Of a stretch of 64,000 nucleotides of DNA, positions 1-64,000 are shown piece by piece (position 1 is the stretch's first letter; the number at the start of each line of letters is the position of its first letter). The position numbers and the translations under genes are program-made. Source of the DNA: Flavobacterium channae (lineage in GTDB: Bacteria > Bacteroidota > Bacteroidia > Flavobacteriales > Flavobacteriaceae); assembly GCF_021172165.1 (NCBI RefSeq), contig NZ_CP089096.1, positions 2,744,468 through 2,808,467 on the forward strand, read 5' to 3'. Under the pieces are notes generated by a model. It worked only from the letters and a program-made list of their open reading frames with translations, had not been told where the DNA came from and searched no databases.

Positions 1-762
1 TTTCAAAACTTTTATTCCTGAATCGATTACTTGGTCAAGAAAATCCAACGTGCACAAATCTTTTGGAGACATCATGTATTCGTTGTCAATCTCAATTTCA
101 AATCCCGATTCTTGATCAATAACCGTGTATTTTTTTCGGCAATTTTGTTTGCAAGCGCCTCTGTTAGCAGAAGAATTATGCGAATGTAAACTCAAATAAC
201 ATTTTCCTGAAACCGCCATACACAAAGCTCCGTGACCAAAGATTTCAATCTCAACTAAATTGCCACTTGGTCCTTTTATTTGCTCTTTTTCAATATCATC
301 GGTGATTTTCTTTACTTGGCGTAAACTCAACTCGCGAGACAGAACAATCGTATCAGCAAACATGGCGTAGAATTTTACCGTTTCTATATTGGTTACATTC
401 AATTGGGTAGAAATATGCACTTCCATTCCCATCGTACGAGCCGTCATAATCACCGCTTGGTCAGATGCAATTACGGCTGTAATTCCTGCTTCTTTAGCTT
501 TAGTCAAAAGTGTTTTTACAATCGATAAATCATGATCGTAAATAATGGTATTTAAAGTTAGATAGGTTCTAACGTTTTTTTCGTTGCAACGACGCGCAAT
601 TTCTGGCAAATCATCTAAAACGAAATTCACAGTTGCACGAGCTCGCATGTTTAATTGTTCTACACCAAAATAAATTGAGTCGCAACCATTATCTAAAGCT
701 GCTTGCATGGATTCGAAATTTCCTGCAGGCGCCATTAATTCTATTCTTCCAGAAGTTGTCAT
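1..762 (-). CDS. Peptidase U32 family protein, TrhP-like tRNA hydroxylation enzyme (3' end outside the window)
   Basis: The first 254 residues are present; the rest runs off the left edge. The N-terminus (ELMAPAGNFESM, then DSIYFGVEQLNMRAR) is the TIM-barrel start of the U32 family. Four cysteines at about 181, 188, 204 and 208 (C-x6-C-x15-C-x3-C, in GALC, GKC, GAC and QNC) match the iron-sulfur ligands of the TrhP/RlhA/UbiU type. Family knowledge: TrhP makes 5-hydroxyuridine at tRNA position 34 in a prephenate-dependent way, and RlhA hydroxylates 23S rRNA. The start codon overlaps the stop of the upstream trhO gene in a TAATG arrangement, so the two are translationally coupled. Because trhO performs the same tRNA modification by another route, TrhP is the most likely identity. 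Whether this protein has its own C-terminal barrel cannot be seen here. Confidence 0.85.
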   Translation of the reverse strand, partial: MTTSGRIELMAPAGNFESMQAALDNGCDSIYFGVEQLNMRARATVNFVLDDLPEIARRCNEKNVRTYLTLNTIIYDHDLSIVKTLLTKAKEAGITAVIASDQAVIMTARTMGMEVHISTQLNVTNIETVKFYAMFADTIVLSRELSLRQVKKITDDIEKEQIKGPSGNLVEIEIFGHGALCMAVSGKCYLSLHSHNSSANRGACKQNCRKKYTVIDQESGFEIEIDNEYMMSPKDLCTLDFLDQVIDSGIKVLK

Positions 763-2120
763 TAGCTGATAATTTTAAATAATTTATCGGATAATCTTAC
801 TCTAAAAGGCACTTCAAAAGTTACTTTATCGCCAACTTTAGCTGATGAATTTTCAGTTCCGTTTACGAACATTTTTTCTAGAATCAATTCTTGGTTTCCA
901 GTTGTTGGTCCCGAAATTAGAATGCTGTCACCAAGATTTAACTCTTGATTTTCTATAACGAAAAGTCCTACTTGTGCTTTCACATAATAGTGTTCGGCTT
1001 TACCAAGCAATACTTTTTTTACTTTTATTTTTTGACGAATGTCTTTGGTTTTTTGGGCTACAGCCAAAGGTTTGTCAGAAAGTTCTCCTGAATGTTTGAA
1101 TTTCAAATTTTCTGATTTTCCTTTTCGGAAAACCTTATTTCCTACTTGTTTTCCTCTACGAAGTTTTACTTGTTCGGCTAATGGTAAATGCGTGATTTCT
1201 AAACATTCGGTAGAACAACAATTTTCCATAGCTGCTTTACATTCGTCACATTGAATGAATAATAAATGACAACCATCGTTCAAACAATTCGTGTGATTGT
1301 CGCAAGGTTTTCCACATTGGTGACATTGCGAAACGATATCGTCGGTAATTCTTTCCCCTAATCTGTGGTCGAAAACGAAGTTCTTTCCAATGAATTTACT
1401 TTCCAAACCTTCTTCTTTGATTTGTTTGGCGTAATTAATAATTCCGCCTTCAAGTTGGAAAACATTTTTAAAACCTTGGTGTTTGAAATACGCCGATGCT
1501 TTCTCGCAACGAATTCCTCCGGTGCAATACATCACCAAGTTTTTATCTTCTTTGAAATCTTTTAATTGTTCGTTAATAATTGGTAACGATTCACGAAAAG
1601 TTTCTACATCTGGAGTAATTGCACCTTTAAAATGACCGATTTCACTTTCGTAATGATTTCTAAAATCTACTACAATCGTGTTTGGATCTTCTAAAATTTG
1701 ATTGAATTCTTTCGCTTTTAAATGCACTCCAATATTGGTTACATCAAACGTTTCGTCGTTCAAACCATCGGCTACAATTTTATCACGAACTTTTACCGTT
1801 AATTTTAAAAACGAATGGTCGTCGTGTTCTACAGCAACATTCAATCGAATGCCACGCATAAAATCGTAAGCTTCTAAAGTTTCTCTAAAAGCTTCAAAAT
1901 TTTCGGCTGGAACCGACATTTGAGCATTGATACCTTCTTTGGCTACATACGTTCGACCAAGAGCATCGAGTTTGTTCCATTCGATAAATAAATCGTCGCG
2001 AAATTTTTTGGGATCTTCAATTTTGGCATACGCATAGAAAGATAATGTAAGACGTTGTTTTCCGGCTTCATCAATTAATTGAGCTCTTTCTTCTGCGCTT
2101 AAAGTGTTATACAGTTGCAT
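762..2120 (-). CDS. trhO: tRNA uridine(34) hydroxylase TrhO (rhodanese family) with an extra C-terminal domain
   Basis: TrhO (YceA) hydroxylates U34 of tRNAs to 5-hydroxyuridine using oxygen. Visible are the N-terminal acylphosphatase-like domain (about 25-110), the rhodanese domain (about 140-235) with the loop CTGGIRC (Cys199, Cys205), and a cysteine-rich probable zinc segment (about 266-306, CHQCGKPC to CCSTEC). At 452 residues it is about 100 longer than the E. coli protein. The added tail (about 365-452) has the pattern of the beta-barrel that ends many U32 peptidases: G at the start, LGDSILISGP, LEKMFVNG, KVGDKVTFEVP, DKLFKI. It overlaps the downstream U32 gene by one base (TAATG). A good TTG-N18-TACCTTTG promoter lies about 90 bp upstream. 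The TrhO call is firm; the tail assignment is by eye. Confidence 0.93.
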   Translation of the reverse strand: MQLYNTLSAEERAQLIDEAGKQRLTLSFYAYAKIEDPKKFRDDLFIEWNKLDALGRTYVAKEGINAQMSVPAENFEAFRETLEAYDFMRGIRLNVAVEHDDHSFLKLTVKVRDKIVADGLNDETFDVTNIGVHLKAKEFNQILEDPNTIVVDFRNHYESEIGHFKGAITPDVETFRESLPIINEQLKDFKEDKNLVMYCTGGIRCEKASAYFKHQGFKNVFQLEGGIINYAKQIKEEGLESKFIGKNFVFDHRLGERITDDIVSQCHQCGKPCDNHTNCLNDGCHLLFIQCDECKAAMENCCSTECLEITHLPLAEQVKLRRGKQVGNKVFRKGKSENLKFKHSGELSDKPLAVAQKTKDIRQKIKVKKVLLGKAEHYYVKAQVGLFVIENQELNLGDSILISGPTTGNQELILEKMFVNGTENSSAKVGDKVTFEVPFRVRLSDKLFKIIS

Positions 2121-2142
2121 GCTATAAACGTTTTAAGATTAG

Positions 2143-2162
2143 AGACGTGATAAATCACGTCT
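2143..2162. repeat. Palindrome in the trhO leader
   Basis: AGACGTGATAAATCACGTCT is a perfect 9-bp inverted repeat with a 2-base centre. It lies between the trhO start and its promoter, so it should form a hairpin in the trhO leader RNA. Its form resembles the GAGACGYGATTTATCRCGTCTC palindromes that I recall as dispersed in some bacterial genomes; that link is from memory. It could be a dispersed palindrome or a cis-acting leader structure. Confidence 0.55.
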
Positions 2163-2205
2163 GTACAGAATTATGTTATGAATTCTAAATGGAAGAATTC
2201 GGGCA

Positions 2206-2234
2206 CAAAGGTAATAAAATTGATTAAAAATCAA
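2206..2234 (-). promoter_or_regulatory. Promoter of trhO-U32 operon
   Basis: On the minus strand TTG (2234-2232) is followed after 18 bp by TACCTTTG (2213-2206), an exact match to the Bacteroidota sigma-A consensus. Transcription should start near 2202, giving a leader of about 80 bases that contains the palindrome at 2143-2162. Confidence 0.7.
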
Positions 2235-2269
2235 ATCTTTAATAGCCTATCAAAACATATTAACATTTT

Positions 2270-2299
2270 TTGTATCGAATAAAAAAAGATGTATTTTTA
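2270..2299 (+). promoter_or_regulatory. Promoter of recA
   Basis: TTG (2270-2272), 19 bp, then TATTTTTA (2292-2299, one mismatch to TAnnTTTG). The predicted start point near 2303 lies downstream of the first possible ATG at 2289, which rules that codon out and supports initiation at 2316. No LexA-type box was recognised. Confidence 0.6.
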
Positions 2300-2315
2300 C
2301 GAAAAATATTTTATT

Positions 2316-3320
2316 ATGAGCTCAGATAAAGACGCAAAATTAAAAGCCTTACAACTAACATTAGACAAACTTGACAAAACGTACGGAAAAGGAACCGTAA
2401 TGAAATTAGGTGATAGCGCTGTTGAAGAAGTAGAAGCTATTCCGTCAGGTTCATTAGGTGTTGATTTGGCTCTTGGAGTAAATGGATATCCAAGAGGAAG
2501 AATCATAGAAATCTACGGACCAGAATCGTCAGGTAAAACCACGTTAACATTACACGCCATTGCAGAAGCTCAAAAAGCGGGTGGAATTGCAGCATTTATT
2601 GATGCCGAGCACGCATTTGACCGTTTTTATGCTGAGAAATTAGGGGTTGATATTGACAATTTAATTATTTCGCAACCAGACAATGGAGAACAAGCATTAG
2701 AAATTGCTGAAAGTTTAATTCGTTCTGGAGCTGTAGATGTTGTGGTAATTGACTCGGTTGCTGCCTTAACTCCAAAAAGTGAAATCGAAGGCGACATGGG
2801 TGATTCTAAAATGGGATTACACGCTCGTTTGATGTCTCAAGCATTAAGAAAATTAACAGGAACTATTCATAAAACAAACTGTACTGTTTTCTTCATTAAC
2901 CAATTACGTGATAAAATTGGTGTTATGTTTGGAAGCCCTGAAACAACAACGGGTGGAAACGCGTTGAAGTTTTATGCTTCAGTTCGTATTGATATTCGTA
3001 AATCGACACAAATTAAAGATGGTGATAATGTTTTAGGAAACAGAACTAAAGTAAAGGTTGTAAAAAACAAAGTAGCACCACCATTTAGAACTGCTGAATT
3101 TGACATCATGTATGGAGAAGGGATTTCTAAAGTAGGTGAAGTTTTAGACTTGGCTGTAGAATTTGAAATTATCAAAAAAAGCGGTTCATGGTTTAGTTAT
3201 GGTGAAACAAAATTAGGACAAGGTCGTGATGCGGTTAAAGCCTTAATAAAAGACAATCCAGAATTAATGGACGAATTGGAACAAAAAATCAAAGAAACCA
3301 TTAAAGAAAATAACGTTTAG
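2316..3320 (+). CDS. recA: Recombinase RecA
   Basis: RecA coats single-stranded DNA, drives homologous strand exchange and stimulates LexA-type self-cleavage. The 334-residue protein has Walker [10 protein letters not shown] at 68-76, the Walker B strand [12 protein letters not shown], the DNA-binding loop 1 region around [17 protein letters not shown] and loop 2 [21 protein letters not shown]. Length is usual for the family, with a short acidic/lysine-rich tail. The frame is open from 2289 but that ATG overlaps the promoter, so MSSDKDAK at 2316 is chosen. The gene is transcribed alone: divergent from trhO and closed by a strong terminator immediately after the stop. Confidence 0.98.
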
Positions 3321-3350
3321 AAAAATCACGCCTAGTGCGTGATTTTTTTT
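3321..3350 (+). terminator. Terminator of recA
   Basis: The stem AAAAATCACG/CGTGATTTTT with a short CTAGTG-type loop is followed by a run of T. It begins one base after the recA stop. A second small hairpin, AAGGTT-ACGC-AACCTT at 3352-3367, follows directly and may reinforce it. Confidence 0.85.
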
Positions 3351-3408
3351 TAAGGTTACGCAACCTTTTAATTAAATTTGAATCTATCTTATATAACAAA
3401 TCATTAAA

Positions 3409-3810
3409 ATGAAAAAATTAGTTTTATTAGTAAGTATTCTGTTTTTGTTCAATTCTTGTCAATTAGATGACAACGATTTTCATGTTGAAATTTTACCTGT
3501 TCATTCAGTTGAAATGCCAGCTGAATTTGAACTTGGAGCAGTTTATCAAATTACGATGGAATATTACAGACCTACAAATTGTCATTCGCCGTATGGGATT
3601 TACTATGAAAAAGACTTGAATGTTAGAACTTGTGCAGTACAAAATTTAGTTGAAGAAAGAGGCAATTGTGCTCCTGTTGAAAATGTTTTAGTTCAAGAAA
3701 CTTTTACGTTTAAAGTTACAAATACTGGAAATTACATTTTTAAATTTTGGACTGGAGAAGACACAGAAGGTAATGACACATTTTTAGAATATGATATTCC
3801 TGTTAATTAA
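3409..3810 (+). CDS. Hypothetical lipoprotein
   Basis: A 133-residue protein with a lysine start, a hydrophobic stretch (LVLLVSILFLF) and a lipobox NSC with the lipidated cysteine at residue 17, so it should be a periplasm-facing or outer-membrane lipoprotein. The mature part is acidic, has several further cysteines (in TNC-type and RTC/NCAP contexts, about residues 63-90) that could form disulfides, and looks mostly beta-stranded. No family was recognised. It ends 11 bp before the sigma factor gene and may be cotranscribed with it. Confidence 0.75.
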   Translation: MKKLVLLVSILFLFNSCQLDDNDFHVEILPVHSVEMPAEFELGAVYQITMEYYRPTNCHSPYGIYYEKDLNVRTCAVQNLVEERGNCAPVENVLVQETFTFKVTNTGNYIFKFWTGEDTEGNDTFLEYDIPVN

Positions 3811-3821
3811 CACTTAGTAAA

Positions 3822-4364
3822 TTGATCTTAGAGCAATTAATACATGAATGTAGTAACAACAATACTAAAGCACAAGAGCAAATTTATCGCTTACTAGCGC
3901 CAAAATTGTTTACTGTGTGTTTGAAGTATTCGCGTAATTATGAAGAAGCTCAAGATAATTTACAAGAAAGTTTTTTAATAATTTTTGATAAAATAAGTCA
4001 ATATAAGAATACAGGTTCTTTTGAAGGTTGGGCAAAAAGAGTTGTTATAAATTATGTTTTACAACAATACAGAAAACAAAATGTTTTTGAAATAGTTTCT
4101 GAAAAAATTCCTGATGAAGAAGAAATAGAAATTGACGATGAAAATGTGAGTTTGGAATTTCTAACAAAAATCATTCAAGAATTACCAGATAGGTATCGAT
4201 TGGTTTTTAATCTTTATGTTTTAGATGGATACTCACATAAAGAAATTTCAGAAATGTTAGAAATTAACATTGGTACTTCGAAATCAAATTTAGCAAGAGC
4301 TAAAGCAATTTTGAAGAATAAAATTGAATCAAATAATAGTTTTGATGTAAAAAAAAGTAGATGA
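3822..4364 (+). CDS. ECF-type RNA polymerase sigma factor
   Basis: A 180-residue sigma-70 family protein of the extracytoplasmic-function type. Region 2 is at about 15-85 (AQEQIYRLLAPKLFTVCLKYSRN, then the DNLQESFLIIFDKI core and GWAKRVVINYVLQQYRK) and region 4 at about 110-170 (LPDRYRLVFNLYVLDGYSHKEISEMLEI followed by the recognition helix GTSKSNLARAKAIL). An in-frame stop at 3804-3806 and the lack of any nearby ATG leave TTG at 3822 as the start. Its stop overlaps the next gene by the ATGA arrangement, coupling it to the membrane protein that carries an anti-sigma-like N-terminus. Confidence 0.9.
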   Translation: MILEQLIHECSNNNTKAQEQIYRLLAPKLFTVCLKYSRNYEEAQDNLQESFLIIFDKISQYKNTGSFEGWAKRVVINYVLQQYRKQNVFEIVSEKIPDEEEIEIDDENVSLEFLTKIIQELPDRYRLVFNLYVLDGYSHKEISEMLEINIGTSKSNLARAKAILKNKIESNNSFDVKKSR

Positions 4365-6076
4365 AAGACAATAAAAATATAGAACGATTATTTCAGGAGA
4401 AATTCAAAGATTTTGAAGCCACACCGCCTCAAGAATCTTGGGATATTATCGCTAGTCGACTTAATGAAAAGAAGAAAAAGAAACGCGTTATACCAATTTG
4501 GTTCCGCTATTCTGGAATAGCTGCTTCTTTGTTCTTAGTTGGTGGATTAATTTGGAATTTTACAGCAAATAATAATGAAACTGAAAATGTTCCAAATTTT
4601 GAAAACACAATTGTAAATGCTGATGAATCTTCAACAAATAAAAACGGATTAGAAACAAATTCTTCGATTGATAATGATAATGCAATAGTTTACGATTCTG
4701 AATTAAACAGTTCAGAATCTGAAACCAATTCAGAAAACTCATATCAAAAACAAGAGAACTCCTATCGAGAGTTTAACGGAAGAGAAAACAAATCAACAAT
4801 TAAAAAGAATTTACTAAATAAAAAAGTTCGAAACAATTCTGGTCAACAAAATTCTGTGGTTTCTAACAACAAAATTGAAAAATACACCGAACCAAATGCT
4901 GATCAAAATTCAAGACGAAAAACAAACAAAAAATACAACAAACAACAACGTGCTGTTTTTACAAATTCTGACGCAGCTGTTGTTTCTAATGTTCAAAAAA
5001 ACAAATCGAAAAGAAAAACTAAATTCAATTCTAACAAAAACAATTCTATTGTAGAGAATGAAATTTTAAACGATACTGATTTAGTTGTTGACAATAAGAA
5101 AAAAGATAAGGCTTCAATTAATAAAGAAGGTATTGATGCTTACTTTGGTAAAGAGTCGTCTAATTCAACTATTGTCAATAACAACAATAATGATTCCATT
5201 ACAACTCAAACAATCAATTCAAATGTTGTTGTTTCAAATGAAATCATTACTCAAGATAGTACTCTAGTGGCTGAAGTTTTGAAAGAAACGAATCCGTTAG
5301 AGGAATTGCTAAAAGAAAAAGAGGCTGGGAAAAATGAAGATGAAAAAGAAGAAAAAAGAAGTAAATGGGCGATTAGCACTAACGCGTCGCCTGTTTATTT
5401 CAATTCCTTAGCAGAAGGTTCTTCTCTTGACGAGCAATTCAGTTCAAATAGCAAAAACTACACAACTACTTTAAGTTATGGTTTAGCTGGAATTTACGCT
5501 ATAAATGATAAATTGAGTGTAAAAACTGGAGTTAATAGTATAAATCTTAGTTACAATACAAACGATGTAATTTTTGATTCTAGAATGAGTGGTGCCGAAA
5601 GTAATGTTCCTGCAATTTCAAGAAATGCAGATGCGAGTCAAATGGTGTTTAGTTCAAAAAGTAGTGAAATACAAACTTTATCTGGCGATATTGAAAATGT
5701 TTCGATTCAAAATAACGTAGGTGCTTTAAAACAAAACATCAGTTATATTGAAGTTCCATTAGAACTGAGTTACAAATTGATTGATAAAAAATTTGGTATC
5801 GAACTAATTGGCGGTATGAGTACTTTATTTCTAAACCAAAACAATATTTCATTGGTTGCAAATGGTGTAGAAATGGAAGTTGGAAAAGCTAATAATTTAA
5901 ACAATATACATTTTAGTAGTAATGTCGGTTTGGGTTTTAAATATTCATTTTGGAAAAGCTTCAATGCTAATTTCCAACCTATGTTTAAATACCAAATCAA
6001 TACGTTTAGTGAAAACACTAGTAATTTTAAACCTTATTTCATAGGGTTGTATACTGGTGTAAGTTTTAGTTTTTAA
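4361..6076 (+). CDS. Anti-sigma-like inner-membrane protein with C-terminal outer-membrane beta-barrel
   Basis: A 571-residue protein in three parts. The N-terminal 45 residues (IERLFQEKFKDFEATPPQESWDII) are the short cytoplasmic head seen in Bacteroidota partners of ECF sigma factors. One membrane segment follows (about 48-66, after KKKKKR). Residues about 70-330 are low complexity, rich in Asn, Lys, Ser and Glu, long enough to cross the periplasm. From about 335 to the end alternating strands (KWAISTNASPVYF, LSYGLAGIYAI, SVKTGVNSINLSY, GLYTGVSFSF) with a terminal Phe look like a PorT-type outer-membrane barrel. Overlap of 4 bases with the sigma gene supports a regulatory pair. Inference: it could hold the sigma factor and sense envelope state. 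The signal sensed is unknown. Confidence 0.75.
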   Translation: MKDNKNIERLFQEKFKDFEATPPQESWDIIASRLNEKKKKKRVIPIWFRYSGIAASLFLVGGLIWNFTANNNETENVPNFENTIVNADESSTNKNGLETNSSIDNDNAIVYDSELNSSESETNSENSYQKQENSYREFNGRENKSTIKKNLLNKKVRNNSGQQNSVVSNNKIEKYTEPNADQNSRRKTNKKYNKQQRAVFTNSDAAVVSNVQKNKSKRKTKFNSNKNNSIVENEILNDTDLVVDNKKKDKASINKEGIDAYFGKESSNSTIVNNNNNDSITTQTINSNVVVSNEIITQDSTLVAEVLKETNPLEELLKEKEAGKNEDEKEEKRSKWAISTNASPVYFNSLAEGSSLDEQFSSNSKNYTTTLSYGLAGIYAINDKLSVKTGVNSINLSYNTNDVIFDSRMSGAESNVPAISRNADASQMVFSSKSSEIQTLSGDIENVSIQNNVGALKQNISYIEVPLELSYKLIDKKFGIELIGGMSTLFLNQNNISLVANGVEMEVGKANNLNNIHFSSNVGLGFKYSFWKSFNANFQPMFKYQINTFSENTSNFKPYFIGLYTGVSFSF

Positions 6077-6140
6077 GCTTTGTTGGTTAAGCTTAAATTT
6101 TTAGTTAAGTTATGTTTCATTTCTTTTTAAAATGAAGCTG

Positions 6141-6170
6141 AAAAAGTCCAAATGCGTTTGGACTTTTTTA
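6141..6170. terminator. Bidirectional terminator
   Basis: AAAAAGTCCAAA-TGCG-TTTGGACTTTTT is a perfect stem flanked by A and T runs, placed between the convergent barrel-protein and plsC-like genes, so it can serve both. Confidence 0.9.
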
Positions 6171-6908
6171 TTTTAAATCGTTTTCTAATGGCGTTAAAAT
6201 AATTTGACGAACTTGTTTTTTCAACTCATGTCTGTCGTCTAATGTTTTTCCTTTTGTTTCAATTATTGGAAATATTTTGGCTCTCATTCTTCCAGGACTT
6301 CCGCTGAAGAATGTATATGAAAAACGTTTTTTGTTGTCAAAAAACACCATTGGAACAATTGGCAAACCATGTTCAATAGCAATTCTAAAAGCACCATCTT
6401 TAAATTCATCTAGTACAACATGTTCTTCTGGAACTCCTCCTTCTGGAAAGATACAAATACTCAACCCTTGATGAATTCTTTTTTGAGCTCTTTCAAAAAC
6501 AGCATATCTACTTTTGCTATTACTTCTATCTACCATTATGCAAACACGCTTGTAAATAAACCCAAAAATTGGAATCTTAGCCAATTCTTTCTTTCCTACA
6601 AAAACAAACGGATGATTCTTAACAGCAATCAACATCAACATAATATCTGTCATTGAAGTATGATTAGCCACCAACATATAACTTTTACCTTCTTCAAAAA
6701 CCTCATCACCTTCAATAGAATAATTGAAACCCATTCCTATTAAAATAACTTTTGCCCAAATACGAGCAATTTTAAAAAATAATGGATACGTTTTTTCGCT
6801 AATTATAGTTGCAAAAATTAATGGAAATAAAACGATTATAGGAACCAAAACCAAAATATAAAACCAAATTCGGTATAATAAGGTCAGTGGATATTTTAAA
6901 AACTTCAT
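6168..6908 (-). CDS. 1-acyl-sn-glycerol-3-phosphate acyltransferase (PlsC family)
   Basis: PlsC-type enzymes transfer an acyl chain to the sn-2 position of lysophosphatidic acid at the inner face of the cytoplasmic membrane. This 246-residue protein has two N-terminal hydrophobic segments (about 8-38), the catalytic block NHTSMTD with His83 and Asp88, and the second motif FPEGG at 154-158. Length is normal for the family. Flavobacteria usually have several paralogues, including transferases for ornithine or other amino lipids, so the exact acceptor is not certain. The gene is divergent from trpS and shares a terminator with the upstream-facing barrel gene. Confidence 0.9.
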   Translation of the reverse strand: MKFLKYPLTLLYRIWFYILVLVPIIVLFPLIFATIISEKTYPLFFKIARIWAKVILIGMGFNYSIEGDEVFEEGKSYMLVANHTSMTDIMLMLIAVKNHPFVFVGKKELAKIPIFGFIYKRVCIMVDRSNSKSRYAVFERAQKRIHQGLSICIFPEGGVPEEHVVLDEFKDGAFRIAIEHGLPIVPMVFFDNKKRFSYTFFSGSPGRMRAKIFPIIETKGKTLDDRHELKKQVRQIILTPLENDLK

Positions 6909-6930
6909 CGATTGGTATAAATTATATTTC

Positions 6931-6938
6931 CAAAAGTA
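6931..6938 (-). promoter_or_regulatory. -7 box of plsC-like gene
   Basis: CAAAAGTA reads TACTTTTG on the minus strand, an exact TAnnTTTG match 23 bp before the start codon. No TTG was found at the proper distance. Confidence 0.5.
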
Positions 6939-6990
6939 GTGATTTTAATAAAACTTAACTCTTTTACTTTTCCGTTTTTACATTATGGAT

Positions 6991-6998
6991 TACATTTG
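6991..6998 (+). promoter_or_regulatory. -7 box of trpS
   Basis: TACATTTG lies 18 bp before the trpS ATG. The -33 element is weak, so only the -7 box is called. Confidence 0.5.
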
Positions 6999-7015
6999 CA
7001 AAAATTAGTTTAATA

Positions 7016-7984
7016 ATGGCAAAAATTTTAACCGGAGTTCAAAGTACAGGAACGCCTCACTTAGGAAACTTATTAGGAGCAATTTTACCTGCAATTAAAA
7101 TGGCAGAAAATCCTGATAATCAATCATTTCTTTTCATTGCCGATTTGCACTCAATTACGCAAATCAAAAATGGAGCAGAATTAAGACAAAATACCTATAG
7201 TACGGCAGCAACTTGGCTTGCTTGCGGATTAAATACTGATAAAGTCATTTTCTACCGTCAATCTGATGTACCACAAACAGCAGAATTGTCTTGGTATTTG
7301 AGTTGTTTCTTTCCGTTTCAGCGATTAACATTAGCACATTCTTTCAAAGATAAAGCTGATCGATTAGAAGATGTAAATGCTGGATTATTTACGTATCCAA
7401 TGTTAATGGCGGCCGATATTTTATTGTATGATGCCAATATTGTACCAGTAGGAAAAGACCAATTACAACATATCGAAATTACCAGAGATGTTGCTTCGCG
7501 TTTTAACCATCAAATGGGAGAAACCTTTGTATTACCAGAAGGAAAAACAAGTGAAGAAACCATGTATGTTCCTGGAACAAATGGTGGAAAAATGAGTAAA
7601 TCGGCAAACAATTTTATCAATATCTTTTTAGATGATAAAGCGCTTCGTAAACAAATTATGGGAATTCAAACCGATAGTACACCACTAGAGGAACCAAAAA
7701 ACCCAGACACTTGTAATTGTTTTGCATTATATAAAATATTAGCAACTCCTGAACAAACTGAAGTAATGAGAGCTAATTATTTAGGTGGAAATTATGGCTA
7801 TGGTCATGCCAAACAAGAATTGTTTGAATTGATTTTAGACAAGTTTGGTCCAATTAGAGAAAAATACAATTACTACATCAACAACTTAGAAGAAGTAGAT
7901 CGTTTGTTGTTAGAAGGCGCTGCAAAAGCTGGTGAAGTAGCAAATGGTGTTTTGAAAAGAGTAAGAGAGAAGTTGGGATATTAA
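7016..7984 (+). CDS. trpS: Tryptophanyl-tRNA synthetase
   Basis: Class I aminoacyl-tRNA synthetase that charges tRNA-Trp. The 322-residue sequence has the HIGH-type motif TPHLGN (about 13-18), the tryptophan-site region around SLLFIADLHS-type FLFIADLHSITQ, the GKDQLQHIE segment, and KMSKS at 192-196. Size is standard for bacterial TrpRS. A TACATTTG -7 box lies just upstream and a strong hairpin terminator directly downstream, so it is a single-gene unit. Confidence 0.98.
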   Translation: MAKILTGVQSTGTPHLGNLLGAILPAIKMAENPDNQSFLFIADLHSITQIKNGAELRQNTYSTAATWLACGLNTDKVIFYRQSDVPQTAELSWYLSCFFPFQRLTLAHSFKDKADRLEDVNAGLFTYPMLMAADILLYDANIVPVGKDQLQHIEITRDVASRFNHQMGETFVLPEGKTSEETMYVPGTNGGKMSKSANNFINIFLDDKALRKQIMGIQTDSTPLEEPKNPDTCNCFALYKILATPEQTEVMRANYLGGNYGYGHAKQELFELILDKFGPIREKYNYYINNLEEVDRLLLEGAAKAGEVANGVLKRVREKLGY

Positions 7985-8005
7985 GAACCAATTCCTATTA
8001 AATTA

Positions 8006-8047
8006 AAAACCTCAAAGTTTAGATGTATAAATTTTGAGGTTTTTTAT
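8006..8047. terminator. Bidirectional terminator after trpS
   Basis: AAAACCTCAAAGTTT pairs with AAATTTTGAGGTTTT around an 8-9 base loop, followed by T residues. It sits between trpS and the convergent lipoprotein gene, whose stop it overlaps. Confidence 0.85.
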
Positions 8048-8652
8048 TCTTTAATGATTTCTTTTACAATCCATTTTTGGTTTTCTTTTGAAAAGGAACA
8101 AATTACATCATAACCACCATAATACTTATAAACTGAAAATCTAGCTGTATTTTCATTTTTACTAATAAGAACTCTACATAAAAATAATAAAGGGGTTTCA
8201 GAGTTCCTTTCATCTCCTTCAAAAGTGTTTTTATAGTTTACTAAATGGACTTTAAGATTGGATTTTTCAAATTCTTTTATATCTAATCCTCTAACTCCTA
8301 ATGAATCAAATTTATAATTATTTTTATCCTCTTTTACTTTATTTGCAGTATATAAAGTATCTAAAACTCCAATCTCAACTTTTTTGTATTCATTCAATAA
8401 ACTTATAATATTAGAAATTTTTTCATCTCTTATTTTTTTTAAATATTTCTTGTCTTCAATTTTGGTGCTATCAATTTGTAGAGATTCAAGTCGATAATAC
8501 AAAAAATAGTTTTCCAATTCATATTTAGCAACCTCCGGCAACACATCACACAAAACTTCCGCTTCTAATTCTTCATAGGTTTTTTCCTTCTCAGTACAAG
8601 AAAGTAAGAAAAAAGAAAATAACGTTAACACTACTAGTTTTTGCATAAACAT
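8044..8652 (-). CDS. Hypothetical lipoprotein
   Basis: A 202-residue protein with a hydrophobic N-terminus and lipobox LLSC (Cys at about 19, counted from the first Met; the second Met at residue 3 is equally good). The mature protein is rich in Glu, Lys and Asp, probably helical at first (YEELEAEVLCDVLPEVAKYELENYFLYYRLESL) and beta at the end (ARFSVYKYYGGYDVICSFSKENQKWIVKEI), which resembles small NTF2-like or DUF4878-like folds only in a general way. No family is assigned. It lies 25 bp downstream of ppc and is probably transcribed with it. Confidence 0.75.
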   Translation of the reverse strand: MFMQKLVVLTLFSFFLLSCTEKEKTYEELEAEVLCDVLPEVAKYELENYFLYYRLESLQIDSTKIEDKKYLKKIRDEKISNIISLLNEYKKVEIGVLDTLYTANKVKEDKNNYKFDSLGVRGLDIKEFEKSNLKVHLVNYKNTFEGDERNSETPLLFLCRVLISKNENTARFSVYKYYGGYDVICSFSKENQKWIVKEIIKE

Positions 8653-8677
8653 TGAATTTTCTTTTCAAACACAAAAA

Positions 8678-11251
8678 CTAAGCCGAATTTCTGCTTGCAT
8701 TAATATTTCCAAACAACGAACGTGTTACAATTTTTTCGTATACCTCAATTTGTTTTTCATCTGGGTTTTTGCTCTCTTTTAATTCTTTGATTTTTAATAA
8801 CGCATATTGCTGAATGGTTAAAAGAGGTAACACGATTTTCTCACGAAGTTCAACGGAAGCTTTCCCGTCTGGATAGTTTTCCATTAGTTCTTTGTATCCC
8901 GAAAGTTTTAATAACAAACGTTTGGTTTCTAAAAACTCGGTGTAAATCAGTTGCCAAAATTCGCCAAACTCTTTGTCGTTTTTCATATAAGCAGTTAACG
9001 GAAAGAACGATTTGCTCAATGCCATCATACTGTTTTCTATAAGGGTTTTAAAGAATAACGAATTGTGGTATAAATCGGAAACTTTTTGCCATTCGTTGTT
9101 TTCTTCATAAATTTTCAAAGCTGTTCCTACGCCATAAAAACCAGGAACGTTTTGCTTCAATTGACTCCACGAACCTACAAAAGGAATGGCTCTTAAATCG
9201 GCAAAATTCAATTTATCAGAAGCATTTCTTTTTGAAGGGCGACTTCCAATATTGGTTTTTGCGTAATAATTCAACGTACTCATTCGTTCCAAATAAGGCA
9301 CAAACATCTCGTGATTTTTAAAATCAACGTATTTCTGATAGCTAATTTCTGAAAGTTTTTGTAAAACTACTTTTTCTTCAGCCGTTAACTCATTTTCGGT
9401 TTTAGTAAATACCTGATTACTTGCTCCAGCACTTAATAAATTCTCTAAATTATAACGACAAGAATCTAAGGTTCCAAAATTAGAACTAATGGTTTGCCCT
9501 TGAACCGTAAGTTGAATTTGTTGGTTTTCAATCGTTGGACCTAAAGAAGCATAAAACTTATTGGTTTTACCACCACCACGAGCTGGAGGTCCACCACGAC
9601 CATCAAAAAACACTACCTTAATATCATATTTTCTTGAAATTGCAGTTAGTGCTTCTTTTGCTTTGTATATACCCCAATTGGCCATTAAATAACCACCATC
9701 TTTTGTTCCATCGGAAAAACCTAGCATAATGGTTTGTTCATTTCCGCGTTGTTGTAAATGTTTGGCATAAGTAGGATTGGTATACAATTTTTCCATTACC
9801 TGATCCGCTTTTTCTAAATCGTCTACCGATTCAAAAAGTGGTACAATATCAACTGTAGGGTTTTGCCAACCACACAAATGGAACATACTTAGAGTTTCGA
9901 AAACATGCAAAGCACTTTCGTTATTACTAATGATGTATCGATTACAAGCTCTTTCTCCATTATTTTCTTGTATGGTTTTCATTGCTCGAATTGATCCGAT
10001 AGTTGATTTTACCATTTCGTCATCAAAATCAGTAACTTCTAAATTAGACGAAACATCTGATAAAAATTGTATTTTCTCGTTTTCGGTTAAGCTCTTGTAA
10101 TTTTCAGGGAAACTTGATTTTTTGTTAGCAATGATAGCATCAAAAAATTTTGCATGAATTTTACTGTTCTGACGAATATCTAATGTTGCAAAATGGAAAC
10201 CAAATAAATTTAATTTGTTCAATAATAAATCGATTTCATCAATATATAACGACTGATGCTTTTCGGTTACCAATTGCTTTACTTCTAATAACTTTTGATT
10301 TAATTCTTCTAATGAAATAAATAATTCACCCTGAGAATAAAAAACAGAACGATACAACTTGCTTTCAATTTCCGCGATTATGGTATCGACTCCTAAGAAA
10401 GTAAGTTTTCGTTTTAATTTTCTAATATCAGTATAATAACTTTTTAAGATAGAAGTTCGTAAACGATCAGCAACTTTTAAAGTGATTTCCGTGGTAACAA
10501 AAGGATTTCCGTCTCTATCGCCACCAGGCCAAAAACCAAGATTTAAAATGTCGTTTTTAGGTAATTCGCCATTTAAAATGTTCTTTTGGATGTATTGCAT
10601 CATGGCACCAGCTGTTTCATAAAATACATTTTCCAAATACCATATTAAACTAACCGCTTCATCAAAAGGCGTAGGTTTTTCTTTTTTAATAAAAGGTGTT
10701 TTTCCTAATTGCGCCAATAATTCTTTTATAGAATTTAAATCGTTTAGTCGGATAGCTTCGGTTAAGTCGGTTATAATTCCCAAAACTGAACCTGGGTAAA
10801 ATTGTGTGGGATGCGCTGTTAAAACAGTTCGTATTTTAAAACTATTTAAAAATTCTTTTAAATCGGCTTGTTTGTTTTTTTGTTCCGCATTTTCTTTCAT
10901 ATCACGAAGCGAACCTCTTCCTTCCAAATTATTCACAACAGCAAAAGCTGCATCTTCAATAGCATCAAAAAGAACAACTTGTCTTTCTATATATTGAATA
11001 AAACGGAACATCAACGTTTCCTTTTCGTGCTGTGTTGGATTGTCTAAATATTTTGAAACAAATGTGTCAAAAATCTCTTCTGGGCTATGATGGTTTTTAA
11101 ATCCATTTTCGCAAACCTCTGCAAACAAAGGCAACAAAACACCGGTGTTGTTAATTTCGTCGAAAGGTAAAGTGATAAAAACACTGTTATAAATGTTGTA
11201 TTTTGAAGCGACACTTTGATTAAATCGCTCAATTTTTGGAAGCGTATACAT
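8678..11251 (-). CDS. ppc: Phosphoenolpyruvate carboxylase
   Basis: Carboxylates phosphoenolpyruvate to oxaloacetate to refill the TCA cycle. The 857-residue protein has the catalytic His147 in TAHPTQ, the phosphate/bicarbonate region GFSDGTKDGGYLMANW, the glycine loop FFDGRGGPPARGGG, and the C-terminus ending NINASRNSA, which corresponds to the conserved terminal Asn-containing motif. The family's usual C-terminal RNTG is here RNSA, a mild variation. Length is close to other Bacteroidota enzymes. It is followed closely by a lipoprotein gene. No typical -7 box was found upstream; the 105-bp gap to dprA is AT-rich. Confidence 0.97.
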   Translation of the reverse strand: MYTLPKIERFNQSVASKYNIYNSVFITLPFDEINNTGVLLPLFAEVCENGFKNHHSPEEIFDTFVSKYLDNPTQHEKETLMFRFIQYIERQVVLFDAIEDAAFAVVNNLEGRGSLRDMKENAEQKNKQADLKEFLNSFKIRTVLTAHPTQFYPGSVLGIITDLTEAIRLNDLNSIKELLAQLGKTPFIKKEKPTPFDEAVSLIWYLENVFYETAGAMMQYIQKNILNGELPKNDILNLGFWPGGDRDGNPFVTTEITLKVADRLRTSILKSYYTDIRKLKRKLTFLGVDTIIAEIESKLYRSVFYSQGELFISLEELNQKLLEVKQLVTEKHQSLYIDEIDLLLNKLNLFGFHFATLDIRQNSKIHAKFFDAIIANKKSSFPENYKSLTENEKIQFLSDVSSNLEVTDFDDEMVKSTIGSIRAMKTIQENNGERACNRYIISNNESALHVFETLSMFHLCGWQNPTVDIVPLFESVDDLEKADQVMEKLYTNPTYAKHLQQRGNEQTIMLGFSDGTKDGGYLMANWGIYKAKEALTAISRKYDIKVVFFDGRGGPPARGGGKTNKFYASLGPTIENQQIQLTVQGQTISSNFGTLDSCRYNLENLLSAGASNQVFTKTENELTAEEKVVLQKLSEISYQKYVDFKNHEMFVPYLERMSTLNYYAKTNIGSRPSKRNASDKLNFADLRAIPFVGSWSQLKQNVPGFYGVGTALKIYEENNEWQKVSDLYHNSLFFKTLIENSMMALSKSFFPLTAYMKNDKEFGEFWQLIYTEFLETKRLLLKLSGYKELMENYPDGKASVELREKIVLPLLTIQQYALLKIKELKESKNPDEKQIEVYEKIVTRSLFGNINASRNSA

Positions 11252-11356
11252 GCTAAAAAATCTTTTTTACTAAAGTACTGCTTTTATTTTAAAAAATATA
11301 AATCGATTAAATTTTATAACAAAACCATAAAATTTATAACATTTTGAGTCCTAAAT

Positions 11357-12460
11357 TTACACCAACTCAAACATCTTTCCTGGTAATGGTCTAATAATTC
11401 CTTTTAGTTCCATATTTAATAAAATGGTGGAAATCTTGTAAATAGGAAAATCGCATTCTAGTGCAATAATATCCATAAGTTCTTTTCCCGTTCTTTGAAG
11501 ATAATTGTAAATGGTTTGCTCCTCTTCGGTTAATGTAATGAATAATTGTTTTTGTACTACTTTTTGTGATTCGCGTTGTAATTCCCAATTAAGGATATAA
11601 ACCAAATCTGCCGCTGAAGAAAGTAGATTAGCTCGCTGTGTTTTAATCAAATTATTACAACCTTGACTGTATTTGTCTGAAATTCTCCCAGGTACTGCAA
11701 AAACATCTCGGTTGTATTCGTTAGCCAAATTTGCCGTAACCAACGAACCTCCTTTTTCGGCACTTTCTATAACAATAGTAGCTTCGCTAATACCTGCCAC
11801 TATTCTATTTCTTTTTATAAAATTTTCTTTATCTGGCTTGCTCGTACTCCAAAATTCAGTTAAAAAACCGCCATTTTGTTCCATTTTTACCATGTACTTT
11901 TTATGTACTTTAGGATAAATTTGATTCAATCCGTGCGCCAAAACACCTATTGTTTGCAATCCACAATCCATCGCTATTTGATGTGCATAAATATCAACTC
12001 CATAAGCAAAACCGCTTACAATGATTGGATTTAATGGCGTAATATCTTCAATTAGTCTTTTGGTAAACTCCATCCCATAGGTTGTAATTTGGCGCGTTCC
12101 TACAATACTGATTATTCTTCGATTTTGTAAATCGATATTCCCTGCTTGAAACAAAAGAACAGGACAATCAAAGCAATGTTTTAATCTTTCGGGATAATTT
12201 TCTGATTGAAAATACGTAGTAGAAATATTTTCTTTGGAAATGAATTGTAACTCTGATTCTGCTTTTGCAAAAACCGATTTGTCTTGCAAATTTTTGATTA
12301 CGACCGAACCAATTCCGTCAATTGTTTGAAGATGTGATTTTTTTGAAGCAAAAACTTCAGCGGCATTTCCGCAATTTTGGATGAGTTTTTTAGCGATTAC
12401 ATCGCCCACTCCTTCCACTTGCATCAACGCAAGCGTGTAGTACAAATCTGACTGTGTCAT
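11357..12460 (-). CDS. dprA: DNA processing protein DprA
   Basis: DprA binds incoming single-stranded DNA and loads RecA during natural transformation. The 367-residue protein has an N-terminal helix-hairpin-helix/SAM-like part (LMQVEGVGDVIAKKLIQ, IDGIGSVVIKNLQ, about 10-65), the Rossmann-fold core (about 85-290; IVGTRQITTYG, VSGFAYGVDIYAH, RNRIVAGIS, ESAEKGGSLVTANLA) and a C-terminal winged-helix DML1-like segment (about 305-367). A consensus promoter lies 39 bp upstream. It is transcribed divergently from the HU/SPOR gene. Presence of dprA fits, but does not prove, competence. Confidence 0.95.
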   Translation of the reverse strand: MTQSDLYYTLALMQVEGVGDVIAKKLIQNCGNAAEVFASKKSHLQTIDGIGSVVIKNLQDKSVFAKAESELQFISKENISTTYFQSENYPERLKHCFDCPVLLFQAGNIDLQNRRIISIVGTRQITTYGMEFTKRLIEDITPLNPIIVSGFAYGVDIYAHQIAMDCGLQTIGVLAHGLNQIYPKVHKKYMVKMEQNGGFLTEFWSTSKPDKENFIKRNRIVAGISEATIVIESAEKGGSLVTANLANEYNRDVFAVPGRISDKYSQGCNNLIKTQRANLLSSAADLVYILNWELQRESQKVVQKQLFITLTEEEQTIYNYLQRTGKELMDIIALECDFPIYKISTILLNMELKGIIRPLPGKMFELV

Positions 12461-12498
12461 GGCGTATAAAAAATTTAATTGGCATATATAATTGATAG

Positions 12499-12528
12499 CA
12501 AAAATAGTAGTTTTTAATTGTAATCCAA
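12499..12528 (-). promoter_or_regulatory. Promoter of dprA
   Basis: TTG (minus strand, 12528-12526), 19 bp, then TATTTTTG (12506-12499): full consensus for the Bacteroidota housekeeping sigma factor. Confidence 0.7.
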
Positions 12529-12620
12529 ATTATAAAATAAAAGATCGAAATTTATAACGCTTTCTTTTACAGAAACATAAGCACAATGGCGAATTGTTAA
12601 TAATTTTTGTTGATAAAATT

Positions 12621-12649
12621 TTGATATTACTATTGATTATCTAACTTTG
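12621..12649 (+). promoter_or_regulatory. Promoter of the HU/SPOR gene
   Basis: TTG (12621-12623), 18 bp, TAACTTTG (12642-12649). The predicted start point is only a few bases before the ATG at 12655, so the mRNA would be nearly leaderless. Confidence 0.7.
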
Positions 12650-12654
12650 TTGTT

Positions 12655-13596
12655 ATGCAGATAGAAAAACACATATCCGACTTATTATATCGTTATCAGT
12701 GCGTTACTGTTCCTGGCTTTGGTGCGTTTTTAACCGAAACTGTGTCCGCTAACGTTACTGGAAGCGCAAGTTCGTTTTTTCCACCTAAAAAAGTGGTTTC
12801 GTTTAATGTGAATGTAAAAAACAATGATGGTTTATTGGTAAATCATGTGGCATTACAAGAAAAAATGTCATACGAATTAGCCGTAGTCAAAATTGGTGAT
12901 GTGGTGAACGAATGGACGTATTTGTTACAAAACCGCAATCGTGTGGTGTTGAAAAACATTGGCGAAATTTCGGTTAACAATGAAATGAATTGGGTTTTTG
13001 AACCGGCGAATACGGTAAACTATTTAACAGATTCTTTTGGATTAACTCCTTTTGTTTCTCCAGAAATTACAAGAGAAATTTTAAAACAAGAAGTAGAAGC
13101 TTTAGAAGAAAAAACTCCGATTATTTTTACTCCTGAAAGAAAGAAAGATTACTCGTATTTGAAATATGCTGCTATTTTTGTGGTGATGTTGGGCGCTGGT
13201 GGTTTTGGATATAAAACGTATTACGATCAACAAATTGAGACTAAAACTTTAGCGGTTCAGAAAAACGTACAAGAAAAAGTACAACAACAAATTCAAGAAG
13301 CGACTTTTGTAATTAGCGCTCCGGTTGAAGCCGTTGAATTAAGTGTAGCTGCTCCAGTTGAAGAAAAAATGCCTTATCATTTGGTAGCTGGTGCTTATAG
13401 AAGTGAAGTGAATGCTAACAAAGCTATTGCCGAATTAAAAGCCGCTGGTTTTGAAAATGCTAAGATGCTTCCTATAAACAAACACAATTTATATCCTGTG
13501 GTTTACGGAAGTTTCAAAAACTTAAACGAGGCTCAAACTGAAAGAAAAAACATTCAAAAATCGCACAATGCGGAAGCTTGGTTGTTAATCGAATAA
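12655..13596 (+). CDS. HU/CCDC81-like and SPOR domain membrane protein
   Basis: A 313-residue protein. Residues about 1-135 form two HU-like (CCDC81-type) domains, starting IEKHISDLLYRYQCVTVPGFGAF, a pattern typical of Bacteroidota. A single membrane segment lies at about 169-186 (LKYAAIFVVMLGAGGFGY). A glutamine-rich, probably coiled linker follows (about 190-235), and a SPOR domain fills 238-313 (YHLVAGAYRSEVNANKAIAEL to PVVYGSFKNLNEAQ). Family knowledge: SPOR domains bind denuded peptidoglycan at division sites, which places the C-terminus in the periplasm and the HU-like part in the cytoplasm. The DNA-binding potential of the N-terminus suggests a link between nucleoid and septum; that is inference. 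Single-gene unit with its own promoter and terminator. Confidence 0.9.
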   Translation: MQIEKHISDLLYRYQCVTVPGFGAFLTETVSANVTGSASSFFPPKKVVSFNVNVKNNDGLLVNHVALQEKMSYELAVVKIGDVVNEWTYLLQNRNRVVLKNIGEISVNNEMNWVFEPANTVNYLTDSFGLTPFVSPEITREILKQEVEALEEKTPIIFTPERKKDYSYLKYAAIFVVMLGAGGFGYKTYYDQQIETKTLAVQKNVQEKVQQQIQEATFVISAPVEAVELSVAAPVEEKMPYHLVAGAYRSEVNANKAIAELKAAGFENAKMLPINKHNLYPVVYGSFKNLNEAQTERKNIQKSHNAEAWLLIE

Positions 13597-13625
13597 AAAT
13601 TTAACACTTTGCGTAATAATTATTG

Positions 13626-13650
13626 AAATCCCAATTTTGGGATTTTTTTT
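13626..13650 (+). terminator. Terminator of the HU/SPOR gene
   Basis: AAATCCCA-ATTTT-GGGATTT followed by a run of T. The T run merges with the -33 region of the next promoter. Confidence 0.85.
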
Positions 13651-13683
13651 TGCATTTAATTTTAAAATTCCTCTTTATCTTTG
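13650..13683 (+). promoter_or_regulatory. Promoter of the thioesterase gene
   Basis: TTG at 13650-13652, 23 bp, TATCTTTG at 13676-13683. The box overlaps the longer open frame that begins at 13623, so translation should start at 13695. Confidence 0.6.
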
Positions 13684-13694
13684 CAAAAAAAACA

Positions 13695-14207
13695 ATGCAA
13701 CCAAAATTCCCTTCAGAATCGGTAACTACTTTAACCGACTTAGTTTTACCAGGTGAAACGAACCCATTAAACAACTTATTTGGTGGTGAATTGCTAGCGC
13801 GTATGGACAGAGCAGCGAGTATTGCCGCAAGAAGACATTCGAGAAGAATTACCGTTACAGCATCTGTAAACCATGTGGCTTTTAATAGAGCCATTCCGTT
13901 AGGAAGTGTTGTTACTGTAGAGGCCAAAGTTTCTAGAACATTCAACACTTCAATGGAAATTTTTATTGATGTTTGGATTGAAGACCGTGAATCAGGAATT
14001 AAAAATAAAGCGAACGAAGCGATTTATACTTTTGTAGCAGTAGATGAAACGGGAAGACCAATTCCAGTTCCACCAATTGTGCCTGAAACCGATTTAGAAA
14101 AAGAGCGATTTGCCGCAGCATTAAGAAGAAAACAACTAAGCTTAGTCTTAGCCGGAAAAATGAAACCAAGCGAAGCAACGGAATTAAAAGCCTTGTTTAT
14201 GGAATAA
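13695..14207 (+). CDS. Acyl-CoA thioesterase (hotdog fold, YciA/BACH type)
   Basis: A 170-residue hotdog-fold protein. Motifs of the acyl-CoA hydrolase subfamily are present: LPGETNPLNNLFGGELLARMD, with the conserved Asn and the GGxLLxxMD helix, and VTASVNHVAFNRAIPLGSVVTVEA. These enzymes cleave acyl-CoA to free acid and CoA in the cytosol. The frame opens at 13623, but a promoter -7 box at 13676-13683 and a terminator lie inside that extension, so MQPKFPSES at 13695 is chosen. It is a single-gene unit ended by a hairpin. Confidence 0.9.
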   Translation: MQPKFPSESVTTLTDLVLPGETNPLNNLFGGELLARMDRAASIAARRHSRRITVTASVNHVAFNRAIPLGSVVTVEAKVSRTFNTSMEIFIDVWIEDRESGIKNKANEAIYTFVAVDETGRPIPVPPIVPETDLEKERFAAALRRKQLSLVLAGKMKPSEATELKALFME

Positions 14208-14212
14208 CAAAC

Positions 14213-14241
14213 GAAAGCCTACTCATAAAGTAGGCTTTTTG
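14213..14241. terminator. Terminator between thioesterase and the padR-linked operon
   Basis: AAAGCCTACT-CATAA-AGTAGGCTTTTT is a strong stem with T run between convergent genes; it can act in both directions. Confidence 0.88.
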
Positions 14242-14242
14242 T

Positions 14243-14944
14243 TTAATTGGCATTTTCTAATGCATATTCGGGATAGGTTTCTTTTAAATAGTCTTCTGCT
14301 TTTGATGGGATAATTTTAAGAATAACAAAACCCAATAAGAAAAAACAAACTACCGTTGCGCTAATAATTGTAGCTGAAATTATACCAAATTGAGCGGTAT
14401 CTTCTATTCGTAATCCAAACTGAAGTGGTAATGGAATAAAACCTGTGAATGAACCTAATCCAAAAATGATGTCTTTGTACAGCCATTTTTTTCCAGAAAG
14501 CTTCGCTTCTTTTTTGTTTTTTCTTGACATTTTTACAATTCCAATCCAAAACAAGAAAGTAAAAAGCACAAAAATTGGAATTATAATTAAATAAGCATGT
14601 TCAAATTTCAACATCAACTGAACTAAAATTGCAAAAACAGTAGCTGTGCCAATTATTTTAGGAATTGTAAAAAACGACTTAAAATGTTTCCAAACCAATT
14701 TATTGTATTTTTTTCCTAAAGCAATTTGACGTTCTTCTACAACTGTCATAAACCCAAAAACCCCAAATTTTTTGAATTCCACTTGCAAAGCATCTTCAAA
14801 AGAAACTTTAGGGTTTTCTTGCCATTGTGCTTCAATTGAATTAGCCAAATGATCTACTAATTCCGTTTGTAAATCATACCATTCCACGTAATGTTGCCGT
14901 GTGAATTGGTAAAGACGTTCTATTTGTTCTGGTGTTAGTTTCAT
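14243..14944 (-). CDS. PadR-linked membrane protein, paralogue 3
   Basis: A 233-residue protein with a soluble helical N-terminus (about 1-85) and four to five predicted membrane segments (about 95-225). The N-terminal signature WYDLQTELVDHLANSIE (residues 22-38) is shared with the two upstream genes in the form [WY]Y[DE]-x3-E-[MIL]-[LV]-DH-x5-E. It is the last gene of a padR operon, overlapping the preceding gene by 4 bases. The arrangement resembles Gram-positive PadR-DUF1700 (HAAS-type) pairs, where a helical N-terminal domain is followed by membrane helices; that comparison is inference. No enzymatic motif is visible. Confidence 0.8.
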   Translation of the reverse strand: MKLTPEQIERLYQFTRQHYVEWYDLQTELVDHLANSIEAQWQENPKVSFEDALQVEFKKFGVFGFMTVVEERQIALGKKYNKLVWKHFKSFFTIPKIIGTATVFAILVQLMLKFEHAYLIIIPIFVLFTFLFWIGIVKMSRKNKKEAKLSGKKWLYKDIIFGLGSFTGFIPLPLQFGLRIEDTAQFGIISATIISATVVCFFLLGFVILKIIPSKAEDYLKETYPEYALENAN

Positions 14945-15570
14945 TGGAATAAAAATCGATTTTTTTGTTTAAAAGACTTCATTTCTAAATAATAAAATCG
15001 GAGAAAAGCAAAAAAGACAAATAATATACTGGAATTAAAAACAACAAAAGTTACTAAATTTTCATTAGCATTTCTATGCAGTGGATTTGCGATTTGAAAA
15101 AGTAGAAAAATGATTGAAAAATTTCTATCAATGTAATAGAATTTCTTTCTTTTAGTTAGTAAAAAATGTGAAATGCCAAATATTAAATAAGTTATAATTA
15201 TGAATAGATAAAGATAATTTGAGTATACATTTAACCCATATATATTAGAAAAAAAATAAACTATAGAAAAAATACCTATTGCTAAAAGTATCTGAATTGG
15301 TTGAATTGAAAATAAGACAAACTTTTTCAAAGGTTCTTTAAAATATAATCCTTCTTCTTTATTTCCTTTCAAAATTTCCTTCTTATTCGTCACCATATAA
15401 CTTTTGAAAGCATCATAAAAATCTAAATTTTCGGTTTGCATTTTTCGCTCTACTGCCGTCGCTACATGGTCGAGCATTTCCATGCGAATGTCGTAATAAA
15501 TGACTTCGCTGTTTTTTAGGTAGTTGTCTATAAATTTTATGTTTTGTGAGGTCAACATCATCTTAAACAA
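14941..15570 (-). CDS. PadR-linked membrane protein, paralogue 2
   Basis: A 209-residue protein with the same build as its neighbours: a helical head with YYDIRMEMLDHVATAVE (about 24-40) and then about four membrane segments (from about 85). The head is followed by YDAFKSYMVTNKKEILKGN, equivalent to the acidic/lysine stretch of the paralogues. It overlaps the upstream gene by 8 bases and the downstream gene by 4, so all are translated from one mRNA. It is the most diverged and most Ile/Phe/Tyr-rich of the three. Function unknown. Confidence 0.8.
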   Translation of the reverse strand: MFKMMLTSQNIKFIDNYLKNSEVIYYDIRMEMLDHVATAVERKMQTENLDFYDAFKSYMVTNKKEILKGNKEEGLYFKEPLKKFVLFSIQPIQILLAIGIFSIVYFFSNIYGLNVYSNYLYLFIIITYLIFGISHFLLTKRKKFYYIDRNFSIIFLLFQIANPLHRNANENLVTFVVFNSSILFVFFAFLRFYYLEMKSFKQKNRFLFQ

Positions 15571-16237
15571 AAATTTGAGTTTTTAATTCCTCTATTGTTT
15601 TCTTTCTAATTTCTATGTAAACCAATAAAGAAATCAAGGAAAAAGTGAAAACTGATGTCATGAATAATCGCATTAGAATATGATTGAAATCGAGGGTTTC
15701 TTTGCCTAAATTGTAGATTAATTGTGTAATATTAACCCCTGCAAAAGACAAAAAATACATATTACTTAAAACCTGTGTCTTTAAAACATTCAATTTGTTT
15801 ATTTTTCTAAATTTCCAAAAATAAACAAATTGTAATATTGCCAATAATGCAATAAAAACAATGCAATTGATGTTGATTTTTTTAGGGTCATCAAAAAAGC
15901 CCAAAAAAACAAAATAACCTACAAAAACAGACAAAGTCATCACAATTTTAGGAAATGTAAAATATTCCTTAATCATTTTGTTGTTTTGCCTTCTGGCTTG
16001 ATTTTGTGCTAATTTTAGTTTTTCATCCATCATGCCTTTAAACCCTTTTTTGCCAAAGCCTTCATTTTTCGCTTGTACCACAGCATCTTCAAAAGAAATC
16101 TCTGTTTTTTCTTCCAAAATAGCTTCCACACTCAAAATCATGTGGTCTAAAATTTCCATATAGACTTCATAATATTTAATGTCAAAACTTTTGATGTAGT
16201 TCTCTATGTAGGTGATTTGTTCTTCTGTCAATTTCAT
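15563..16237 (-). CDS. PadR-linked membrane protein, paralogue 1
   Basis: A 224-residue protein: helical head with YYEVYMEILDHMILSVE (about 21-37), a GFGKKGFKGMMDEK segment (about 55-68), then four membrane helices (about 90-205). It starts one base after the padR stop, so expression follows the regulator. Together with the two following paralogues it forms a tandem triplet. As in PadR-DUF1700 modules of other phyla, the membrane protein may communicate an envelope signal; no direct evidence is in the sequence. Confidence 0.8.
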   Translation of the reverse strand: MKLTEEQITYIENYIKSFDIKYYEVYMEILDHMILSVEAILEEKTEISFEDAVVQAKNEGFGKKGFKGMMDEKLKLAQNQARRQNNKMIKEYFTFPKIVMTLSVFVGYFVFLGFFDDPKKININCIVFIALLAILQFVYFWKFRKINKLNVLKTQVLSNMYFLSFAGVNITQLIYNLGKETLDFNHILMRLFMTSVFTFSLISLLVYIEIRKKTIEELKTQIFV

Positions 16238-16238
16238 C

Positions 16239-16574
16239 TTAATAACTCAATTTAGGATTTACAATCGTTTGCATGTTTTTGATGAATTCTTCCAATTCGG
16301 CTAAACGATTTACGGTTTCTGTGGTGCCTTTTTCGGTAAGCTTGTAGTATTTTCTTAGGCGATTGTCTACTTTTTCCACCTCAACATCCAGTAAACCCTC
16401 GGCTTCTAATTTGTGTAAAGCAGGATACAAAGCACCTTCGGTGATGTTCAATTCTCCCTTTGTAATTTCTTTTACTTTCTGCGTAATTTCATAACCATAC
16501 ATTCGGCCTTGCTCTTCTAAAAGCTTCATAATGATGGTGTTTAAACTACCTTTATATAATTGTGAATTTTTCAT
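16239..16574 (-). CDS. PadR family transcriptional regulator
   Basis: A 111-residue winged-helix repressor of the PadR type. The recognition-helix area (YGYEITQKVKEITKGELNITEGALYPALHKLEAEGLL, about 27-63) is typical, followed by the wing (KVDNRLRKYYKLTEKG) and a short C-terminal dimer helix. It heads an operon with three tandem paralogous membrane proteins. A TATATTTG -7 box lies about 19 bp upstream and overlaps a perfect 8-bp inverted repeat, which makes autorepression likely. Confidence 0.95.
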   Translation of the reverse strand: MKNSQLYKGSLNTIIMKLLEEQGRMYGYEITQKVKEITKGELNITEGALYPALHKLEAEGLLDVEVEKVDNRLRKYYKLTEKGTTETVNRLAELEEFIKNMQTIVNPKLSY

Positions 16575-16592
16575 AAATCTAAAATTTCAAAA

Positions 16593-16636
16593 CAAATATA
16601 TACATAATTTTCTTATGTATAATATTCTTAAGTATA
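16593..16636 (-). promoter_or_regulatory. padR promoter with overlapping candidate operator
   Basis: On the minus strand the -7 box TATATTTG is at 16600-16593. ATACATAA-N5-TTATGTAT at 16600-16620 is a perfect 8-bp inverted repeat in the spacer region of the promoter. A third half-site, TTCTTAAGTATA at 16625-16636, repeats TTCTTATGTATA at 16610-16621 with one mismatch. Position and symmetry fit a PadR binding site; PadR operators often contain ATGT/ACAT arms. Confidence 0.6.
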
Positions 16637-16688
16637 TTTTTTTGACCTCTATTTTCTAAATTCTATCTTCTATTTTCTTGATAAATAG

Positions 16689-16696
16689 TATTTTTG
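16689..16696 (+). promoter_or_regulatory. -7 box of the PaaE-like reductase gene
   Basis: TATTTTTG ends 16 bp before the ATG at 16713. No TTG stands at the proper distance; the upstream region is a T/C-rich spacer. Confidence 0.45.
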
Positions 16697-16712
16697 TAAA
16701 AAATAAAATACC

Positions 16713-17765
16713 ATGTCATCATTTTATAAATTAAGCATTAAAGAAATCATCAAAGAAACAGCCGATGCGGTTTCGATTCTTTTTAATGTTCCAGACGAAT
16801 TAAAATCATATTACCAATTCGTTGCAGGACAATATGTAAACTTAAAAATCACCCTTGACGGACAAGAAATTAGAAGAGCATATTCGATTTGCTCATCTCC
16901 AAAAAGTGGCGAATTACGAATTGCTGTTAAAGCCATCCAAAACGGATTCTTCACTAAGTTTGCCAATGAAAAATTAGCGGTTGGGAATGTAATCGAAGTA
17001 GGAACTCCAGAAGGAAAATTCACTTTCGAACCAAAAGCAGAACGTCAAAAAAATTACGCGGCTTTCGTGGCGGGTAGCGGAATTACACCTGTTTATTCGA
17101 TTTTAAAATCGGTTTTAGAAGAAGAACCAAATAGTACTTTTGTTTTGGTTTACGGAAATAAATCAGAAAAAGATACCATTTTCCACAACCAATTACATGA
17201 TTTACAGTTACAATATGTAGGACGTTTGTTTGTGCAATATGTGTACAGTCAATCAACGGCTGATAATGCTTTATCTGGTCGAATTGATAAATCAACGGTG
17301 AATTTCATCTTGAAAAACAAACATGCCGAAATGGAATTTTCAAAATTTTATCTGTGCGGACCTGAAGAGATGATTAATTTGGTTTCGGACACTTTAAAAG
17401 AAAATAATATTTCCGATTCAGATATTAAATTCGAATTATTCTCTACCTCTTCAAGCGAAGGAGAAACAGTTGTAAGCGCCGATGGTCACACTAAAATTTC
17501 AATTTTAGTTGATGATGAAGAAACAACTTTCGAAATGAGTCAAAAGCAAACATTATTAGAAGCGGCTTTGAAACAAGGTTTAGATGTTCCGTATTCTTGT
17601 CAAGGTGGAATTTGCAGCAGTTGTATTTGTAGAATTACAGAAGGTGAAGCGGTCTTGAAAAAGAACCAAATTTTAACCGATGCTGAAATTGCAGAAGGTT
17701 TAACTTTAGCATGTCAAGCGCATCCAACAACAGCTACTATTAAGATAGATTTTGATGATGTATAA
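16713..17765 (+). CDS. PaaE-like ferredoxin-NAD(P)H reductase with C-terminal 2Fe-2S domain
   Basis: A 350-residue oxidoreductase. The FAD-binding barrel has RAYS at 55-58, the NAD(P) domain has GSGITP at 121-126 and CGPEEM at 215-220, and a plant-type ferredoxin domain fills about 260-350 with ligands Cys296, Cys301, Cys304 and Cys334. Such proteins pass electrons from NAD(P)H to an oxygenase or desaturase. PaaE belongs to the phenylacetyl-CoA epoxidase complex, but no paaABCD genes are in the window, so in this setting it more likely serves another acceptor. In flavobacteria these are often annotated ferredoxin--NADP reductase. It is a single gene closed by a hairpin. Confidence 0.9.
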   Translation: MSSFYKLSIKEIIKETADAVSILFNVPDELKSYYQFVAGQYVNLKITLDGQEIRRAYSICSSPKSGELRIAVKAIQNGFFTKFANEKLAVGNVIEVGTPEGKFTFEPKAERQKNYAAFVAGSGITPVYSILKSVLEEEPNSTFVLVYGNKSEKDTIFHNQLHDLQLQYVGRLFVQYVYSQSTADNALSGRIDKSTVNFILKNKHAEMEFSKFYLCGPEEMINLVSDTLKENNISDSDIKFELFSTSSSEGETVVSADGHTKISILVDDEETTFEMSQKQTLLEAALKQGLDVPYSCQGGICSSCICRITEGEAVLKKNQILTDAEIAEGLTLACQAHPTTATIKIDFDDV

Positions 17766-17792
17766 TCGTTGAAATTCCAAATAATAAATTCT

Positions 17793-17830
17793 AAATTCCA
17801 ATTTTATCTAGGTAAGATTGGAATTTATTT
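17793..17830. terminator. Bidirectional terminator
   Basis: AAATTCCAATTTTATC pairs imperfectly with TAAGATTGGAATTT around a CTAGG-type loop, followed by a T-rich run. It overlaps the stop of the convergent glycosyltransferase gene. Confidence 0.75.
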
Positions 17831-18848
17831 TTTCAATAACTTGAGATGGCAAAATCGTTCGCATCACATCCTTATAACCTTCCACTTTTTTATTTCCATA
17901 AATAGAAGTTGGTAATAATGGATATTGAGTTCTATCTGAAGTCAAACAAAAATCATCGAGTTGATTGAATGGTTTAAAACCAGCATAAGGATGTGTGGCG
18001 CCCCAAAGTGTTATCACTTTTACACCCATCATCGCTGCAATATGTGCATTTCCGGAATCCATGGAAAGCATAACGTCTAAATTAGAAATCACTTCTAATT
18101 CTTGCTTGAATTTTAGTTTTCCAGCTAAAACAATTACATTTTCGTGTTGGTTTTGTAATTGATTTAACAATTGAATTTCTTTGTCGCCTCCACCAAATAA
18201 GAAGATTTTTTGGTTTTTATTTTCTGCTAAACCATCAATTACTTCTTGCATTAAATCAATTGGATACACTTTACTTTCATATTGAGCAAAAGGCGCAATT
18301 CCAATCCAATTTTGGTTTTTATTTCCAGTAATTAAGATGATTTCATCCGACAGATTTGCTTTTTTAGGAAATTTAGGACTCGTTAAATCAACTGAAAATC
18401 CAAGTTGCTTGAACGTTTCAACATGTCTTTCAACCATTGATTTTACTGGAGCAAAAACTTTGTTGGTTAAACTGGTTAAGGCTTTCTTGTCAGTTCTTCC
18501 TTTATCGGTTGCGGCGACTTTTTTTCCGCTTAAAGCGAATAAGGTTCGAACAACTTTAGAACGAAGTACATTGTGTAAATCGGCAACTACATCAATATTT
18601 AATTTTCGCAAATCGGAAAATAATCGAAGTAATCCGATAAAACCTTTGTGATGTTTATTCAAATCCACACCAAAGAAATTCACATTTGGAATTCCATCAA
18701 AAAAAGGCTGAAAAAAAGGTCGTGAAACTACTGTGATTTTTACTTCGGGATATTGCAAAACTAAGGCTCTCAACACAGGAACTGTCATAGCAACATCACC
18801 CATGGCTGAGAGCCTTATTACCAATATGTGTTTTGGTTTAGACATCAA
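17808..18848 (-). CDS. Glycosyltransferase family 9 (ADP-heptose:LPS heptosyltransferase-like)
   Basis: A 346-residue GT-B protein of family 9. The N-terminus HILVIRLSAMGDVAMTVPVLRAL and the C-terminal SMDSGNAHIAAMMGVKVITLWGATHP region, which binds the nucleotide sugar, are diagnostic. Family members add heptose or related sugars to the lipopolysaccharide inner core at the cytoplasmic face of the inner membrane. The donor sugar cannot be read from sequence. It starts a few bases after the DUF4254 gene, and that pair occurs together in other flavobacteria as far as I recall. Confidence 0.92.
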   Translation of the reverse strand: MMSKPKHILVIRLSAMGDVAMTVPVLRALVLQYPEVKITVVSRPFFQPFFDGIPNVNFFGVDLNKHHKGFIGLLRLFSDLRKLNIDVVADLHNVLRSKVVRTLFALSGKKVAATDKGRTDKKALTSLTNKVFAPVKSMVERHVETFKQLGFSVDLTSPKFPKKANLSDEIILITGNKNQNWIGIAPFAQYESKVYPIDLMQEVIDGLAENKNQKIFLFGGGDKEIQLLNQLQNQHENVIVLAGKLKFKQELEVISNLDVMLSMDSGNAHIAAMMGVKVITLWGATHPYAGFKPFNQLDDFCLTSDRTQYPLLPTSIYGNKKVEGYKDVMRTILPSQVIEKINSNLT

Positions 18849-18855
18849 ACGATGA

Positions 18856-19461
18856 CTATTTTTTATTTTGATACAACACCGGATTTAACTCCTCGTCGTT
18901 GTACATTTTCATTTGTTTATACACTTTCATGTATTTGTCACCCGCTTCAATTTCTTCGATTAATTGACTGATTGACGTAAACATATCGTTCTTTTGGTCT
19001 AACAATACATTCAATTTTTCTTGACATTTTGCTCTGTGTTCAGCCGTAGCTTCAGCACGAGTTGCTTCTTCGTTCATGTGATAAATTTTCAAAGCTAAAA
19101 TCGACAAACGGTCAATTGCCCAAGCTGGACTTTCTGTATTGATTTTTGCATTTGGTTTTACCTGAACATCTTTGTATTTATCTAAGAAATAACTATCGAT
19201 ATATTCCACCATATCCGTACGAACTTGGTTAGAAGCATCAATTTTACGTTTTAAATCTAAAGCGGCAACCGGATCAATATTTGGATCACGAACGATATCT
19301 TCATAATGCCATTGCACCGTATCTACCCAGTTTTTTGCAAACAACAAATATTCAATTGTCCCTTTTTCATAAGGATTTACAACTGGTTGATACACATCGT
19401 CAATAATGTGATACGTTTTGATACTTTGTTCAAAAATGGGAAATGCAAATTCAGCAAACAT
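18856..19461 (-). CDS. DUF4254 domain protein
   Basis: A 201-residue, mostly helical, acidic protein that fits the DUF4254 family of Bacteroidota (YEKGTIEYLLFAKNWVDTVQWHYEDIVRDPNID is characteristic). No membrane segment or signal peptide is visible, so it should be cytosolic. It ends 8 bp before the family 9 glycosyltransferase gene and is likely to be cotranscribed; a role in lipopolysaccharide assembly is an inference from this neighbour. A TATTTTTG -7 box (19491-19484) is upstream on the minus strand. Confidence 0.85.
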   Translation of the reverse strand: MFAEFAFPIFEQSIKTYHIIDDVYQPVVNPYEKGTIEYLLFAKNWVDTVQWHYEDIVRDPNIDPVAALDLKRKIDASNQVRTDMVEYIDSYFLDKYKDVQVKPNAKINTESPAWAIDRLSILALKIYHMNEEATRAEATAEHRAKCQEKLNVLLDQKNDMFTSISQLIEEIEAGDKYMKVYKQMKMYNDEELNPVLYQNKK

Positions 19462-19477
19462 AATTATCTCTTTTAAA

Positions 19478-19510
19478 TTGATACAAAAATAGCGATTTTT
19501 TGTACTTTTA
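19478..19510 (+). promoter_or_regulatory. Promoter of upp
   Basis: TTG at 19478-19480, 22 bp, TACTTTTA at 19503-19510 (one mismatch). It covers the ATG-like start at 19500 and supports initiation at 19536. Confidence 0.5.
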
Positions 19511-19535
19511 TCCTGAATTACAAAAAATAAAATCG

Positions 19536-20189
19536 ATGCACATTCATTATATCTCCGAACAAAACAGTATTCTTAATCATTTTTTAGCTCAAATTCGTGA
19601 TGTGAACATCCAAAAAGACAGCATGCGTTTTCGAAAAAATATTGAACGTATTGGAGAAATAATGGCATATGAATTAAGCAAAACACTTGATTATAAAAAC
19701 ATCGATGTGCAAACGCCTCTTGGCATCAAACACACAACAACTATTGCAGAACCTGTCGTTTTATGTTCGATTTTACGTGCTGGTTTGGCCTTGCATCAAG
19801 GTTTTATGAGCTTTTTTGACAACGCAGAAAACGGATTTGTTTCTGCTTACCGTCATCATTACAACAACGATGATAAGTTTGAAATTTTAGTAGAATATCA
19901 AGCAGCGCCATCATTCGAAGAAAAAAATTTAATTTTAATTGACCCGATGTTAGCCACTGGACAATCATTAGTTGCAGTTTTACACAAATTACATTTGGAA
20001 CAAAAACCTAAAGAGATTCATATTGCTGTTGTTATTGCAACTCCAGAAGGAATTGAATATTTAGAGAAAAACGTTCCTTCAACTTGTCACTTATGGGTAG
20101 CGGCTTTGGATGAAAAACTAAACGAACACAACTACATTGTTCCGGGTTTAGGCTATGCTGGAGATTTAGCTTACGGAATCAAATTATAA
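19536..20189 (+). CDS. upp: Uracil phosphoribosyltransferase
   Basis: Converts uracil and PRPP to UMP in pyrimidine salvage. The 217-residue protein has the PRPP loop LILIDPMLATGQS (Asp136), and LRAGLALHQGF and the C-terminal PGLGYAGDLAYG match the uracil-binding segments. An upstream ATG at 19500 falls inside the promoter and is rejected. The end overlaps the convergent DUF6427 gene by 6 bases. Confidence 0.95.
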   Translation: MHIHYISEQNSILNHFLAQIRDVNIQKDSMRFRKNIERIGEIMAYELSKTLDYKNIDVQTPLGIKHTTTIAEPVVLCSILRAGLALHQGFMSFFDNAENGFVSAYRHHYNNDDKFEILVEYQAAPSFEEKNLILIDPMLATGQSLVAVLHKLHLEQKPKEIHIAVVIATPEGIEYLEKNVPSTCHLWVAALDEKLNEHNYIVPGLGYAGDLAYGIKL

Positions 20190-21113
20190 TTGCATCACAA
20201 AGAAGAAAATTCCCAAACCTAATAACGCATAAACTACAATTTCTTTCACCCAATTGTTTTCGATTTTCTCTATAAAATTGGCTCCAATTATAGCTAAAGG
20301 TCCGAAACAGAACGCTAAACATCCGTTGTTTTTATTGGCAGAAAGTAAATAAATTCCAACTCCAAGAATAAATGAAAACAAAATGGTTTTGTGAGACGAT
20401 TGCATGTTCAGAGCTTTATTTGGTATATCAAAAACATGCGTTACAAAGAAAAACAAACTTATTGAGGTAAATAAGGCCAAAGCAATTCGTTGGTAAACAT
20501 TTTCGAAATAATAAAAATCAAAACTGATATACGTTTTATCTAACAGTGTACTCAATAGTGTATTGTCTAAAATACTATTCGCTAGAAAGAACAAAATGGT
20601 TACGGCAAACAAAGCGATGAAAGGAATAATCCAATTTCGGTAATCTTTTGAAACGTGAAGGATAATAGCTATGAACACCAAAACAATGTAAAAAATACTC
20701 CAAAAGTGAAATAAAGCCGCTAGGAAAATCCAAAACGAAGCATCAAAAATTTTCTCTTTTGTTTGCAATAAAGATTTCAAGGAAATTAATCTTCTTAATG
20801 CTAAAAGCAATAAAAAGTTAGAAATAATGATGTTTTTATTCTGGAAAATAGAGGAAAAGAACAAAAGAAAAACAAAGAATAAAAATAACGCATAATTGTT
20901 TCCTTTGGTTAATCCGTTCTTAAGGGTAATGAAATTTAAAATGAATAATGACCCAAAAAGTAATAGATACAAACCAAATTCTTCAGCATAATAAATCCAA
21001 TTAGCATTAGGTTGTGCTAACGCAATTATCTTCACAGAAAAGAAAAAAAGCGATAGAATACCTACTACTAAATAATTAAATGGTCTTGTTTTACTAAAAA
21101 TGCTTGCTAACAT
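20184..21113 (-). CDS. DUF6427 family integral membrane protein
   Basis: A 309-residue polytopic membrane protein with about nine to ten hydrophobic helices and few charged loops; the start MLASIFSKTRPFNYLVVGILSLFFF matches what is annotated as DUF6427 in flavobacteria, next to upp, DUF6341 and purD. There are no recognisable catalytic motifs. The start region overlaps the promoter of the divergent DUF6341 gene. Function unknown. Confidence 0.8.
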   Translation of the reverse strand: MLASIFSKTRPFNYLVVGILSLFFFSVKIIALAQPNANWIYYAEEFGLYLLLFGSLFILNFITLKNGLTKGNNYALFLFFVFLLFFSSIFQNKNIIISNFLLLLALRRLISLKSLLQTKEKIFDASFWIFLAALFHFWSIFYIVLVFIAIILHVSKDYRNWIIPFIALFAVTILFFLANSILDNTLLSTLLDKTYISFDFYYFENVYQRIALALFTSISLFFFVTHVFDIPNKALNMQSSHKTILFSFILGVGIYLLSANKNNGCLAFCFGPLAIIGANFIEKIENNWVKEIVVYALLGLGIFFFVMQL

Positions 21114-21133
21114 CCGAATATTTTATATTTTTG
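21104..21133 (+). promoter_or_regulatory. Promoter of the DUF6341 gene
   Basis: TTG at 21104-21106, 19 bp, TATTTTTG at 21126-21133: full consensus. It overlaps the first codons of the divergent DUF6427 gene. Confidence 0.7.
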
Positions 21134-21159
21134 TGGTGTAAATATAATACTTTATCAAA

Positions 21160-21390
21160 ATGAAATCATTTTTTGAAGGAATACAATCACTTTTCGTAGA
21201 TTTTTTATTCTTACCAATGGATTGGTTAAGAGAACTAGAATTAACTAATTGGTGGACTGCAAATATCTTAAACTGGATTTTTATTATTATTTGTTGTGGT
21301 GCAATGACATATTGGATTAAGCAATTAAACATCTTCAAAGCAAACAATGAAGATGAACAAGATACTACTGCACACTCATTTTTAAAATAA
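21160..21390 (+). CDS. DUF6341 family small membrane protein
   Basis: A 76-residue protein with one clear membrane helix (about 36-52, ILNWIFIIICCGAMTYW) and an amphipathic N-terminal part (FFEGIQSLFVDFLFLPMDWLRELELTNWW). The tail is acidic (NNEDEQDTT). The family is short and typical of flavobacteria. It has its own consensus promoter, and its gene order with DUF6427, upp and purD is a conserved-looking neighbourhood. Function unknown. Confidence 0.85.
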   Translation: MKSFFEGIQSLFVDFLFLPMDWLRELELTNWWTANILNWIFIIICCGAMTYWIKQLNIFKANNEDEQDTTAHSFLK

Positions 21391-21396
21391 TCTTAA

Positions 21397-21431
21397 GATA
21401 TTAGCAAGGATTATAAATCCTTACCAATATC
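21397..21431. terminator. Long hairpin between DUF6341 and purD
   Basis: GATATT-AGC-AAGGATT-ATA-AATCCTT-ACC-AATATC is two perfect stems separated by a symmetric internal loop, between convergent genes and overlapping the purD stop. There is no long T run, so termination is likely but not certain. Confidence 0.45.
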
Positions 21432-22682
21432 TCTTCTAAAATACATCTTATCAAATTGTAGTTTTGCTATACTTTGATAAGATTTTTTTATGGCTTCTTG
21501 AAAGTCATTTCCATACGAAGTTACCGCAATTACACGACCTCCGTTAGTTACCACTTTTCCGTTTTCTAATTTTGTTCCGGCATGAAATGGAATAGACTCG
21601 GTCATATTTTCTAAACCGAAAATTTCTTTTCCTTTTTCGTAATCTTCTGGATAACCTCCTGAAACAACCATAATCGTTGTAGCTGCTCTTTCATCGATTT
21701 CCAAAGTAATTTTATCTAATTCTTGATTTCCGATGGCTTCAAAAATTTCAACTAAATCACTTTTTAATCTTGGCATCACCACTTCTGTTTCTGGATCGCC
21801 CATACGAACATTGTATTCGATAACCATTGGTTCGCCTTTCACGTTGATTAATCCAATGAAAACAAATCCTTTGTATTCAATTCCGTCTTTTTGTAAACCT
21901 GCGATGGTTGGTTTTACAATTCGAGTTTCGATTTTTTCTAATAAAACCGCATCGGCAAATGGAACTGGAGAAACCGCACCCATACCGCCAGTATTTAATC
22001 CTGTATCGCCTTCTCCGATTCTCTTGTAATCTTTTGCTGTTGGTAATACTTTATATGATTTTCCGTCGGTTAAAACGAAGCAGCTTAATTCGATTCCGTC
22101 TAAAAATTCTTCGATAACTACTTTTGAACTTGCTTGTCCAAATTTAGCTCCAACTAACATATTTCGTAATTCGGTTTTCGCTTCTTCTAAATCCGATAAG
22201 ATTAAAACGCCTTTTCCAGCAGCTAATCCATCTGCTTTTAAAACGTATGGCGCTTCTAAAGTTTCTAAAAATTTACAACCTTGCTCTACGGTTTCTTTAG
22301 TGAAACTTTCGTAACGAGCGGTTGGAATGTTGTGTTTTACTAAAAACTCTTTAGCAAATTCTTTACTACCTTCTAATTGTGCACCAACTTTTGATGGTCC
22401 AATTACAGGAATATGGTTAAGTGCAGCATCATTTTTGAAGAAATCGTAAATTCCTAACACCAATGGATCTTCTGGTCCAACTACTACCATTGCTACTTTT
22501 TCTTGTAGAACAAAAGCTTTAACAGCATCAAAATTATTTGGGTTTAAATCCACATTTTTTGCGATGGATGCTGTTCCTGCATTTCCAGGAGCAACAAAAA
22601 GAGACGTACATTTTGAAGATTGAAGCATTTTCCAAGCTAGTGCGTGTTCGCGACCGCCAGAACCAAGAAGTAAAATAGTCAT
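21411..22682 (-). CDS. purD: Phosphoribosylamine--glycine ligase
   Basis: ATP-grasp enzyme of purine synthesis that joins phosphoribosylamine and glycine. The 423-residue protein starts [19 protein letters not shown], has [11 protein letters not shown], the ATP-grasp core [16 protein letters not shown] and [10 protein letters not shown], and [18 protein letters not shown]. The frame is open to 22709 (nine extra residues), but that extension touches the -7 box at 22714-22707, and [10 protein letters not shown] is the conserved start. No other pur gene is nearby. Confidence 0.96.
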
Positions 22683-22706
22683 TTTGTGTGTTGTTATGTT
22701 GTTTGG

Positions 22707-22779
22707 CAAAAGTACTATTTCTTAAGAAGAAAGAAAAAAGAAAAAAGAAGAAAGATTATTTTCAGATTTATTACTTTTG
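22707..22779. promoter_or_regulatory. Divergent promoter region of purD and the CapK-like gene
   Basis: CAAAAGTA at 22707-22714 is TACTTTTG on the minus strand (purD). TACTTTTG at 22772-22779 serves the plus-strand gene. Between them lies an almost pure purine tract (22723-22757). Neither side has a clear TTG at the usual distance. Confidence 0.5.
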
Positions 22780-22794
22780 GATAAATTCCAACAA

Positions 22795-24105
22795 ATGTTC
22801 AACTTGTTTCATCTTTCTTTAAAATTAAGCGGTTTTCCGATTGTGAAAGCTCAGGCTGATTTTGAGAAAATTCTACAAATTTCAGAGGCAGATTATCCCA
22901 ATTATCTCGAAACTAAAAAGCGAGAAATTGTAGAATTTCATTTGAAAAACAATGCTTTTTATCAAAATTTAGTTGGGAAAAATTCATTTAAGAATTGGGA
23001 TGATTTACCCGTTTTGAGCAAAAAAGATTTACAAAAACCTTTAAAAGATAGACTTTCCAAATGTTATTCTGAGAAAACTGTTTTCGTAAATAAAACTTCG
23101 GGTTCGAGTGGTGATCCGTTTGTTTTTGCTAAGGATAAAGAAGCGCATGCTATTACTTGGGCTTCGATTATTCATCGTTTTGGTTGGTATGGTGTTGATT
23201 TTAATTCGTCGTATCAAGCGCGTTTTTATGGAATTCCGTTGGATTTTATTGGGTACAGAAAAGAACGTTTGAAAGACTTTTTAAGCAAAAGATATCGCTT
23301 TCCAATTTTTGATTTGTCGGATACTATTTTAGATGATATTTTGGAACATTTCAAAACCAAAAAGTTTGATTACATCAATGGTTATACGAGTTCAATTGTG
23401 CTTTTTGGCAAATATTTACAAGCACGAAATATCATTTTAACTGATGTTTGTCCAACATTGAAAGTTTGCATGGTGACATCGGAAATGTTGTTTGAAGAAG
23501 ATAAAATCTTGCTTGAAAAACACTTAGGAATTCCAGTTGTGAATGAATATGGTGCTTCGGAATTAGACTTGATTGCTTTTCAAAATCCAAATGACGAATG
23601 GCAAGTAAATTCAGAAACCTTATTTGTGGAAATTTTAGATGAAAACAACCAACCTGTTCCGTATGGAAAAGAAGGAAAAGTGGTGATTACTTCCTTGTAC
23701 AACAAAGCACATCCTTTTATTCGTTATGAAATTGGCGATGCTGGGATTTTGGATGAAAAAAGCACATTGAAAAAACCCATTCTGAAAAAATTAATTGGAA
23801 GAACCAGCGATGTGGCGCTTTTACCAAGTGGAAAAAAATCACCAGGATTAACCTTTTACTACGTAACCAAAAGCATTATCGAAGACGATGGAAACGTAAA
23901 AGAATTCATTGTGCGTCAAACGAAATTAGATAGTTTTGAGATTGATTATGTGAGTTCGGTGGAATTGACTTCAGAACAAATTCAAGAAATTGAAAAAGCA
24001 ATTGCAAAATATTTAGAGCCAGGATTACATTTTACTTACAACCGAAAAGAAGTTTTGAAACGCACAAAAAGAGGAAAATTGAAGCAATTTCAATCACTAC
24101 TTTAA
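22795..24105 (+). CDS. Phenylacetate-CoA ligase/CapK-like adenylate-forming enzyme
   Basis: A member of the ANL superfamily close to CapK-type proteins of polysaccharide loci. Visible are the P-loop NKTSGSSGDPF (about 100), the EYGASELDLIAF segment that contacts the adenylate, and RYEIGDAG and LKKLIGRTSD near the C-terminal hinge. Family members activate a carboxylic acid as acyl-AMP. The substrate is unknown. An in-frame TTG at 22777 lies inside the promoter -7 box, so ATG at 22795 (MFNLFHLSLK) is preferred, giving 436 residues. It abuts the minus-strand polysaccharide locus convergently (4-base overlap), so its role in glycan modification is plausible but unproven. Confidence 0.82.
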   Translation: MFNLFHLSLKLSGFPIVKAQADFEKILQISEADYPNYLETKKREIVEFHLKNNAFYQNLVGKNSFKNWDDLPVLSKKDLQKPLKDRLSKCYSEKTVFVNKTSGSSGDPFVFAKDKEAHAITWASIIHRFGWYGVDFNSSYQARFYGIPLDFIGYRKERLKDFLSKRYRFPIFDLSDTILDDILEHFKTKKFDYINGYTSSIVLFGKYLQARNIILTDVCPTLKVCMVTSEMLFEEDKILLEKHLGIPVVNEYGASELDLIAFQNPNDEWQVNSETLFVEILDENNQPVPYGKEGKVVITSLYNKAHPFIRYEIGDAGILDEKSTLKKPILKKLIGRTSDVALLPSGKKSPGLTFYYVTKSIIEDDGNVKEFIVRQTKLDSFEIDYVSSVELTSEQIQEIEKAIAKYLEPGLHFTYNRKEVLKRTKRGKLKQFQSLL

Positions 24106-24857
24106 TTTCTATACTTCATAAAACCGCGATACATCCAATGTAACATATAGTAAGCCGATTGAAAAACATTCAATTTTTCAACTTCTCTATAAAATTGCCA
24201 TTGGTATTTTATTAAATCAGTTTTTTTTCTGGAAAGTGAATTTTCTCTAATTCTGTAAATCGCTTGTGTTTCTTGAATTCCGTAAGCAAATGGAATTACT
24301 TTTAAATAATTCAACCACAATCCCATATCTTGACGTTTTCGAATTAATGGCATGTATTTCTTTCCTAGTTTTTTTATATCTACAAAAGCAGTTAAGCAAC
24401 TAATAGAATTAGATTTTAAAATATCGGTATAGGAAACCTTATGAGGTACTATAAAATCAGAATACACAAATTCTAATTTTTCATTGGCTCTTTTGTAAGA
24501 TGAAAACACAAAAGGAATTCCAGTTTCTTGAATGGTTTTGATATTGTTTTCGATGAAGGTTGGGAACCAAATATCATCGGCATCAATAAACGTCATATAA
24601 TCTCCAGAGGCTTTTTCAATTCCTGTATTTCGAGCCACAGCAGCACCAGAATTTTGGCTTAATTTATGAAATTGGATACGGTTGTCGTTTTCGATAATAG
24701 ATAAAACTACTGTTTCCGTTTCATCAGATGAACCATCATCTACAATAATCATTTCCCAGTTTTGATACGTTTGATTTTGTACCGATTGAATGGTTTCAGC
24801 AATAAATTTTGCAGAATTGTAGGACGGCGTAATTATGGAAACTAAAGCATGATTCAT
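24102..24857 (-). CDS. Glycosyltransferase family 2
   Basis: A 251-residue GT-A transferase with the start VSIITPSYNSAKFIAETIQSVQNQTYQNWEMIIVDDGSSDET and a DADD motif (about 93-96, FIDADDIW) for metal and nucleotide binding. No membrane segment is evident except a C-terminal amphipathic part. It is the last gene of the polysaccharide locus and its start overlaps the stop of the initiating transferase by one base, so it probably adds the second or a later sugar to the undecaprenyl-linked unit in the cytosol. Confidence 0.9.
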   Translation of the reverse strand: MNHALVSIITPSYNSAKFIAETIQSVQNQTYQNWEMIIVDDGSSDETETVVLSIIENDNRIQFHKLSQNSGAAVARNTGIEKASGDYMTFIDADDIWFPTFIENNIKTIQETGIPFVFSSYKRANEKLEFVYSDFIVPHKVSYTDILKSNSISCLTAFVDIKKLGKKYMPLIRKRQDMGLWLNYLKVIPFAYGIQETQAIYRIRENSLSRKKTDLIKYQWQFYREVEKLNVFQSAYYMLHWMYRGFMKYRN

Positions 24858-26215
24858 CAGTAGGCTTTTTCCTCTCCTTTAAAAATATTAACTACCGTTT
24901 GAATAATAATCTTAATGTCCATCAACAAAGACCAATTTTCTATGTAGTAAACATCGTATTTTATTCGATTTATCATATCATTATCGGTTTCTATCTCACC
25001 CCTACATCCTTTTACTTGTGCCAAACCTGTAATTCCTGGTTTAACATAATGGCGCACCATATATTTTTTTATTCGATTTCCATAGTTTTTATTCTGAGAC
25101 CACAAATGAGGTCTTGGCCCTACAACTGACATATCGCCTAATAAAACATTAAAAAACTGTGGTAATTCATCGATACTGGTTTTTCTAATAAAACGACCTA
25201 TACGAGTTACTCTAGGATCATTTCTCGATGCTTCTTTTTCTGTTGTAACATTAACTTGCATCGATCTAAATTTATAACACAGAAATTCTTGCTCATCTAA
25301 TCCTGGTCTGCTTTGTTTAAAAAAAACAGGTCCTCTAGATTCTAATTTTATTAACAAGGCCATTAAAGGCGTTAACCATGATAAAACTAATATAATTACA
25401 AATAGAGAAAATATAAAATCAAATCCTCTTTTAAAGTTTTTTATTAAAGGGTCGTGTAACGCTGTTTTTTGAAGCGATAACACAGGAAAAAGTTCGTAAT
25501 AATCAATTTTTAAATTTTTGGAAAAAATTGCTTTAGAATCTGGTATAAACTTCAGTATAATATTATTCTCGTCTCCAAATTCAACTAAACTTTTTAATTT
25601 TTCATTTGAAATTTCATTTAAAGAACAATAAATTTCATCAATCTTGTTTTCTAAACAATATTGTTTAATTTCATCTGTTTTACCAATGATGTTCTCATTT
25701 TCTTTCTTGTCGGAAAAAAAACCTTTGAAACGATAACCATAATCAGGTCTTTCTTCAAATATTTTTTTCAAATCTGTTGCTTCGTTTGAATATCCTATAA
25801 TTATAGCATTTCTAAAATTGTTTCCAGTAACTATTCTATATTTTTTTAAATAATAGAAAAACAAACTTTTGATGACAATTATAATAGAAAACAAACTGAT
25901 TGAATAGAGAGCAATTGCTTTACCACTAAATATAAATTCTTTATTAAAAGGAAAATACGCAATTATAAAAAGAACAAAAATGACACTTTGCTTGGTAATC
26001 TTACTTAATATTTCAACAGGCGTAGTAAACCTGTAAACTTCATAAAATTTTGAAAAAAAAGAAATAATAATCCAAACACAAAATAGATATATTGCGAAAA
26101 AAATATAATCAATATTTAAACCTTTATAAAAAAAAGGGATTAATATTAAAATTAATAACAAATCCGTAAATATACTTATAGGTCTAATATATTTGGAATA
26201 TCGTCCTTTTTGCAT
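24857..26215 (-). CDS. Undecaprenyl-phosphate sugar phosphotransferase (WcaJ-type initiating enzyme)
   Basis: A 452-residue polyprenyl glycosylphosphotransferase. Four N-terminal membrane helices (about 12-120), a Rossmann-like CoA-binding_3-type domain (about 130-245), another hydrophobic helix (about 270-290) and the catalytic domain with FFKQSRPGLDEQEFLCYKFRSM and DELPQFFNVLLGDMSVVGPRP. It transfers hexose-1-phosphate from a UDP-sugar to undecaprenyl phosphate, starting the repeat unit. The sugar cannot be told from sequence. It lies next to the UDP-xylose synthase and a family 2 transferase. Confidence 0.93.
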   Translation of the reverse strand: MQKGRYSKYIRPISIFTDLLLILILIPFFYKGLNIDYIFFAIYLFCVWIIISFFSKFYEVYRFTTPVEILSKITKQSVIFVLFIIAYFPFNKEFIFSGKAIALYSISLFSIIIVIKSLFFYYLKKYRIVTGNNFRNAIIIGYSNEATDLKKIFEERPDYGYRFKGFFSDKKENENIIGKTDEIKQYCLENKIDEIYCSLNEISNEKLKSLVEFGDENNIILKFIPDSKAIFSKNLKIDYYELFPVLSLQKTALHDPLIKNFKRGFDFIFSLFVIILVLSWLTPLMALLIKLESRGPVFFKQSRPGLDEQEFLCYKFRSMQVNVTTEKEASRNDPRVTRIGRFIRKTSIDELPQFFNVLLGDMSVVGPRPHLWSQNKNYGNRIKKYMVRHYVKPGITGLAQVKGCRGEIETDNDMINRIKYDVYYIENWSLLMDIKIIIQTVVNIFKGEEKAY

Positions 26216-26218
26216 AAA

Positions 26219-27202
26219 TTAATAGATATATTTAGAAAAATCTTTATGCTCCTCTTTTAACAACTCTTCTGATGAAAGCGTTTTAAAATATTCGTATGTG
26301 ATTTTCATTCCTTCAGCTCTTGATACTTTTGCTTCCCAGCCTAAAATTTCTTTAGCTTTAGTTGTGTCTGGTTGTCTTTGCATAGGATCATTTACTGGTA
26401 ATGGATGATAAACCACTTTTTGATTAGTCCCTGTTAATTTAATGATTTCTTCGGCGAACTCTTTAATTGTAATTTCATCAGGATTTCCAATATTAACAGG
26501 TAAATGATAATCAGAATGTAACAATCTGAAAATTCCTTCTACCTGATCGTCTACATAGCAAAACGAACGTGTTTGACTACCATCACCAAAAATAGTTAAA
26601 TCTTCACCTCTTAAAGCCTGTCCAATAAATGCCGGAATAACTCGACCGTCATTTAATCGCATTCGAGGGCCATAAGTATTAAAAATTCTTACGATTCTAG
26701 TTTCTACTCCATGAAAAGTATGATACGCCATAGTAATAGATTCTTGAAAACGTTTTGCCTCATCATAAACACCTCTTGGACCAATAGTATTTACATTTCC
26801 GTAATATTCTTCTGTTTGTGGATGAACTAAGGGATCACCGTATACTTCAGAAGTAGAAGCAATTAGAATTCTGGCTTTTTTTACTCGAGCTAAACCTAAC
26901 AAATTATGAGTTCCTAAAGAACCAACCTTTAAAGTTTGAATTGGAATTTTTAAGTAATCAATGGGACTTGCAGGTGAAGCAAAGTGTAAAATATAATCAA
27001 GTTTTCCAGGTACATGAACAAACTTAGTAATATCGTGATGATAAAATTCAAAATTTTCATCTTTAAAAAGATGTTCAATATTTTTTAAATCACCTGTAAT
27101 TAGGTTATCCATTCCAATAACAAAATATCCTTCTTTAATAAATCTATCGCAAAGGTGTGAACCTAAAAAACCTGCTGCACCTGTTATTAATATTCTTTTC
27201 AT
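26219..27202 (-). CDS. UDP-glucuronate decarboxylase (UDP-xylose synthase)
   Basis: Extended SDR protein, 327 residues. [10 protein letters not shown] at the NAD site, [25 protein letters not shown], the catalytic Y-D-E-A-K, and [22 protein letters not shown] are the signature of UDP-xylose synthases, which decarboxylate UDP-glucuronate. UDP-glucose dehydrogenase, needed to make the substrate, is not in the window and must be elsewhere. The product suggests xylose, or a xylose-derived sugar, in the glycan. Confidence 0.92.
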
Positions 27203-28549
27203 TTATTTTCTCTCAATTTTAAATTGTGCGGAAATGTTAAAAAGGCAATAAAATACCATAAAAAAGATAACACCTCTCTGTCTCCATAAAAAAGATTCTG
27301 TCAAAAATAAGCTTATCATTAGAATTGAAAAAGCAATATGAATAAAATCTTTACTTTTTAATGCGTTTTTTATATTTAAAATAACCATTAATAACAACAA
27401 AAAAAATCCTACAACACCTAAATCAACAAAATTTTGAATGTATTGGTTGTGAAAATTCTTCTTTTGGTAGCCTTCGGTAATTTCATCACCAAGAAAAACA
27501 TTGTATTTTTTTCCTTTTTCTTCTGTTTTCTTTAAAGTGGCATTTAATCCAAATCCTTTCCAAAAAATAGGCTCTTCTTGAAGAAGTTCTAAAAATATTC
27601 GAGCCTGATATACTCTAAAAGCAGTTCCCGGAAAAAATGCATTAGGATAAAACTTTTCATTATTCCATGCTTCATAAATACTTATGTTATGAACATTTTG
27701 AACGCTCTTTTTTATAACATTATCTGATAAACTTTTTGCTGTGTTTTGTTGAAATTCAGTAAGAAAACGTTCTTTTATCTTTCCAAAAGAAAAAATCAAT
27801 CCGATTATGAACACCATAACCATTAAGTTTCTTAATCGCATTTTATTAGCGATTTTAGAATAAAATAGAAAATACAGAATTATTAGAGCTACTACTACTA
27901 AAATTATGTTTTTTGAAGACAATAAAACAATAAAACCAAACAATAAAAAAGTAATAAACAAATTTATCTTTGTTTTTACTTCATGTGTTAAAAAATAAAA
28001 AAATGCAATGGAAACAAATACTGAAAAATGGATAGCATTTAACATTTTAGGAACTAATCCAAAGTCATCTTCATATTCGCCGTGATAGAAAAAAACATTA
28101 CTATCTTGGGTAATTATATATCTTACAACAGCTCTTAGTAAATAATAAACAACATAAAGAACCATAGTGTAACTATAAACACTTATGGCTTTATCTTTTT
28201 GTTGATTAGAATAAGGAATCCATAAAAAAACAACAGGTAATAAAAGAAGTCCTATTTCTTTGGGTATTGCATTTAAAGTTCTTGCTGTATCAATAGACCA
28301 AAAATAAGACAAGCCCATCCATACAAAGAGTACAATAGGCAAAATATACAACCATGAAAAAGATAAATTTCTTTTATTCTTGTTTAAAATAGCAGTTAAA
28401 ACAAATAGTACTAAAAAGATATTATTTATCCCTAATGGTAATGGAATTGTTACCATTAATAAAATTAAAGGTAAAAAAGAAATGTTCGTTTTACTTTCGT
28501 TTAGAAGATTGTTCCATACATTTTTCAAAAAGTTGTAAATAATCGCCAT
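27203..28549 (-). CDS. O-antigen polymerase/ligase family protein (Wzy/WaaL type)
   Basis: A 448-residue protein with about eleven membrane helices and one large periplasmic loop (about 240-355) containing conserved-looking features FYPNAFFPGTAFRVYQARIF and GFGLNATLKKTEEKG and FHNQYIQNFVDLGVVGFFLLL, which is the Wzy_C region. Members polymerise repeat units or ligate O-antigen to lipid A core on the periplasmic side. The start lies 59 bases inside the upstream glycosyltransferase gene in another frame. A second such protein is at 30820-32046; which is polymerase and which ligase is open. Confidence 0.88.
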   Translation of the reverse strand: MAIIYNFLKNVWNNLLNESKTNISFLPLILLMVTIPLPLGINNIFLVLFVLTAILNKNKRNLSFSWLYILPIVLFVWMGLSYFWSIDTARTLNAIPKEIGLLLLPVVFLWIPYSNQQKDKAISVYSYTMVLYVVYYLLRAVVRYIITQDSNVFFYHGEYEDDFGLVPKMLNAIHFSVFVSIAFFYFLTHEVKTKINLFITFLLFGFIVLLSSKNIILVVVALIILYFLFYSKIANKMRLRNLMVMVFIIGLIFSFGKIKERFLTEFQQNTAKSLSDNVIKKSVQNVHNISIYEAWNNEKFYPNAFFPGTAFRVYQARIFLELLQEEPIFWKGFGLNATLKKTEEKGKKYNVFLGDEITEGYQKKNFHNQYIQNFVDLGVVGFFLLLLMVILNIKNALKSKDFIHIAFSILMISLFLTESFLWRQRGVIFFMVFYCLFNISAQFKIERK

Positions 28550-29600
28550 TTATTTTTTCCCAATTAAAATCGTTTGCTATTGCCTGATAATTGTTTTTTA
28601 TAAAGTGCAAGTTATCACTTTTTTTAATAATATTTAAGATTTTTTTAACCTCTGTTGGGTTTGAAAAATAATATGCGTTTTCCTTGAGTACCCCTTTATT
28701 AAAATCGTTGTTATGAGCAATTACCAATGCTTGAGACGCCATTGCCTCTAAAAGTGATGGGTTAGTTCCGCCAACACTATGTCCGTGAAAATACAGATTA
28801 CTATAATATCTTAAATTATTTAAATGCTCTAAATTGTAAACACCACCGATAAATCGAATATTTGAATAATTTTTATATTTATCTTTTAGATAAGCACCAT
28901 ATTTTGTTTCGTGTTTTCCAATAACTAAAATTGGAGTTTGGTCCTCATTGTTTAACGCTACCCCTTCTAACACCATATCTAAGTTGTTTTCGGGTTCAAA
29001 TCGCGCCATAATCATGTTATAGTTACCTGATTCGACTTGGTATTGCTTTAAAATTTCTTCGTTTGGTGAATCAAATAAATGTGCACCATAAGCTATATAA
29101 GTAGACTCTTTTTTATATTTTTTCTTTAAAAATGATTGAATTCCTAATGAATCTGCCACCAGATAATCCCCCGATTTTGCTGCTAACCATTCTGCAACTT
29201 TCAAAAACTGTTGCACAGGCCAAGAATATTTAGAACGTTTCCACTCTAAGCCGTCCATATTAATAATGTTTATGGTTTTCTTTGGCATTAAAAAGAACCA
29301 AATAGAATTACTAGTGTACCCCAATTGTAAGATGATATCAAAATTACGTTTACGCGCATCAATTATACAATTATAATCATAAATGAATTGCCCAAAAGTA
29401 CCATACTTGTATTCAGGATCATGTTGATGTATTATATGAACACCATTAAAGATTTTTTCTTGAAATGGGTGATTATGTGAATTATAACAATAAACTTCGT
29501 GACCTTTATTTGCTAAATACACAGAAAAAAATTCTGCAAATTGTTCAAATCCTCCGTAATAATTGGGAACGCCACGCGTTCCTAAAATAGCAATTTTCAT
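28491..29600 (-). CDS. Glycosyltransferase family 4 with DUF1972 N-terminus
   Basis: A 369-residue GT-B transferase. The N-terminus IAILGTRGVPNYYGGFEQFAEFFS is diagnostic for the DUF1972 group, often annotated as rhamnosyltransferases. The C-terminal domain holds the donor site with GHSVGGTNPSLLEAMA and an acidic residue followed by small amino acids. Since dTDP-rhamnose genes are in the same locus, rhamnose is a reasonable donor guess. The C-terminus (CMEQSSKRK) overlaps the polymerase gene start. Confidence 0.9.
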   Translation of the reverse strand: MKIAILGTRGVPNYYGGFEQFAEFFSVYLANKGHEVYCYNSHNHPFQEKIFNGVHIIHQHDPEYKYGTFGQFIYDYNCIIDARKRNFDIILQLGYTSNSIWFFLMPKKTINIINMDGLEWKRSKYSWPVQQFLKVAEWLAAKSGDYLVADSLGIQSFLKKKYKKESTYIAYGAHLFDSPNEEILKQYQVESGNYNMIMARFEPENNLDMVLEGVALNNEDQTPILVIGKHETKYGAYLKDKYKNYSNIRFIGGVYNLEHLNNLRYYSNLYFHGHSVGGTNPSLLEAMASQALVIAHNNDFNKGVLKENAYYFSNPTEVKKILNIIKKSDNLHFIKNNYQAIANDFNWEKINGDYLQLFEKCMEQSSKRK

Positions 29601-29656
29601 TAAAAAAATAATATTTTTTCAAATGTAACTATTTTAGAATTATTATTAAAAGAAAG

Positions 29657-30820
29657 TTAAACAACAATGTTTTCAAATAATTTTTCAAAAGATTGCACAT
29701 ACTGTTCAACCGAAAACTGATGGATTACTCTATGAAAACCATTTTGACCCATTTGTGTTCTCAATTCTTGATTTTGTAGTAATTTTTCAAGAGCGAAAAT
29801 CAATTCTTGTTGGTTATTTGGTTGAACTAAAAAGCCTGTTTTATTGTCTTCAACTATTTCAGATAATCCACCATGATTAGAGGCAACAACCGGTTTTTGA
29901 GCCAACATAGCTTCAATGGCAACCATACCAAAAGGCTCTGGTTCTGTTGAAGGAACAACAGCTATATCAATTGATTGCCATATCTTTTGAATTTCATTTT
30001 GAAAAGGCAAAATCAATACATTATTTTCTAATTGATATTCCGCTATTTTTTTTTCTAAATCTTCTTGAAAGTTTTCTTGATTTGGTGGAGGTGCACCAAC
30101 GAATACTAACTTAATGTCTGTTCTGCTTTTAATTAATTTTTGAAAAGCTTCTAACAAAATCATTTGGCCTTTCCATCTACTTATCCTTCCTACTAAAGCA
30201 ATTACAATTTCATCGGAATTTAGCTTGAATTTATTGGTTCTTATATCTAAAACATCATTGTGATTAATTTCCAAAGAATTCGTTTCTATTCCGTTCCAAA
30301 TTACTATTCCTTTTTTGGAAATATTTTCATTAGCTTCCCAAAATGTCTGAGTTGCTTTTGAATTATACACAATAAAATTATTGCACTTTAAACTTAATAA
30401 AGCTATGAAACCTTTTTTAAACAAAGTGGGTTTCTCAATAATTTCATGCACATGCCATAAATGTTGGATGTTGTTTTTCCAAGCATACATAATACCTAAT
30501 AAAACAGCTAATGTGTTAGAATAAATAAGATCAAATTGATGCTTTTTATGTAGCTCATTTATTATTTTAAACGCTTTTTTAATATCGCCAAAAAATCCTA
30601 AAATGTTCTTAGGTGTAAATAATTTTCTATATAATTTTAATACTGGAGCAATTACTACTTCAATTTTTTCGGATTCCAATGCTTCTTTCAAAGGACCATC
30701 GAAAGGTAAAATTACAATAGGCTTAAATTTAGTTTTATCTAAATTTTTCAACAACAATAATAATGTTTTGTCTGAACCATAAAGTTCTGCCGATTGATGA
30801 ATAAAAAGAATTTTTTTCAT
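29657..30820 (-). CDS. Glycosyltransferase family 4
   Basis: A 387-residue GT-B transferase. The N-terminal half has ILFIHQSAELYGSDKTLLLLLKNL and HLWHVHEIIEKP; the C-terminal half has ALVGRISRWKGQMILLEAF and the E-x7-E donor motif PEPFGMVAIEAMLAQKPVVASNHGGLSEIV. No membrane segment. A 56-bp AT-rich gap separates it from the next gene. Acceptor and donor unknown. The upstream polymerase-like gene ends at the same base where this one starts. Confidence 0.9.
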   Translation of the reverse strand: MKKILFIHQSAELYGSDKTLLLLLKNLDKTKFKPIVILPFDGPLKEALESEKIEVVIAPVLKLYRKLFTPKNILGFFGDIKKAFKIINELHKKHQFDLIYSNTLAVLLGIMYAWKNNIQHLWHVHEIIEKPTLFKKGFIALLSLKCNNFIVYNSKATQTFWEANENISKKGIVIWNGIETNSLEINHNDVLDIRTNKFKLNSDEIVIALVGRISRWKGQMILLEAFQKLIKSRTDIKLVFVGAPPPNQENFQEDLEKKIAEYQLENNVLILPFQNEIQKIWQSIDIAVVPSTEPEPFGMVAIEAMLAQKPVVASNHGGLSEIVEDNKTGFLVQPNNQQELIFALEKLLQNQELRTQMGQNGFHRVIHQFSVEQYVQSFEKLFENIVV

Positions 30821-32046
30821 TAATAAGTAATTTTTCTCAAATGGTTTTTATAAGAAAATAAAAATCCAATTAATAATGATTTAGAATCTAATAAGTTATA
30901 AAAACCCATAAAAACCCAATAAGAAATAATGAGAAATAAACCTGTTCCAATAAATAATAAATTTATGTTGTGATCTAAATCGTTTACACTTGATTGTTTT
31001 CTAAAAAAATAAAAAATAGAGCCAAAAAGTAATAATAATCCAGGGATTCCGGCTTTTAGATAAACCGTCATATAACCATTATGCAATATAGAAATATGTC
31101 TTAAATCCATATCGCCTAATCTAACTTTTTGTTTTAAATCAACTTGCGAACCAATTCCTTCACCTAAAATATAAGAGTCATTATAGGTTAATTGTTCTAT
31201 AGTTCGAACATTTTCATAAGAACGGTAATGGTCATGAAAATCTTTCCAATCATTTCTGTTAATTTTAGTTGCAAAAGCTTCTAAGGGAATTAATTTTATT
31301 TTGTATAGAAATTCATTAACGCTATCTCCATTTCGCTTAGGGTTATACAAATAAATAGCTGTATAAGATAATACTGAAGCTATTATAAGAGTTCCAATGA
31401 TGGTTAATGATTTTTTATTAAGTATCAACCAACCTTTCATCGCCATGAATAATATTACCAGCTGAATAAAATTTGTTCGTGCTAAATAAAAAAAGGTTGA
31501 AAGCCCCATAATGATAAAAAACAATCTGTATCTTTTAGTAGACAAATCAACTTGAAACTTCTTATGAAATAATAAAATAATAAAAGTGTAAATTTCGTAA
31601 TCATTAAAATAGCCACCATATTCTCTAATGCTTGCCACACTTTTTGCTCCTTGAAAAACAATTCCATAACCAACTAAAGCTAAATGAATTATAGCCATAG
31701 CTAACCCAGAATATAATAAAAACTTAAAAGGATTTTTAATTTGACTATTAAAAAATTGATACCCAATAAAAAGCCCTAAAATTGGTTTTAATAAATAGGT
31801 TATATCTCTAATTACAAAATATAAACGGTATTGATAAAAAACCCCAACTATAAAAGCTAATATAAAAATGAAAATAAAATACGATACATATCGTAAAAAG
31901 GATGCGGAATATGATTTTTTAAATGTTAAGACTAAAGCTAATAGCCAAGAAATAAATGATAATTCGTAATTATTAAAAAAAGGAATAACTACACAAAAAG
32001 TAAAGAACAATTGATAAAAAAACTCTTTATTTAAAGATAATTTCAT
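30820..32046 (-). CDS. Wzy/WaaL-like membrane protein
   Basis: A 408-residue protein with about ten to eleven membrane helices and a periplasmic loop at about 240-320 (NGDSVNEFLYKIKLIPLEAFATKINRNDW, then YILGEGIGSQVDLK and HNGYMTVYLKAGIPGLLLLFGSIFYF), which is the pattern of O-antigen polymerases. It is weakly conserved like most Wzy proteins. It overlaps both neighbours by 1 and 4 bases. With the protein at 27203-28549 it gives the locus a polymerase and perhaps a ligase. Confidence 0.75.
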   Translation of the reverse strand: MKLSLNKEFFYQLFFTFCVVIPFFNNYELSFISWLLALVLTFKKSYSASFLRYVSYFIFIFILAFIVGVFYQYRLYFVIRDITYLLKPILGLFIGYQFFNSQIKNPFKFLLYSGLAMAIIHLALVGYGIVFQGAKSVASIREYGGYFNDYEIYTFIILLFHKKFQVDLSTKRYRLFFIIMGLSTFFYLARTNFIQLVILFMAMKGWLILNKKSLTIIGTLIIASVLSYTAIYLYNPKRNGDSVNEFLYKIKLIPLEAFATKINRNDWKDFHDHYRSYENVRTIEQLTYNDSYILGEGIGSQVDLKQKVRLGDMDLRHISILHNGYMTVYLKAGIPGLLLLFGSIFYFFRKQSSVNDLDHNINLLFIGTGLFLIISYWVFMGFYNLLDSKSLLIGFLFSYKNHLRKITY

Positions 32047-32723
32047 TGAGTTATTGTTTTTATAATTTTGGCTGGCACACCGCCAATTACTGTATTATCA
32101 GGAAACTCGCCATTTACTACAGCTCCAGCTGCAATCACACAATTATTTCCGATTTTTGAACCATCTAAAAAAGTAACTTTGGCGCCAATCCAAACATTGT
32201 TTCCAATCAAGATACCTTTTGATGTAACACCTTGTTCTCTTATCAATTTTGAAGGGTCTTGAAAAACATGATTTTCTGAATGAAAACTAATATATGATCC
32301 TGCAATAACATCACTGCCAATTTGGATACCACCTGCCGCACCAAACTCGGTAAACTTCCCAAAAGCGGAATTGTTTCCAATAGTAATTCCTTCGCCATAT
32401 TTAGAAAAATGACTGGTGCAAGAAATCCATGAGTAAGCACCTATTTTTACATTATTGCCAAATGATAATTTATTTTTGGAATATCCATCTATACTAACGT
32501 TGTTTTCTATTGTGATATTGCTTCCAAAAATAATATTACGTTTATTCGAAATTTTACAATTTTTTCCTAAAAAAATCTTTTTATACAACCAAAAATATCC
32601 TCTACACACCATTATTAATCTAGAAAACATACTTGACATGAATAAACTAGATGGAATATTGGGATCGATTTTATAGTTTTTTCCTGCTCTATTAAGTGAT
32701 TTTTGAAATATTAACTTAATCAT
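32043..32723 (-). CDS. Hexapeptide-repeat acyltransferase
   Basis: A 226-residue left-handed beta-helix protein. Hexapeptide repeats run from about 65 to 205 (KIGAYSWISCTSHF, IGNNSAFGKFTEFG, IGSDVIAGSYISFHSENH, IGNNVWIGAKVTFLDGSKIGNNCVIAAGAVV) with the catalytic His in the FHSENH segment. The final VIGGVPAKIIK is typical of sugar O-acetyltransferases. It probably acetylates a sugar of the repeat unit from acetyl-CoA. It overlaps the flippase gene by 8 bases and the following gene by 4. Confidence 0.9.
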   Translation of the reverse strand: MIKLIFQKSLNRAGKNYKIDPNIPSSLFMSSMFSRLIMVCRGYFWLYKKIFLGKNCKISNKRNIIFGSNITIENNVSIDGYSKNKLSFGNNVKIGAYSWISCTSHFSKYGEGITIGNNSAFGKFTEFGAAGGIQIGSDVIAGSYISFHSENHVFQDPSKLIREQGVTSKGILIGNNVWIGAKVTFLDGSKIGNNCVIAAGAVVNGEFPDNTVIGGVPAKIIKTITQ

Positions 32724-33975
32724 GAAATTTGTTGTTTTTCTTTAATTGGTAAATATAAAAAATTATAACCATTAAATCTGTTGCAATTAAAGAATAAAAA
32801 ACGCCATAAACTTTAAATAAGGGAAGTAAAAATACGATAGCCAATAAGTTAATTGCCACCATAATTGACGTCAATCGGACATAAAATTTTTTATAATTTA
32901 AAGCTAGTATTAATTGTTTTAAAGGAACCGAAATGGCTAAGATTAAGGGAATAAATACAGCTACTTCCAGCAAATTACTTAAAACATATCTGTTGGTTGG
33001 ATTAAAATAAGCTACAATTTCGTATGAGAAAAGATGAAAAAGTGCCATGCTTATTAAAACAAAAACAAAATTTACACCATTATAAATTATCCAATTTTTT
33101 AATCCTCTTTTAAAATCTGTTTCTATTAAATAACAAACTCTAGGGAAAACATAATTAAAAAATAGAAAGATATATGTTTTGAATATTACAATAATTTGTT
33201 CTACTATTCTATATTGACCTGCCATTAAATTATTTCCAAAATAACTAATTAAAACAACTGGTGCATATAATTGTAATGAGACGAAAATTTGAGATGAAAA
33301 CATAGAGAAGTCATTTCTGATATGTTTAAAAACTTCTTCTTTATTTACCATTAAAAAAGAGAATCGATGTTTTTTAATAATCCAAATAAGGATTAAAAAG
33401 TTTGAGAAAATCATTCCTAAACCCCACCATAAATTGACGTATATATAATCTGTTTCTTTTTTTATAGTAAAGAATATCCCTAATAAATATATTCCTTTTG
33501 ATATAATATTAACTAATGTAATCCATTTTACATTTTCAACTCCTTGTAAGAACCATGTGGGATTAAGAAATTGCCCTATTAATACCGAAAGTCCTAAGGT
33601 AAACATTATTTTTTCGGATTTGAAATAAGGAAATGTAAAAAAAATAAAAGTGGCAAAAGTTAAAACAATCAATAAAATAATCCCTTTTACAGCATATGTA
33701 GTTGTAAAAATTTTATTTAATACTTCTGGATTATCTCTGTTTACAGAAACTTCTCTAACTCCAATAATGTCAGAACCAAAATCGATAAATACAATTAAGA
33801 AAAAAGCAATCGCCATTCCTACAGCTGTTTTTCCAAAATTTTCTTCACCACAAACTGATACAATATAGGGAACAACCAATAGAGGAGTAACCAAATTGAA
33901 AAGTTGACCAAAACCATAAATACTAAGTTTATGAAATTGCGGATGGAATAGTATTTTATTGAAGATTTTTAGCAT
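32716..33975 (-). CDS. Wzx-type flippase (polysaccharide biosynthesis family)
   Basis: A 419-residue protein with about twelve membrane helices. KLSIYGFGQLFNLVTPLLVVPYIVSVCGEENFGKTAVGMAIAFF is the typical N-terminal pair of helices of the MOP/Wzx family. It should move undecaprenyl-diphosphate-linked repeat units to the periplasmic face. It lies between an acetyltransferase and a lipoprotein gene and ends the second third of the locus. Presence of Wzx, Wzz and Wzy-like proteins supports a Wzx/Wzy-dependent pathway. Confidence 0.9.
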   Translation of the reverse strand: MLKIFNKILFHPQFHKLSIYGFGQLFNLVTPLLVVPYIVSVCGEENFGKTAVGMAIAFFLIVFIDFGSDIIGVREVSVNRDNPEVLNKIFTTTYAVKGIILLIVLTFATFIFFTFPYFKSEKIMFTLGLSVLIGQFLNPTWFLQGVENVKWITLVNIISKGIYLLGIFFTIKKETDYIYVNLWWGLGMIFSNFLILIWIIKKHRFSFLMVNKEEVFKHIRNDFSMFSSQIFVSLQLYAPVVLISYFGNNLMAGQYRIVEQIIVIFKTYIFLFFNYVFPRVCYLIETDFKRGLKNWIIYNGVNFVFVLISMALFHLFSYEIVAYFNPTNRYVLSNLLEVAVFIPLILAISVPLKQLILALNYKKFYVRLTSIMVAINLLAIVFLLPLFKVYGVFYSLIATDLMVIIFYIYQLKKNNKFHD

Positions 33976-34491
33976 TTACTTTTCAGTATACAATTGGCTT
34001 AGTTTTTTATATAATTTATCGCCTTTAGGATATAGTGATGGACCTGTTTCTTGATCAGGTTCTTTTCTTTTTAAACTTCCAACTAATTTATCAATTACAG
34101 TATTTGATTCATCTACCCTAAATAAAAAATATACTTCTTCTCCTTTAGCTGTAATTTTTTCATTTTTATAAAAAAAAGCTATTTCATTTAATATGATTTC
34201 GGGTTGTTTTTTATTACGCCCCAAATCTATTCTAATTTGTTTCGGTTGAATTGTATCTGGAAAAGTAAAACTAATGGTTTGATTTTTTTTACTTCCCTTA
34301 ACATTTATCCAATAGGATTGTTTTTCATTAAATTCAACTGAAGAATTATTTGAATAAAAAACATGGATTGAATCATTCTCTCTCACGACAATATCAAAAT
34401 CCATCTTTAATGAATCTGTTTTTGAGTTTTTTTCACAACAAGTAAAAAAAACACAAAGCATTAAAATGCTCATAATTTTATAAAAATTCAT
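33976..34491 (-). CDS. Hypothetical lipoprotein in the polysaccharide locus
   Basis: A 171-residue protein with lipobox FFTCC (Cys at about 18-19). The mature part is beta-rich with QTISFTFPDTIQPKQIRIDLGRNKKQPEIILNEIAFFYKN, a pattern like jelly-roll carbohydrate-binding modules; a similar-looking but weak pattern occurs in the extracytoplasmic part of the giant protein at 37058-40663. The C-terminus is basic and helical. It starts 1 base after the flippase stop side (flippase begins at 33975) and is preceded by a terminator of the upstream gene. No family is assigned. Confidence 0.7.
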   Translation of the reverse strand: MNFYKIMSILMLCVFFTCCEKNSKTDSLKMDFDIVVRENDSIHVFYSNNSSVEFNEKQSYWINVKGSKKNQTISFTFPDTIQPKQIRIDLGRNKKQPEIILNEIAFFYKNEKITAKGEEVYFLFRVDESNTVIDKLVGSLKRKEPDQETGPSLYPKGDKLYKKLSQLYTEK

Positions 34492-34513
34492 AATATGTTT
34501 TTTATATAAAAAT

Positions 34514-34544
34514 AAAAAATCCGACTAAATTAATCGGATTTTTT
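34514..34544 (-). terminator. Terminator inside the polysaccharide locus
   Basis: AAAAAATCCGA pairs perfectly with TCGGATTTTTT around a 9-base loop; on the minus strand a T run follows. It lies 21 bp after the small lipoprotein gene, so part of the locus transcription should stop here. Confidence 0.85.
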
Positions 34545-34565
34545 ATTTAATAAATATACTTAAAA

Positions 34566-34949
34566 TTATTTAATTGTAATTTCATTTGGATATTCAATTG
34601 CTGCTTGATAAGCTGTTGGCTTATCTGCTAACATTATGTGAATATAATTGTCTTGTTTTTCATACCCTATATAAGGCACTATTTCACCGCTAGGTAATTG
34701 TAACTGTGTACCTTTAGAAATTAATTCAAATTTTGCTTCAGAAAAATCAACTAACAACATGTTGAAAGTTAATCCTACTCCATTTTTCCAATTGTCATCA
34801 GAATAATTTGCTAATTGAATTGATGTAACTGCTGGTGCAACATTCTCGGTAGATGTTTCTTGTGTTGCTTTTTCTTCAACTTCACTTTTTTGCTTACAAG
34901 AAAAAACTAGTGACAAAGCAAACAAACCAATTAATACTCTTATTTTCAT
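34566..34949 (-). CDS. Small lipoprotein: stand-alone copy of the giant protein's C-terminal domain
   Basis: A 127-residue lipoprotein with lipobox VFSC (Cys18), a Glu/Lys/Thr linker (about 20-43) and one domain at 44-127. That domain aligns by eye, end to end, with the last 83 residues of the 1,201-residue protein at 37058-40663: DDNWKNG versus DENWING, NMLLVDFS versus NMVLFDYS, DNYIHI versus GNYINV, EYPNEITIK versus GYPNPIEFIK. In the first 27 aligned positions 14 are identical. Both genes are in the same locus. The domain is all beta by pattern. Its function is unknown; carbohydrate binding is a guess from context. A strong terminator follows. Confidence 0.8.
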   Translation of the reverse strand: MKIRVLIGLFALSLVFSCKQKSEVEEKATQETSTENVAPAVTSIQLANYSDDNWKNGVGLTFNMLLVDFSEAKFELISKGTQLQLPSGEIVPYIGYEKQDNYIHIMLADKPTAYQAAIEYPNEITIK

Positions 34950-35001
34950 TGTTTTTCAATATTTTTTTACAATGCGAAATTATAAAATTTTTTTACACAA
35001 A

Positions 35002-35922
35002 TTAGATTTTTTCAATATTTTCTTGAATGTATGATTTTTTCTTAAAAACTAATTCCAAAATTAAAGATAAATACTTGATAATTATTGCACTTAAAAAGAA
35101 AAAACCCGAGAAACCTCCTGACAACAATAGCATAATTGTTGTCCATCCTTCAATTGGTTTATCTTTACCAAAATATATAAAGACAGTGTAAATAATTATG
35201 CTTAGTGTACAAAACAATAATAATAATGAAATACTAACTGAAATTGTGAACGCCAAATTCGTATAAATAATCAAAGAATCTATTGCTGTTTTGTTTCTTA
35301 AATAACTTTTTTCAGTTATTCTTTTTTTATTATTTATTTTTTGATACTCTAGAGTGTTAATTTTTAATCCACTATTAATATACATTGCCTTTCTGTATGG
35401 TATATTAACACTAATAGAAAAAGCTCTGTTTATTGCTCTTCTAGATAAAATTCTAAAACGATCTGTTCGGAGTTTGTATTTTGATTTTGAGAAAAAATTA
35501 TAAGTAGAATAGAAAATTTTTGAAGAAAATTTTTCGTTACTATTTGGTGAAACCGATACAATATCAAATCCTTCCAATATTTTTCGAAAAGATTGTTCAA
35601 TTAATTTAATATCGTAATCAATTACTACACTATCAAACTCATACACGAAATCTCCAGTGGAAAAATCTAAACCTGCATTCATAGACAACTCGACACCTTG
35701 ATGAAAACTCATTTGAATAACTGAAACTTGAAATGGTTTTAAAAATTCAGCCGATTTAATTTTTTGAACAGAATTATCGTTAGAACAATCATTCACAATT
35801 ATTAATTCAAATTGTTCAAATAACAAATCTGCTTGTTGTGTAATTTGAAATAAAAAATCCAGAATATTGTTTTCATTGTTATATAAATAAACGATTACTG
35901 ATATTAATTTTTTTTCTTTCAT
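35002..35922 (-). CDS. Glycosyltransferase family 2 with C-terminal membrane helices, degenerate
   Basis: A 306-residue protein with the layout of DPM1/ArnC/GtrB transferases: GT-A domain (SVIVYLYNNENNILDFLF, ELIIVNDCSNDNS) and two C-terminal membrane helices (about 220-285). The usual metal motif (DADLQ in the family; DCDLQ in the paralogue at 46622-47542) is here YEFDSVVIDYD, so the catalytic aspartates are altered, and FHQGVELSMNAGLDFSTGDF keeps only part of the normal pattern. It may be a changed-specificity or inactive transferase. It sits between the FAD protein and the small lipoprotein. Confidence 0.8.
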   Translation of the reverse strand: MKEKKLISVIVYLYNNENNILDFLFQITQQADLLFEQFELIIVNDCSNDNSVQKIKSAEFLKPFQVSVIQMSFHQGVELSMNAGLDFSTGDFVYEFDSVVIDYDIKLIEQSFRKILEGFDIVSVSPNSNEKFSSKIFYSTYNFFSKSKYKLRTDRFRILSRRAINRAFSISVNIPYRKAMYINSGLKINTLEYQKINNKKRITEKSYLRNKTAIDSLIIYTNLAFTISVSISLLLLFCTLSIIIYTVFIYFGKDKPIEGWTTIMLLLSGGFSGFFFLSAIIIKYLSLILELVFKKKSYIQENIEKI

Positions 35923-35923
35923 T

Positions 35924-37054
35924 TTATTCTTTATTAGATAAAATAAGGTCTAAATCATAAACTGTATTAATTTTTCCTGACAAAACAGATACTAATTTAG
36001 GTTTTTTTGTGAACTCTTTTATAACTGTTGGTCTTGAATCATCAATTTCAGATTCTTGTAAAATGGGTTTGATAGAGAATAAAGATTCTACATATTCAAT
36101 AGTAATATCATCATTCAAATATTTTTTTGCTAGCGCCAACATATAAGGCCAAGAGGTCTTAGGCTTTGCAACACAAATATTACAATTACCTAATTTACTA
36201 CTACTACATGTTTTATTGCTTAGTTTTTGACAATCAAATTCTGGCAAAAAGGAATAAGATGTTTTATGTGGTGTATAATTTACAGCTGTTAAAGAATGAT
36301 AACCAGTTTGTCCAAAAGGCATTAATGAAAAAAATGGGCCATCCATCATTGTAACACCAATATTTTTTAAATTATCACTAACCTTACAAAGTATAACCTC
36401 ACAAAGTTCATATTTAATTTTTAAAGGTTCTTCGTTAAAAAGTTGTAATACTTGATTTACAGACGCATAAGTTGTATTTAAAACAAAATCCGACGCATAT
36501 TGTTTGTCATGATTTGTTGTAAGTTGATAAAATTCTGCATCTTTTTGAACATGTGTAATATGAGTATTATATTGAATTTCTACATTATTATACTTATCTA
36601 ATTGATCTAAAAAATATTTTTTTAAAATCATGGCATCATAAGTACATTCTTTAGATAAATATGCCCCTTCACAAAATTCTTCTTTAAAATATTCATCAAT
36701 ATTTATGGGTTTACATAAAATATCTGTATCGGCACAAAATTTTTTAAATTGGGTTGCATTTGTCCATGAAAAATTCTTAGAAATGGCATAAATTTTATCA
36801 AAGGTGTTATGTATACAAAAGTTGTAATCCTCAATAAATCTGTCGTAATAGTCTGCTGATTTTTTTGCTGTTGTATAAGACCTCGGATAATGGTATCCCA
36901 TATGAACACGAGCTTGATTGATATATGTAGCTCTCGAAAATGCTTCTTCATCATGTTCAAAAACAAGTACATTTTCACCTCTCTTTGCACAAAATAGAGC
37001 TGCATAAAGACCGTACAAGCCTGCACCAATTATTATTTTATCAAATTTTTGCAT
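35924..37054 (-). CDS. FAD-dependent oxidoreductase (DAO-like)
   Basis: A 376-residue flavoprotein with the dinucleotide motif IIGAGLYGLYAALFCAKRGENVLVFEHD at the start and an internal strand DFVLNTTYASVNQ that ends the first FAD-binding half. The overall form is that of the D-amino-acid oxidase/glycine oxidase group rather than of UDP-galactopyranose mutase. An unusual insert at about 275-300 carries four cysteines (CQKLSNKTC, GNCNIC), which could bind metal or form disulfides. No substrate is known. It is 2 bp from the next gene, in the middle of glycan genes, so oxidation of a sugar or of a lipid-linked intermediate is possible. Confidence 0.8.
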   Translation of the reverse strand: MQKFDKIIIGAGLYGLYAALFCAKRGENVLVFEHDEEAFSRATYINQARVHMGYHYPRSYTTAKKSADYYDRFIEDYNFCIHNTFDKIYAISKNFSWTNATQFKKFCADTDILCKPINIDEYFKEEFCEGAYLSKECTYDAMILKKYFLDQLDKYNNVEIQYNTHITHVQKDAEFYQLTTNHDKQYASDFVLNTTYASVNQVLQLFNEEPLKIKYELCEVILCKVSDNLKNIGVTMMDGPFFSLMPFGQTGYHSLTAVNYTPHKTSYSFLPEFDCQKLSNKTCSSSKLGNCNICVAKPKTSWPYMLALAKKYLNDDITIEYVESLFSIKPILQESEIDDSRPTVIKEFTKKPKLVSVLSGKINTVYDLDLILSNKE

Positions 37055-37057
37055 ACA

Positions 37058-40000
37058 TTATTTAATGAATTCAATTGGATTTGGATAACCAATTAAAGAA
37101 ATGTAATCAGGTATTTTTTCACTGATTGTTACATTAATATAATTGCCTGAAACATAAAAACCTTTAATGTTTAAAACTGAGCCATTTGAAAGTCTTATTT
37201 TTTTAAACTCTTTCAATAATTTTTCTCTTTTAGGCGAATAGTCAAACAACACCATATTATATTGCAAGCTACAACCATTTATCCAGTTTTCATCATTTAA
37301 ATTTGTTAAAGTAATTCCATTTCCTTTAAATGTTTTTTGTTGAGAACCATCAGATGAAATAAGTGAAAATTTTGAAATTTTCATTACTTTTTCCGCTCTA
37401 AAATTAATTTTTGGCGCATTTGTATTCCACCAATAATAACTATTACTAATTCGTATTGCATAACTATGTTTTCCTGGCACTATACTAAATGCATAGCTAG
37501 CTTTTACATTATCATCAGAAATTATTTCTATTATTCCATTAGAGTCTCCATCAGATTCTAATTCTAAATACGCAAAACAACCTTGTGAAGAAGAGTTAAG
37601 TTGGTTAGAATTAATACTCGCAAAAGTTTCTTCTTCAATTTCTTTTAATGGCTTAACTTTTTCAAAGGCAATTTCTTCTGATTCTTCTGCCCAAATTTTA
37701 GGTACAAATCCAATAAAATAATCAATTTTTTCTGGGTTTTTTATTTCGGATTGTGAACCATTTGTAATATTAAATTGCTTTAATACAATTCCCGATGTGT
37801 TCACCGCGACCATAATTTCTACAGGTGTTTTGGGTAAATCTAAATTAATTTTCGTGTCTTCCAAGCTTGTTATTGGAAACTCTTTTACATAGTTTTCCGA
37901 AAAAGATTCTTCTGGAGTTAATTTATAATAGATTCTTATATTTCCTTGTGAAAAAGATTGTATTGAAAATCCAAGTTTACATGGTAAATTGGTTTCTTTT
38001 AATAAATTTTGTTTTCTTAAATAATCCATCAATCCTATAAAGTGAGAACTAGCTCCAATTGCATTAATTGTAATACTTTTATCAGGATTTAAACCTACTT
38101 GAAGATTGTTTTTTGATATGGCATCAGTATTAAAGAATGTAAAATCTGAAAAACTTGATTTATTTTCTAAAAACCCTGCTTTCTTAATTTTAGCTATATA
38201 CTCACTTTCCTTTTCTTTAAGAACATAAATATCAAAAGTTGCCATTCTGTAAAGAGGAGTATAATTTTTGTAGATATACTCACTCATTTTATAGTATTTA
38301 AAATCAGTATAAACCTCATCTATAGCATGCCAAATTATACCTTTTATTGGCATTAGAACAATAGGAATTTTAGCTTCTTTAATTCTTTCTATTTCAATTT
38401 CTTGTGCTTTGTCACCATTTATCATTAAAGGAGTTTGATTAACATAAGATGGATTTTTTCTTGCTGTTAAAGCATGATAAAAGTTTTTAGATGAAAAATC
38501 ATAGTAAGTTTCACTAGGTTTTAAAACTACATTTAAGAATTTCTTAAACATTGTAATTTCACTTTGATCAAAAGCCACTCTAACTCTTGATTTATTAAAA
38601 CTTTGTGCTTCTAAAAATTTTTCTTGAAAAGAATAAGAATTAATTACGTCTTTGAAAATGGTTGTATTTCTATCTTTAAAATCGGTTTTAGCTGAATTAA
38701 GAATTAAAAATGAAATGAAAAAAATTGTTAACACAACAATCATTTTATTTTTCCTATTAAAGAAAAATGCCAACATTATTAGCGCAAGTGGTATAGTGCT
38801 TGTTATTTTTCTAATATTCGCATACTCAAAATTATGTCTTACTATTCCTCTTTGTGCATTAAAAAAGAAAAATAATGCAAAAAATACGAAAAAAGCTAAA
38901 GCATAAAAAACATGTTTCTTTTTAAAATGATTATAGTATTTCTCATTGTTAAAAACATATTTAAATACAACTGATATAAAAGAAATTGCTATAATTACAG
39001 GAAATATATAATAGCCTACTCTAAATAAAAAATGACTAGTGTCTCCCATTCGAGTTACTCCCCAGTTTTGATCTGATTTTGCGGCAAATAAAAATTCTTG
39101 TAATCTAAAAAATGGATTTATACCTTTTATTAAACATAAAATCACAAAAATTAACATCAAAACTATTCCAACAAAAGCTCCTGATTTTAATATTGGTCTT
39201 ACCGAAATTGTATTGTATTTTATTTTGTCTAAGATTATATAAGTTATTAAACTAGCTAAAACCGCCGCGTAACCAATGTCTAACTTATATAAACATAAAA
39301 ATATTGCTACTATCCAATAAACATAAAAATTTCTAGTGGTTTTGTTTTCAATTAATTTGAGAACTGTTAAAATTAACAAACTTGATAAAGTGAATTCATT
39401 AATAACACCCGTAAAAATAGGTAAGCAAAATACCAAAACAAAACTGTTAAAGCTTCCTATAATTTTTTTGAAAACAAAAAACAGAACTAAAATTTCTATT
39501 GCAAAAAAATAACTATGGTAAAGCATTACGGCTGATGGTTCATAACCATTTACAAAACCATATATAAAAGCAAAAAATTGATAATGCATCATATGAGCAT
39601 CAAAATTTTCTATAATAGGAATACTTCCATATCTAAAAAAATGATCTATAGATAAACCATGATTTGCTGTTTCAAAAAATTCATTTTCTGGGCTAACCAT
39701 TCTCCATGGCTGAGTCATAATTAATAATAACCCTATTATTAATATTGGCAAAAAATAATTGTCAAAATACGATTTTGATAATTTCTGTTCTCTATATCGT
39801 TGTAATAAAAAGTAAAAAACGATAAATGAAATGATAAGTAAAAAAGTAAAAAGATAAAAAGGTTTATTAAAAACATATCCAAATCTTAAATTAACCACAT
39901 TCCCGAACTCTAATAAAAACGACAATACTATTGGAACACTTACTAAAGCAATTGAAGCTTTAAAAAGAATATTTGGATTTGAGTTGTTTTTCCTAGCTAT

Positions 40001-40663
40001 AAAATGAAAAACGAATGTAAATGGAAGTAAAAAAAGTACAAATACTAACAGAAAAGGGTCAATTGTTAGAATATGGGTTTTTATTGAAATTTCAGGTTTT
40101 ATTATTTCAAAGAAATTATTTTGTTTAAAATAAGTAAAAAATAAAAGAGCAGTTGGTATTGATACTAAAACAGGCCAAACGGTAAGATTTACATTTTGGT
40201 TTAATTTATTAAATTTTATTTCGGCTACTAATAATAGCACAAAAAGTAACATTATATAGACCGAAAAGTCGATATTAATAAGTAATAATCCCGAGATAAC
40301 TGAAAAAATTCCAATAATCGAGATTGTATATATTGATTTTAAAATTTCTTTTGTAGCAAAAGCAGCTTTATTTGTAATCCTGTTAATAAATATAAAAAAA
40401 CTTAACGTTGTGGTTATTATTAAAATAAGTGCTTTGTAAAACAAAGAAACCCTTTTAGATACATCTAATCCATAAAGTGAAGCGTTTGAAATTATGTGCT
40501 CTGAAAAATCTTTAATACCAGGCTTAAACTCAAACAATATATTTAAAATTGGTGCAGCTAACGCTAGTGAAAAAAAGATACTTAATGCCCAATAAGCCTT
40601 AAATGCTTTTTCATTTGTTTGAAAAAGCTCTTTTACAAAAGGAATTATCTTATTCTTAAACAT
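37058..40663 (-). CDS. Giant GT-C-like membrane protein with extracytoplasmic beta domains
   Basis: A protein of 1,201 residues. The N-terminal 650 residues hold about eighteen hydrophobic helices; the loop with PWRMVSPENEFFETANHGLSIDHFFRYG and ENFDAHMMHYQ resembles the acidic first-loop region of GT-C transferases, which use polyprenyl-phosphate sugars on the periplasmic side. The rest is soluble and beta-rich (GNIRIYYKLTPEESF, SYAFSIVPGKHSYAIRIS), ending in an 83-residue domain (1119-1201) also found alone in the lipoprotein at 34566-34949. A start at 40705 would overlap the upstream gene by 32 bases; MFKNKIIPF at 40663 avoids it and is preferred. Proteins of this size are rare in such loci. 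Donor and acceptor unknown. Confidence 0.75.
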   Translation of the reverse strand: MFKNKIIPFVKELFQTNEKAFKAYWALSIFFSLALAAPILNILFEFKPGIKDFSEHIISNASLYGLDVSKRVSLFYKALILIITTTLSFFIFINRITNKAAFATKEILKSIYTISIIGIFSVISGLLLINIDFSVYIMLLFVLLLVAEIKFNKLNQNVNLTVWPVLVSIPTALLFFTYFKQNNFFEIIKPEISIKTHILTIDPFLLVFVLFLLPFTFVFHFIARKNNSNPNILFKASIALVSVPIVLSFLLEFGNVVNLRFGYVFNKPFYLFTFLLIISFIVFYFLLQRYREQKLSKSYFDNYFLPILIIGLLLIMTQPWRMVSPENEFFETANHGLSIDHFFRYGSIPIIENFDAHMMHYQFFAFIYGFVNGYEPSAVMLYHSYFFAIEILVLFFVFKKIIGSFNSFVLVFCLPIFTGVINEFTLSSLLILTVLKLIENKTTRNFYVYWIVAIFLCLYKLDIGYAAVLASLITYIILDKIKYNTISVRPILKSGAFVGIVLMLIFVILCLIKGINPFFRLQEFLFAAKSDQNWGVTRMGDTSHFLFRVGYYIFPVIIAISFISVVFKYVFNNEKYYNHFKKKHVFYALAFFVFFALFFFFNAQRGIVRHNFEYANIRKITSTIPLALIMLAFFFNRKNKMIVVLTIFFISFLILNSAKTDFKDRNTTIFKDVINSYSFQEKFLEAQSFNKSRVRVAFDQSEITMFKKFLNVVLKPSETYYDFSSKNFYHALTARKNPSYVNQTPLMINGDKAQEIEIERIKEAKIPIVLMPIKGIIWHAIDEVYTDFKYYKMSEYIYKNYTPLYRMATFDIYVLKEKESEYIAKIKKAGFLENKSSFSDFTFFNTDAISKNNLQVGLNPDKSITINAIGASSHFIGLMDYLRKQNLLKETNLPCKLGFSIQSFSQGNIRIYYKLTPEESFSENYVKEFPITSLEDTKINLDLPKTPVEIMVAVNTSGIVLKQFNITNGSQSEIKNPEKIDYFIGFVPKIWAEESEEIAFEKVKPLKEIEEETFASINSNQLNSSSQGCFAYLELESDGDSNGIIEIISDDNVKASYAFSIVPGKHSYAIRISNSYYWWNTNAPKINFRAEKVMKISKFSLISSDGSQQKTFKGNGITLTNLNDENWINGCSLQYNMVLFDYSPKREKLLKEFKKIRLSNGSVLNIKGFYVSGNYINVTISEKIPDYISLIGYPNPIEFIK

Positions 40664-40673
40664 ATTAATTATT

Positions 40674-41474
40674 TTATGGGTTATATTTCCCAAATAAATT
40701 AGCAACTAGAATCTTTATCAAGTTGAAATTTCCTTTAAAAAAACTAATTTTTGTAGGCACTTTTCCACTTTCAGGATATTTACGCTCTACTGGAACTTCT
40801 CCAACTTTTAAACCTAACTGCGATGCTCTTACCGATAAAAAAGCAAGTAATTCATAGGTAGTAAAAATAGGTCGAAATGGTTGTACTTTAGTATGAGTCA
40901 AATATTTTTTTGAATAACATCTAAAAGCATTTGTTGAATCTGTGAAACGATGACGAGCCGTTAAAGATATTAGAGGAGAGTGAATAAATTTTACCGCAAA
41001 ATGTCTAATTTTTGGCGTATTAATTGCTTTTCCTCCTGCAACGTATCTTGAACCTTGAATAAAATCAAATCCTTCTTCTAATTTTTCAATAAATAATGAA
41101 ACCGATTCAATACTATCCTTGTTATTCCCGTCGATAGTTATAATACCATCATATCCTCTTTCTAGGGCAAACCAAAAACCCATTCGCAATTGAGCACCTT
41201 GTTTTCCGGTATCCTTTTTTATCAGAAGAGTATTAACTCCCAATTCTTTTAATGTATTTATTTCGGTTGAACCATCAGTAGAATCGCCATCACAAATAAT
41301 AATATCAACTAATTTGTCAATTCCGTGTTGTTGTGCTCTTTGCAACTGTTTGTGGATGCGTTCTCCTTCATTTATAATGGGAATACACAAACAATATTTT
41401 GTTTTTCTTTCGTCTATTTCAGTAGAAAGAAACTTAGGAACACCATAAATTGCTTCGTTAGTTTTTGAAAACAT
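40674..41474 (-). CDS. Glycosyltransferase family 2 (DPM1-like, soluble)
   Basis: A 266-residue GT-A protein with YCLCIPIINEGERIHKQLQRA, DIIICDGDSTDGS, the second motif IITIDGNNKDSIES, and FIQGSRYVAGG. It lacks C-terminal membrane helices. Similar proteins make polyprenyl-phosphate sugars or transfer a sugar to lipid-linked intermediates. Being directly upstream of the giant GT-C-like gene, it could make the lipid-phosphate donor for it; this is inference. Its 5' end overlaps the TIM-barrel gene by 17 bases. Confidence 0.87.
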   Translation of the reverse strand: MFSKTNEAIYGVPKFLSTEIDERKTKYCLCIPIINEGERIHKQLQRAQQHGIDKLVDIIICDGDSTDGSTEINTLKELGVNTLLIKKDTGKQGAQLRMGFWFALERGYDGIITIDGNNKDSIESVSLFIEKLEEGFDFIQGSRYVAGGKAINTPKIRHFAVKFIHSPLISLTARHRFTDSTNAFRCYSKKYLTHTKVQPFRPIFTTYELLAFLSVRASQLGLKVGEVPVERKYPESGKVPTKISFFKGNFNLIKILVANLFGKYNP

Positions 41475-42246
41475 CTTGAGTATATTGTATTATGTCTTTA
41501 ATTTTTTCTAATTCACTTCCGCCTTTCATTTCAATTGAAATATAATTGGCATATTTTCCTTTTCGTAAAATAGAAGCTAATTCTTCATGTAGTAATCGAT
41601 GCTGAATTTCTTCTAAATAGGGTTCACTTATATGAACATGATTAATCCATTTTAAATTGTTTTCTATAATAGCTAAACTTTCTTCGTTATAAATTACGGT
41701 TCCTAAATCAAAGTTTACTTTTAATCCTTCCACATTACACGCTTTAGCAAAATCTAACGCTTGATTAGTGGTGTTTACGAAATTGGTTCCATAAATAACT
41801 GGATTAGGTTCGAAAGCAAAAACGGTATTTTTTTGGGATGCATATTTTCCAATTTCTGAAAAATATGAAATGGCAATTTCTTCTTGATTTGGATTGATAT
41901 TTCTGTTTTTGGGCGAACCGAAAACTAAATTTTTACATCCCAAAACCGATGCAAAATCGATAGCTTCTTTAATATAATCTAACAAAGAATTTCGTTCTTC
42001 TTCTGATGAAAATATAGCTTCGTTTCTGCCATAACAAATCGATTGCATAGAAACCACTTGTAAACCATAATTTACATTCAAATCGTCTCTAAAATCAGCC
42101 ACTTTTTCTAAATCAGAATACGGCTTTTCTGGAAAAATTCGGGTTGGGGCAATTTCGATTCCAGCACACTTTTTTTCCTTCAGAAAAGCATACATTTCTG
42201 CATCATTTTCGGGTTGCCATGCGATATTTGAAATGGTTACTTTCAT
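41458..42246 (-). CDS. TIM-barrel sugar isomerase/epimerase (AP endonuclease 2 family)
   Basis: A 262-residue xylose-isomerase-like TIM barrel. Probable metal ligands lie in the segments FAFEPNP (Glu), KVNFDLGT (Asp), HVHISEP (His) and SIEMKGG (Glu), the usual order for this superfamily. Members isomerise or epimerise free or phosphorylated sugars. No precise substrate can be given. It overlaps the SDR gene by one base and the following transferase by 17 bases, so it is tightly linked to glycan synthesis. Confidence 0.85.
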   Translation of the reverse strand: MKVTISNIAWQPENDAEMYAFLKEKKCAGIEIAPTRIFPEKPYSDLEKVADFRDDLNVNYGLQVVSMQSICYGRNEAIFSSEEERNSLLDYIKEAIDFASVLGCKNLVFGSPKNRNINPNQEEIAISYFSEIGKYASQKNTVFAFEPNPVIYGTNFVNTTNQALDFAKACNVEGLKVNFDLGTVIYNEESLAIIENNLKWINHVHISEPYLEEIQHRLLHEELASILRKGKYANYISIEMKGGSELEKIKDIIQYTQDVFKN

Positions 42247-43163
42247 TATTGTTGGCTTTTAATAAAGTTAACAATATCGTGTAACACTTCTTGTTTTGTA
42301 CTTATATAATTCCCTTGTTTTTGAAACAATTGTCCGTGAATGGTATAAAAATCGTAATTCGGAACAGGATTATTTAATTCGTTAACGAAATCCTTTCCAT
42401 AAACGGCTTTATAAATTTCATTAACAACAATAGGTTCTGTAGCTAAGTTTAACTTTTTTACACCGTTTTTTTGCGCGATTTGAATATCGTTCCAAAGGTT
42501 GTTTAGATTATAAAATTGAAAACTTCCTCTACTATCTGTAAAATTTAAAGCCGAAAAGCCTACATCTAAAAACTGTTGTTTTAAAATTTTTCTTTCCGAA
42601 TTTTCGATAGTATTTAACTTATAGAAACCATTTTCTTGTAAGGTGTAATTAGTAACAATCCAATTGTGTGAAGCTAATTCTTGATATTTTGCTTCGTTCA
42701 ACATAGAAGGAATAACCGAAATTAAATCGAAAATAAAATTCTTTTTAATGTTTTTTCCGAATAAACCAGGAAGTCTAACAATTAGATAATCATCGAAGTT
42801 TGAGGCTACCCAATTCTCTAAATACAATCTGTTTTTTCCGTAAGGTTGAATTGCTTCTAAATCAATTTCTGTATTTTCATCAACAGCGATTGGATTTGGA
42901 TAAACATCAACAGTTGAAATTAAAACAATTTGTTTCGGATTAATTTTTTTGATGTTTTCAATAGCTTCTAAAATGATTTCGAAGTCTTTTTCAGGTTCTT
43001 TATTGGCTAAAAATTTCTCGGCTCTAACTCCAGAATAAACCAATACATCTGGATTAAGTCCAAATGCCTCTGTGATATTTTTGGAATTAAAACACAAATC
43101 AAAAGCGTTGCTTTCTAATAAATTAGAACCTACAAAACCAGTATGACCAACTAATACTTTCAT
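42246..43163 (-). CDS. NAD-dependent epimerase/reductase-like SDR protein with altered active site
   Basis: A 305-residue extended SDR. KVLVGHTGFVGSNLL is the dinucleotide site and LISTVDVYPNP the Thr/Ser strand. The catalytic Y-x3-K is replaced by Y-G-K-N-R, so Arg stands where Lys is expected unless Lys at the second place takes over. The protein also lacks the usual long central sugar-binding part. It may reduce or epimerise a nucleotide sugar, or have lost activity. It is one base from the GT39 gene and overlaps the TIM-barrel gene by one base. Confidence 0.8.
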   Translation of the reverse strand: MKVLVGHTGFVGSNLLESNAFDLCFNSKNITEAFGLNPDVLVYSGVRAEKFLANKEPEKDFEIILEAIENIKKINPKQIVLISTVDVYPNPIAVDENTEIDLEAIQPYGKNRLYLENWVASNFDDYLIVRLPGLFGKNIKKNFIFDLISVIPSMLNEAKYQELASHNWIVTNYTLQENGFYKLNTIENSERKILKQQFLDVGFSALNFTDSRGSFQFYNLNNLWNDIQIAQKNGVKKLNLATEPIVVNEIYKAVYGKDFVNELNNPVPNYDFYTIHGQLFQKQGNYISTKQEVLHDIVNFIKSQQ

Positions 43164-44621
43164 TTATTTTTTTATATAATGTCTTGCGATTGCACCTAAA
43201 CCATCATAGGTTTCTTGTAATCTAAAATGCGTGTCTAAAAATTGCTGATCGGCATCAGATAATTTTACGATATCTTGATATCCATCTACAATCCAAAACG
43301 ATTTTAACAATGCTGGATTGGCTTGCATTTCTTTTACCAAAACGGTTAAATTAGGTTTATCAACAACTTCAAATTTTTGTCCGTGATTGTTTAAAAAATA
43401 ATCGTACCAATATTTTAAACTCGTGTACACCACATCTTTGTTAGGATTGTAAAACTTAACCATATCCGAAGCTTCTCTAAATTGAGCTTTCAAAGGGGTG
43501 TGATAATATTTTTTTACAACCACCAAATCAAAAGCCATAAAAAACACCAACAAAGCGAGAAAAGATAATCTAACTTGAATGTTTTTTATACTTACTAAAG
43601 CAATTGAAATCACTAAAATTATTGCAGGAAAAATGCTTATAAAGTACCTAGAAACATATAAAGATGAACTTAAATAAGATTTCAATAAAATAACAACTAC
43701 AACAAATGAAATCCAAGCAGCTATTAATAAATAATTAAAAACTAATTTATTATCAATTATTTCTTTAATGGATTTTGTTCGTTTTTGATTAAATACTTTT
43801 ATTATAAAAAAGGTGAATAATATACCATAAACAAATACCAAAATTTCTGAAACACTTATAAATTCTTTTAAAATATTAGTTAATCCATCATTTGAAGGAG
43901 CAGGAATCCAAGAAGATTTGAATTTACTCAATAAATAGAATTTATATGCATTTGGAATAAAAAACAATAAAATAATTCCAGCAATAACTAGTAATTTTTT
44001 AAAATAGGCAACTCGTTCTGATTTATCTAAGTTAAACAGTACAAATAGCAATATAAATCCTTGAGTAATTACATTAAGTACACTAAAAAAGTTTACATTA
44101 ACTAGTAAACCAGCACTAATTGCAAACCAAATCATGTTTTTTTGTGTGTTATTCTTCAAGAAAATTACAAATTTGTAAAAAGAGAATAATAAACATAGTA
44201 AATATAAGGAATATGCTCTAGCATCTTGAGAGTGGAAAATTGCATATTCGTTGAAAGTAAATAGGAGTGCTGCTATTAAGCCAACTTTTTTAGAATAGGT
44301 TTCTTTACCAAATTTATACATCATCCAAACTGCCGCGATGCCGAAAATTACTGATGGAATTCTGGCTACAATTGAAGTGTCTCCAAACAAAGAAAACATT
44401 GTATTCATAATAAAAAAATACAAATAGGGAAAACTTTCTCTAAGATTTACTTCTGAAATAATTTGTGAAAATGAATGTTTTGGACTAGCAACATTTAATG
44501 TATAAATTTCATCCATCCATAAACTTTGGTAATCAAGATTATACAATCTTAAAATTGTTGCTACAATTAATATTAAGATTATCCATTTGTTGCTTTTAAC
44601 AAAACTAATAAACTGGCTCAT
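43164..44621 (-). CDS. GT39-type (ArnT/PMT) membrane glycosyltransferase
   Basis: A 485-residue protein with about eleven helices. The first periplasmic loop has YNLDYQSLWMDEIYTLNVAS with the catalytic-type acidic residues, and AIFHSQDARAYSLYLLCLLFS is characteristic of family 39. The C-terminal 80 residues are soluble. Such enzymes use polyprenyl-phosphate sugar on the periplasmic side to modify glycans, lipid A or proteins. The neighbouring ArnC/GtrB-like gene (46622-47542) could supply the donor. It lies 2 bp after the aminotransferase. Confidence 0.9.
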   Translation of the reverse strand: MSQFISFVKSNKWIILILIVATILRLYNLDYQSLWMDEIYTLNVASPKHSFSQIISEVNLRESFPYLYFFIMNTMFSLFGDTSIVARIPSVIFGIAAVWMMYKFGKETYSKKVGLIAALLFTFNEYAIFHSQDARAYSLYLLCLLFSFYKFVIFLKNNTQKNMIWFAISAGLLVNVNFFSVLNVITQGFILLFVLFNLDKSERVAYFKKLLVIAGIILLFFIPNAYKFYLLSKFKSSWIPAPSNDGLTNILKEFISVSEILVFVYGILFTFFIIKVFNQKRTKSIKEIIDNKLVFNYLLIAAWISFVVVVILLKSYLSSSLYVSRYFISIFPAIILVISIALVSIKNIQVRLSFLALLVFFMAFDLVVVKKYYHTPLKAQFREASDMVKFYNPNKDVVYTSLKYWYDYFLNNHGQKFEVVDKPNLTVLVKEMQANPALLKSFWIVDGYQDIVKLSDADQQFLDTHFRLQETYDGLGAIARHYIKK

Positions 44622-44623
44622 AT

Positions 44624-45751
44624 TTAAAAAGATAAAATTTTAGTACTAACCTCTTTAGAATCTAACTCGAAAAACAAAGGTAAACGAAGTAAACGATTCG
44701 TAAAATTATCGGTTTCTGGTAATACTCTTCCGTCATGCTTGTCCACATAAAACGGACTTTTATGTAAACTTATATAATGAAAAACAGCCCAAATATCATT
44801 TTGCTTTAAATGATTGATCAATGCAGTTCTTTGCTCTAAATTTTTACATACCAAATAAAACATATGTGCATTATTTGTGGCATAATGAGGCAATTCTGGT
44901 AAACTAATTTCATGTTTTTTTGCCCAATCGATTAATGCCAAATTATAATTTTCCCAATGTGACTTTCTTGTATTTTGAATAGTTTCTAAATTTTCTAATT
45001 GTGCCCATAAAAAAGCAGCAACAATTTCTGAAGGCAAAAATGAACTTCCTATATCCACCCAGCCGTATTTATCTACTTCACCTCTAAAAAAAGATGAACG
45101 ATTCGTTCCTTTCTCCCAAATTATTTCAGCTCTGTTAATAAATTCTTCGTCATTAATTGCTAACATTCCACCTTCTCCAGAAATAATATTCTTAGTTTCA
45201 TGGAATGAAAAAGCAGCTAAATGTCCTATGGAACCCAATGCTTTTTTTAAACCATCTTTTCCAATAAAATAACTATCAATCGCTTGAGCAGCATCTTCAA
45301 CCACAAATAAGTTATACTTTTTTGCTAAATCCATAATCGTGTCCATATCACATGCCACTCCGGCATAATGAACAGGAACAATTGCTTTTGTTTTAGATGT
45401 AATTAAAGGCTCTATTTTAGTTGCATCCATGTTTGGATGATTTGGCATACTATCAGCAAATACTATTTTAGCACCTCTAAGTACAAATGCATTTGCAGTA
45501 GATACAAAAGTGTAAGATGGCATAATTACCTCATCTCCTTCTTTGATATTTATTAAAATAGCTGCCATTTCAAGTGCATCAGTACAAGAAGTGGTTAACA
45601 ACGTTTTTTTGAAACCATAATTAGACTCGAAAAACTGTTGGCATTTTTGTGTAAAAATACCATTACCAGAAATCTTTCCCGATTTTACTGCTTCTTCTAT
45701 ATATTGTGTTTCTTTACCTGTTAAATAAGGTTTATTGAATGGGATTTTCAT
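44624..45751 (-). CDS. dTDP-4-amino-4,6-dideoxysugar aminotransferase (WecE/VioA type)
   Basis: A 375-residue PLP enzyme of the DegT/DnrJ/EryC1/StrS family. The internal-aldimine lysine is in SFHETKNIISGEGG; LLTTSCTDALEMAA and VVEDAAQAIDS are the phosphate and pyridine-binding segments. WecE makes dTDP-Fuc4N and VioA makes dTDP-Qui4N, both from the 4-keto-6-deoxyglucose product of RfbB, which is encoded in the same locus. The 4-base overlap with the formyltransferase gene indicates that the amino group is next formylated. WecE and VioA cannot be told apart by eye. Confidence 0.9.
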   Translation of the reverse strand: MKIPFNKPYLTGKETQYIEEAVKSGKISGNGIFTQKCQQFFESNYGFKKTLLTTSCTDALEMAAILINIKEGDEVIMPSYTFVSTANAFVLRGAKIVFADSMPNHPNMDATKIEPLITSKTKAIVPVHYAGVACDMDTIMDLAKKYNLFVVEDAAQAIDSYFIGKDGLKKALGSIGHLAAFSFHETKNIISGEGGMLAINDEEFINRAEIIWEKGTNRSSFFRGEVDKYGWVDIGSSFLPSEIVAAFLWAQLENLETIQNTRKSHWENYNLALIDWAKKHEISLPELPHYATNNAHMFYLVCKNLEQRTALINHLKQNDIWAVFHYISLHKSPFYVDKHDGRVLPETDNFTNRLLRLPLFFELDSKEVSTKILSF

Positions 45752-46629
45752 TTTAATCTCGTTCTAAATTTATTAAAAACCACTTCATTTCCATTGTCTA
45801 AATAATGTGCTTTTTCTATTTTTAATAGTCCTTTGCCACAAACAATTGTTGGTTGATTGTTGTCCAAAAATATTATTTTTCCAGGTGTTCTGTTTTCAAT
45901 TTTCACATCTGGAATCGATTTTATTTCGTCTAAAATTATGATATTGTCTTCCATTTTGGTTCTAGCACCACCATAAGGAAAACCTAAAGCATGTATTGTT
46001 CGTTCTAAAGTTGAAGCTTCCAAATTCCAATCGATAAAATAATCTTCTTCATCTCTCCACAAACTAAAAGTGGCTTGGGTTTCATCTTGAGGAGTAGCAA
46101 CTAAAGAATTTTCGGCTATTTGTTTAACTATTTTTATTACTAAATCTTGATAACAAACACTAATTATATCAATCGCTTCACTAATCTTTATTGGATAAAT
46201 TACATTTACTTTTTCTACTCCTAAAATATCACCTTTATCGAATTCTTTATTAGCAAAAATAGCAGTTACTCCTATTTCTTCATCTCCATTAATTAAGGCA
46301 GTTACTAATGGATTAAATCCTCTATTTCTTGGTAAAATGGAATCATGAAACACAATCAACTTTTCCAAATTAGATTTAATTAACCATCTCCAAGCAACAG
46401 CAATATAATAAGAAACATTATTTAGTAAAGTTTCATCGAAAGTATTTTTGTTATAATGCAAAATATTGTGCTTTGTACATAAAGCGACAATTTCATCAGC
46501 ATAATCTTTTTCTACATTTTTATCTGTAGCATAAATGACAAACTTTAATTCAACAGCGGTAGTGTTTAGAACAGTTTCTAAACAAGCTAATCCTTTTTTA
46601 CCCATAATAAACATGGCAATACTATTCAT
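45748..46629 (-). CDS. Sugar formyltransferase (methionyl-tRNA formyltransferase-like)
   Basis: A 293-residue N10-formyl-tetrahydrofolate-dependent transferase. The core has FHDSILPRNRGFNPLVTALINGD, with His95 and Asp131 (36 residues apart, as in ArnA). The third catalytic residue, Asn two places before His, is Val93 here. The C-terminal part with FPYGGART and GKIIFLDNNQPTIV resembles the second domain of MetF-type tRNA formyltransferases. It is coupled to the aminotransferase gene and so probably makes dTDP-4-formamido-4,6-dideoxyhexose. The altered Asn leaves activity open. Confidence 0.85.
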   Translation of the reverse strand: MNSIAMFIMGKKGLACLETVLNTTAVELKFVIYATDKNVEKDYADEIVALCTKHNILHYNKNTFDETLLNNVSYYIAVAWRWLIKSNLEKLIVFHDSILPRNRGFNPLVTALINGDEEIGVTAIFANKEFDKGDILGVEKVNVIYPIKISEAIDIISVCYQDLVIKIVKQIAENSLVATPQDETQATFSLWRDEEDYFIDWNLEASTLERTIHALGFPYGGARTKMEDNIIILDEIKSIPDVKIENRTPGKIIFLDNNQPTIVCGKGLLKIEKAHYLDNGNEVVFNKFRTRLK

Positions 46630-47542
46630 CTGTTGATTTTTCTATAATGTAACTTGGTCTGTTTTTTACTCCTTCAAAAATTTTACCTATGTATAAACCT
46701 ACTACTCCAAGTGTGGTTAATAAACATCCACTCAAAAACCAAATACTAATTATTAAACTAGCATATCCACTTACTGAAACTTTACCCGTAATTTTTTCAA
46801 ATAAAACATAAATAACCATTAAAAAGGATACCATGGCAATAGACAATCCAAATTTAATAATTAATCGCAAAGGCTTATCTGAATACGCTAAAATAATGTC
46901 TAAAGCTAAATTGAGTAGTTTTTTTAAATTATAATTTGATTTTCCCTCTGATCTTGATGCGTGTTCAACATTGACATAACTCGTTGAAAACCCTACCCAT
47001 TTTACCATAGTAGGAAAATATTTGATTTTCTCTTCTAATTTTACAACTTCATCTATGACTTGTTTTGAATATATTCCAAAGTTAGCCACCGTTGCATCTT
47101 GTTTTGTGCCTGTTAAATAAGAAAGTGTTTTATAAAACAGCTTGGAAACAGTCTTTTTATAAAGTGAATCTTTTCGTTCGTATCTTCTTGCTAATACAAT
47201 ATCAAACCCTTTTTGTGATGCATTGAATAGTTTTTCAATTTCTTCAGGTTGGTCTTGTAAATCACAGTCTAAAACTACCACATAATCCCCAAAAACTTGA
47301 TTTAATCCTGCAGTTATAGCATAATGCTGTCCAAAGTTTCTACTTAATTTAAAACCTCTTACATTAGAATTTTTACTAGAAATTTCAACTATTTTCTGCC
47401 ATGATTTATCGGGACTAAAATCATCTACCAAAATAATTTCATAAGAATTAAAAGAAGAAGGAATACTATTTGAAATTCTTTCCACTAACTCCTCTAAAAC
47501 TAACTCAGCTCTATAAACTGGTGAAACAACTGATAATTTCAT
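46622..47542 (-). CDS. ArnC/GtrB-like polyprenyl-phosphate glycosyltransferase
   Basis: A 306-residue family 2 protein: LSVVSPVYRAELVLEELVERI, EIILVDDFSPDKSW, FKLSRNFGQHYAITAGL, metal motif VVLDCDLQDQPEEI, and two C-terminal helices (about 232-252, 262-285). GtrB and ArnC transfer a sugar to undecaprenyl phosphate. The layout fits a donor-making enzyme for the GT39-type or the giant GT-C-like transferase downstream. It overlaps the formyltransferase start by 8 bases. Confidence 0.92.
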   Translation of the reverse strand: MKLSVVSPVYRAELVLEELVERISNSIPSSFNSYEIILVDDFSPDKSWQKIVEISSKNSNVRGFKLSRNFGQHYAITAGLNQVFGDYVVVLDCDLQDQPEEIEKLFNASQKGFDIVLARRYERKDSLYKKTVSKLFYKTLSYLTGTKQDATVANFGIYSKQVIDEVVKLEEKIKYFPTMVKWVGFSTSYVNVEHASRSEGKSNYNLKKLLNLALDIILAYSDKPLRLIIKFGLSIAMVSFLMVIYVLFEKITGKVSVSGYASLIISIWFLSGCLLTTLGVVGLYIGKIFEGVKNRPSYIIEKSTDE

Positions 47543-47544
47543 AA

Positions 47545-48303
47545 CTAATAAATTACTCTACCTCTAAACACTTCTTCGACATCAACAATAGGAGGTACAT
47601 TCTTTAATACCACATTTCCTGTTGCTAAAATAGTTCCTTCTATTTGATTAACCGGATAAACAAACATGTCATTAGATCCTCTATGAAACACTTTAATGGT
47701 TTGGGCATAAAATGCATCGCCGTAAAAACGACCATTTCCAAAATAGAAATTTAACAACATTTGATTTGTATTTCCATTAACATAAAAATTGGAAACTGTG
47801 TTGCTCTCCACAACTAATTGCTCATTATTCACTTGAACATTAAAATCACCAGTTCCTGCTTCATCTCCATCATCACCCAAAGAAAACAATCGAACTACTC
47901 TAGAATGTAAAATACCATCCGATTCAATTTTTTGTTCTGTTTTACTGTGCAATTCTAACTCGACAATAGCTGGAAAAACGGTTCCATCTGGAATAGTAAC
48001 AACTACTTTTGTTTGTCCGTAATCTCTAGTAATATTACAAGTTGAGTTGTCTTTTATTACTAACATATCGCCATTTAATCTTACATCTAAATCATCAATA
48101 ATATTATCGGATGTAATAATTTTAACCTCATAATTAACACCTTCTTTAACCACTAATCCTACACCACTGTATACTTTGATTTTTGTAAATCCTTCAAATG
48201 GATATATCTTGTTAACTTGATTGCCATTTCCTTTAAAACAATCTTCAGAAATACCGCAGCTTGCCATTATAAGTAATAGAAAATATATGAGGTACTTTTT
48301 CAT
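47545..48303 (-). CDS. GIN-domain (DUF2807) lipoprotein
   Basis: A 252-residue lipoprotein: lipobox MASC (Cys16), then a head GIN/DUF2807 beta-helix (IYPFEGFTKIKVYSGVGLVVKEGVNYEVKI, NDMFVYPVNQIEGTILATGNVVLKN). These domains are common in Bacteroidota outer-membrane proteins and have a right-handed beta-helical form with no known activity. It is placed 2 bp before the GtrB-like gene in the glycan locus. Why it lies here is unclear. Confidence 0.88.
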   Translation of the reverse strand: MKKYLIYFLLLIMASCGISEDCFKGNGNQVNKIYPFEGFTKIKVYSGVGLVVKEGVNYEVKIITSDNIIDDLDVRLNGDMLVIKDNSTCNITRDYGQTKVVVTIPDGTVFPAIVELELHSKTEQKIESDGILHSRVVRLFSLGDDGDEAGTGDFNVQVNNEQLVVESNTVSNFYVNGNTNQMLLNFYFGNGRFYGDAFYAQTIKVFHRGSNDMFVYPVNQIEGTILATGNVVLKNVPPIVDVEEVFRGRVIY

Positions 48304-48364
48304 TTTTTAAATTTTATTTTTTAGCGATAGCTGTAGTGTTGTAATTTATAGTTTATTAAAAAAA

Positions 48365-49465
48365 TTATAATCTTATTCCTAAAGATAGTTCTGCAGCTTC
48401 AGCTCTTCCTCCATGGGCTTTTAAACCAACACCTGTGAAAATATTTTTGTAAATATAATATTTTACTCCGAGTCTTTGATATAGGTTTGTTTCATATTTA
48501 AATGGCTTATAAACATAGTATCCAAATTGCGTTTCAATAGATAATTTGTTTATAAACAATTCGTGACCTACAAATAAACCTACTCGTTTATAATCAGTAC
48601 CTGGTTCCGTATATGATTCATGACCTGGTGGAAACGCAACAGACACAAATTCGATATAATCTTTTAAATATCTTGAAAAGAAAATATCAGTTCCAAGTTG
48701 TAATGCACTTTTTCTTCCAAATCTCTTATCGGCATATAAACCAATATGATAAAACTGACGTTGGCCTAAATGAGGAATGGGTCCTTCGGAAATTCCAGTT
48801 CTAAATGCAATATTGTATTTGATTCTTTCTCTATAAGATGCTCTTGATGGCAATGAATCAACAATAAATTCTTGTTTTTCGTTTGTTAGATTATAATTTA
48901 AACCAACATTTAAAGCTATTGTATTGATTCCACTATTTGGCGCTTTAAATCTACCGTTTGAAAAATGGGTTAACATAAAGCCAGCTTGAAATCCTATTCG
49001 ATTAAAAAGGTTTTCTTTTTTGTATTGCAACATAAAGTAGGTGTTGTCCATTACTTTTGTTCCAAAAGCATTGTTTTTATTGTTGGTTACTTTATCATAA
49101 GGATTTGATGTCATACCAATTCCTTGAGAAATTCGAAACATTAAATTTCGATTAAAAAAGTAAAAATTATAATGTAATCCTAAAGCAACATTATACCCTA
49201 AATATTGATTTTTAAAGTCTAAATAATGAAATGAAATGCCATAATCTGGATAATTATAAACCTGCTGCCATTCTTTTTTACCAAAAGTTTTCCAGTTATA
49301 ACTCAACATAAAACCATCTGGATGGCCAGAAATTAAGTGTCCGACATCTTCAGTATGTTTAATAACATTCCCTCTAAAAAATTGCACATCAAAATAGGTG
49401 CTTTCTTTTTCTTGGGAAAAAGAATAAAAAAAAGACAAACAAAAAAGAAGTAGTGTTTTTTTCAT
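48365..49465 (-). CDS. Acyloxyacyl hydrolase/PagL-like lipid A deacylase
   Basis: A 366-residue outer-membrane protein with a signal peptide (FCLSFFYSFSQ) and an amphipathic beta-barrel. The PagL family motif THFSNG (His and Ser of the active site) is present at about 177, with NTGSGINTIALNVGL-like repeats following. PagL removes the 3-O-linked acyl chain of lipid A in the outer membrane. The barrel is longer than in Salmonella PagL (about 185 residues), as is usual for Bacteroidota. It lies 4 bp after rfbD, within the glycan operon. Confidence 0.87.
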   Translation of the reverse strand: MKKTLLLFCLSFFYSFSQEKESTYFDVQFFRGNVIKHTEDVGHLISGHPDGFMLSYNWKTFGKKEWQQVYNYPDYGISFHYLDFKNQYLGYNVALGLHYNFYFFNRNLMFRISQGIGMTSNPYDKVTNNKNNAFGTKVMDNTYFMLQYKKENLFNRIGFQAGFMLTHFSNGRFKAPNSGINTIALNVGLNYNLTNEKQEFIVDSLPSRASYRERIKYNIAFRTGISEGPIPHLGQRQFYHIGLYADKRFGRKSALQLGTDIFFSRYLKDYIEFVSVAFPPGHESYTEPGTDYKRVGLFVGHELFINKLSIETQFGYYVYKPFKYETNLYQRLGVKYYIYKNIFTGVGLKAHGGRAEAAELSLGIRL

Positions 49466-49469
49466 TTGT

Positions 49470-50378
49470 TTACAATTGATTTAAGCATTTTTCTAAACTC
49501 ATTTGCCAATTCTTAATCTCTAAATTAAATGTGTTTTTTATTTTTGTTTTATCCAAAACACTATAAGCAGGTCTTTTTGCAGGTGTAGGATAAGCCGATG
49601 ACGGGATTGGCTGTAAGTTAATATTTACTCCTTTTTGTTTAAAAATCTCTTTTGCAAATTCAAACCAAGAACATTTTCCCTCGTTTGAAAAATTATAGAT
49701 CCCAAAGTGAGGATTTTCAACATTATTTGAAAGGATAATTTTCATTACAACTTCAGCTAAATCTACTGCATTTGTTGGAGTTCCTATTTGATCATCCACA
49801 ACATTTAAGCTGTCTCTTTCTGAAGCCAATCTTAACATGGTTTTCATGAAATTATTCCCAAATTGAGAATACACCCATGAAGTTCTAATTATAAAATATC
49901 TGTCAAAAATTGATTGGATGGCTTGTTCGCCTTGTAATTTTGTTAAACCGTATACGCCACTTGGAAAAGGCACATCAGTCTCTTGAAGTCCTAATCTACT
50001 TTTTAATGGTAATCTTAGTTCTCTATCGTAATATGCAATTCCATCTGAAAAATAGGCGTCAAATACAAAATCCGTTGAAATATGTAATAATGTGGTGTTG
50101 TATTTTTTACAAATTGTAGCTAGATTTTCTGGTCCATTTGCATTAATATCAAATGCTTTAGCTGGCTCACTTTCCGCTTTGTCTACTGCAGTATATGCTG
50201 CAGTATTGATACAAAAATTGGGTTTATACTTTTCAAAAACAAGCTGACAATTTTCAAAATTTGTAATATCTAATTCTGAAGAAGAACAAAATACAAAATC
50301 TATTTCTGAATAGTTTTTAGAAATAGATTGAATAGCTTGCCCTAATTGTCCGTTTGCTCCTGTAACTAGTATTACCAT
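49470..50378 (-). CDS. rfbD: dTDP-4-dehydrorhamnose reductase
   Basis: Last step of dTDP-L-rhamnose synthesis. 302 residues; GANGQLGQAIQSI NAD site, DITNFENCQLVFEKYKPNFCINTAAYTAVDKAE, and catalytic Y-G-L-T-K in GVYGLTKLQGE. C-terminal PIPSSAYPTPAKRPAYSVLDKTKI is the family's substrate-binding end. It overlaps rfbC by 7 bases. Confidence 0.96.
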   Translation of the reverse strand: MVILVTGANGQLGQAIQSISKNYSEIDFVFCSSSELDITNFENCQLVFEKYKPNFCINTAAYTAVDKAESEPAKAFDINANGPENLATICKKYNTTLLHISTDFVFDAYFSDGIAYYDRELRLPLKSRLGLQETDVPFPSGVYGLTKLQGEQAIQSIFDRYFIIRTSWVYSQFGNNFMKTMLRLASERDSLNVVDDQIGTPTNAVDLAEVVMKIILSNNVENPHFGIYNFSNEGKCSWFEFAKEIFKQKGVNINLQPIPSSAYPTPAKRPAYSVLDKTKIKNTFNLEIKNWQMSLEKCLNQL

Positions 50379-50923
50379 ACTTTTTTTGCATTTAAAAGAT
50401 TAGGCAATTGTTGATCCTTTTCTGAAATAATCAATTCAGATGTTGGAAAGTTCCAATTAATATTTACAGTTTCGTCATTATATAGTATTCCGCCTTCACT
50501 TGCTGCGTTGTAAAAATTATCGCATTTGTAAAAGAAAGTAGCTGTTTCTGAAAGCACCAAAAATCCGTGAGCAAAACCTCTTGGAAGAAAAAATTGGGTT
50601 TGATTCTCTGCAGAAAGCAAAACCGCTTCATATTGTCCGAAAGTTTCAGAATCTGGTCTTAAATCAACTGCAACATCTAAAACTTCGCCTTGTAAAACAC
50701 GAACTAATTTGGCTTGAGCGTGTTCGCCACATTGGTAATGCAATCCTCTCAAAACACCTCGACTTGAAAACGATTGATTGTCTTGAACAAAAGTGACTTT
50801 TTGACCTATTCCTTCTTGAAAAGTTTTTTCGTTAAAACTCTCCATGAAATAACCACGTTCGTCTTTAAATATTTTCGGTTCCAGGATAAAACATCCTTTA
50901 AGTTTGGTTTCTGTAAATGTCAT
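50372..50923 (-). CDS. rfbC: dTDP-4-dehydrorhamnose 3,5-epimerase
   Basis: 183-residue cupin-fold epimerase. KGCFILEPKIFKDERGYFMESFNEKTFQ, GVLRGLHYQ with the catalytic His, VRVLQGEVLDVAVDLR and PRGFAHGFLVLSE are the standard motifs. It inverts C3 and C5 of dTDP-4-keto-6-deoxyglucose. An 86-bp structured spacer separates it from rfbA, while it overlaps rfbD by 7 bases. Confidence 0.97.
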   Translation of the reverse strand: MTFTETKLKGCFILEPKIFKDERGYFMESFNEKTFQEGIGQKVTFVQDNQSFSSRGVLRGLHYQCGEHAQAKLVRVLQGEVLDVAVDLRPDSETFGQYEAVLLSAENQTQFFLPRGFAHGFLVLSETATFFYKCDNFYNAASEGGILYNDETVNINWNFPTSELIISEKDQQLPNLLNAKKVW

Positions 50924-51009
50924 ATGCTACATAATGTGCCAATTTTCAATATGTCAATGAGTGTAATTATATTTTCATTAGCATATTGTCACATTGACAA
51001 ATTAACTAA
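50924..51009. repeat. Structured spacer of degenerate octamers in inverted arrangement
   Basis: Read on the plus strand the left part is AATGTGCC, AATTTTC, AATATGTC, AATGAGTG. Read on the minus strand the right part is AATTTGTC, AATGTGAC, AATATGCT, AATGAAAA. So both arms consist of an octamer AATnTGnC with variants, in opposite orientations around an AT centre (about 50965-50975). This can fold into a long imperfect hairpin in the rfbA-rfbC mRNA. Short AATnTG-type runs seem common in flavobacterial spacers, from memory. It is the only such element I saw in the window. Confidence 0.6.
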
Positions 51010-51867
51010 TTAAATAAGGCTCATCAAATGTTTTCCGTAACCACTTTTTAGTAACGGTTCTGCTAACGCTTTTAACTGATTGGCATCTATGAAACCCATT
51101 TTGTAGGCAGCTTCTTCAATGGCTCCAATTTTTAATCCTTGACGTTCTTCAATAACTTCAACAAATTGTCCAGCTTGCATTAACGATTGGAAGGTTCCTG
51201 TATCTAACCAAGCGGTTCCTCTGTCTAAAATACTCACTTGTAATTTACCACGATTTAAATATTCTTTATTTACATCGGTGATTTCTAACTCGCCTCGGTG
51301 ACTTGGTTTGATATTCGCTGCAATTTCTAAAACATCATTATCATAAAAGTAAATTCCTGGAACAGCATAGTTCGATTTAGGTTGAGCTGGTTTTTCTTCA
51401 ATAGACAACACTTTTCCATCTTTATCGAAATCAACCACTCCATAACGCTCTGGGTCGTGTACATGATACGCATAAATAATACCACCATTTGGATTACTAT
51501 TCGCTTGAAGTAATTCCGCCAAACCAGTTCCGTAAAAAATATTATCGCCTAAAATCAGAGCTACTTTATCGTTACCAACAAACTCTTTTCCAATGATAAA
51601 AGCTTCCGCTAATCCATTTGGGTGTTCTTGAACAGCGTATTCAAATCTACAGCCTAATTTACTTCCATCGCCTAATAATTGACGAAATAAAGGTAAATCA
51701 TGAGGTGTCGAAATAATCAAAATTTCATTAATTCCTGCCCACATCAAGGTTGATAATGGATAGTAAATCATCGGTTTATCATAAATTGGCATCAATTGCT
51801 TACTCACCGCTAATGTTAACGGATGCAAACGTGTTCCTGAGCCACCAGCTAATATAATTCCTTTCAT
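51010..51867 (-). CDS. rfbA: Glucose-1-phosphate thymidylyltransferase
   Basis: First step of the dTDP-sugar pathway: dTTP and glucose-1-phosphate to dTDP-glucose. 285 residues; [18 protein letters not shown] signature, [43 protein letters not shown] and [13 protein letters not shown]. Its stop is followed by the structured spacer; its start overlaps the rfbB stop by one base. Confidence 0.97.
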
Positions 51868-52880
51868 TAGTTATTATATTTTTGTAAATACCATTCAACA
51901 GTCTTTTTTATACCCGATTCAAAATTTTCATCTGCTTTCCAGCCCAATTCATTTTCGATTTTAGAAGCATCAATTGCATAACGCAAATCGTGTCCAGGTC
52001 TATCTTTTACAAAAGTAATTTGGTCTTGATATCTTCCTTCCGATTTTGGTTGAATTTCATTCAAAATAGTACAAACAGTATCAACAATATATAAATTATT
52101 GCGTTCGTTTCTACCTCCAATATTATATGTTTCTCCAGCTTTTCCAGTTTTAAAAGCCAATTCAATTCCTTTACAATGATCTAATACAAATAACCAATCA
52201 CGAACATTTTTACCATCGCCATAAATTGGAATATTTTCTCCTTGTATTGCTTTACGAATGATAGTTGGAATTAACTTTTCATCATGTTGTTTTGGTCCGT
52301 AATTATTAGAACAATTGGTCGTTACCACATTCATTCCATACGTATGAAAATAACTTCTCACAATCATATCGGAACCTGCTTTTGAGGCTGAATATGGGCT
52401 ATTTGGAGCATAAGGAGTCGTTTCTTCAAACAAACCAGTTTCGCCTAAAGTTCCATAAACCTCATCAGTAGAAACATGGTGAAAACGTGAAGTTTCAAAT
52501 CCAACATTATATTGATTAGGTGCCGACATCCAAAGCTTTCTTGCGGTATCTAATAAATTAAATGTACCTAAAACATTGGTTTTAATAAAGGCTTCTGGAC
52601 CAGAAATTGAATTATCTACATGACTTTCTGCTGCAAAGTGAATCACATCGTGAAATTGGTATTTTTGAAATAATGCTTCAATAAAATTTCGATCACAAAT
52701 ATCTCCTTGCACAAAAGTATATCTTGGGTGATTTTCTACTTCTTTTACATTGTCAAGATTCCCAGCATAAGTAAGTAAATCCAAATTTACTAAATGATAA
52801 TCTGGATTATTTTCGATAAAATAGGGAACAAAATTAGCGCCGATGAATCCGGCACCGCCAGTAACTAAGATGTTTTTCAT
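51867..52880 (-). CDS. rfbB: dTDP-glucose 4,6-dehydratase
   Basis: Extended SDR, 337 residues. [37 protein letters not shown] with catalytic Asp-Glu, YSASKAGSD with Y-x3-K, and [20 protein letters not shown]. Its product feeds both the rhamnose branch (RfbC, RfbD) and the aminotransferase/formyltransferase branch further down the locus. Confidence 0.97.
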
Positions 52881-52882
52881 GC

Positions 52883-53833
52883 TTAATTGAATCTTGAAGA
52901 TTGTTTTTTATAGGTATTAAATAAAAAATAAGACAATAAGTATAATAAGATTAAAGCCAATGGGAATAAAATTTTATTATTCAACAATAACGGCTTGTAA
53001 TCTCTAATGTTAATAATACTACTTTCTTCTTTTATAATTTTATCAAAAATGTTTTCATTTGTCAACAAATATTGCTTCTCTAAAATTAATCTATCTTTTT
53101 TCTCTACTAATTCTGGAATACTGTTTTTTTCAGATATTGAGATAGTTCCAGAAGAGTTATTTGAGGATAACAAAACAATTAAATTATCAATTTGCTTGAT
53201 TAAAGAATCGTTTAAAATAATCTTATCAGCTAAGTTTTTTTGATATACCTTTTGTTGAATTTCAAAATAAGAATTGTTGTTTAAGTAATTTAAAACAGGA
53301 GTTATAAATTCTTCCTTTTTAAACATTCCTTTAGTTTTAATTGAAATTTTATGATGGTAATAATTTTTACTCGTTATTTCATCTTCCATAATTTTGTCGA
53401 TATTTCCATCTTCAGCCATCAACTTAATTAATTCAAAGTTATTTGCTTGTTCTTTGTTATTTACAAAATTATAAATAGCAGGATATGCCTCAATTTCAAT
53501 TCCCACAACATCTTCATACTTTTTAATACCTAACTCTTTGAAGAACGTTTTATCCTCTTCTCTGAGCTTGGTATCAATTTGTTCTATTTTTTTATACAAA
53601 TACTCATTACTTCCGAAATTAGGAATAACCGAAATTTCATGGTTATAAATTTTGGGATCTAACACAAAAGCTGCAACAACCCCAATAACAAATAAACTTC
53701 CGATAATTACAATTTTCTTTTTAACAAAAAAGATGAAATCGAAAATGGAATTCACTATTCCATTGAAAAAGTTCTTAATTCCGGTTCCGATTTGTCCTAA
53801 ATCGATTTCTTGATCTTGAGAATTTGTACTCAT
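52883..53833 (-). CDS. Wzz-like chain-length determinant protein
   Basis: A 316-residue inner-membrane protein with two membrane helices (about 40-58 and 287-308) and a long periplasmic helical section between them, the layout of Wzz/polysaccharide co-polymerases. No kinase domain. Wzz sets the modal number of repeat units made by Wzy. The sequence is weakly conserved, as typical of this family in flavobacteria. It is 2 bp from rfbB. Confidence 0.8.
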   Translation of the reverse strand: MSTNSQDQEIDLGQIGTGIKNFFNGIVNSIFDFIFFVKKKIVIIGSLFVIGVVAAFVLDPKIYNHEISVIPNFGSNEYLYKKIEQIDTKLREEDKTFFKELGIKKYEDVVGIEIEAYPAIYNFVNNKEQANNFELIKLMAEDGNIDKIMEDEITSKNYYHHKISIKTKGMFKKEEFITPVLNYLNNNSYFEIQQKVYQKNLADKIILNDSLIKQIDNLIVLLSSNNSSGTISISEKNSIPELVEKKDRLILEKQYLLTNENIFDKIIKEESSIINIRDYKPLLLNNKILFPLALILLYLLSYFLFNTYKKQSSRFN

Positions 53834-53839
53834 TAATTC

Positions 53840-55531
53840 TTATTTTACGTTAAAGATTTGTTCTAATATTTTAATCGTAATTAAATACGTTGGTTTTACT
53901 CCAGTAGTTCCTAATCCTCCTGATGCTAATGTACTTCCTGTTTCTAATGGGTTATCAGAAGCATAATAAGCGTATCTAACTTTAACATCTGGATTGATAC
54001 TTTTTCTAATTTTTGAAGCCGATTGAATCGCTTTTTGATAATATGCACCTTCCATTTCTAAACCAATTGCTTGCCAAGTAGATTCGTGGAAAAACTTCAA
54101 CAAATCTCTGTTTTGAAGTGATGTTCCTAAAACCGTAATCATTGGTCCAGCAAAAACCGGAATTCCATTGCCCTCAAACATTTCTTTGGTTAACTCATTA
54201 TCAAACGGGTAATTATCAGCAGTTCCTTCGTTCACATGAGCGCATGGAATCATAATATCACCTTTTCCACCTTCTAAAATTCCAGCTTTACCCATAATCG
54301 AAACCGATTCAACATTTAAGAAAATTTTATTTTTCTTTTCCGCTTTATAAGGTTTCAATAATTCGTCAATCGTTTCAAAAGCTTGCTCACCAAAAGCGTA
54401 ATCCATTACAATAATAACCGGTTTTTCTTTGGCTAACTTCGCTTCAGCAAAAATGGTTTTCTTGAAATCAATTTTAGCCGTATCAAAAATTTGAACATCG
54501 ATATTAGTTCCTGATGTATCCGGTAATGAAATCATTCCTTGAGTTAACGCAAATTCTTCTACTTTCTTGCGCAACTCTTTGTTTGCCGAACTACTTAAAT
54601 CTTCAAATATCTGAAATTCAGGTGTGTTTTTATATTTTTTTCCTAAAACAGGTTCTGCAAATAAAGAATTCATCACACTGTGCATATTCGCACTAATAAT
54701 GTGAATAGGTCTTTCAATTAAATCATTTTTAAGTAAAACATCTTTAATTGTAGTAGCCCAAATATCACCATAAATGTGGTGACCTAATCTTTCTCTCAAA
54801 ATTGGACTAAATGTAATCGTTCTTTTGTTATTATCGACTACTTCTTCGATAGCTAATTTTCCTAACCAATACACTACGTGTAAGAATCTGTCTGGCGCTT
54901 CTGCTGTAGCGAAATCGTCGTAAATATCTTGTACTTCGGCAAAAGTTCTTCCTAAAACATTAGCGGCGTGAGAAATCGCTTTTTCACGGTCAATCAAGCT
55001 TAATTTTTTAGTTTGTTTTACGGCTAATTCTAATTTTTGCCAATCGCGAGAAACTGCTCCTTCATCGTCAATTAAAACTCTATCTTTAATTTTGTGCGAT
55101 TCAATAAAGATGAAAGTCAAATGCGTTAAAATATCGTAAATGTCCGAACGTCCGCGTGTGATTTCCACATTCATTTGTTCGTCATCGATACGGTAACAAT
55201 TCCTTCTTCTTTTTGGTGGAACAATCGCTTTAAAGTGTGAATTCGAATAACCTTCATCAGAAGTTAAATTGATGTAACGGCATTCTTCAATTCCAATTGG
55301 TAGACGTTCAATTACGTATAAAAGTCCGTTTAATTCTACTTTTTCTTCGGCAATAGAACCGTAAATTTCTGGTCGAAGCTGTAATAATGCTTCGCGTAAA
55401 GTTTCTCCTGAAACACCCATTGGCTTATAAAAACCTCTGTTAAATAAATGTCTCATGGTAATGTACAGTCGTTCAATAGCTGCTGACGACTCTTGCGCTC
55501 TCGAGCGCGAAATGTTTTTAATGTCCTTCAT
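53840..55531 (-). CDS. DUF6909-type protein with nucleoside-phosphorylase-like C-terminal part
   Basis: A 563-residue soluble protein. I place it with the DUF6909 family of Bacteroidota, from memory of its annotation. The N-terminal 320 residues are largely helical (RAQESSAAIERLYITMRHLFNRGFYKPMGVSGETLREAL). The C-terminal part (about 330-563) has SVSIMGKAGILEGGKGDIMIP, VFAGPMITVLGTSL and GLEMEGAYYQKAI; the last is like the [DE]MEGAA site of MTA/SAH nucleosidases and purine phosphorylases, though here Glu-Met-Glu in GLEMEGAYY. A TACATTTG -7 box is 23 bp upstream, and wzz follows after 6 bp, so this gene heads the polysaccharide operon. Reaction unknown. Confidence 0.7.
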   Translation of the reverse strand: MKDIKNISRSRAQESSAAIERLYITMRHLFNRGFYKPMGVSGETLREALLQLRPEIYGSIAEEKVELNGLLYVIERLPIGIEECRYINLTSDEGYSNSHFKAIVPPKRRRNCYRIDDEQMNVEITRGRSDIYDILTHLTFIFIESHKIKDRVLIDDEGAVSRDWQKLELAVKQTKKLSLIDREKAISHAANVLGRTFAEVQDIYDDFATAEAPDRFLHVVYWLGKLAIEEVVDNNKRTITFSPILRERLGHHIYGDIWATTIKDVLLKNDLIERPIHIISANMHSVMNSLFAEPVLGKKYKNTPEFQIFEDLSSSANKELRKKVEEFALTQGMISLPDTSGTNIDVQIFDTAKIDFKKTIFAEAKLAKEKPVIIVMDYAFGEQAFETIDELLKPYKAEKKNKIFLNVESVSIMGKAGILEGGKGDIMIPCAHVNEGTADNYPFDNELTKEMFEGNGIPVFAGPMITVLGTSLQNRDLLKFFHESTWQAIGLEMEGAYYQKAIQSASKIRKSINPDVKVRYAYYASDNPLETGSTLASGGLGTTGVKPTYLITIKILEQIFNVK

Positions 55532-55553
55532 TAATTTTATATTTTCTAACCTA

Positions 55554-55561
55554 CAAATGTA
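55554..55561 (-). promoter_or_regulatory. -7 box heading the polysaccharide operon
   Basis: CAAATGTA is TACATTTG on the minus strand, 23 bp before the DUF6909-type start. The nearest TTG (55591-55589) is 27 bp away, too far for the standard spacing. Confidence 0.45.
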
Positions 55562-55573
55562 GTGTTTTTTATT

Positions 55574-56398
55574 TTAGTTCGATAAAACCAAGTTTATTGA
55601 GGGTTCATAAACACTGATTTTCTCTGAATTTTCGCCTGATTGCTTACTCCATTTTCCGTAAGCGTACGTATAAAAGAAATCTCTATCTACATAATTGTAA
55701 AGCACATAAGGTTGATATTTAGTGCCCGTTTTATTACTTTCGATTAGCAATTTTTCATACGCAACAAACATTCCTTTTTCTGGGAAAACCAAATCGAAAT
55801 CTGAAATAGTAAAACGGTGTTTAATTACTCCTTTTTTCAAAGTAACAACGTAATCTTTTGTTAACAATTCTTGGCCTGGAAATCCATTTTCATCTACGCT
55901 GTAAAAGTGAAGTTTAATGGTGGCGTTGTCTATTCTGCTATCGGTAAAAATGGTAACTTCTTTTATAAACTTTGTTTTGCTATACGAAGATTGATAAGGA
56001 AAAAACTTTGCTTCTATTTTTGGTCCGTTATCAAACGATTGAAAAATAGCGTTTTCTATATTACCGATTTCAACTTTTTTAGTTTGCTTTTTATTAAGGA
56101 TTACCACTTCTCTTAAATCATAAGTAGTAGGTTTCAAAAAAACTTCCGAAATTTCAATTCCTTTCAACGTTTTTCTTTCATATCCTAAAACCGAAATCAC
56201 AATGTTTTTTTGTTTTGAAGCTTCTAAGAAAAACGTTCCGTCCGCTTCCGAAGTAGTTCCAACCGTTTCATTCTCCACCCAAATATTTACAAAAGGAATG
56301 GGTTCACCCGAAATACTGTCTTTAACCACGCCACGAATTTGTGAAAACGCAAATTGGGAAACAATCAAAAAAATCCAAATCAGTCTTTTCTCTTTCAT
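55574..56398 (-). CDS. CarboxypepD_reg-like domain protein
   Basis: A 274-residue exported protein: signal peptide (IWIFLIVSQFAFSQ), then a carboxypeptidase-regulatory beta-sandwich (about 18-90; GVVKDSISGEPIPFVNIWVENETVGTTSEADGTFFL), as in the N-terminus of TonB-dependent receptors, and a C-terminal beta-rich domain (about 110-274) found alone in many flavobacterial proteins. It probably acts in the periplasm or at the cell surface. It is 2 bp after the GH3-like gene. Function unknown. Confidence 0.85.
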   Translation of the reverse strand: MKEKRLIWIFLIVSQFAFSQIRGVVKDSISGEPIPFVNIWVENETVGTTSEADGTFFLEASKQKNIVISVLGYERKTLKGIEISEVFLKPTTYDLREVVILNKKQTKKVEIGNIENAIFQSFDNGPKIEAKFFPYQSSYSKTKFIKEVTIFTDSRIDNATIKLHFYSVDENGFPGQELLTKDYVVTLKKGVIKHRFTISDFDLVFPEKGMFVAYEKLLIESNKTGTKYQPYVLYNYVDRDFFYTYAYGKWSKQSGENSEKISVYEPSINLVLSN

Positions 56399-56400
56399 CT

Positions 56401-57891
56401 TTATTCTTTTATCTCAAAAAACTGAGCAATTTTTCTATCGTTACTTAATCTTGGTAATTTATTTTGTCCACCTAATTTTCCAATGGATTTCATGTATTCT
56501 TGGAAACCATTTTTTGGAACACTTGTGATGACTAAGGTTCGCAACACATTTCCAACAATCAAATCGTCGTAATACACATTTTGTTTGCGCATGGCAGCAT
56601 CGATTTTTAAAGCAAAATCTTCTAAATTGGTTGGTTCATTTTCAAATTCAATGAACCATTCGTGATATGGTAAACCTTCGGTTGGAGTTATTTGTGGCGC
56701 GACTGTGAATTCGTTTACACGAATATCCGTTCCTTCCATCGCCTCTTTTAGTGCCGATTCCACTTCTTTTCCAATAACGTGTTCGCCAAAAGCAGAGATA
56801 TAATGCTTGATTCTTCCTGAAACGATAACTCGATACGGTTTTAAACTCGTAAACTGAATTGTATCGCCAATATTGTACGCCCAAAGTCCAGCATTTGTTG
56901 AAATTATTAAAACGTAATTGAGTCCTAATTCTACTTCACCAATGGTATAACGTTTTGGATTTTCGGTGAAAAATTCGTCAGCTTTAATGAATTCGTAGAA
57001 AATTCCGGAATTCAATAATAGCAACATCCCTTTTTCCTTTTGAGAATCTTGGTACGCAAAAAAGCCTTCGGAAGCTGGAAACAATTCAATTGAATCTACT
57101 TTTCTTCCTATTAAATTTTCGAATTTCGCTCTATAAGGTTCGTAATTTACTCCTCCGTAAATAAACAAATTAAAGTTTTTGAAGATTTCGCCAACAGGTT
57201 TATTGGCTTTTTCCTTCAATTTCTCAAAATACATTTGTACCCAAGACGGAATTCCTGAAATCACCGTCATATTTTCCTTGATGGTTTCTTCTACAATCGC
57301 ATTAACTTTGGTTTCCCAATCTTCAATGCAATTGGTTTCCCAACTTGGCATGCGATTTTTTTGTAAATATTTCGGAACAAAATGCGCTACAATTCCTGAT
57401 AATCTTCCTAGTTTGATTCCGTTTTTCTCTTCTAAAATGGGACTTCCTTGCAAGAAAATCATTTTTCCAGAAACGAAATCTGCTTTTCCTGTTTCATTAA
57501 TGTAACTCAAAATCGCATTTCGAGCGGCTTGAATATGAAACGGCATTGATTCATTAGTAAGTGGAATATATTTGGCACCCGAAGTAGTTCCGGAAGTTTT
57601 AGCAAAATATAAAGGCTTGCCTTTCCAAAGTACATTTTCTTCGCCTTTTACAACTTTATCCACATAATGTTTCAAACCTTCGTAATCGCGAACAGGCACT
57701 TTTAGAGTAAAATCTGAATGACTTTTTATCGAACCAAAATCGTGGTCTTTTCCAAATTGAGTTTGAGTCGCTTCTTTGATTAAATCTTGAAACACTTTTT
57801 GTTGGGTTTCAATTGGATTAGTTACCCATTTTTGAGTTTTTACGTGAATTCTTTTGGCAAATAACTTGGCCGCAAAAGCTTTTACTGACAT
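56401..57891 (-). CDS. GH3 family acyl-adenylate enzyme
   Basis: A 496-residue GH3-like protein. FAKTSGTTSGAKYIPLTNESM is the ATP loop, NLFIYGGVNYEPYRAKFENLIG and ELFPASEGFFAYQD the middle motifs. In plants GH3 enzymes join amino acids to jasmonate or auxin; bacterial substrates are mostly unknown. The frame is open up to 57999, but that would overlap the upstream LytM-like gene by 107 bases; MSVKAFAAKLF at 57891 follows one base after that gene's end and is chosen. Confidence 0.88.
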   Translation of the reverse strand: MSVKAFAAKLFAKRIHVKTQKWVTNPIETQQKVFQDLIKEATQTQFGKDHDFGSIKSHSDFTLKVPVRDYEGLKHYVDKVVKGEENVLWKGKPLYFAKTSGTTSGAKYIPLTNESMPFHIQAARNAILSYINETGKADFVSGKMIFLQGSPILEEKNGIKLGRLSGIVAHFVPKYLQKNRMPSWETNCIEDWETKVNAIVEETIKENMTVISGIPSWVQMYFEKLKEKANKPVGEIFKNFNLFIYGGVNYEPYRAKFENLIGRKVDSIELFPASEGFFAYQDSQKEKGMLLLLNSGIFYEFIKADEFFTENPKRYTIGEVELGLNYVLIISTNAGLWAYNIGDTIQFTSLKPYRVIVSGRIKHYISAFGEHVIGKEVESALKEAMEGTDIRVNEFTVAPQITPTEGLPYHEWFIEFENEPTNLEDFALKIDAAMRKQNVYYDDLIVGNVLRTLVITSVPKNGFQEYMKSIGKLGGQNKLPRLSNDRKIAQFFEIKE

Positions 57892-57892
57892 G

Positions 57893-58765
57893 TTAATTGA
57901 AATTGATAAATTGCGTTGGATCAATTGGGAAACCGTCTTTCCATAATTCAAAATGTAAGGTTGCACCTGAATTTTGAACCGTATTTGCGTTTCCAGCAAG
58001 AGCGATAACTTCTCCTGATTTCACCGTATTTCCTTGCTTTTTAGTTACCGAAGCCGCATTTTTATACACCGATAAAATATCATCTTTATGACGCACAATC
58101 ACCACATAACCCGAACTTGGTGTCCAATCGGAAAAAATGATGGTTCCGGCTGCTACGGCTTTGATTGGTGTATTATTCGTAAGAGCAATCGTAACCGCTA
58201 AATGTTTATTTCCTGCATTGTATTTTTGCAAAATACTTCCTTGAGCCGGCGGAAAAAGTACAAAACTTACTTTAGGTTTTGAAGATTCAAAAACGTTGTA
58301 TTTATCTTCTTTTATAACTTGTTCTCGAAGTTCTTTTTCTTTTTCAGTTGGAGCAAGTTCTGATAAATCCAATTCTGCAGCATCTAGAGCTTTTATCGAA
58401 TCTTTGTTCAACTTCGCATATTCTAAATCGCCCGTAAGCACTTTTTTTATGGAAGCAATATAAGCGTTATTGATTTTCACCGATTTTTCAAGAGAATCAG
58501 ATTTTATCGCCATTTCCAAGGCTTCTTGTTTCAATTTAGTAGAGGCATAACCTGGAATATATTCGCGCAAAGGCGTGAAAGCAATAATATAAGTAGTAAC
58601 AAAAATGATTAAAATAGCGCCAACCGTTGCCACTACAAAGACATTCATTAAATTTAATTTTAATGAAAAAGTTTCTTCAAAAGTATCTTCGTTAAGAATA
58701 ACTAACCTTCTCTTGTTGAATAATTTTCTTAATAAAAGTTGTCTTTTTAGCCTTTTATTAGCCAT
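57893..58765 (-). CDS. LytM/M23-like protein with incomplete zinc site
   Basis: A 290-residue protein: basic N-terminus, one membrane helix (about 43-64), coiled coil (about 75-160) and a C-terminal LytM (M23) domain (about 167-290). Of the four zinc ligands of active M23 enzymes (H-x3-D and H-x-H) only His188 and His271 remain; the Asp is Thr192 and the first His of the pair is Thr269. It is therefore probably not a hydrolase but an amidase activator or structural protein, like EnvC or NlpD. A TATATTTG -7 box (58794-58787) lies 21 bp upstream. It is the first gene of a short operon with GH3 and CarboxypepD_reg genes. Confidence 0.88.
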   Translation of the reverse strand: MANKRLKRQLLLRKLFNKRRLVILNEDTFEETFSLKLNLMNVFVVATVGAILIIFVTTYIIAFTPLREYIPGYASTKLKQEALEMAIKSDSLEKSVKINNAYIASIKKVLTGDLEYAKLNKDSIKALDAAELDLSELAPTEKEKELREQVIKEDKYNVFESSKPKVSFVLFPPAQGSILQKYNAGNKHLAVTIALTNNTPIKAVAAGTIIFSDWTPSSGYVVIVRHKDDILSVYKNAASVTKKQGNTVKSGEVIALAGNANTVQNSGATLHFELWKDGFPIDPTQFINFN

Positions 58766-58786
58766 TTTTAAAACATATTAATTACA

Positions 58787-58794
58787 CAAATATA
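58787..58794 (-). promoter_or_regulatory. -7 box of the LytM-like operon
   Basis: CAAATATA is TATATTTG on the minus strand, 22 bp before the start. No TTG at the usual spacing. Confidence 0.45.
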
Positions 58795-58867
58795 CTAAAT
58801 ACAACGGGTTTCTAATTTCGATTTGTATAATTAATCGTTAAAAAATAATCATTTGTTAATTTCTTTA

Positions 58868-58875
58868 TATCTTTG
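58868..58875 (+). promoter_or_regulatory. -7 box of tatA
   Basis: TATCTTTG ends 20 bp before the ATG at 58896. The -33 element is not at the standard distance. Confidence 0.5.
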
Positions 58876-58895
58876 TACTTTAAATTTTAGAAGAA

Positions 58896-59096
58896 ATGAA
58901 TGCACTAACTATATTTTTAGGTGTTGTTGGAATTCCACAAATTATTTTAATTGCAGTGATTGTTTTGTTGCTTTTTGGTGGTAAAAAAATTCCAGAATTA
59001 ATGAAAGGAATTGGAACTGGTATCAAAGAGTTCAAAAAAGCAGCCAATGACGACCAACCTGCTAATTCTAAAAAAGAGGAAGAAACTAAAGAATAA
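58896..59096 (+). CDS. tatA: Sec-independent translocase subunit TatA/TatE
   Basis: A 66-residue protein: one N-terminal membrane helix (about 10-27, [20 protein letters not shown]), then the amphipathic helix [20 protein letters not shown] and a charged tail, the standard TatA form. TatA multimers form the pore for folded proteins carrying twin-arginine signals. tatC is not in the window. A 49-residue membrane protein follows after 5 bp. Confidence 0.93.
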
Positions 59097-59101
59097 TTAA
59101 T

Positions 59102-59251
59102 ATGATTCCATTAGGTGTTATTGGACCATTTCAAGTTATGTTGTTAATATTAACGCTAACTTTTCCAATTATCTTGTTTTTTTTAGGTTATTATCTTGGA
59201 AAAAAATCAGATTATAAAAAAAGAGTTATAGAAGAGGAATTAAAAAAATAA
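59102..59251 (+). CDS. Small single-helix membrane protein next to tatA
   Basis: An open frame of 49 codons (MIPLGVIGPFQVMLLILTLT at the start) with one membrane helix (about 11-31) and a charged Lys/Glu tail (KKSDYKKRVIEEELKK). It starts 5 bp after the tatA stop and is followed by a terminator, so it is cotranscribed with tatA. A GxxxG-type start and a lysine/glutamate tail recall short TatA-like or phospholipase-D-type nuclease N-terminal peptides, but no family is assigned. Confidence 0.6.
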   Translation: MIPLGVIGPFQVMLLILTLTFPIILFFLGYYLGKKSDYKKRVIEEELKK

Positions 59252-59270
59252 TTTTTCTTTTCAATATTTA

Positions 59271-59314
59271 AAATCCCAAATTCCTTCAAATGTGATGGAA
59301 TTTGGGATTTTATA
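59271..59314. terminator. Bidirectional terminator
   Basis: AAATCCCAAATTCC pairs perfectly with GGAATTTGGGATTT around a 12-base loop, between the small ORF and the convergent tex gene. Confidence 0.88.
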
Positions 59315-59325
59315 TTTTTACAAAA

Positions 59326-61452
59326 TTACAAAATCATCGTCAACTGAATGCGTTTTCTCGCTTCGTCCACCTCAACGACTTTTACTTGCACGTGTTGATG
59401 CATTTTTACTACTTCGTTTACATCAGAAACATAGCCTTCTTTTAATTGGGAAATGTGCACCAAACCGCTTTCTTTGATTCCTAAATCTACAAAACAACCA
59501 AAAGCAGTAATGTTATTAACAATTCCAGGTAAAATCATGCCGGTTTTTAAATCAGAAATAGAGCGAACATTCGGGTCGAATTCGAAAATTTTTGCTGCTT
59601 TTCTTGGATCTAAACCTGGTTTTTCTAACTCTTTTAGAATATCTTTTAAAGTTAAAATCCCTATTTCAGTTGTGATATAATTTTCAGGTTTTATTTGAGC
59701 GATTTTTTCTTTATTAGCGATTAATTCATTGGTTTTGATGCCTAAATCTTTTGCCATTTTTTCCACAATAGGATACGCTTCTGGATGCACAGCCGAATTA
59801 TCCAACGGGTTTTTCCCATCGCGAATTCTAATAAAAGCTGCGGCTTGTTGGTACGCTTTTTCTCCTAAACGTGGTACTTTTTTCAATTGCTTTCTATCTT
59901 CAAATGGTCCGTTTTCTGAACGATATGCTACAATATTTTCCGCCATTTTTTCACCAATTCCTGATACATAACTTAACAACGATTTACTAGCCGTATTGAT
60001 GTTAATCCCAACAGCATTCACACAACTCATTACTGTGCTATCTAATGCTGATTGCAATTTAGCTTGATCCACATCGTGCTGGTATTGTCCAACACCAATA
60101 GATTTCGGATCAATTTTTACCAATTCTGCTAATGGATCTGAAAGTCGTCTACCAATAGAAACCGAACCACGAACCGTTACGTCGTAATTTGGAAATTCTT
60201 CTCTCGCAATTTTACTCGCAGAATATACCGATGCTCCCGCTTCCGAAACTACAAATACTTGAACAGGTTTATCAAAAGCGATTTTTTTAATGAAAAATTC
60301 AGTTTCACGAGAAGCTGTTCCGTTTCCGATAGAAATCGCTTCAATATTGTAGGCATTCACCATCGAACGGATTTTTTTCATCGCCATAGCGGTATCGTTT
60401 TGTGGTGCATGTGGATAAATAGTTTCGTTGTTTAACAAATCACCTTTTTCATCCAAACACACGACTTTACAACCGGTTCTATATCCTGGGTCAATGGCTA
60501 AAATTCGTTTTTCTCCTAATGGTGGAGCTAACAATAACTGACGTAAATTTTCGGAAAACACATCAATCGCTTTTATGTCGGCTTTTGCTTTTGCTTCTTG
60601 TAAAGTTTCGTTTGAAATAGCTGGTTCCAACAAACGTTTGTAACTGTCTTTTATCGCTAATTCTAAATGTTCGGTTGCATCCGAATTTTTATTTTTAATG
60701 ATATTTTCTTCGATAAAATCTAGCGCTTCTTCTTTTTCGATGGCAACATTTAATTTAACAAAACCTTCCGCTTCAGCACGTAACATAGCTAATAAACGAT
60801 GCGATGGTGCTTTGGAAATAGGTTCTGACCAATCGAAATATTGGGAGAATTTTTGAGCTGCTTCGTCGTCTTTTTTAGTTTTTACAACCTTCGTGGTGAT
60901 TTCAGCTTTTCGTTGGAACATTCTACGTAAATTTTTACGAATAAAGATGTTTTCGTTAATCCATTCGGCAATGATATCGCGAGCGCCTTGTAAGACTTCG
61001 TCTTCGTTTTTAAAATTGGCATTCAAATATTTTGAGGCTAAAAACTCAATATCATCATTTTTTTGACTTATGATAATTTTTGCCAAAGGTTCTAATCCGT
61101 TTTCACGAGCGACATCGGCTTTGGTTTTTTTCTTCTTTTTGTAAGGCAAATAGAAATCTTCCAATTCTTGTAAATCAAAACTGTTTTCAATTTTGGATTT
61201 CAATTCAGGCGAAAGTGCATTTTGCTCTTCAATCGATTTTAAAATACTTTCTTTTCGCTTGATGATTTCATCAAATTGCTTGTTTAATTTCGAAATTGCT
61301 TCGATTTGCACCTCATCTAAATTTCCGGTTTGATCTTTTCTGTAACGCGAAATAAACGGAATCGTACAATCTTCTGAAAGTAATTTTATGGTAGCTTCAA
61401 TGCTTTTTGGAGCAATGTTGGTTTGGTTTTGAATGAATTGAATGTTGGTCAT
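59326..61452 (-). CDS. tex: Transcription accessory protein Tex
   Basis: A 708-residue RNA-binding protein of the Tex family. In order: helical N-terminal part, YqgF-like RNase H fold (LAIDPGYRTGCKVVCLDEKG, about 320-420), helix-hairpin-helix repeats (LSYVSGIGEKMAENIVAYRS, about 495-560) and a C-terminal S1 domain (GMILPGIVNNITAFGCFVDLGIKESGLVHISQL, about 635-708). Tex helps transcription and RNA turnover and is widely conserved. Length is usual for Bacteroidota, slightly under 770 in proteobacteria. Confidence 0.96.
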   Translation of the reverse strand: MTNIQFIQNQTNIAPKSIEATIKLLSEDCTIPFISRYRKDQTGNLDEVQIEAISKLNKQFDEIIKRKESILKSIEEQNALSPELKSKIENSFDLQELEDFYLPYKKKKKTKADVARENGLEPLAKIIISQKNDDIEFLASKYLNANFKNEDEVLQGARDIIAEWINENIFIRKNLRRMFQRKAEITTKVVKTKKDDEAAQKFSQYFDWSEPISKAPSHRLLAMLRAEAEGFVKLNVAIEKEEALDFIEENIIKNKNSDATEHLELAIKDSYKRLLEPAISNETLQEAKAKADIKAIDVFSENLRQLLLAPPLGEKRILAIDPGYRTGCKVVCLDEKGDLLNNETIYPHAPQNDTAMAMKKIRSMVNAYNIEAISIGNGTASRETEFFIKKIAFDKPVQVFVVSEAGASVYSASKIAREEFPNYDVTVRGSVSIGRRLSDPLAELVKIDPKSIGVGQYQHDVDQAKLQSALDSTVMSCVNAVGININTASKSLLSYVSGIGEKMAENIVAYRSENGPFEDRKQLKKVPRLGEKAYQQAAAFIRIRDGKNPLDNSAVHPEAYPIVEKMAKDLGIKTNELIANKEKIAQIKPENYITTEIGILTLKDILKELEKPGLDPRKAAKIFEFDPNVRSISDLKTGMILPGIVNNITAFGCFVDLGIKESGLVHISQLKEGYVSDVNEVVKMHQHVQVKVVEVDEARKRIQLTMIL

Positions 61453-61480
61453 TGTAATAAAAATTGAACTGCTAAAATAC

Positions 61481-61498
61481 TATCTTTGGACAAAATTA
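61481..61498. promoter_or_regulatory. Overlapping divergent -7 boxes of DUF1294 and tex
   Basis: TATCTTTG (61481-61488, plus) faces the DUF1294 gene and CAAAATTA (61491-61498; TAATTTTG on minus) faces tex. They are only 2 bp apart, so the two start sites would compete. Confidence 0.45.
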
Positions 61499-61505
61499 TT
61501 AGCTT

Positions 61506-61778
61506 TTGGAAGTACTATTTATTTATTTAATTGTGATTAACAGCCTTTGTTTTTTAACATTTGGCTACGATAAATGGCAAGCTAAAAAGAATAAAAGACG
61601 AATTTCAGAATTCAGTTTACTTTTATTGGCTGGAATTGGTGGAACTATTGGAGGAATTGTAAGCATGTATCTTTTCAAGCACAAAACCAATAAGTTTTCT
61701 TTTACATTAGCTTTTTATGCTATTGCGATACTTCAGATTGTTTTATTGTATTTCGGAATTCAAATATTTAAAAGCTAA
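61506..61778 (+). CDS. DUF1294 small membrane protein
   Basis: A 90-residue protein with three hydrophobic segments and the family's WDK-type motif in the form FGYDKWQAKKNKRRISEFSLLLLAGIGGTIGGIVSMYLFKHKTNK. No ATG is available near the 5' end, so TTG at 61506 is used; it lies 17 bp after a TATCTTTG box. The end overlaps the convergent nnrD gene by 36 bases. Function unknown. Confidence 0.87.
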   Translation: MEVLFIYLIVINSLCFLTFGYDKWQAKKNKRRISEFSLLLLAGIGGTIGGIVSMYLFKHKTNKFSFTLAFYAIAILQIVLLYFGIQIFKS

Positions 61779-62576
61779 ACCTAAGTTTTCAATAACATCA
61801 GTTATTAACATGCTTTCTTCACTTTGTGTTTGAAGTGTAATATCTGCAGCCAATCCGTGAAGATAAACGCCTAATTTGGCAGCTTCTAAAGTTGTGTAAC
61901 CTTGCGCTAAAAACGAAGTAATCATTCCGGTTAACGCATCTCCTGAACCACCTTTTGCTAAACCTGAATTACCTGTTGTATTTTCAAAATTCTGAGTTCC
62001 GTCGGTGATGAAAGTTTTATGTGCTTTTAAAACAATAACACAATTTAAATCTTTCGCTTTTTGAATGGCAGTATTTCTTCTTTCAGATTCTGAATGATGT
62101 TCACCAAATAAACGGTCAAATTCTTTTGGATGTGGTGTTAGCACAAATGGAAAATTAAAATTATTCCAATCGATTTTATATTTTGCAATCAAATTCAATG
62201 CATCGGCATCAAAAACAACGGGAAGATTGTTTTCGTATAATTCGTTAATGTATTGTAGACTGATTTCATCAACGCCAATTCCAGGACCAATTCCGATAGC
62301 ATTAAATGGTGATAAATCATTCATCACACAAGAATTAACATACATAGCTTCGGGAATCGAAATGAAAAGAACATTTTTGTTTTCAGGGTAAAAAGCAACT
62401 GTTAATAACCCAACACCTGAACGCAGACAAGCTTTAGAAGCAATTATTGCTGCACCCATTTTATCTGAGCTTCCTGCAATTAACAAAGCATGACCATGTG
62501 TTCCTTTGTGAGAATCACATGGTCTTACTTTATAAGTGTTTTTAATACAATTCAAATCTAATTTTATGAGTTCCAT
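61743..62576 (-). CDS. nnrD: NAD(P)H-hydrate dehydratase (NnrD-type)
   Basis: A 277-residue protein of the carbohydrate-kinase-like fold. HKGTHGHALLIAGSSDKMGAAIIASKACLRSGVGLLTV, FVLTPHPKEFDRLFG and GNSGLAKGGSGDALTGMITSFLAQG are typical. It repairs hydrated NAD(P)H with ADP or ATP. Only the dehydratase domain is present; the epimerase domain (NnrE) that many bacteria fuse to it is absent. It is 24 bp from rpiB. Confidence 0.95.
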   Translation of the reverse strand: MELIKLDLNCIKNTYKVRPCDSHKGTHGHALLIAGSSDKMGAAIIASKACLRSGVGLLTVAFYPENKNVLFISIPEAMYVNSCVMNDLSPFNAIGIGPGIGVDEISLQYINELYENNLPVVFDADALNLIAKYKIDWNNFNFPFVLTPHPKEFDRLFGEHHSESERRNTAIQKAKDLNCVIVLKAHKTFITDGTQNFENTTGNSGLAKGGSGDALTGMITSFLAQGYTTLEAAKLGVYLHGLAADITLQTQSEESMLITDVIENLGLAFKYLNSEIQ

Positions 62577-62600
62577 TTGAATTGATTTTAAGATTATTGG

Positions 62601-63032
62601 TTATTTACAAGCGATTTTTTTCACACGATTACCATGTCTTCCGCCTTCAAATGGAGTATTTAAAAAAGTATCTACCATTTCAACAGCTTGTTGAATAGAA
62701 GTATAACGTGCAGGAATACTTATAATATTAGCATCGTTATGTTGGCGTGCTAAAGCAGCAATTTCTTTTGTCCAACATAAAGCGGCACGAATATCTTGGT
62801 GCTTGTTAACCGTCATAGCAATTCCGTTTCCAGAACCACAAATTACGATTCCTAAATCGGCTTTTTTACTTTCTACATCGTAGGCTACTGGGTGACCAAA
62901 ATCGGGATAATCTACGCTATCAAAAGTATCGGTTCCGTGATTAAAAACCGTATGTCCTTTTTCTTCTAAATATTGAACAATCGCTTTTTTATAATCTGGA
63001 CCAGCGTGGTCATTTCCAATTGAAATTTTCAT
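62601..63032 (-). CDS. rpiB: Ribose-5-phosphate isomerase B
   Basis: A 143-residue RpiB/LacAB family protein: ISIGNDHAGPDYKKAI with catalytic-side Asp-His, DSVDYPDFGHPVA, LGIVICGSGNGIAMTVNK with the active Cys, and HNDANIISIPARY. It interconverts ribose-5-phosphate and ribulose-5-phosphate. The frame is open to 63059, but the -7 box TACTTTTG (63064-63057) overlaps that extension, so MKISIGNDHAG at 63032 is used. Confidence 0.95.
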   Translation of the reverse strand: MKISIGNDHAGPDYKKAIVQYLEEKGHTVFNHGTDTFDSVDYPDFGHPVAYDVESKKADLGIVICGSGNGIAMTVNKHQDIRAALCWTKEIAALARQHNDANIISIPARYTSIQQAVEMVDTFLNTPFEGGRHGNRVKKIACK

Positions 63033-63056
63033 AAGTTGTTGTGTCTTTTGTATATG

Positions 63057-63064
63057 CAAAAGTA
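63057..63064 (-). promoter_or_regulatory. -7 box of rpiB
   Basis: CAAAAGTA is TACTTTTG on the minus strand, 24 bp before the ATG. Confidence 0.5.
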
Positions 63065-63654
63065 CTAAAGAAATAGAAGTAATAATAATATGATTCTGGT
63101 TTTGATATTTTTTTAATTATTTCGTTTAAAATCAGAGAATTATACAATAAACTAACCTTAAAAATACACTTTGTTAACTTCTAAATGTAAATCGTTGAAA
63201 ATCAGTTAATATTAAATTAACACTCATTGTTAACAACTTTGGATAGAAATTTAGAAGTTTTTTTAGGTTGCATTAAAAAATTTTGTAATCAAAAATTGAA
63301 ATGAAAAAATCAAGCAGAGTTATTATTTTTTGTTGAAAAATTATCAATACAAATTCACAGGTTATTAACATAAAATTAAAAGTAAACTTATTTACAATTT
63401 AATTCAAATTCTGTATTTCAACAGTTGTTAATAACTCAAAAATAAAAAATAAAAATCATCAGATTTTCAAATATTTAATTAAAATTAACAATGTTAATTA
63501 CGTTGTATAACTTAGGATAACTTTATAAAAATGGATTTCTTAAAAAACTTATTCCACATATTAACACGCTATAATAACCATCATAAATTTAAATTTAATT
63601 AAAAATATTTTTTGTTGTTTTTAATATATGTTGAAAACTTTCAACTTTAAAAAA
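63065..63654. other. 590-bp gene-free AT-rich region, candidate replication origin
   Basis: No credible gene is present. The stretch is extremely AT-rich and has nine TGTTAA/TTAACA words (63172, 63217, 63228 palindrome, 63365, 63426, 63485, 63492, 63561) and several DnaA-box-like 9-mers: TGTTGAAAA twice (63331, 63629), CGTTGAAAA (63193), TTATCAATA (63341), TTATTAACA (63362 and inverted at 63426), and TTATTCCACA (63549). Inverted repeats are also present (TTGTTAACAA at 63227; GTTGAAA-AC-TTTCAAC at 63630). The pattern fits an oriC, but neither dnaA nor a known origin neighbour is in view; a general regulatory or structural region is the alternative. Confidence 0.35.
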
Positions 63655-63894
63655 TTAAACAATTTTTAAATGATCGTCTTCATTTAGTTTTTTTAGAATT
63701 TCTTTTACGGTTGCTTCGTCGTTTGGATGTACTTTTAATTTGATACCGCCATAAGCAATTGTAGCGAAAGGATCGATTCCTACAATAGTTTCGTTTTCAA
63801 AAAAATAAGCAATTCCTTCTTGCTCTAATAAATTTTTAATAATTAAAGTTTCGTGTTGGTAAGTAAACACGGCAATGGTAATGAAGTTTTCCAT
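63655..63894 (-). CDS. DUF2007 domain protein (putative signal-transducing protein)
   Basis: A 79-residue cytosolic protein. IAVFTYQHETLIIKNLLEQEGIAYFFENE and the end GIKLKVHPNDEATVKEILKKL match the small ferredoxin-like DUF2007 family, which is annotated as putative signal transducing protein. Function unknown. It is followed by the gene-free region and preceded by the terminator of the next gene. Confidence 0.88.
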   Translation of the reverse strand: MENFITIAVFTYQHETLIIKNLLEQEGIAYFFENETIVGIDPFATIAYGGIKLKVHPNDEATVKEILKKLNEDDHLKIV

Positions 63895-63897
63895 AAA

Positions 63898-63930
63898 ATA
63901 AAAAAGGGTTCTTATGATTATAGAACCCTA
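63898..63930 (-). terminator. Terminator of the gene at the right edge
   Basis: GGGTTCT-N9-AGAACCC is a perfect 7-bp stem; on the minus strand it is followed by TTTTTTATTTT. It ends the partial gene at 63939. Confidence 0.82.
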
Positions 63931-63938
63931 GCTTTTTA

Positions 63939-64000
63939 TTAAACAATAAATTTTTCTTTTTTATTTTCGATAAGGATATTTTTAACCTTATCAACATTTT
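63939..64000 (-). CDS. C-terminal end of an unidentified gene
   Basis: The minus strand reads NVDKVKNILIENKKEKFIV and stop in one frame, right before the terminator at 63898-63930. Only about 20 codons are inside the window, so no identification is possible. Confidence 0.4.
   Translation of the reverse strand, partial: NVDKVKNILIENKKEKFIV

What the first reader, a model, noticed from the sequence alone, without database searches (positions are those of the whole stretch)
1..2120. TrhO fused to a U32-type C-terminal barrel and coupled to a U32 (TrhP-like) gene
Two enzymes known to make the same tRNA modification (5-hydroxyuridine at position 34) by different routes overlap by one base here. 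Moreover, TrhO has about 88 extra C-terminal residues (365-452) whose pattern (LGDSILISGP, LEKMFVNG, KVGDKVTFEVP, DKLFKI) is that of the beta-barrel normally ending U32 proteins. This suggests an accessory tRNA- or partner-binding domain moved onto TrhO, and an integrated oxygen-dependent plus prephenate-dependent hydroxylation system.
Basis: partly seen in the sequence, partly recalled or inferred. Interest (0 to 1): 0.72.

Follow-up and report, generated by a model that had tools for sequence, protein, structure and literature searches.

The report
tRNA hydroxylase with borrowed partner domain
A bacterial enzyme that modifies the decoding base of tRNA carries an extra C-terminal domain that was copied, apparently once, from the unrelated enzyme encoded next to it, probably as an RNA-gripping module.

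Summary
TrhO (762..2120, minus strand, 452 aa) has an ordinary core (residues 1-342), a linker and an 86-residue barrel (367-452). The barrel is 50% identical, without gaps, to the C-terminus of the neighbouring U32 protein. That gene overlaps trhO by one base, encodes 413 aa with its own barrel, and is followed by a ferredoxin gene. Trees fit one fusion: 33 fused TrhOs form one clade and their barrels nest among own-genus U32 barrels. Named fused loci are Flavobacterium, Myroides and Weeksellaceae, with horizontal transfer between families.

The U32 protein groups with neither TrhP nor RlhA. Of 33 fused-TrhO genomes, 17 lack this U32 and 11 lack any U32 match. The barrel is equally constrained with or without an adjacent U32 gene. 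An obligate two-pathway complex is not supported. Most likely the barrel is a portable RNA (tRNA) contact module, perhaps EF-Tu-domain-2-like (weak evidence), in a genome where only U34 tRNAs read the G-ending codons of six NYN boxes.

The parts
762..2120 (-). trhO, fused form, 452 aa (stop codon 762-764)
   Evidence: NCBIfam TrhO NF001133 263.5 bits over cut-off 170; 52.8% identical to E. coli TrhO over 335 aa
1095..2120 (-). canonical TrhO core, residues 1-342 (UPF0176_N, rhodanese with CTGGIRC loop, Rhodanese_C)
   Evidence: Pfam; alignment with E. coli TrhO; most unfused same-family TrhOs end near residue 343
1023..1094 (-). linker, residues 343-366, net charge +3, variable
765..1022 (-). 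captured U32-type C-terminal barrel, residues 367-452
   Evidence: 50% identity to the neighbouring U32 C-terminus; barrel tree; PF16325 in 12 of 22 TrhO tails at E<=1, best 5.7e-6
1..762 (-). 5' part (residues 1-254) of the 413-aa U32 gene; overlaps trhO by one base (TAATG); remainder, own barrel and the following ferredoxin gene lie outside the window (L003 7291-8762)
199..246 (-). U32 motif residues E173-C188, same spacing as the essential E162/C170/C177 of E. coli TrhP
   Evidence: alignment; E173, C181 and C188 invariant in the 23 U32 rows; essentiality from PMC6599085 (Discussion part 1)
2289..3320 (+). recA (named from the sequence, no family search), divergent upstream neighbour

Best explanation
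Shown: a normal TrhO (by homology an oxygen-dependent tRNA U34 hydroxylase) gained, on the present trees once, a copy of the C-terminal barrel of the U32 protein encoded next to it. An operon-like trhO-U32-ferredoxin order already exists in relatives with unfused TrhO, so the barrel probably arrived by local duplication plus deletion of a U32 body (inferred). The fused gene is in all sampled Flavobacterium-genus genomes, in Myroides, and crossed between this group and Weeksellaceae. U32 and ferredoxin genes are missing from many fused lineages while the barrel stayed and is still constrained. Inferred: the barrel is an RNA-contacting module, perhaps of the EF-Tu-domain-2 kind. TrhP carries one and the quinone-pathway U32 proteins UbiU and UbiV do not. 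On TrhO it would give a second tRNA contact, raising affinity or widening the set of tRNAs hydroxylated at U34. That would be useful in a genome where only U34 tRNAs read the G-ending codons of the six NYN four-codon boxes.
For: Homology of the two tails. One fused clade in the TrhO core tree, 100/99; 33 tails one clade, 93/86, inside a 99/87 group with the 14 own-genus U32 barrels. Unfused trhO beside U32 in 4 of 15 other same-family genomes with unfused TrhO and 2 of 7 named unfused loci. Median barrel dN/dS 0.106 with and 0.102 without an adjacent U32 gene, core 0.039. 26 positions are >=90% conserved in both TrhO tails and 21 Flavobacteriales U32 barrels; none that is >=90% in tails has a different residue at >=70% in U32, so the ligand is probably shared. 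EF-Tu domain 2 is hit at E<=1 by 7 of 16 barrels, best 9.8e-6, and 7 of 22 TrhO tails, best 2.9e-3, and is the top PDB match of the tail-only profile (E 0.078). E. coli TrhP has a PF16325 barrel; UbiU and UbiV end before that region. 45 tRNA matches, 29 anticodons, no C34 tRNA for Ala, Val, Pro, Ser, Thr or Leu-CUN.
Against: No structure, binding or tRNA mass-spectrometry data. Every EF-Tu or PF16325 match of a Bacteroidota barrel whose score was printed is below Pfam's cut-off; the window's own tail has neither; 12 of 22 tails also hit G5, another model (best 6.3e-4), and scattered ones hit ribosomal S17, S4e and GreA models. Tail profile against TrhP-type barrels is weak (hhalign probability 7.5%, E 0.0047; five shuffled controls 0.035-0.19). 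The corresponding region of RlhA, also an RNA hydroxylase, gave no profile match to tails, U32 barrels or TrhP barrels, so the 'RNA-acting U32' pattern rests on TrhP alone. Barrel net charge is only about +1. B. subtilis YrrN takes part in tRNA hydroxylation without the C-terminal motif (PMC6599085, passage).
Confidence: 0.55

Rival explanations
1. The barrel docks TrhO to the neighbouring U32 protein (and its ferredoxin), making one oxygen- plus prephenate-dependent hydroxylation complex.
For: trhO and this U32 gene lie on the same strand within 1.7 kb in 20 of 20 order-level genomes that hold both; one-base overlap here.
Against: 17 of 33 fused-TrhO genomes lack the U32, 11 lack any PF01136 match, and the ferredoxin was not found in any of those 17. 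Barrel dN/dS is the same with and without an adjacent U32 gene. Linkage also occurs with unfused trhO. Of 21 named fused loci with U32 downstream, 5 overlap and 16 are 4-981 bases apart. The U32 is not shown to act on tRNA.
Confidence: 0.12
2. The barrel is a protein-protein, oligomerisation or stability module with no RNA contact.
For: Small near-neutral barrel; G5 matches in 12 of 22 tails; no direct RNA evidence.
Against: It retains the conserved positions of the U32 barrel and shows sub-threshold likeness to EF-Tu domain 2; TrhO acts on tRNA and TrhP, which has such a barrel, serves the same modification.
Confidence: 0.25
3. The tail is a neutral leftover of a gene-fusion accident.
For: It evolves faster than the core (median dN/dS 0.105 against 0.039).
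Against: dN/dS near 0.1 (215 non-independent pairs) is purifying selection; kept in 24 of 24 own-genus and 8 of 8 f2 genomes.
Confidence: 0.04
4. The barrel recruits the operon ferredoxin to supply electrons for the oxygen-dependent reaction.
For: The ferredoxin gene is found in 10 of 10 tested genomes with this U32 protein.
Against: Not found in 28 of 28 tested genomes without it, including 17 with fused TrhO.
Confidence: 0.04

Closest known systems
TrhO (YceA), oxygen-dependent tRNA uridine(34) hydroxylase
   Same: Core is a full TrhO: over the NCBIfam cut-off, 52.8% identical to E. coli TrhO including the CTGGIRC rhodanese loop; solved relative 9j5o aligns over residues 17-307.
   Different: Has a linker and a barrel that E. 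coli TrhO (350 aa) and 15 of 16 TrhOs of other genera in the family sample lack.
Peptidase_U32_C (PF16325) barrel of TrhP-type U32 proteins; solved as 4he5/4he6
   Same: Same position after the U32 domain; 12 of 22 TrhO tails and 4 of 16 barrels match at E<=1; a profile including four TrhP-type rows finds 4he5 at 4.3e-12 (partly by construction).
   Different: The window's tail does not match in Pfam; profiles without TrhP-type rows do not list 4he5. Sits on a rhodanese-type enzyme.
TrhP (YegQ), prephenate-dependent tRNA U34 hydroxylase
   Same: Neighbouring U32 protein keeps the E/C/C motif and has a C-terminal barrel.
   Different: Separate Bacteroidota U32 clade; 195.5 bits against cut-off 534; paired with a ferredoxin in the genomes tested.
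RlhA, 23S rRNA C2501 hydroxylase
   Same: U32 enzyme; better E. coli BLAST match of the neighbour than TrhP (33% over 280 aa).
   Different: RlhA has DUF3656; a distinct 623-aa RlhA-like protein lies elsewhere in this genome.
EF-Tu domain 2 (GTP_EFTU_D2)
   Same: Sub-threshold profile likeness of the barrel.
   Different: Not seen for the window's own tail; no GTPase context.

Membership tests
TrhO | Score over the NCBIfam equivalog cut-off | tested here: met
   263.5 bits against 170
TrhO | Rhodanese active-site loop and UPF0176_N and Rhodanese_C domains | tested here: met
TrhO | Oxygen-dependent ho5U34 formation | not testable with these tools
   needs enzymology
Peptidase_U32_C barrel | Homology to the C-terminal domain of a U32 protein | tested here: met
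   42/84 identical to the neighbour's C-terminus, E 3e-27; tree
Peptidase_U32_C barrel | Window tail over the PF16325 gathering score | tested here: not met
   no hit at E 10; 12 of 22 TrhO tails at E<=1, best 5.7e-6; the 4 with printed scores are below the cut-off
Peptidase_U32_C barrel | Beta-barrel fold | not testable with these tools
   structure prediction switched off
TrhP (neighbouring gene) | NCBIfam TrhP equivalog cut-off | tested here: not met
   195.5 of 534 bits
TrhP (neighbouring gene) | Groups with TrhP in a U32 tree | tested here: not met
   separate Bacteroidota clade; TrhP, RlhA and UbiU rows on the other side of a 98/96 branch (26 rows, root uncertain, B. subtilis rows not available)
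TrhP (neighbouring gene) | Catalytic E and two C residues | tested here: met
   E173, C181, C188 aligned to E162, C170, C177
RlhA (neighbouring gene) | DUF3656 domain after the U32 domain | tested here: not met
   PF01136 only
EF-Tu domain 2 superfamily (barrel) | Significant profile match | tested here: inconclusive
   best 9.8e-6 in a U32 barrel, 26.4 of 30.3 bits; 7 of 22 tails at E<=1, best 2.9e-3; PDB profile E 0.078

The most novel reading that the evidence does not exclude
The U32 C-terminal barrel is a portable wobble-tRNA recognition module. Flavobacterium captured it from the operon neighbour and put it on a chemically unrelated hydroxylase. Two non-homologous catalysts for U34 hydroxylation then share one targeting domain, and the fused TrhO can serve all six NYN-box tRNAs alone, so that the U32-ferredoxin pathway became dispensable and was lost repeatedly.
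Probability: 0.3. Interest if true: 0.75.

Novelty: new variant of a known kind. Interest (0 to 1): 0.55.

Why it matters
How TrhO and U32 hydroxylases recognise their RNA substrates, and what the U32 C-terminal domain does, is not explained in the passages read here. A natural graft of that domain onto an unrelated enzyme isolates its function: compare TrhO with and without it, in organisms with and without the donor protein. It also documents domain capture between adjacent genes, followed by horizontal spread, in organisms whose small tRNA sets put heavy demand on wobble-U decoding. The tight pairing of this U32 subfamily with a small ferredoxin is a further clue to how U32 hydroxylases get electrons or clusters.

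Tried and rejected
Neighbour as TrhP ortholog: rejected on the NCBIfam cut-off and the tree. Obligate TrhO-U32 complex: rejected as a general explanation by fused-TrhO genomes without U32. Ferredoxin recruitment: rejected by co-occurrence. Neutral tail: rejected by dN/dS. Compensation, i.e. fusion going with more U32 loss: not supported; this U32 is present in 16 of 33 fused against 4 of 15 unfused same-family TrhO genomes. This counts against the last clause of the novel case. More than one fusion: not needed, one change on the tree. Fused TrhO elsewhere in the phylum: none among the class- and phylum-level rows listed (weaker matches were not listed), and in 23 of 23 rechecked genomes the TrhO match stops by residue 312, with the barrel match at another place in 22 of them and not listed in one. 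Other phyla: not surveyed (one search failed); 59 plasmid records with TrhO matches, none covering 80% of the query, the 15 listed ending at residue 336 or before. cmo5U as end product: unlikely, CmoA and CmoB models scored 20 and 26 bits, below cut-offs of 193 and 275; a 213-aa PF01596 methyltransferase is only a TrmR candidate, and residues 14-213 of it gave no TrmR-named model. Nesting of the f2 TrhOs inside the genus: the AU test does not reject a monophyletic genus (p 0.117) but rejects a monophyletic family without them (p 0.0026). Literature: no mention of the fusion seen in the listings, nor in the passages and section read of PMC6599085, PMC7408541, PMC9723704 and PMC8144621; the library holds open-licence papers only. 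After the report check the confidence of the best explanation was lowered from 0.58 to 0.55, that of the protein-module rival raised from 0.22 to 0.25 and the novel case lowered from 0.35 to 0.30, because the RNA-acting-U32 argument rests on TrhP alone and U32 loss is not commoner in fused genomes.
Full report
What is there. The window's first 2,120 bases hold, on the minus strand, trhO (762..2120, 452 aa) and the start of a U32 gene. The junction is TAATG, a one-base overlap. The window is the last 64 kb of a 2.81 Mb single-contig genome, so the full neighbour could be read: 413 aa, followed, again with a TAATG overlap, by a 76-aa ferredoxin gene, then ricT, gldH and a probable penicillin-binding-protein gene (that last label and recA's are from the sequence, without a family search); recA is divergent upstream. 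The closest named locus is Flavobacterium odoriferum (98% TrhO identity).

The tail. Residues 1-342 are an ordinary TrhO. Unfused same-family relatives stop near residue 343, a few with a short unrelated end. Residues 368-451 align without gaps to residues 328-411 of the neighbouring U32 protein at 50% identity (E 3e-27; z 21 against 1000 shuffles). The named Pfam check fails for the window's own tail and for the neighbour's barrel (no PF16325 hit at E 10). Of 22 TrhO tails, 12 hit PF16325 at E<=1 (best 5.7e-6), 7 EF-Tu domain 2 and 12 G5; of 10 of these rescanned, 4 hit PF16325 (16.7-22.7 bits, cut-off 28.2) and 3 EF-Tu domain 2 (16.8-18.1, cut-off 30.3). Of 14 U32 barrels plus 2 TrhO tails, 7 of 16 hit EF-Tu domain 2 (best 9.8e-6, 26.4 bits) and 4 of 16 PF16325. 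A profile of TrhO tails alone has EF-Tu domain 2 as its top PDB match, E 0.078, effectively one protein family. A profile that includes four TrhP-type barrels finds the solved U32 C-terminal domain 4he5 at 4.3e-12, partly by construction; without them 4he5 is not listed. TrhO tails against TrhP-type barrels by hhalign: probability 7.5%, E 0.0047, five column-shuffled controls 0.035-0.19; RlhA's region matched nothing. I conclude a U32_C-type barrel, with an EF-Tu-domain-2-like fold as a plausible but unproven reading.

Distribution. In 395 phylum genomes, fused TrhO (match to residue 450 or beyond) appears in 24 of 24 own-genus genomes (window's included), 8 of 8 of one other family of the order (f2), and 1 of 17 genomes of other genera of the family (G367); 15 of the other 16 have unfused TrhO and one (G296) shows no TrhO-level match. 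Named loci: 73 of the 80 kept are fused, from Flavobacterium, Chryseobacterium, Halpernia, Epilithonimonas, Frigoriflavimonas and Myroides, plus unnamed or mislabelled bins; these are the best-scoring 80 of 591 and so biased to fused forms, and some are the same contigs as sampled handles. Chryseobacterium belongs to Weeksellaceae and Myroides to Flavobacteriaceae; that f2 is Weeksellaceae is inferred from matching identity levels. The barrel alone is found in 176 of 395 genomes; in the loci that were read outside the fused group it sits in U32 proteins. In 23 genomes rechecked, the TrhO match ends by residue 312 in 23 of 23.

History. Tree of TrhO cores (69 rows): the 33 fused form one clade, 100/99, one change. 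Tree of barrels (33 TrhO tails, 53 U32): the tails form one clade, 93/86 (95% of 200 bootstrap trees), inside a 99/87 group with all 14 own-genus U32 barrels. The barrel therefore came from the U32 lineage of the neighbour, most simply once. recA identities to the window are 88-93% (genus), 82-85% (other genera of the family), 78-81% (f2). TrhO identities are 79-83% for f2 but 65-74% for unfused members of the family, and 69-74% for six own-genus members (alignment lengths differ between fused and unfused). An AU test rejects the family without f2 as one TrhO clade (p 0.0026) but does not reject the genus as one (p 0.117). A horizontal transfer between f2 and the Flavobacterium/Myroides group is supported; its direction and exact point are not. 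Unfused trhO next to U32 and ferredoxin occurs in G107, G118 and G198 (trhO first) and G134 (U32 first) and in Tenacibaculum and Polaribacter loci, so linkage does not need the fusion. In the order-level sample all 20 genomes with both genes keep them on one strand within 1.7 kb; in four class-level genomes where both were read (G126, G150, G292, G383) they lie at least 8.7 kb apart.

Does the barrel serve the U32 partner? In 49 order-level genomes the 413-aa U32 is present in 16 of 33 fused-TrhO genomes; of the 17 without, 6 keep only a roughly 620-640-aa RlhA-like protein and 11 have no PF01136 match. Among 73 named fused loci 21 have it downstream; 7 of the other 52 have under 2.5 kb of contig left and cannot tell. 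Of the 21, 5 overlap trhO and 16 lie 4-981 bases away. Median barrel dN/dS: 0.105 overall (215 pairs), 0.106 with an adjacent U32 gene (48 pairs), 0.102 without (96), 0.072 in Weeksellaceae (36); core 0.033-0.039 (adjacency, not genome-wide presence, was the criterion, and pairs are not independent). 26 barrel positions are at least 90% conserved in both TrhO tails and Flavobacteriales U32 barrels and none clearly distinguishes TrhO. The domain is kept for something it does on its own, probably with the same ligand as before.

What is the neighbour? Its motif residues match the essential E162, C170 and C177 of E. coli TrhP, but it scores 195.5 of 534 bits for TrhP, matches E. coli RlhA better than TrhP (149 against 122 bits), and in a 26-row U32 tree it belongs to a Bacteroidota clade separated by a 98/96 branch from UbiU, RlhA and a TrhP group that includes Clostridia proteins. 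The root and UbiV's place are unsure and B. subtilis YrrN/YrrO were not available. It should be called a U32 hydroxylase-like protein of unknown substrate. Its ferredoxin is found in 10 of 10 tested genomes with this U32 and 0 of 28 without; in named fused loci it stands beside U32 in 21 of 21, and one locus without U32 (L162, F. circumlabens) has a partial ferredoxin-like match.

Why it might pay. The genome has 45 tRNA matches; ARAGORN on loci covering all of them gives 29 anticodons, with UGC only for Ala, UAC only for Val, UGG only for Pro, and U34 plus G34 for Ser, Thr and Leu-CUN. No C34 tRNA reads a G-ending codon of these six boxes, which are those whose tRNAs carry ho5U-derived wobble bases in E. 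coli; there, loss of trhP and trhO is harmful when tRNA genes for G-ending codons are also removed (PMC6599085, Discussion part 1 of 2 and passages). CmoA and CmoB are below cut-off, so the product is probably ho5U or a methylated form. Whether relatives without the fusion have larger tRNA sets was not tested.

Mechanism proposed. The rhodanese core makes ho5U34 with O2, as shown for E. coli TrhO (PMC6599085). The barrel, on a 24-residue linker, adds a tRNA contact. Support: TrhP has the PF16325 barrel, PMC6599085 notes a characteristic C-terminal motif in YrrO and TrhP, and UbiU and UbiV, annotated as ubiquinone biosynthesis proteins, end before it. Against: RlhA's region shows no profile match, YrrN acts without the motif, charge is modest, and no binding data exist.

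Novelty. No description of the fusion was found in the searches listed in Tried and rejected. By occurrence counts PMC6599085 is the one paper in the library that treats both enzymes at length; it reports TrhO in the FCB group, and the passages and section read mention no tail. I rate it a new variant of TrhO with a well-supported origin and an inferred function.

Noticed in passing
L003 7291-7521 (genome 2743758-2743988), outside the window: A 76-aa 4Fe-4S ferredoxin gene overlaps the end of the U32 gene and co-occurs with it: 10 of 10 tested genomes with this U32, 0 of 28 without. A candidate electron donor or cluster supplier for this U32 subfamily.
   Followed up: partly
L103 (G296): A same-family genome that kept U32 and ferredoxin at the ricT-gldH locus but shows no TrhO-level match, the reverse of the common loss.
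   Followed up: no
own genome, tRNA loci L230-L272: Small tRNA set: 29 anticodons; C34 tRNAs only with CAU, CCA (Trp) and CAA (Leu) anticodons.
   Followed up: partly
L212: Dysgonomonas hofstadii carries an unfused TrhO 71% identical to the window's, unexpectedly close for a genus that I recall as Bacteroidales; possible horizontal transfer.
   Followed up: no
L170: A contig titled Rhizobium sp. MAG carries a Flavobacterium-like trhO-ricT-gldH block; probably a binning or naming error.
   Followed up: no
L162 6859-7065: A partial ferredoxin-like match (60% over residues 7-53) downstream of a fused trhO without U32 in F. circumlabens; perhaps a remnant.
   Followed up: no
literature, F. psychrophilum THC0290_0031: A YceA-type gene of F. 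psychrophilum is listed among SM6 (ECF-sigma-type) promoters, which are induced under low nutrients (PMC9723704, passages read).
   Followed up: no
L004 1782-3653 (genome 2345781-2347652): A second U32 gene, 623 aa with DUF3656, 42.6% identical to E. coli RlhA over 618 columns; no such match in several relatives.
   Followed up: partly
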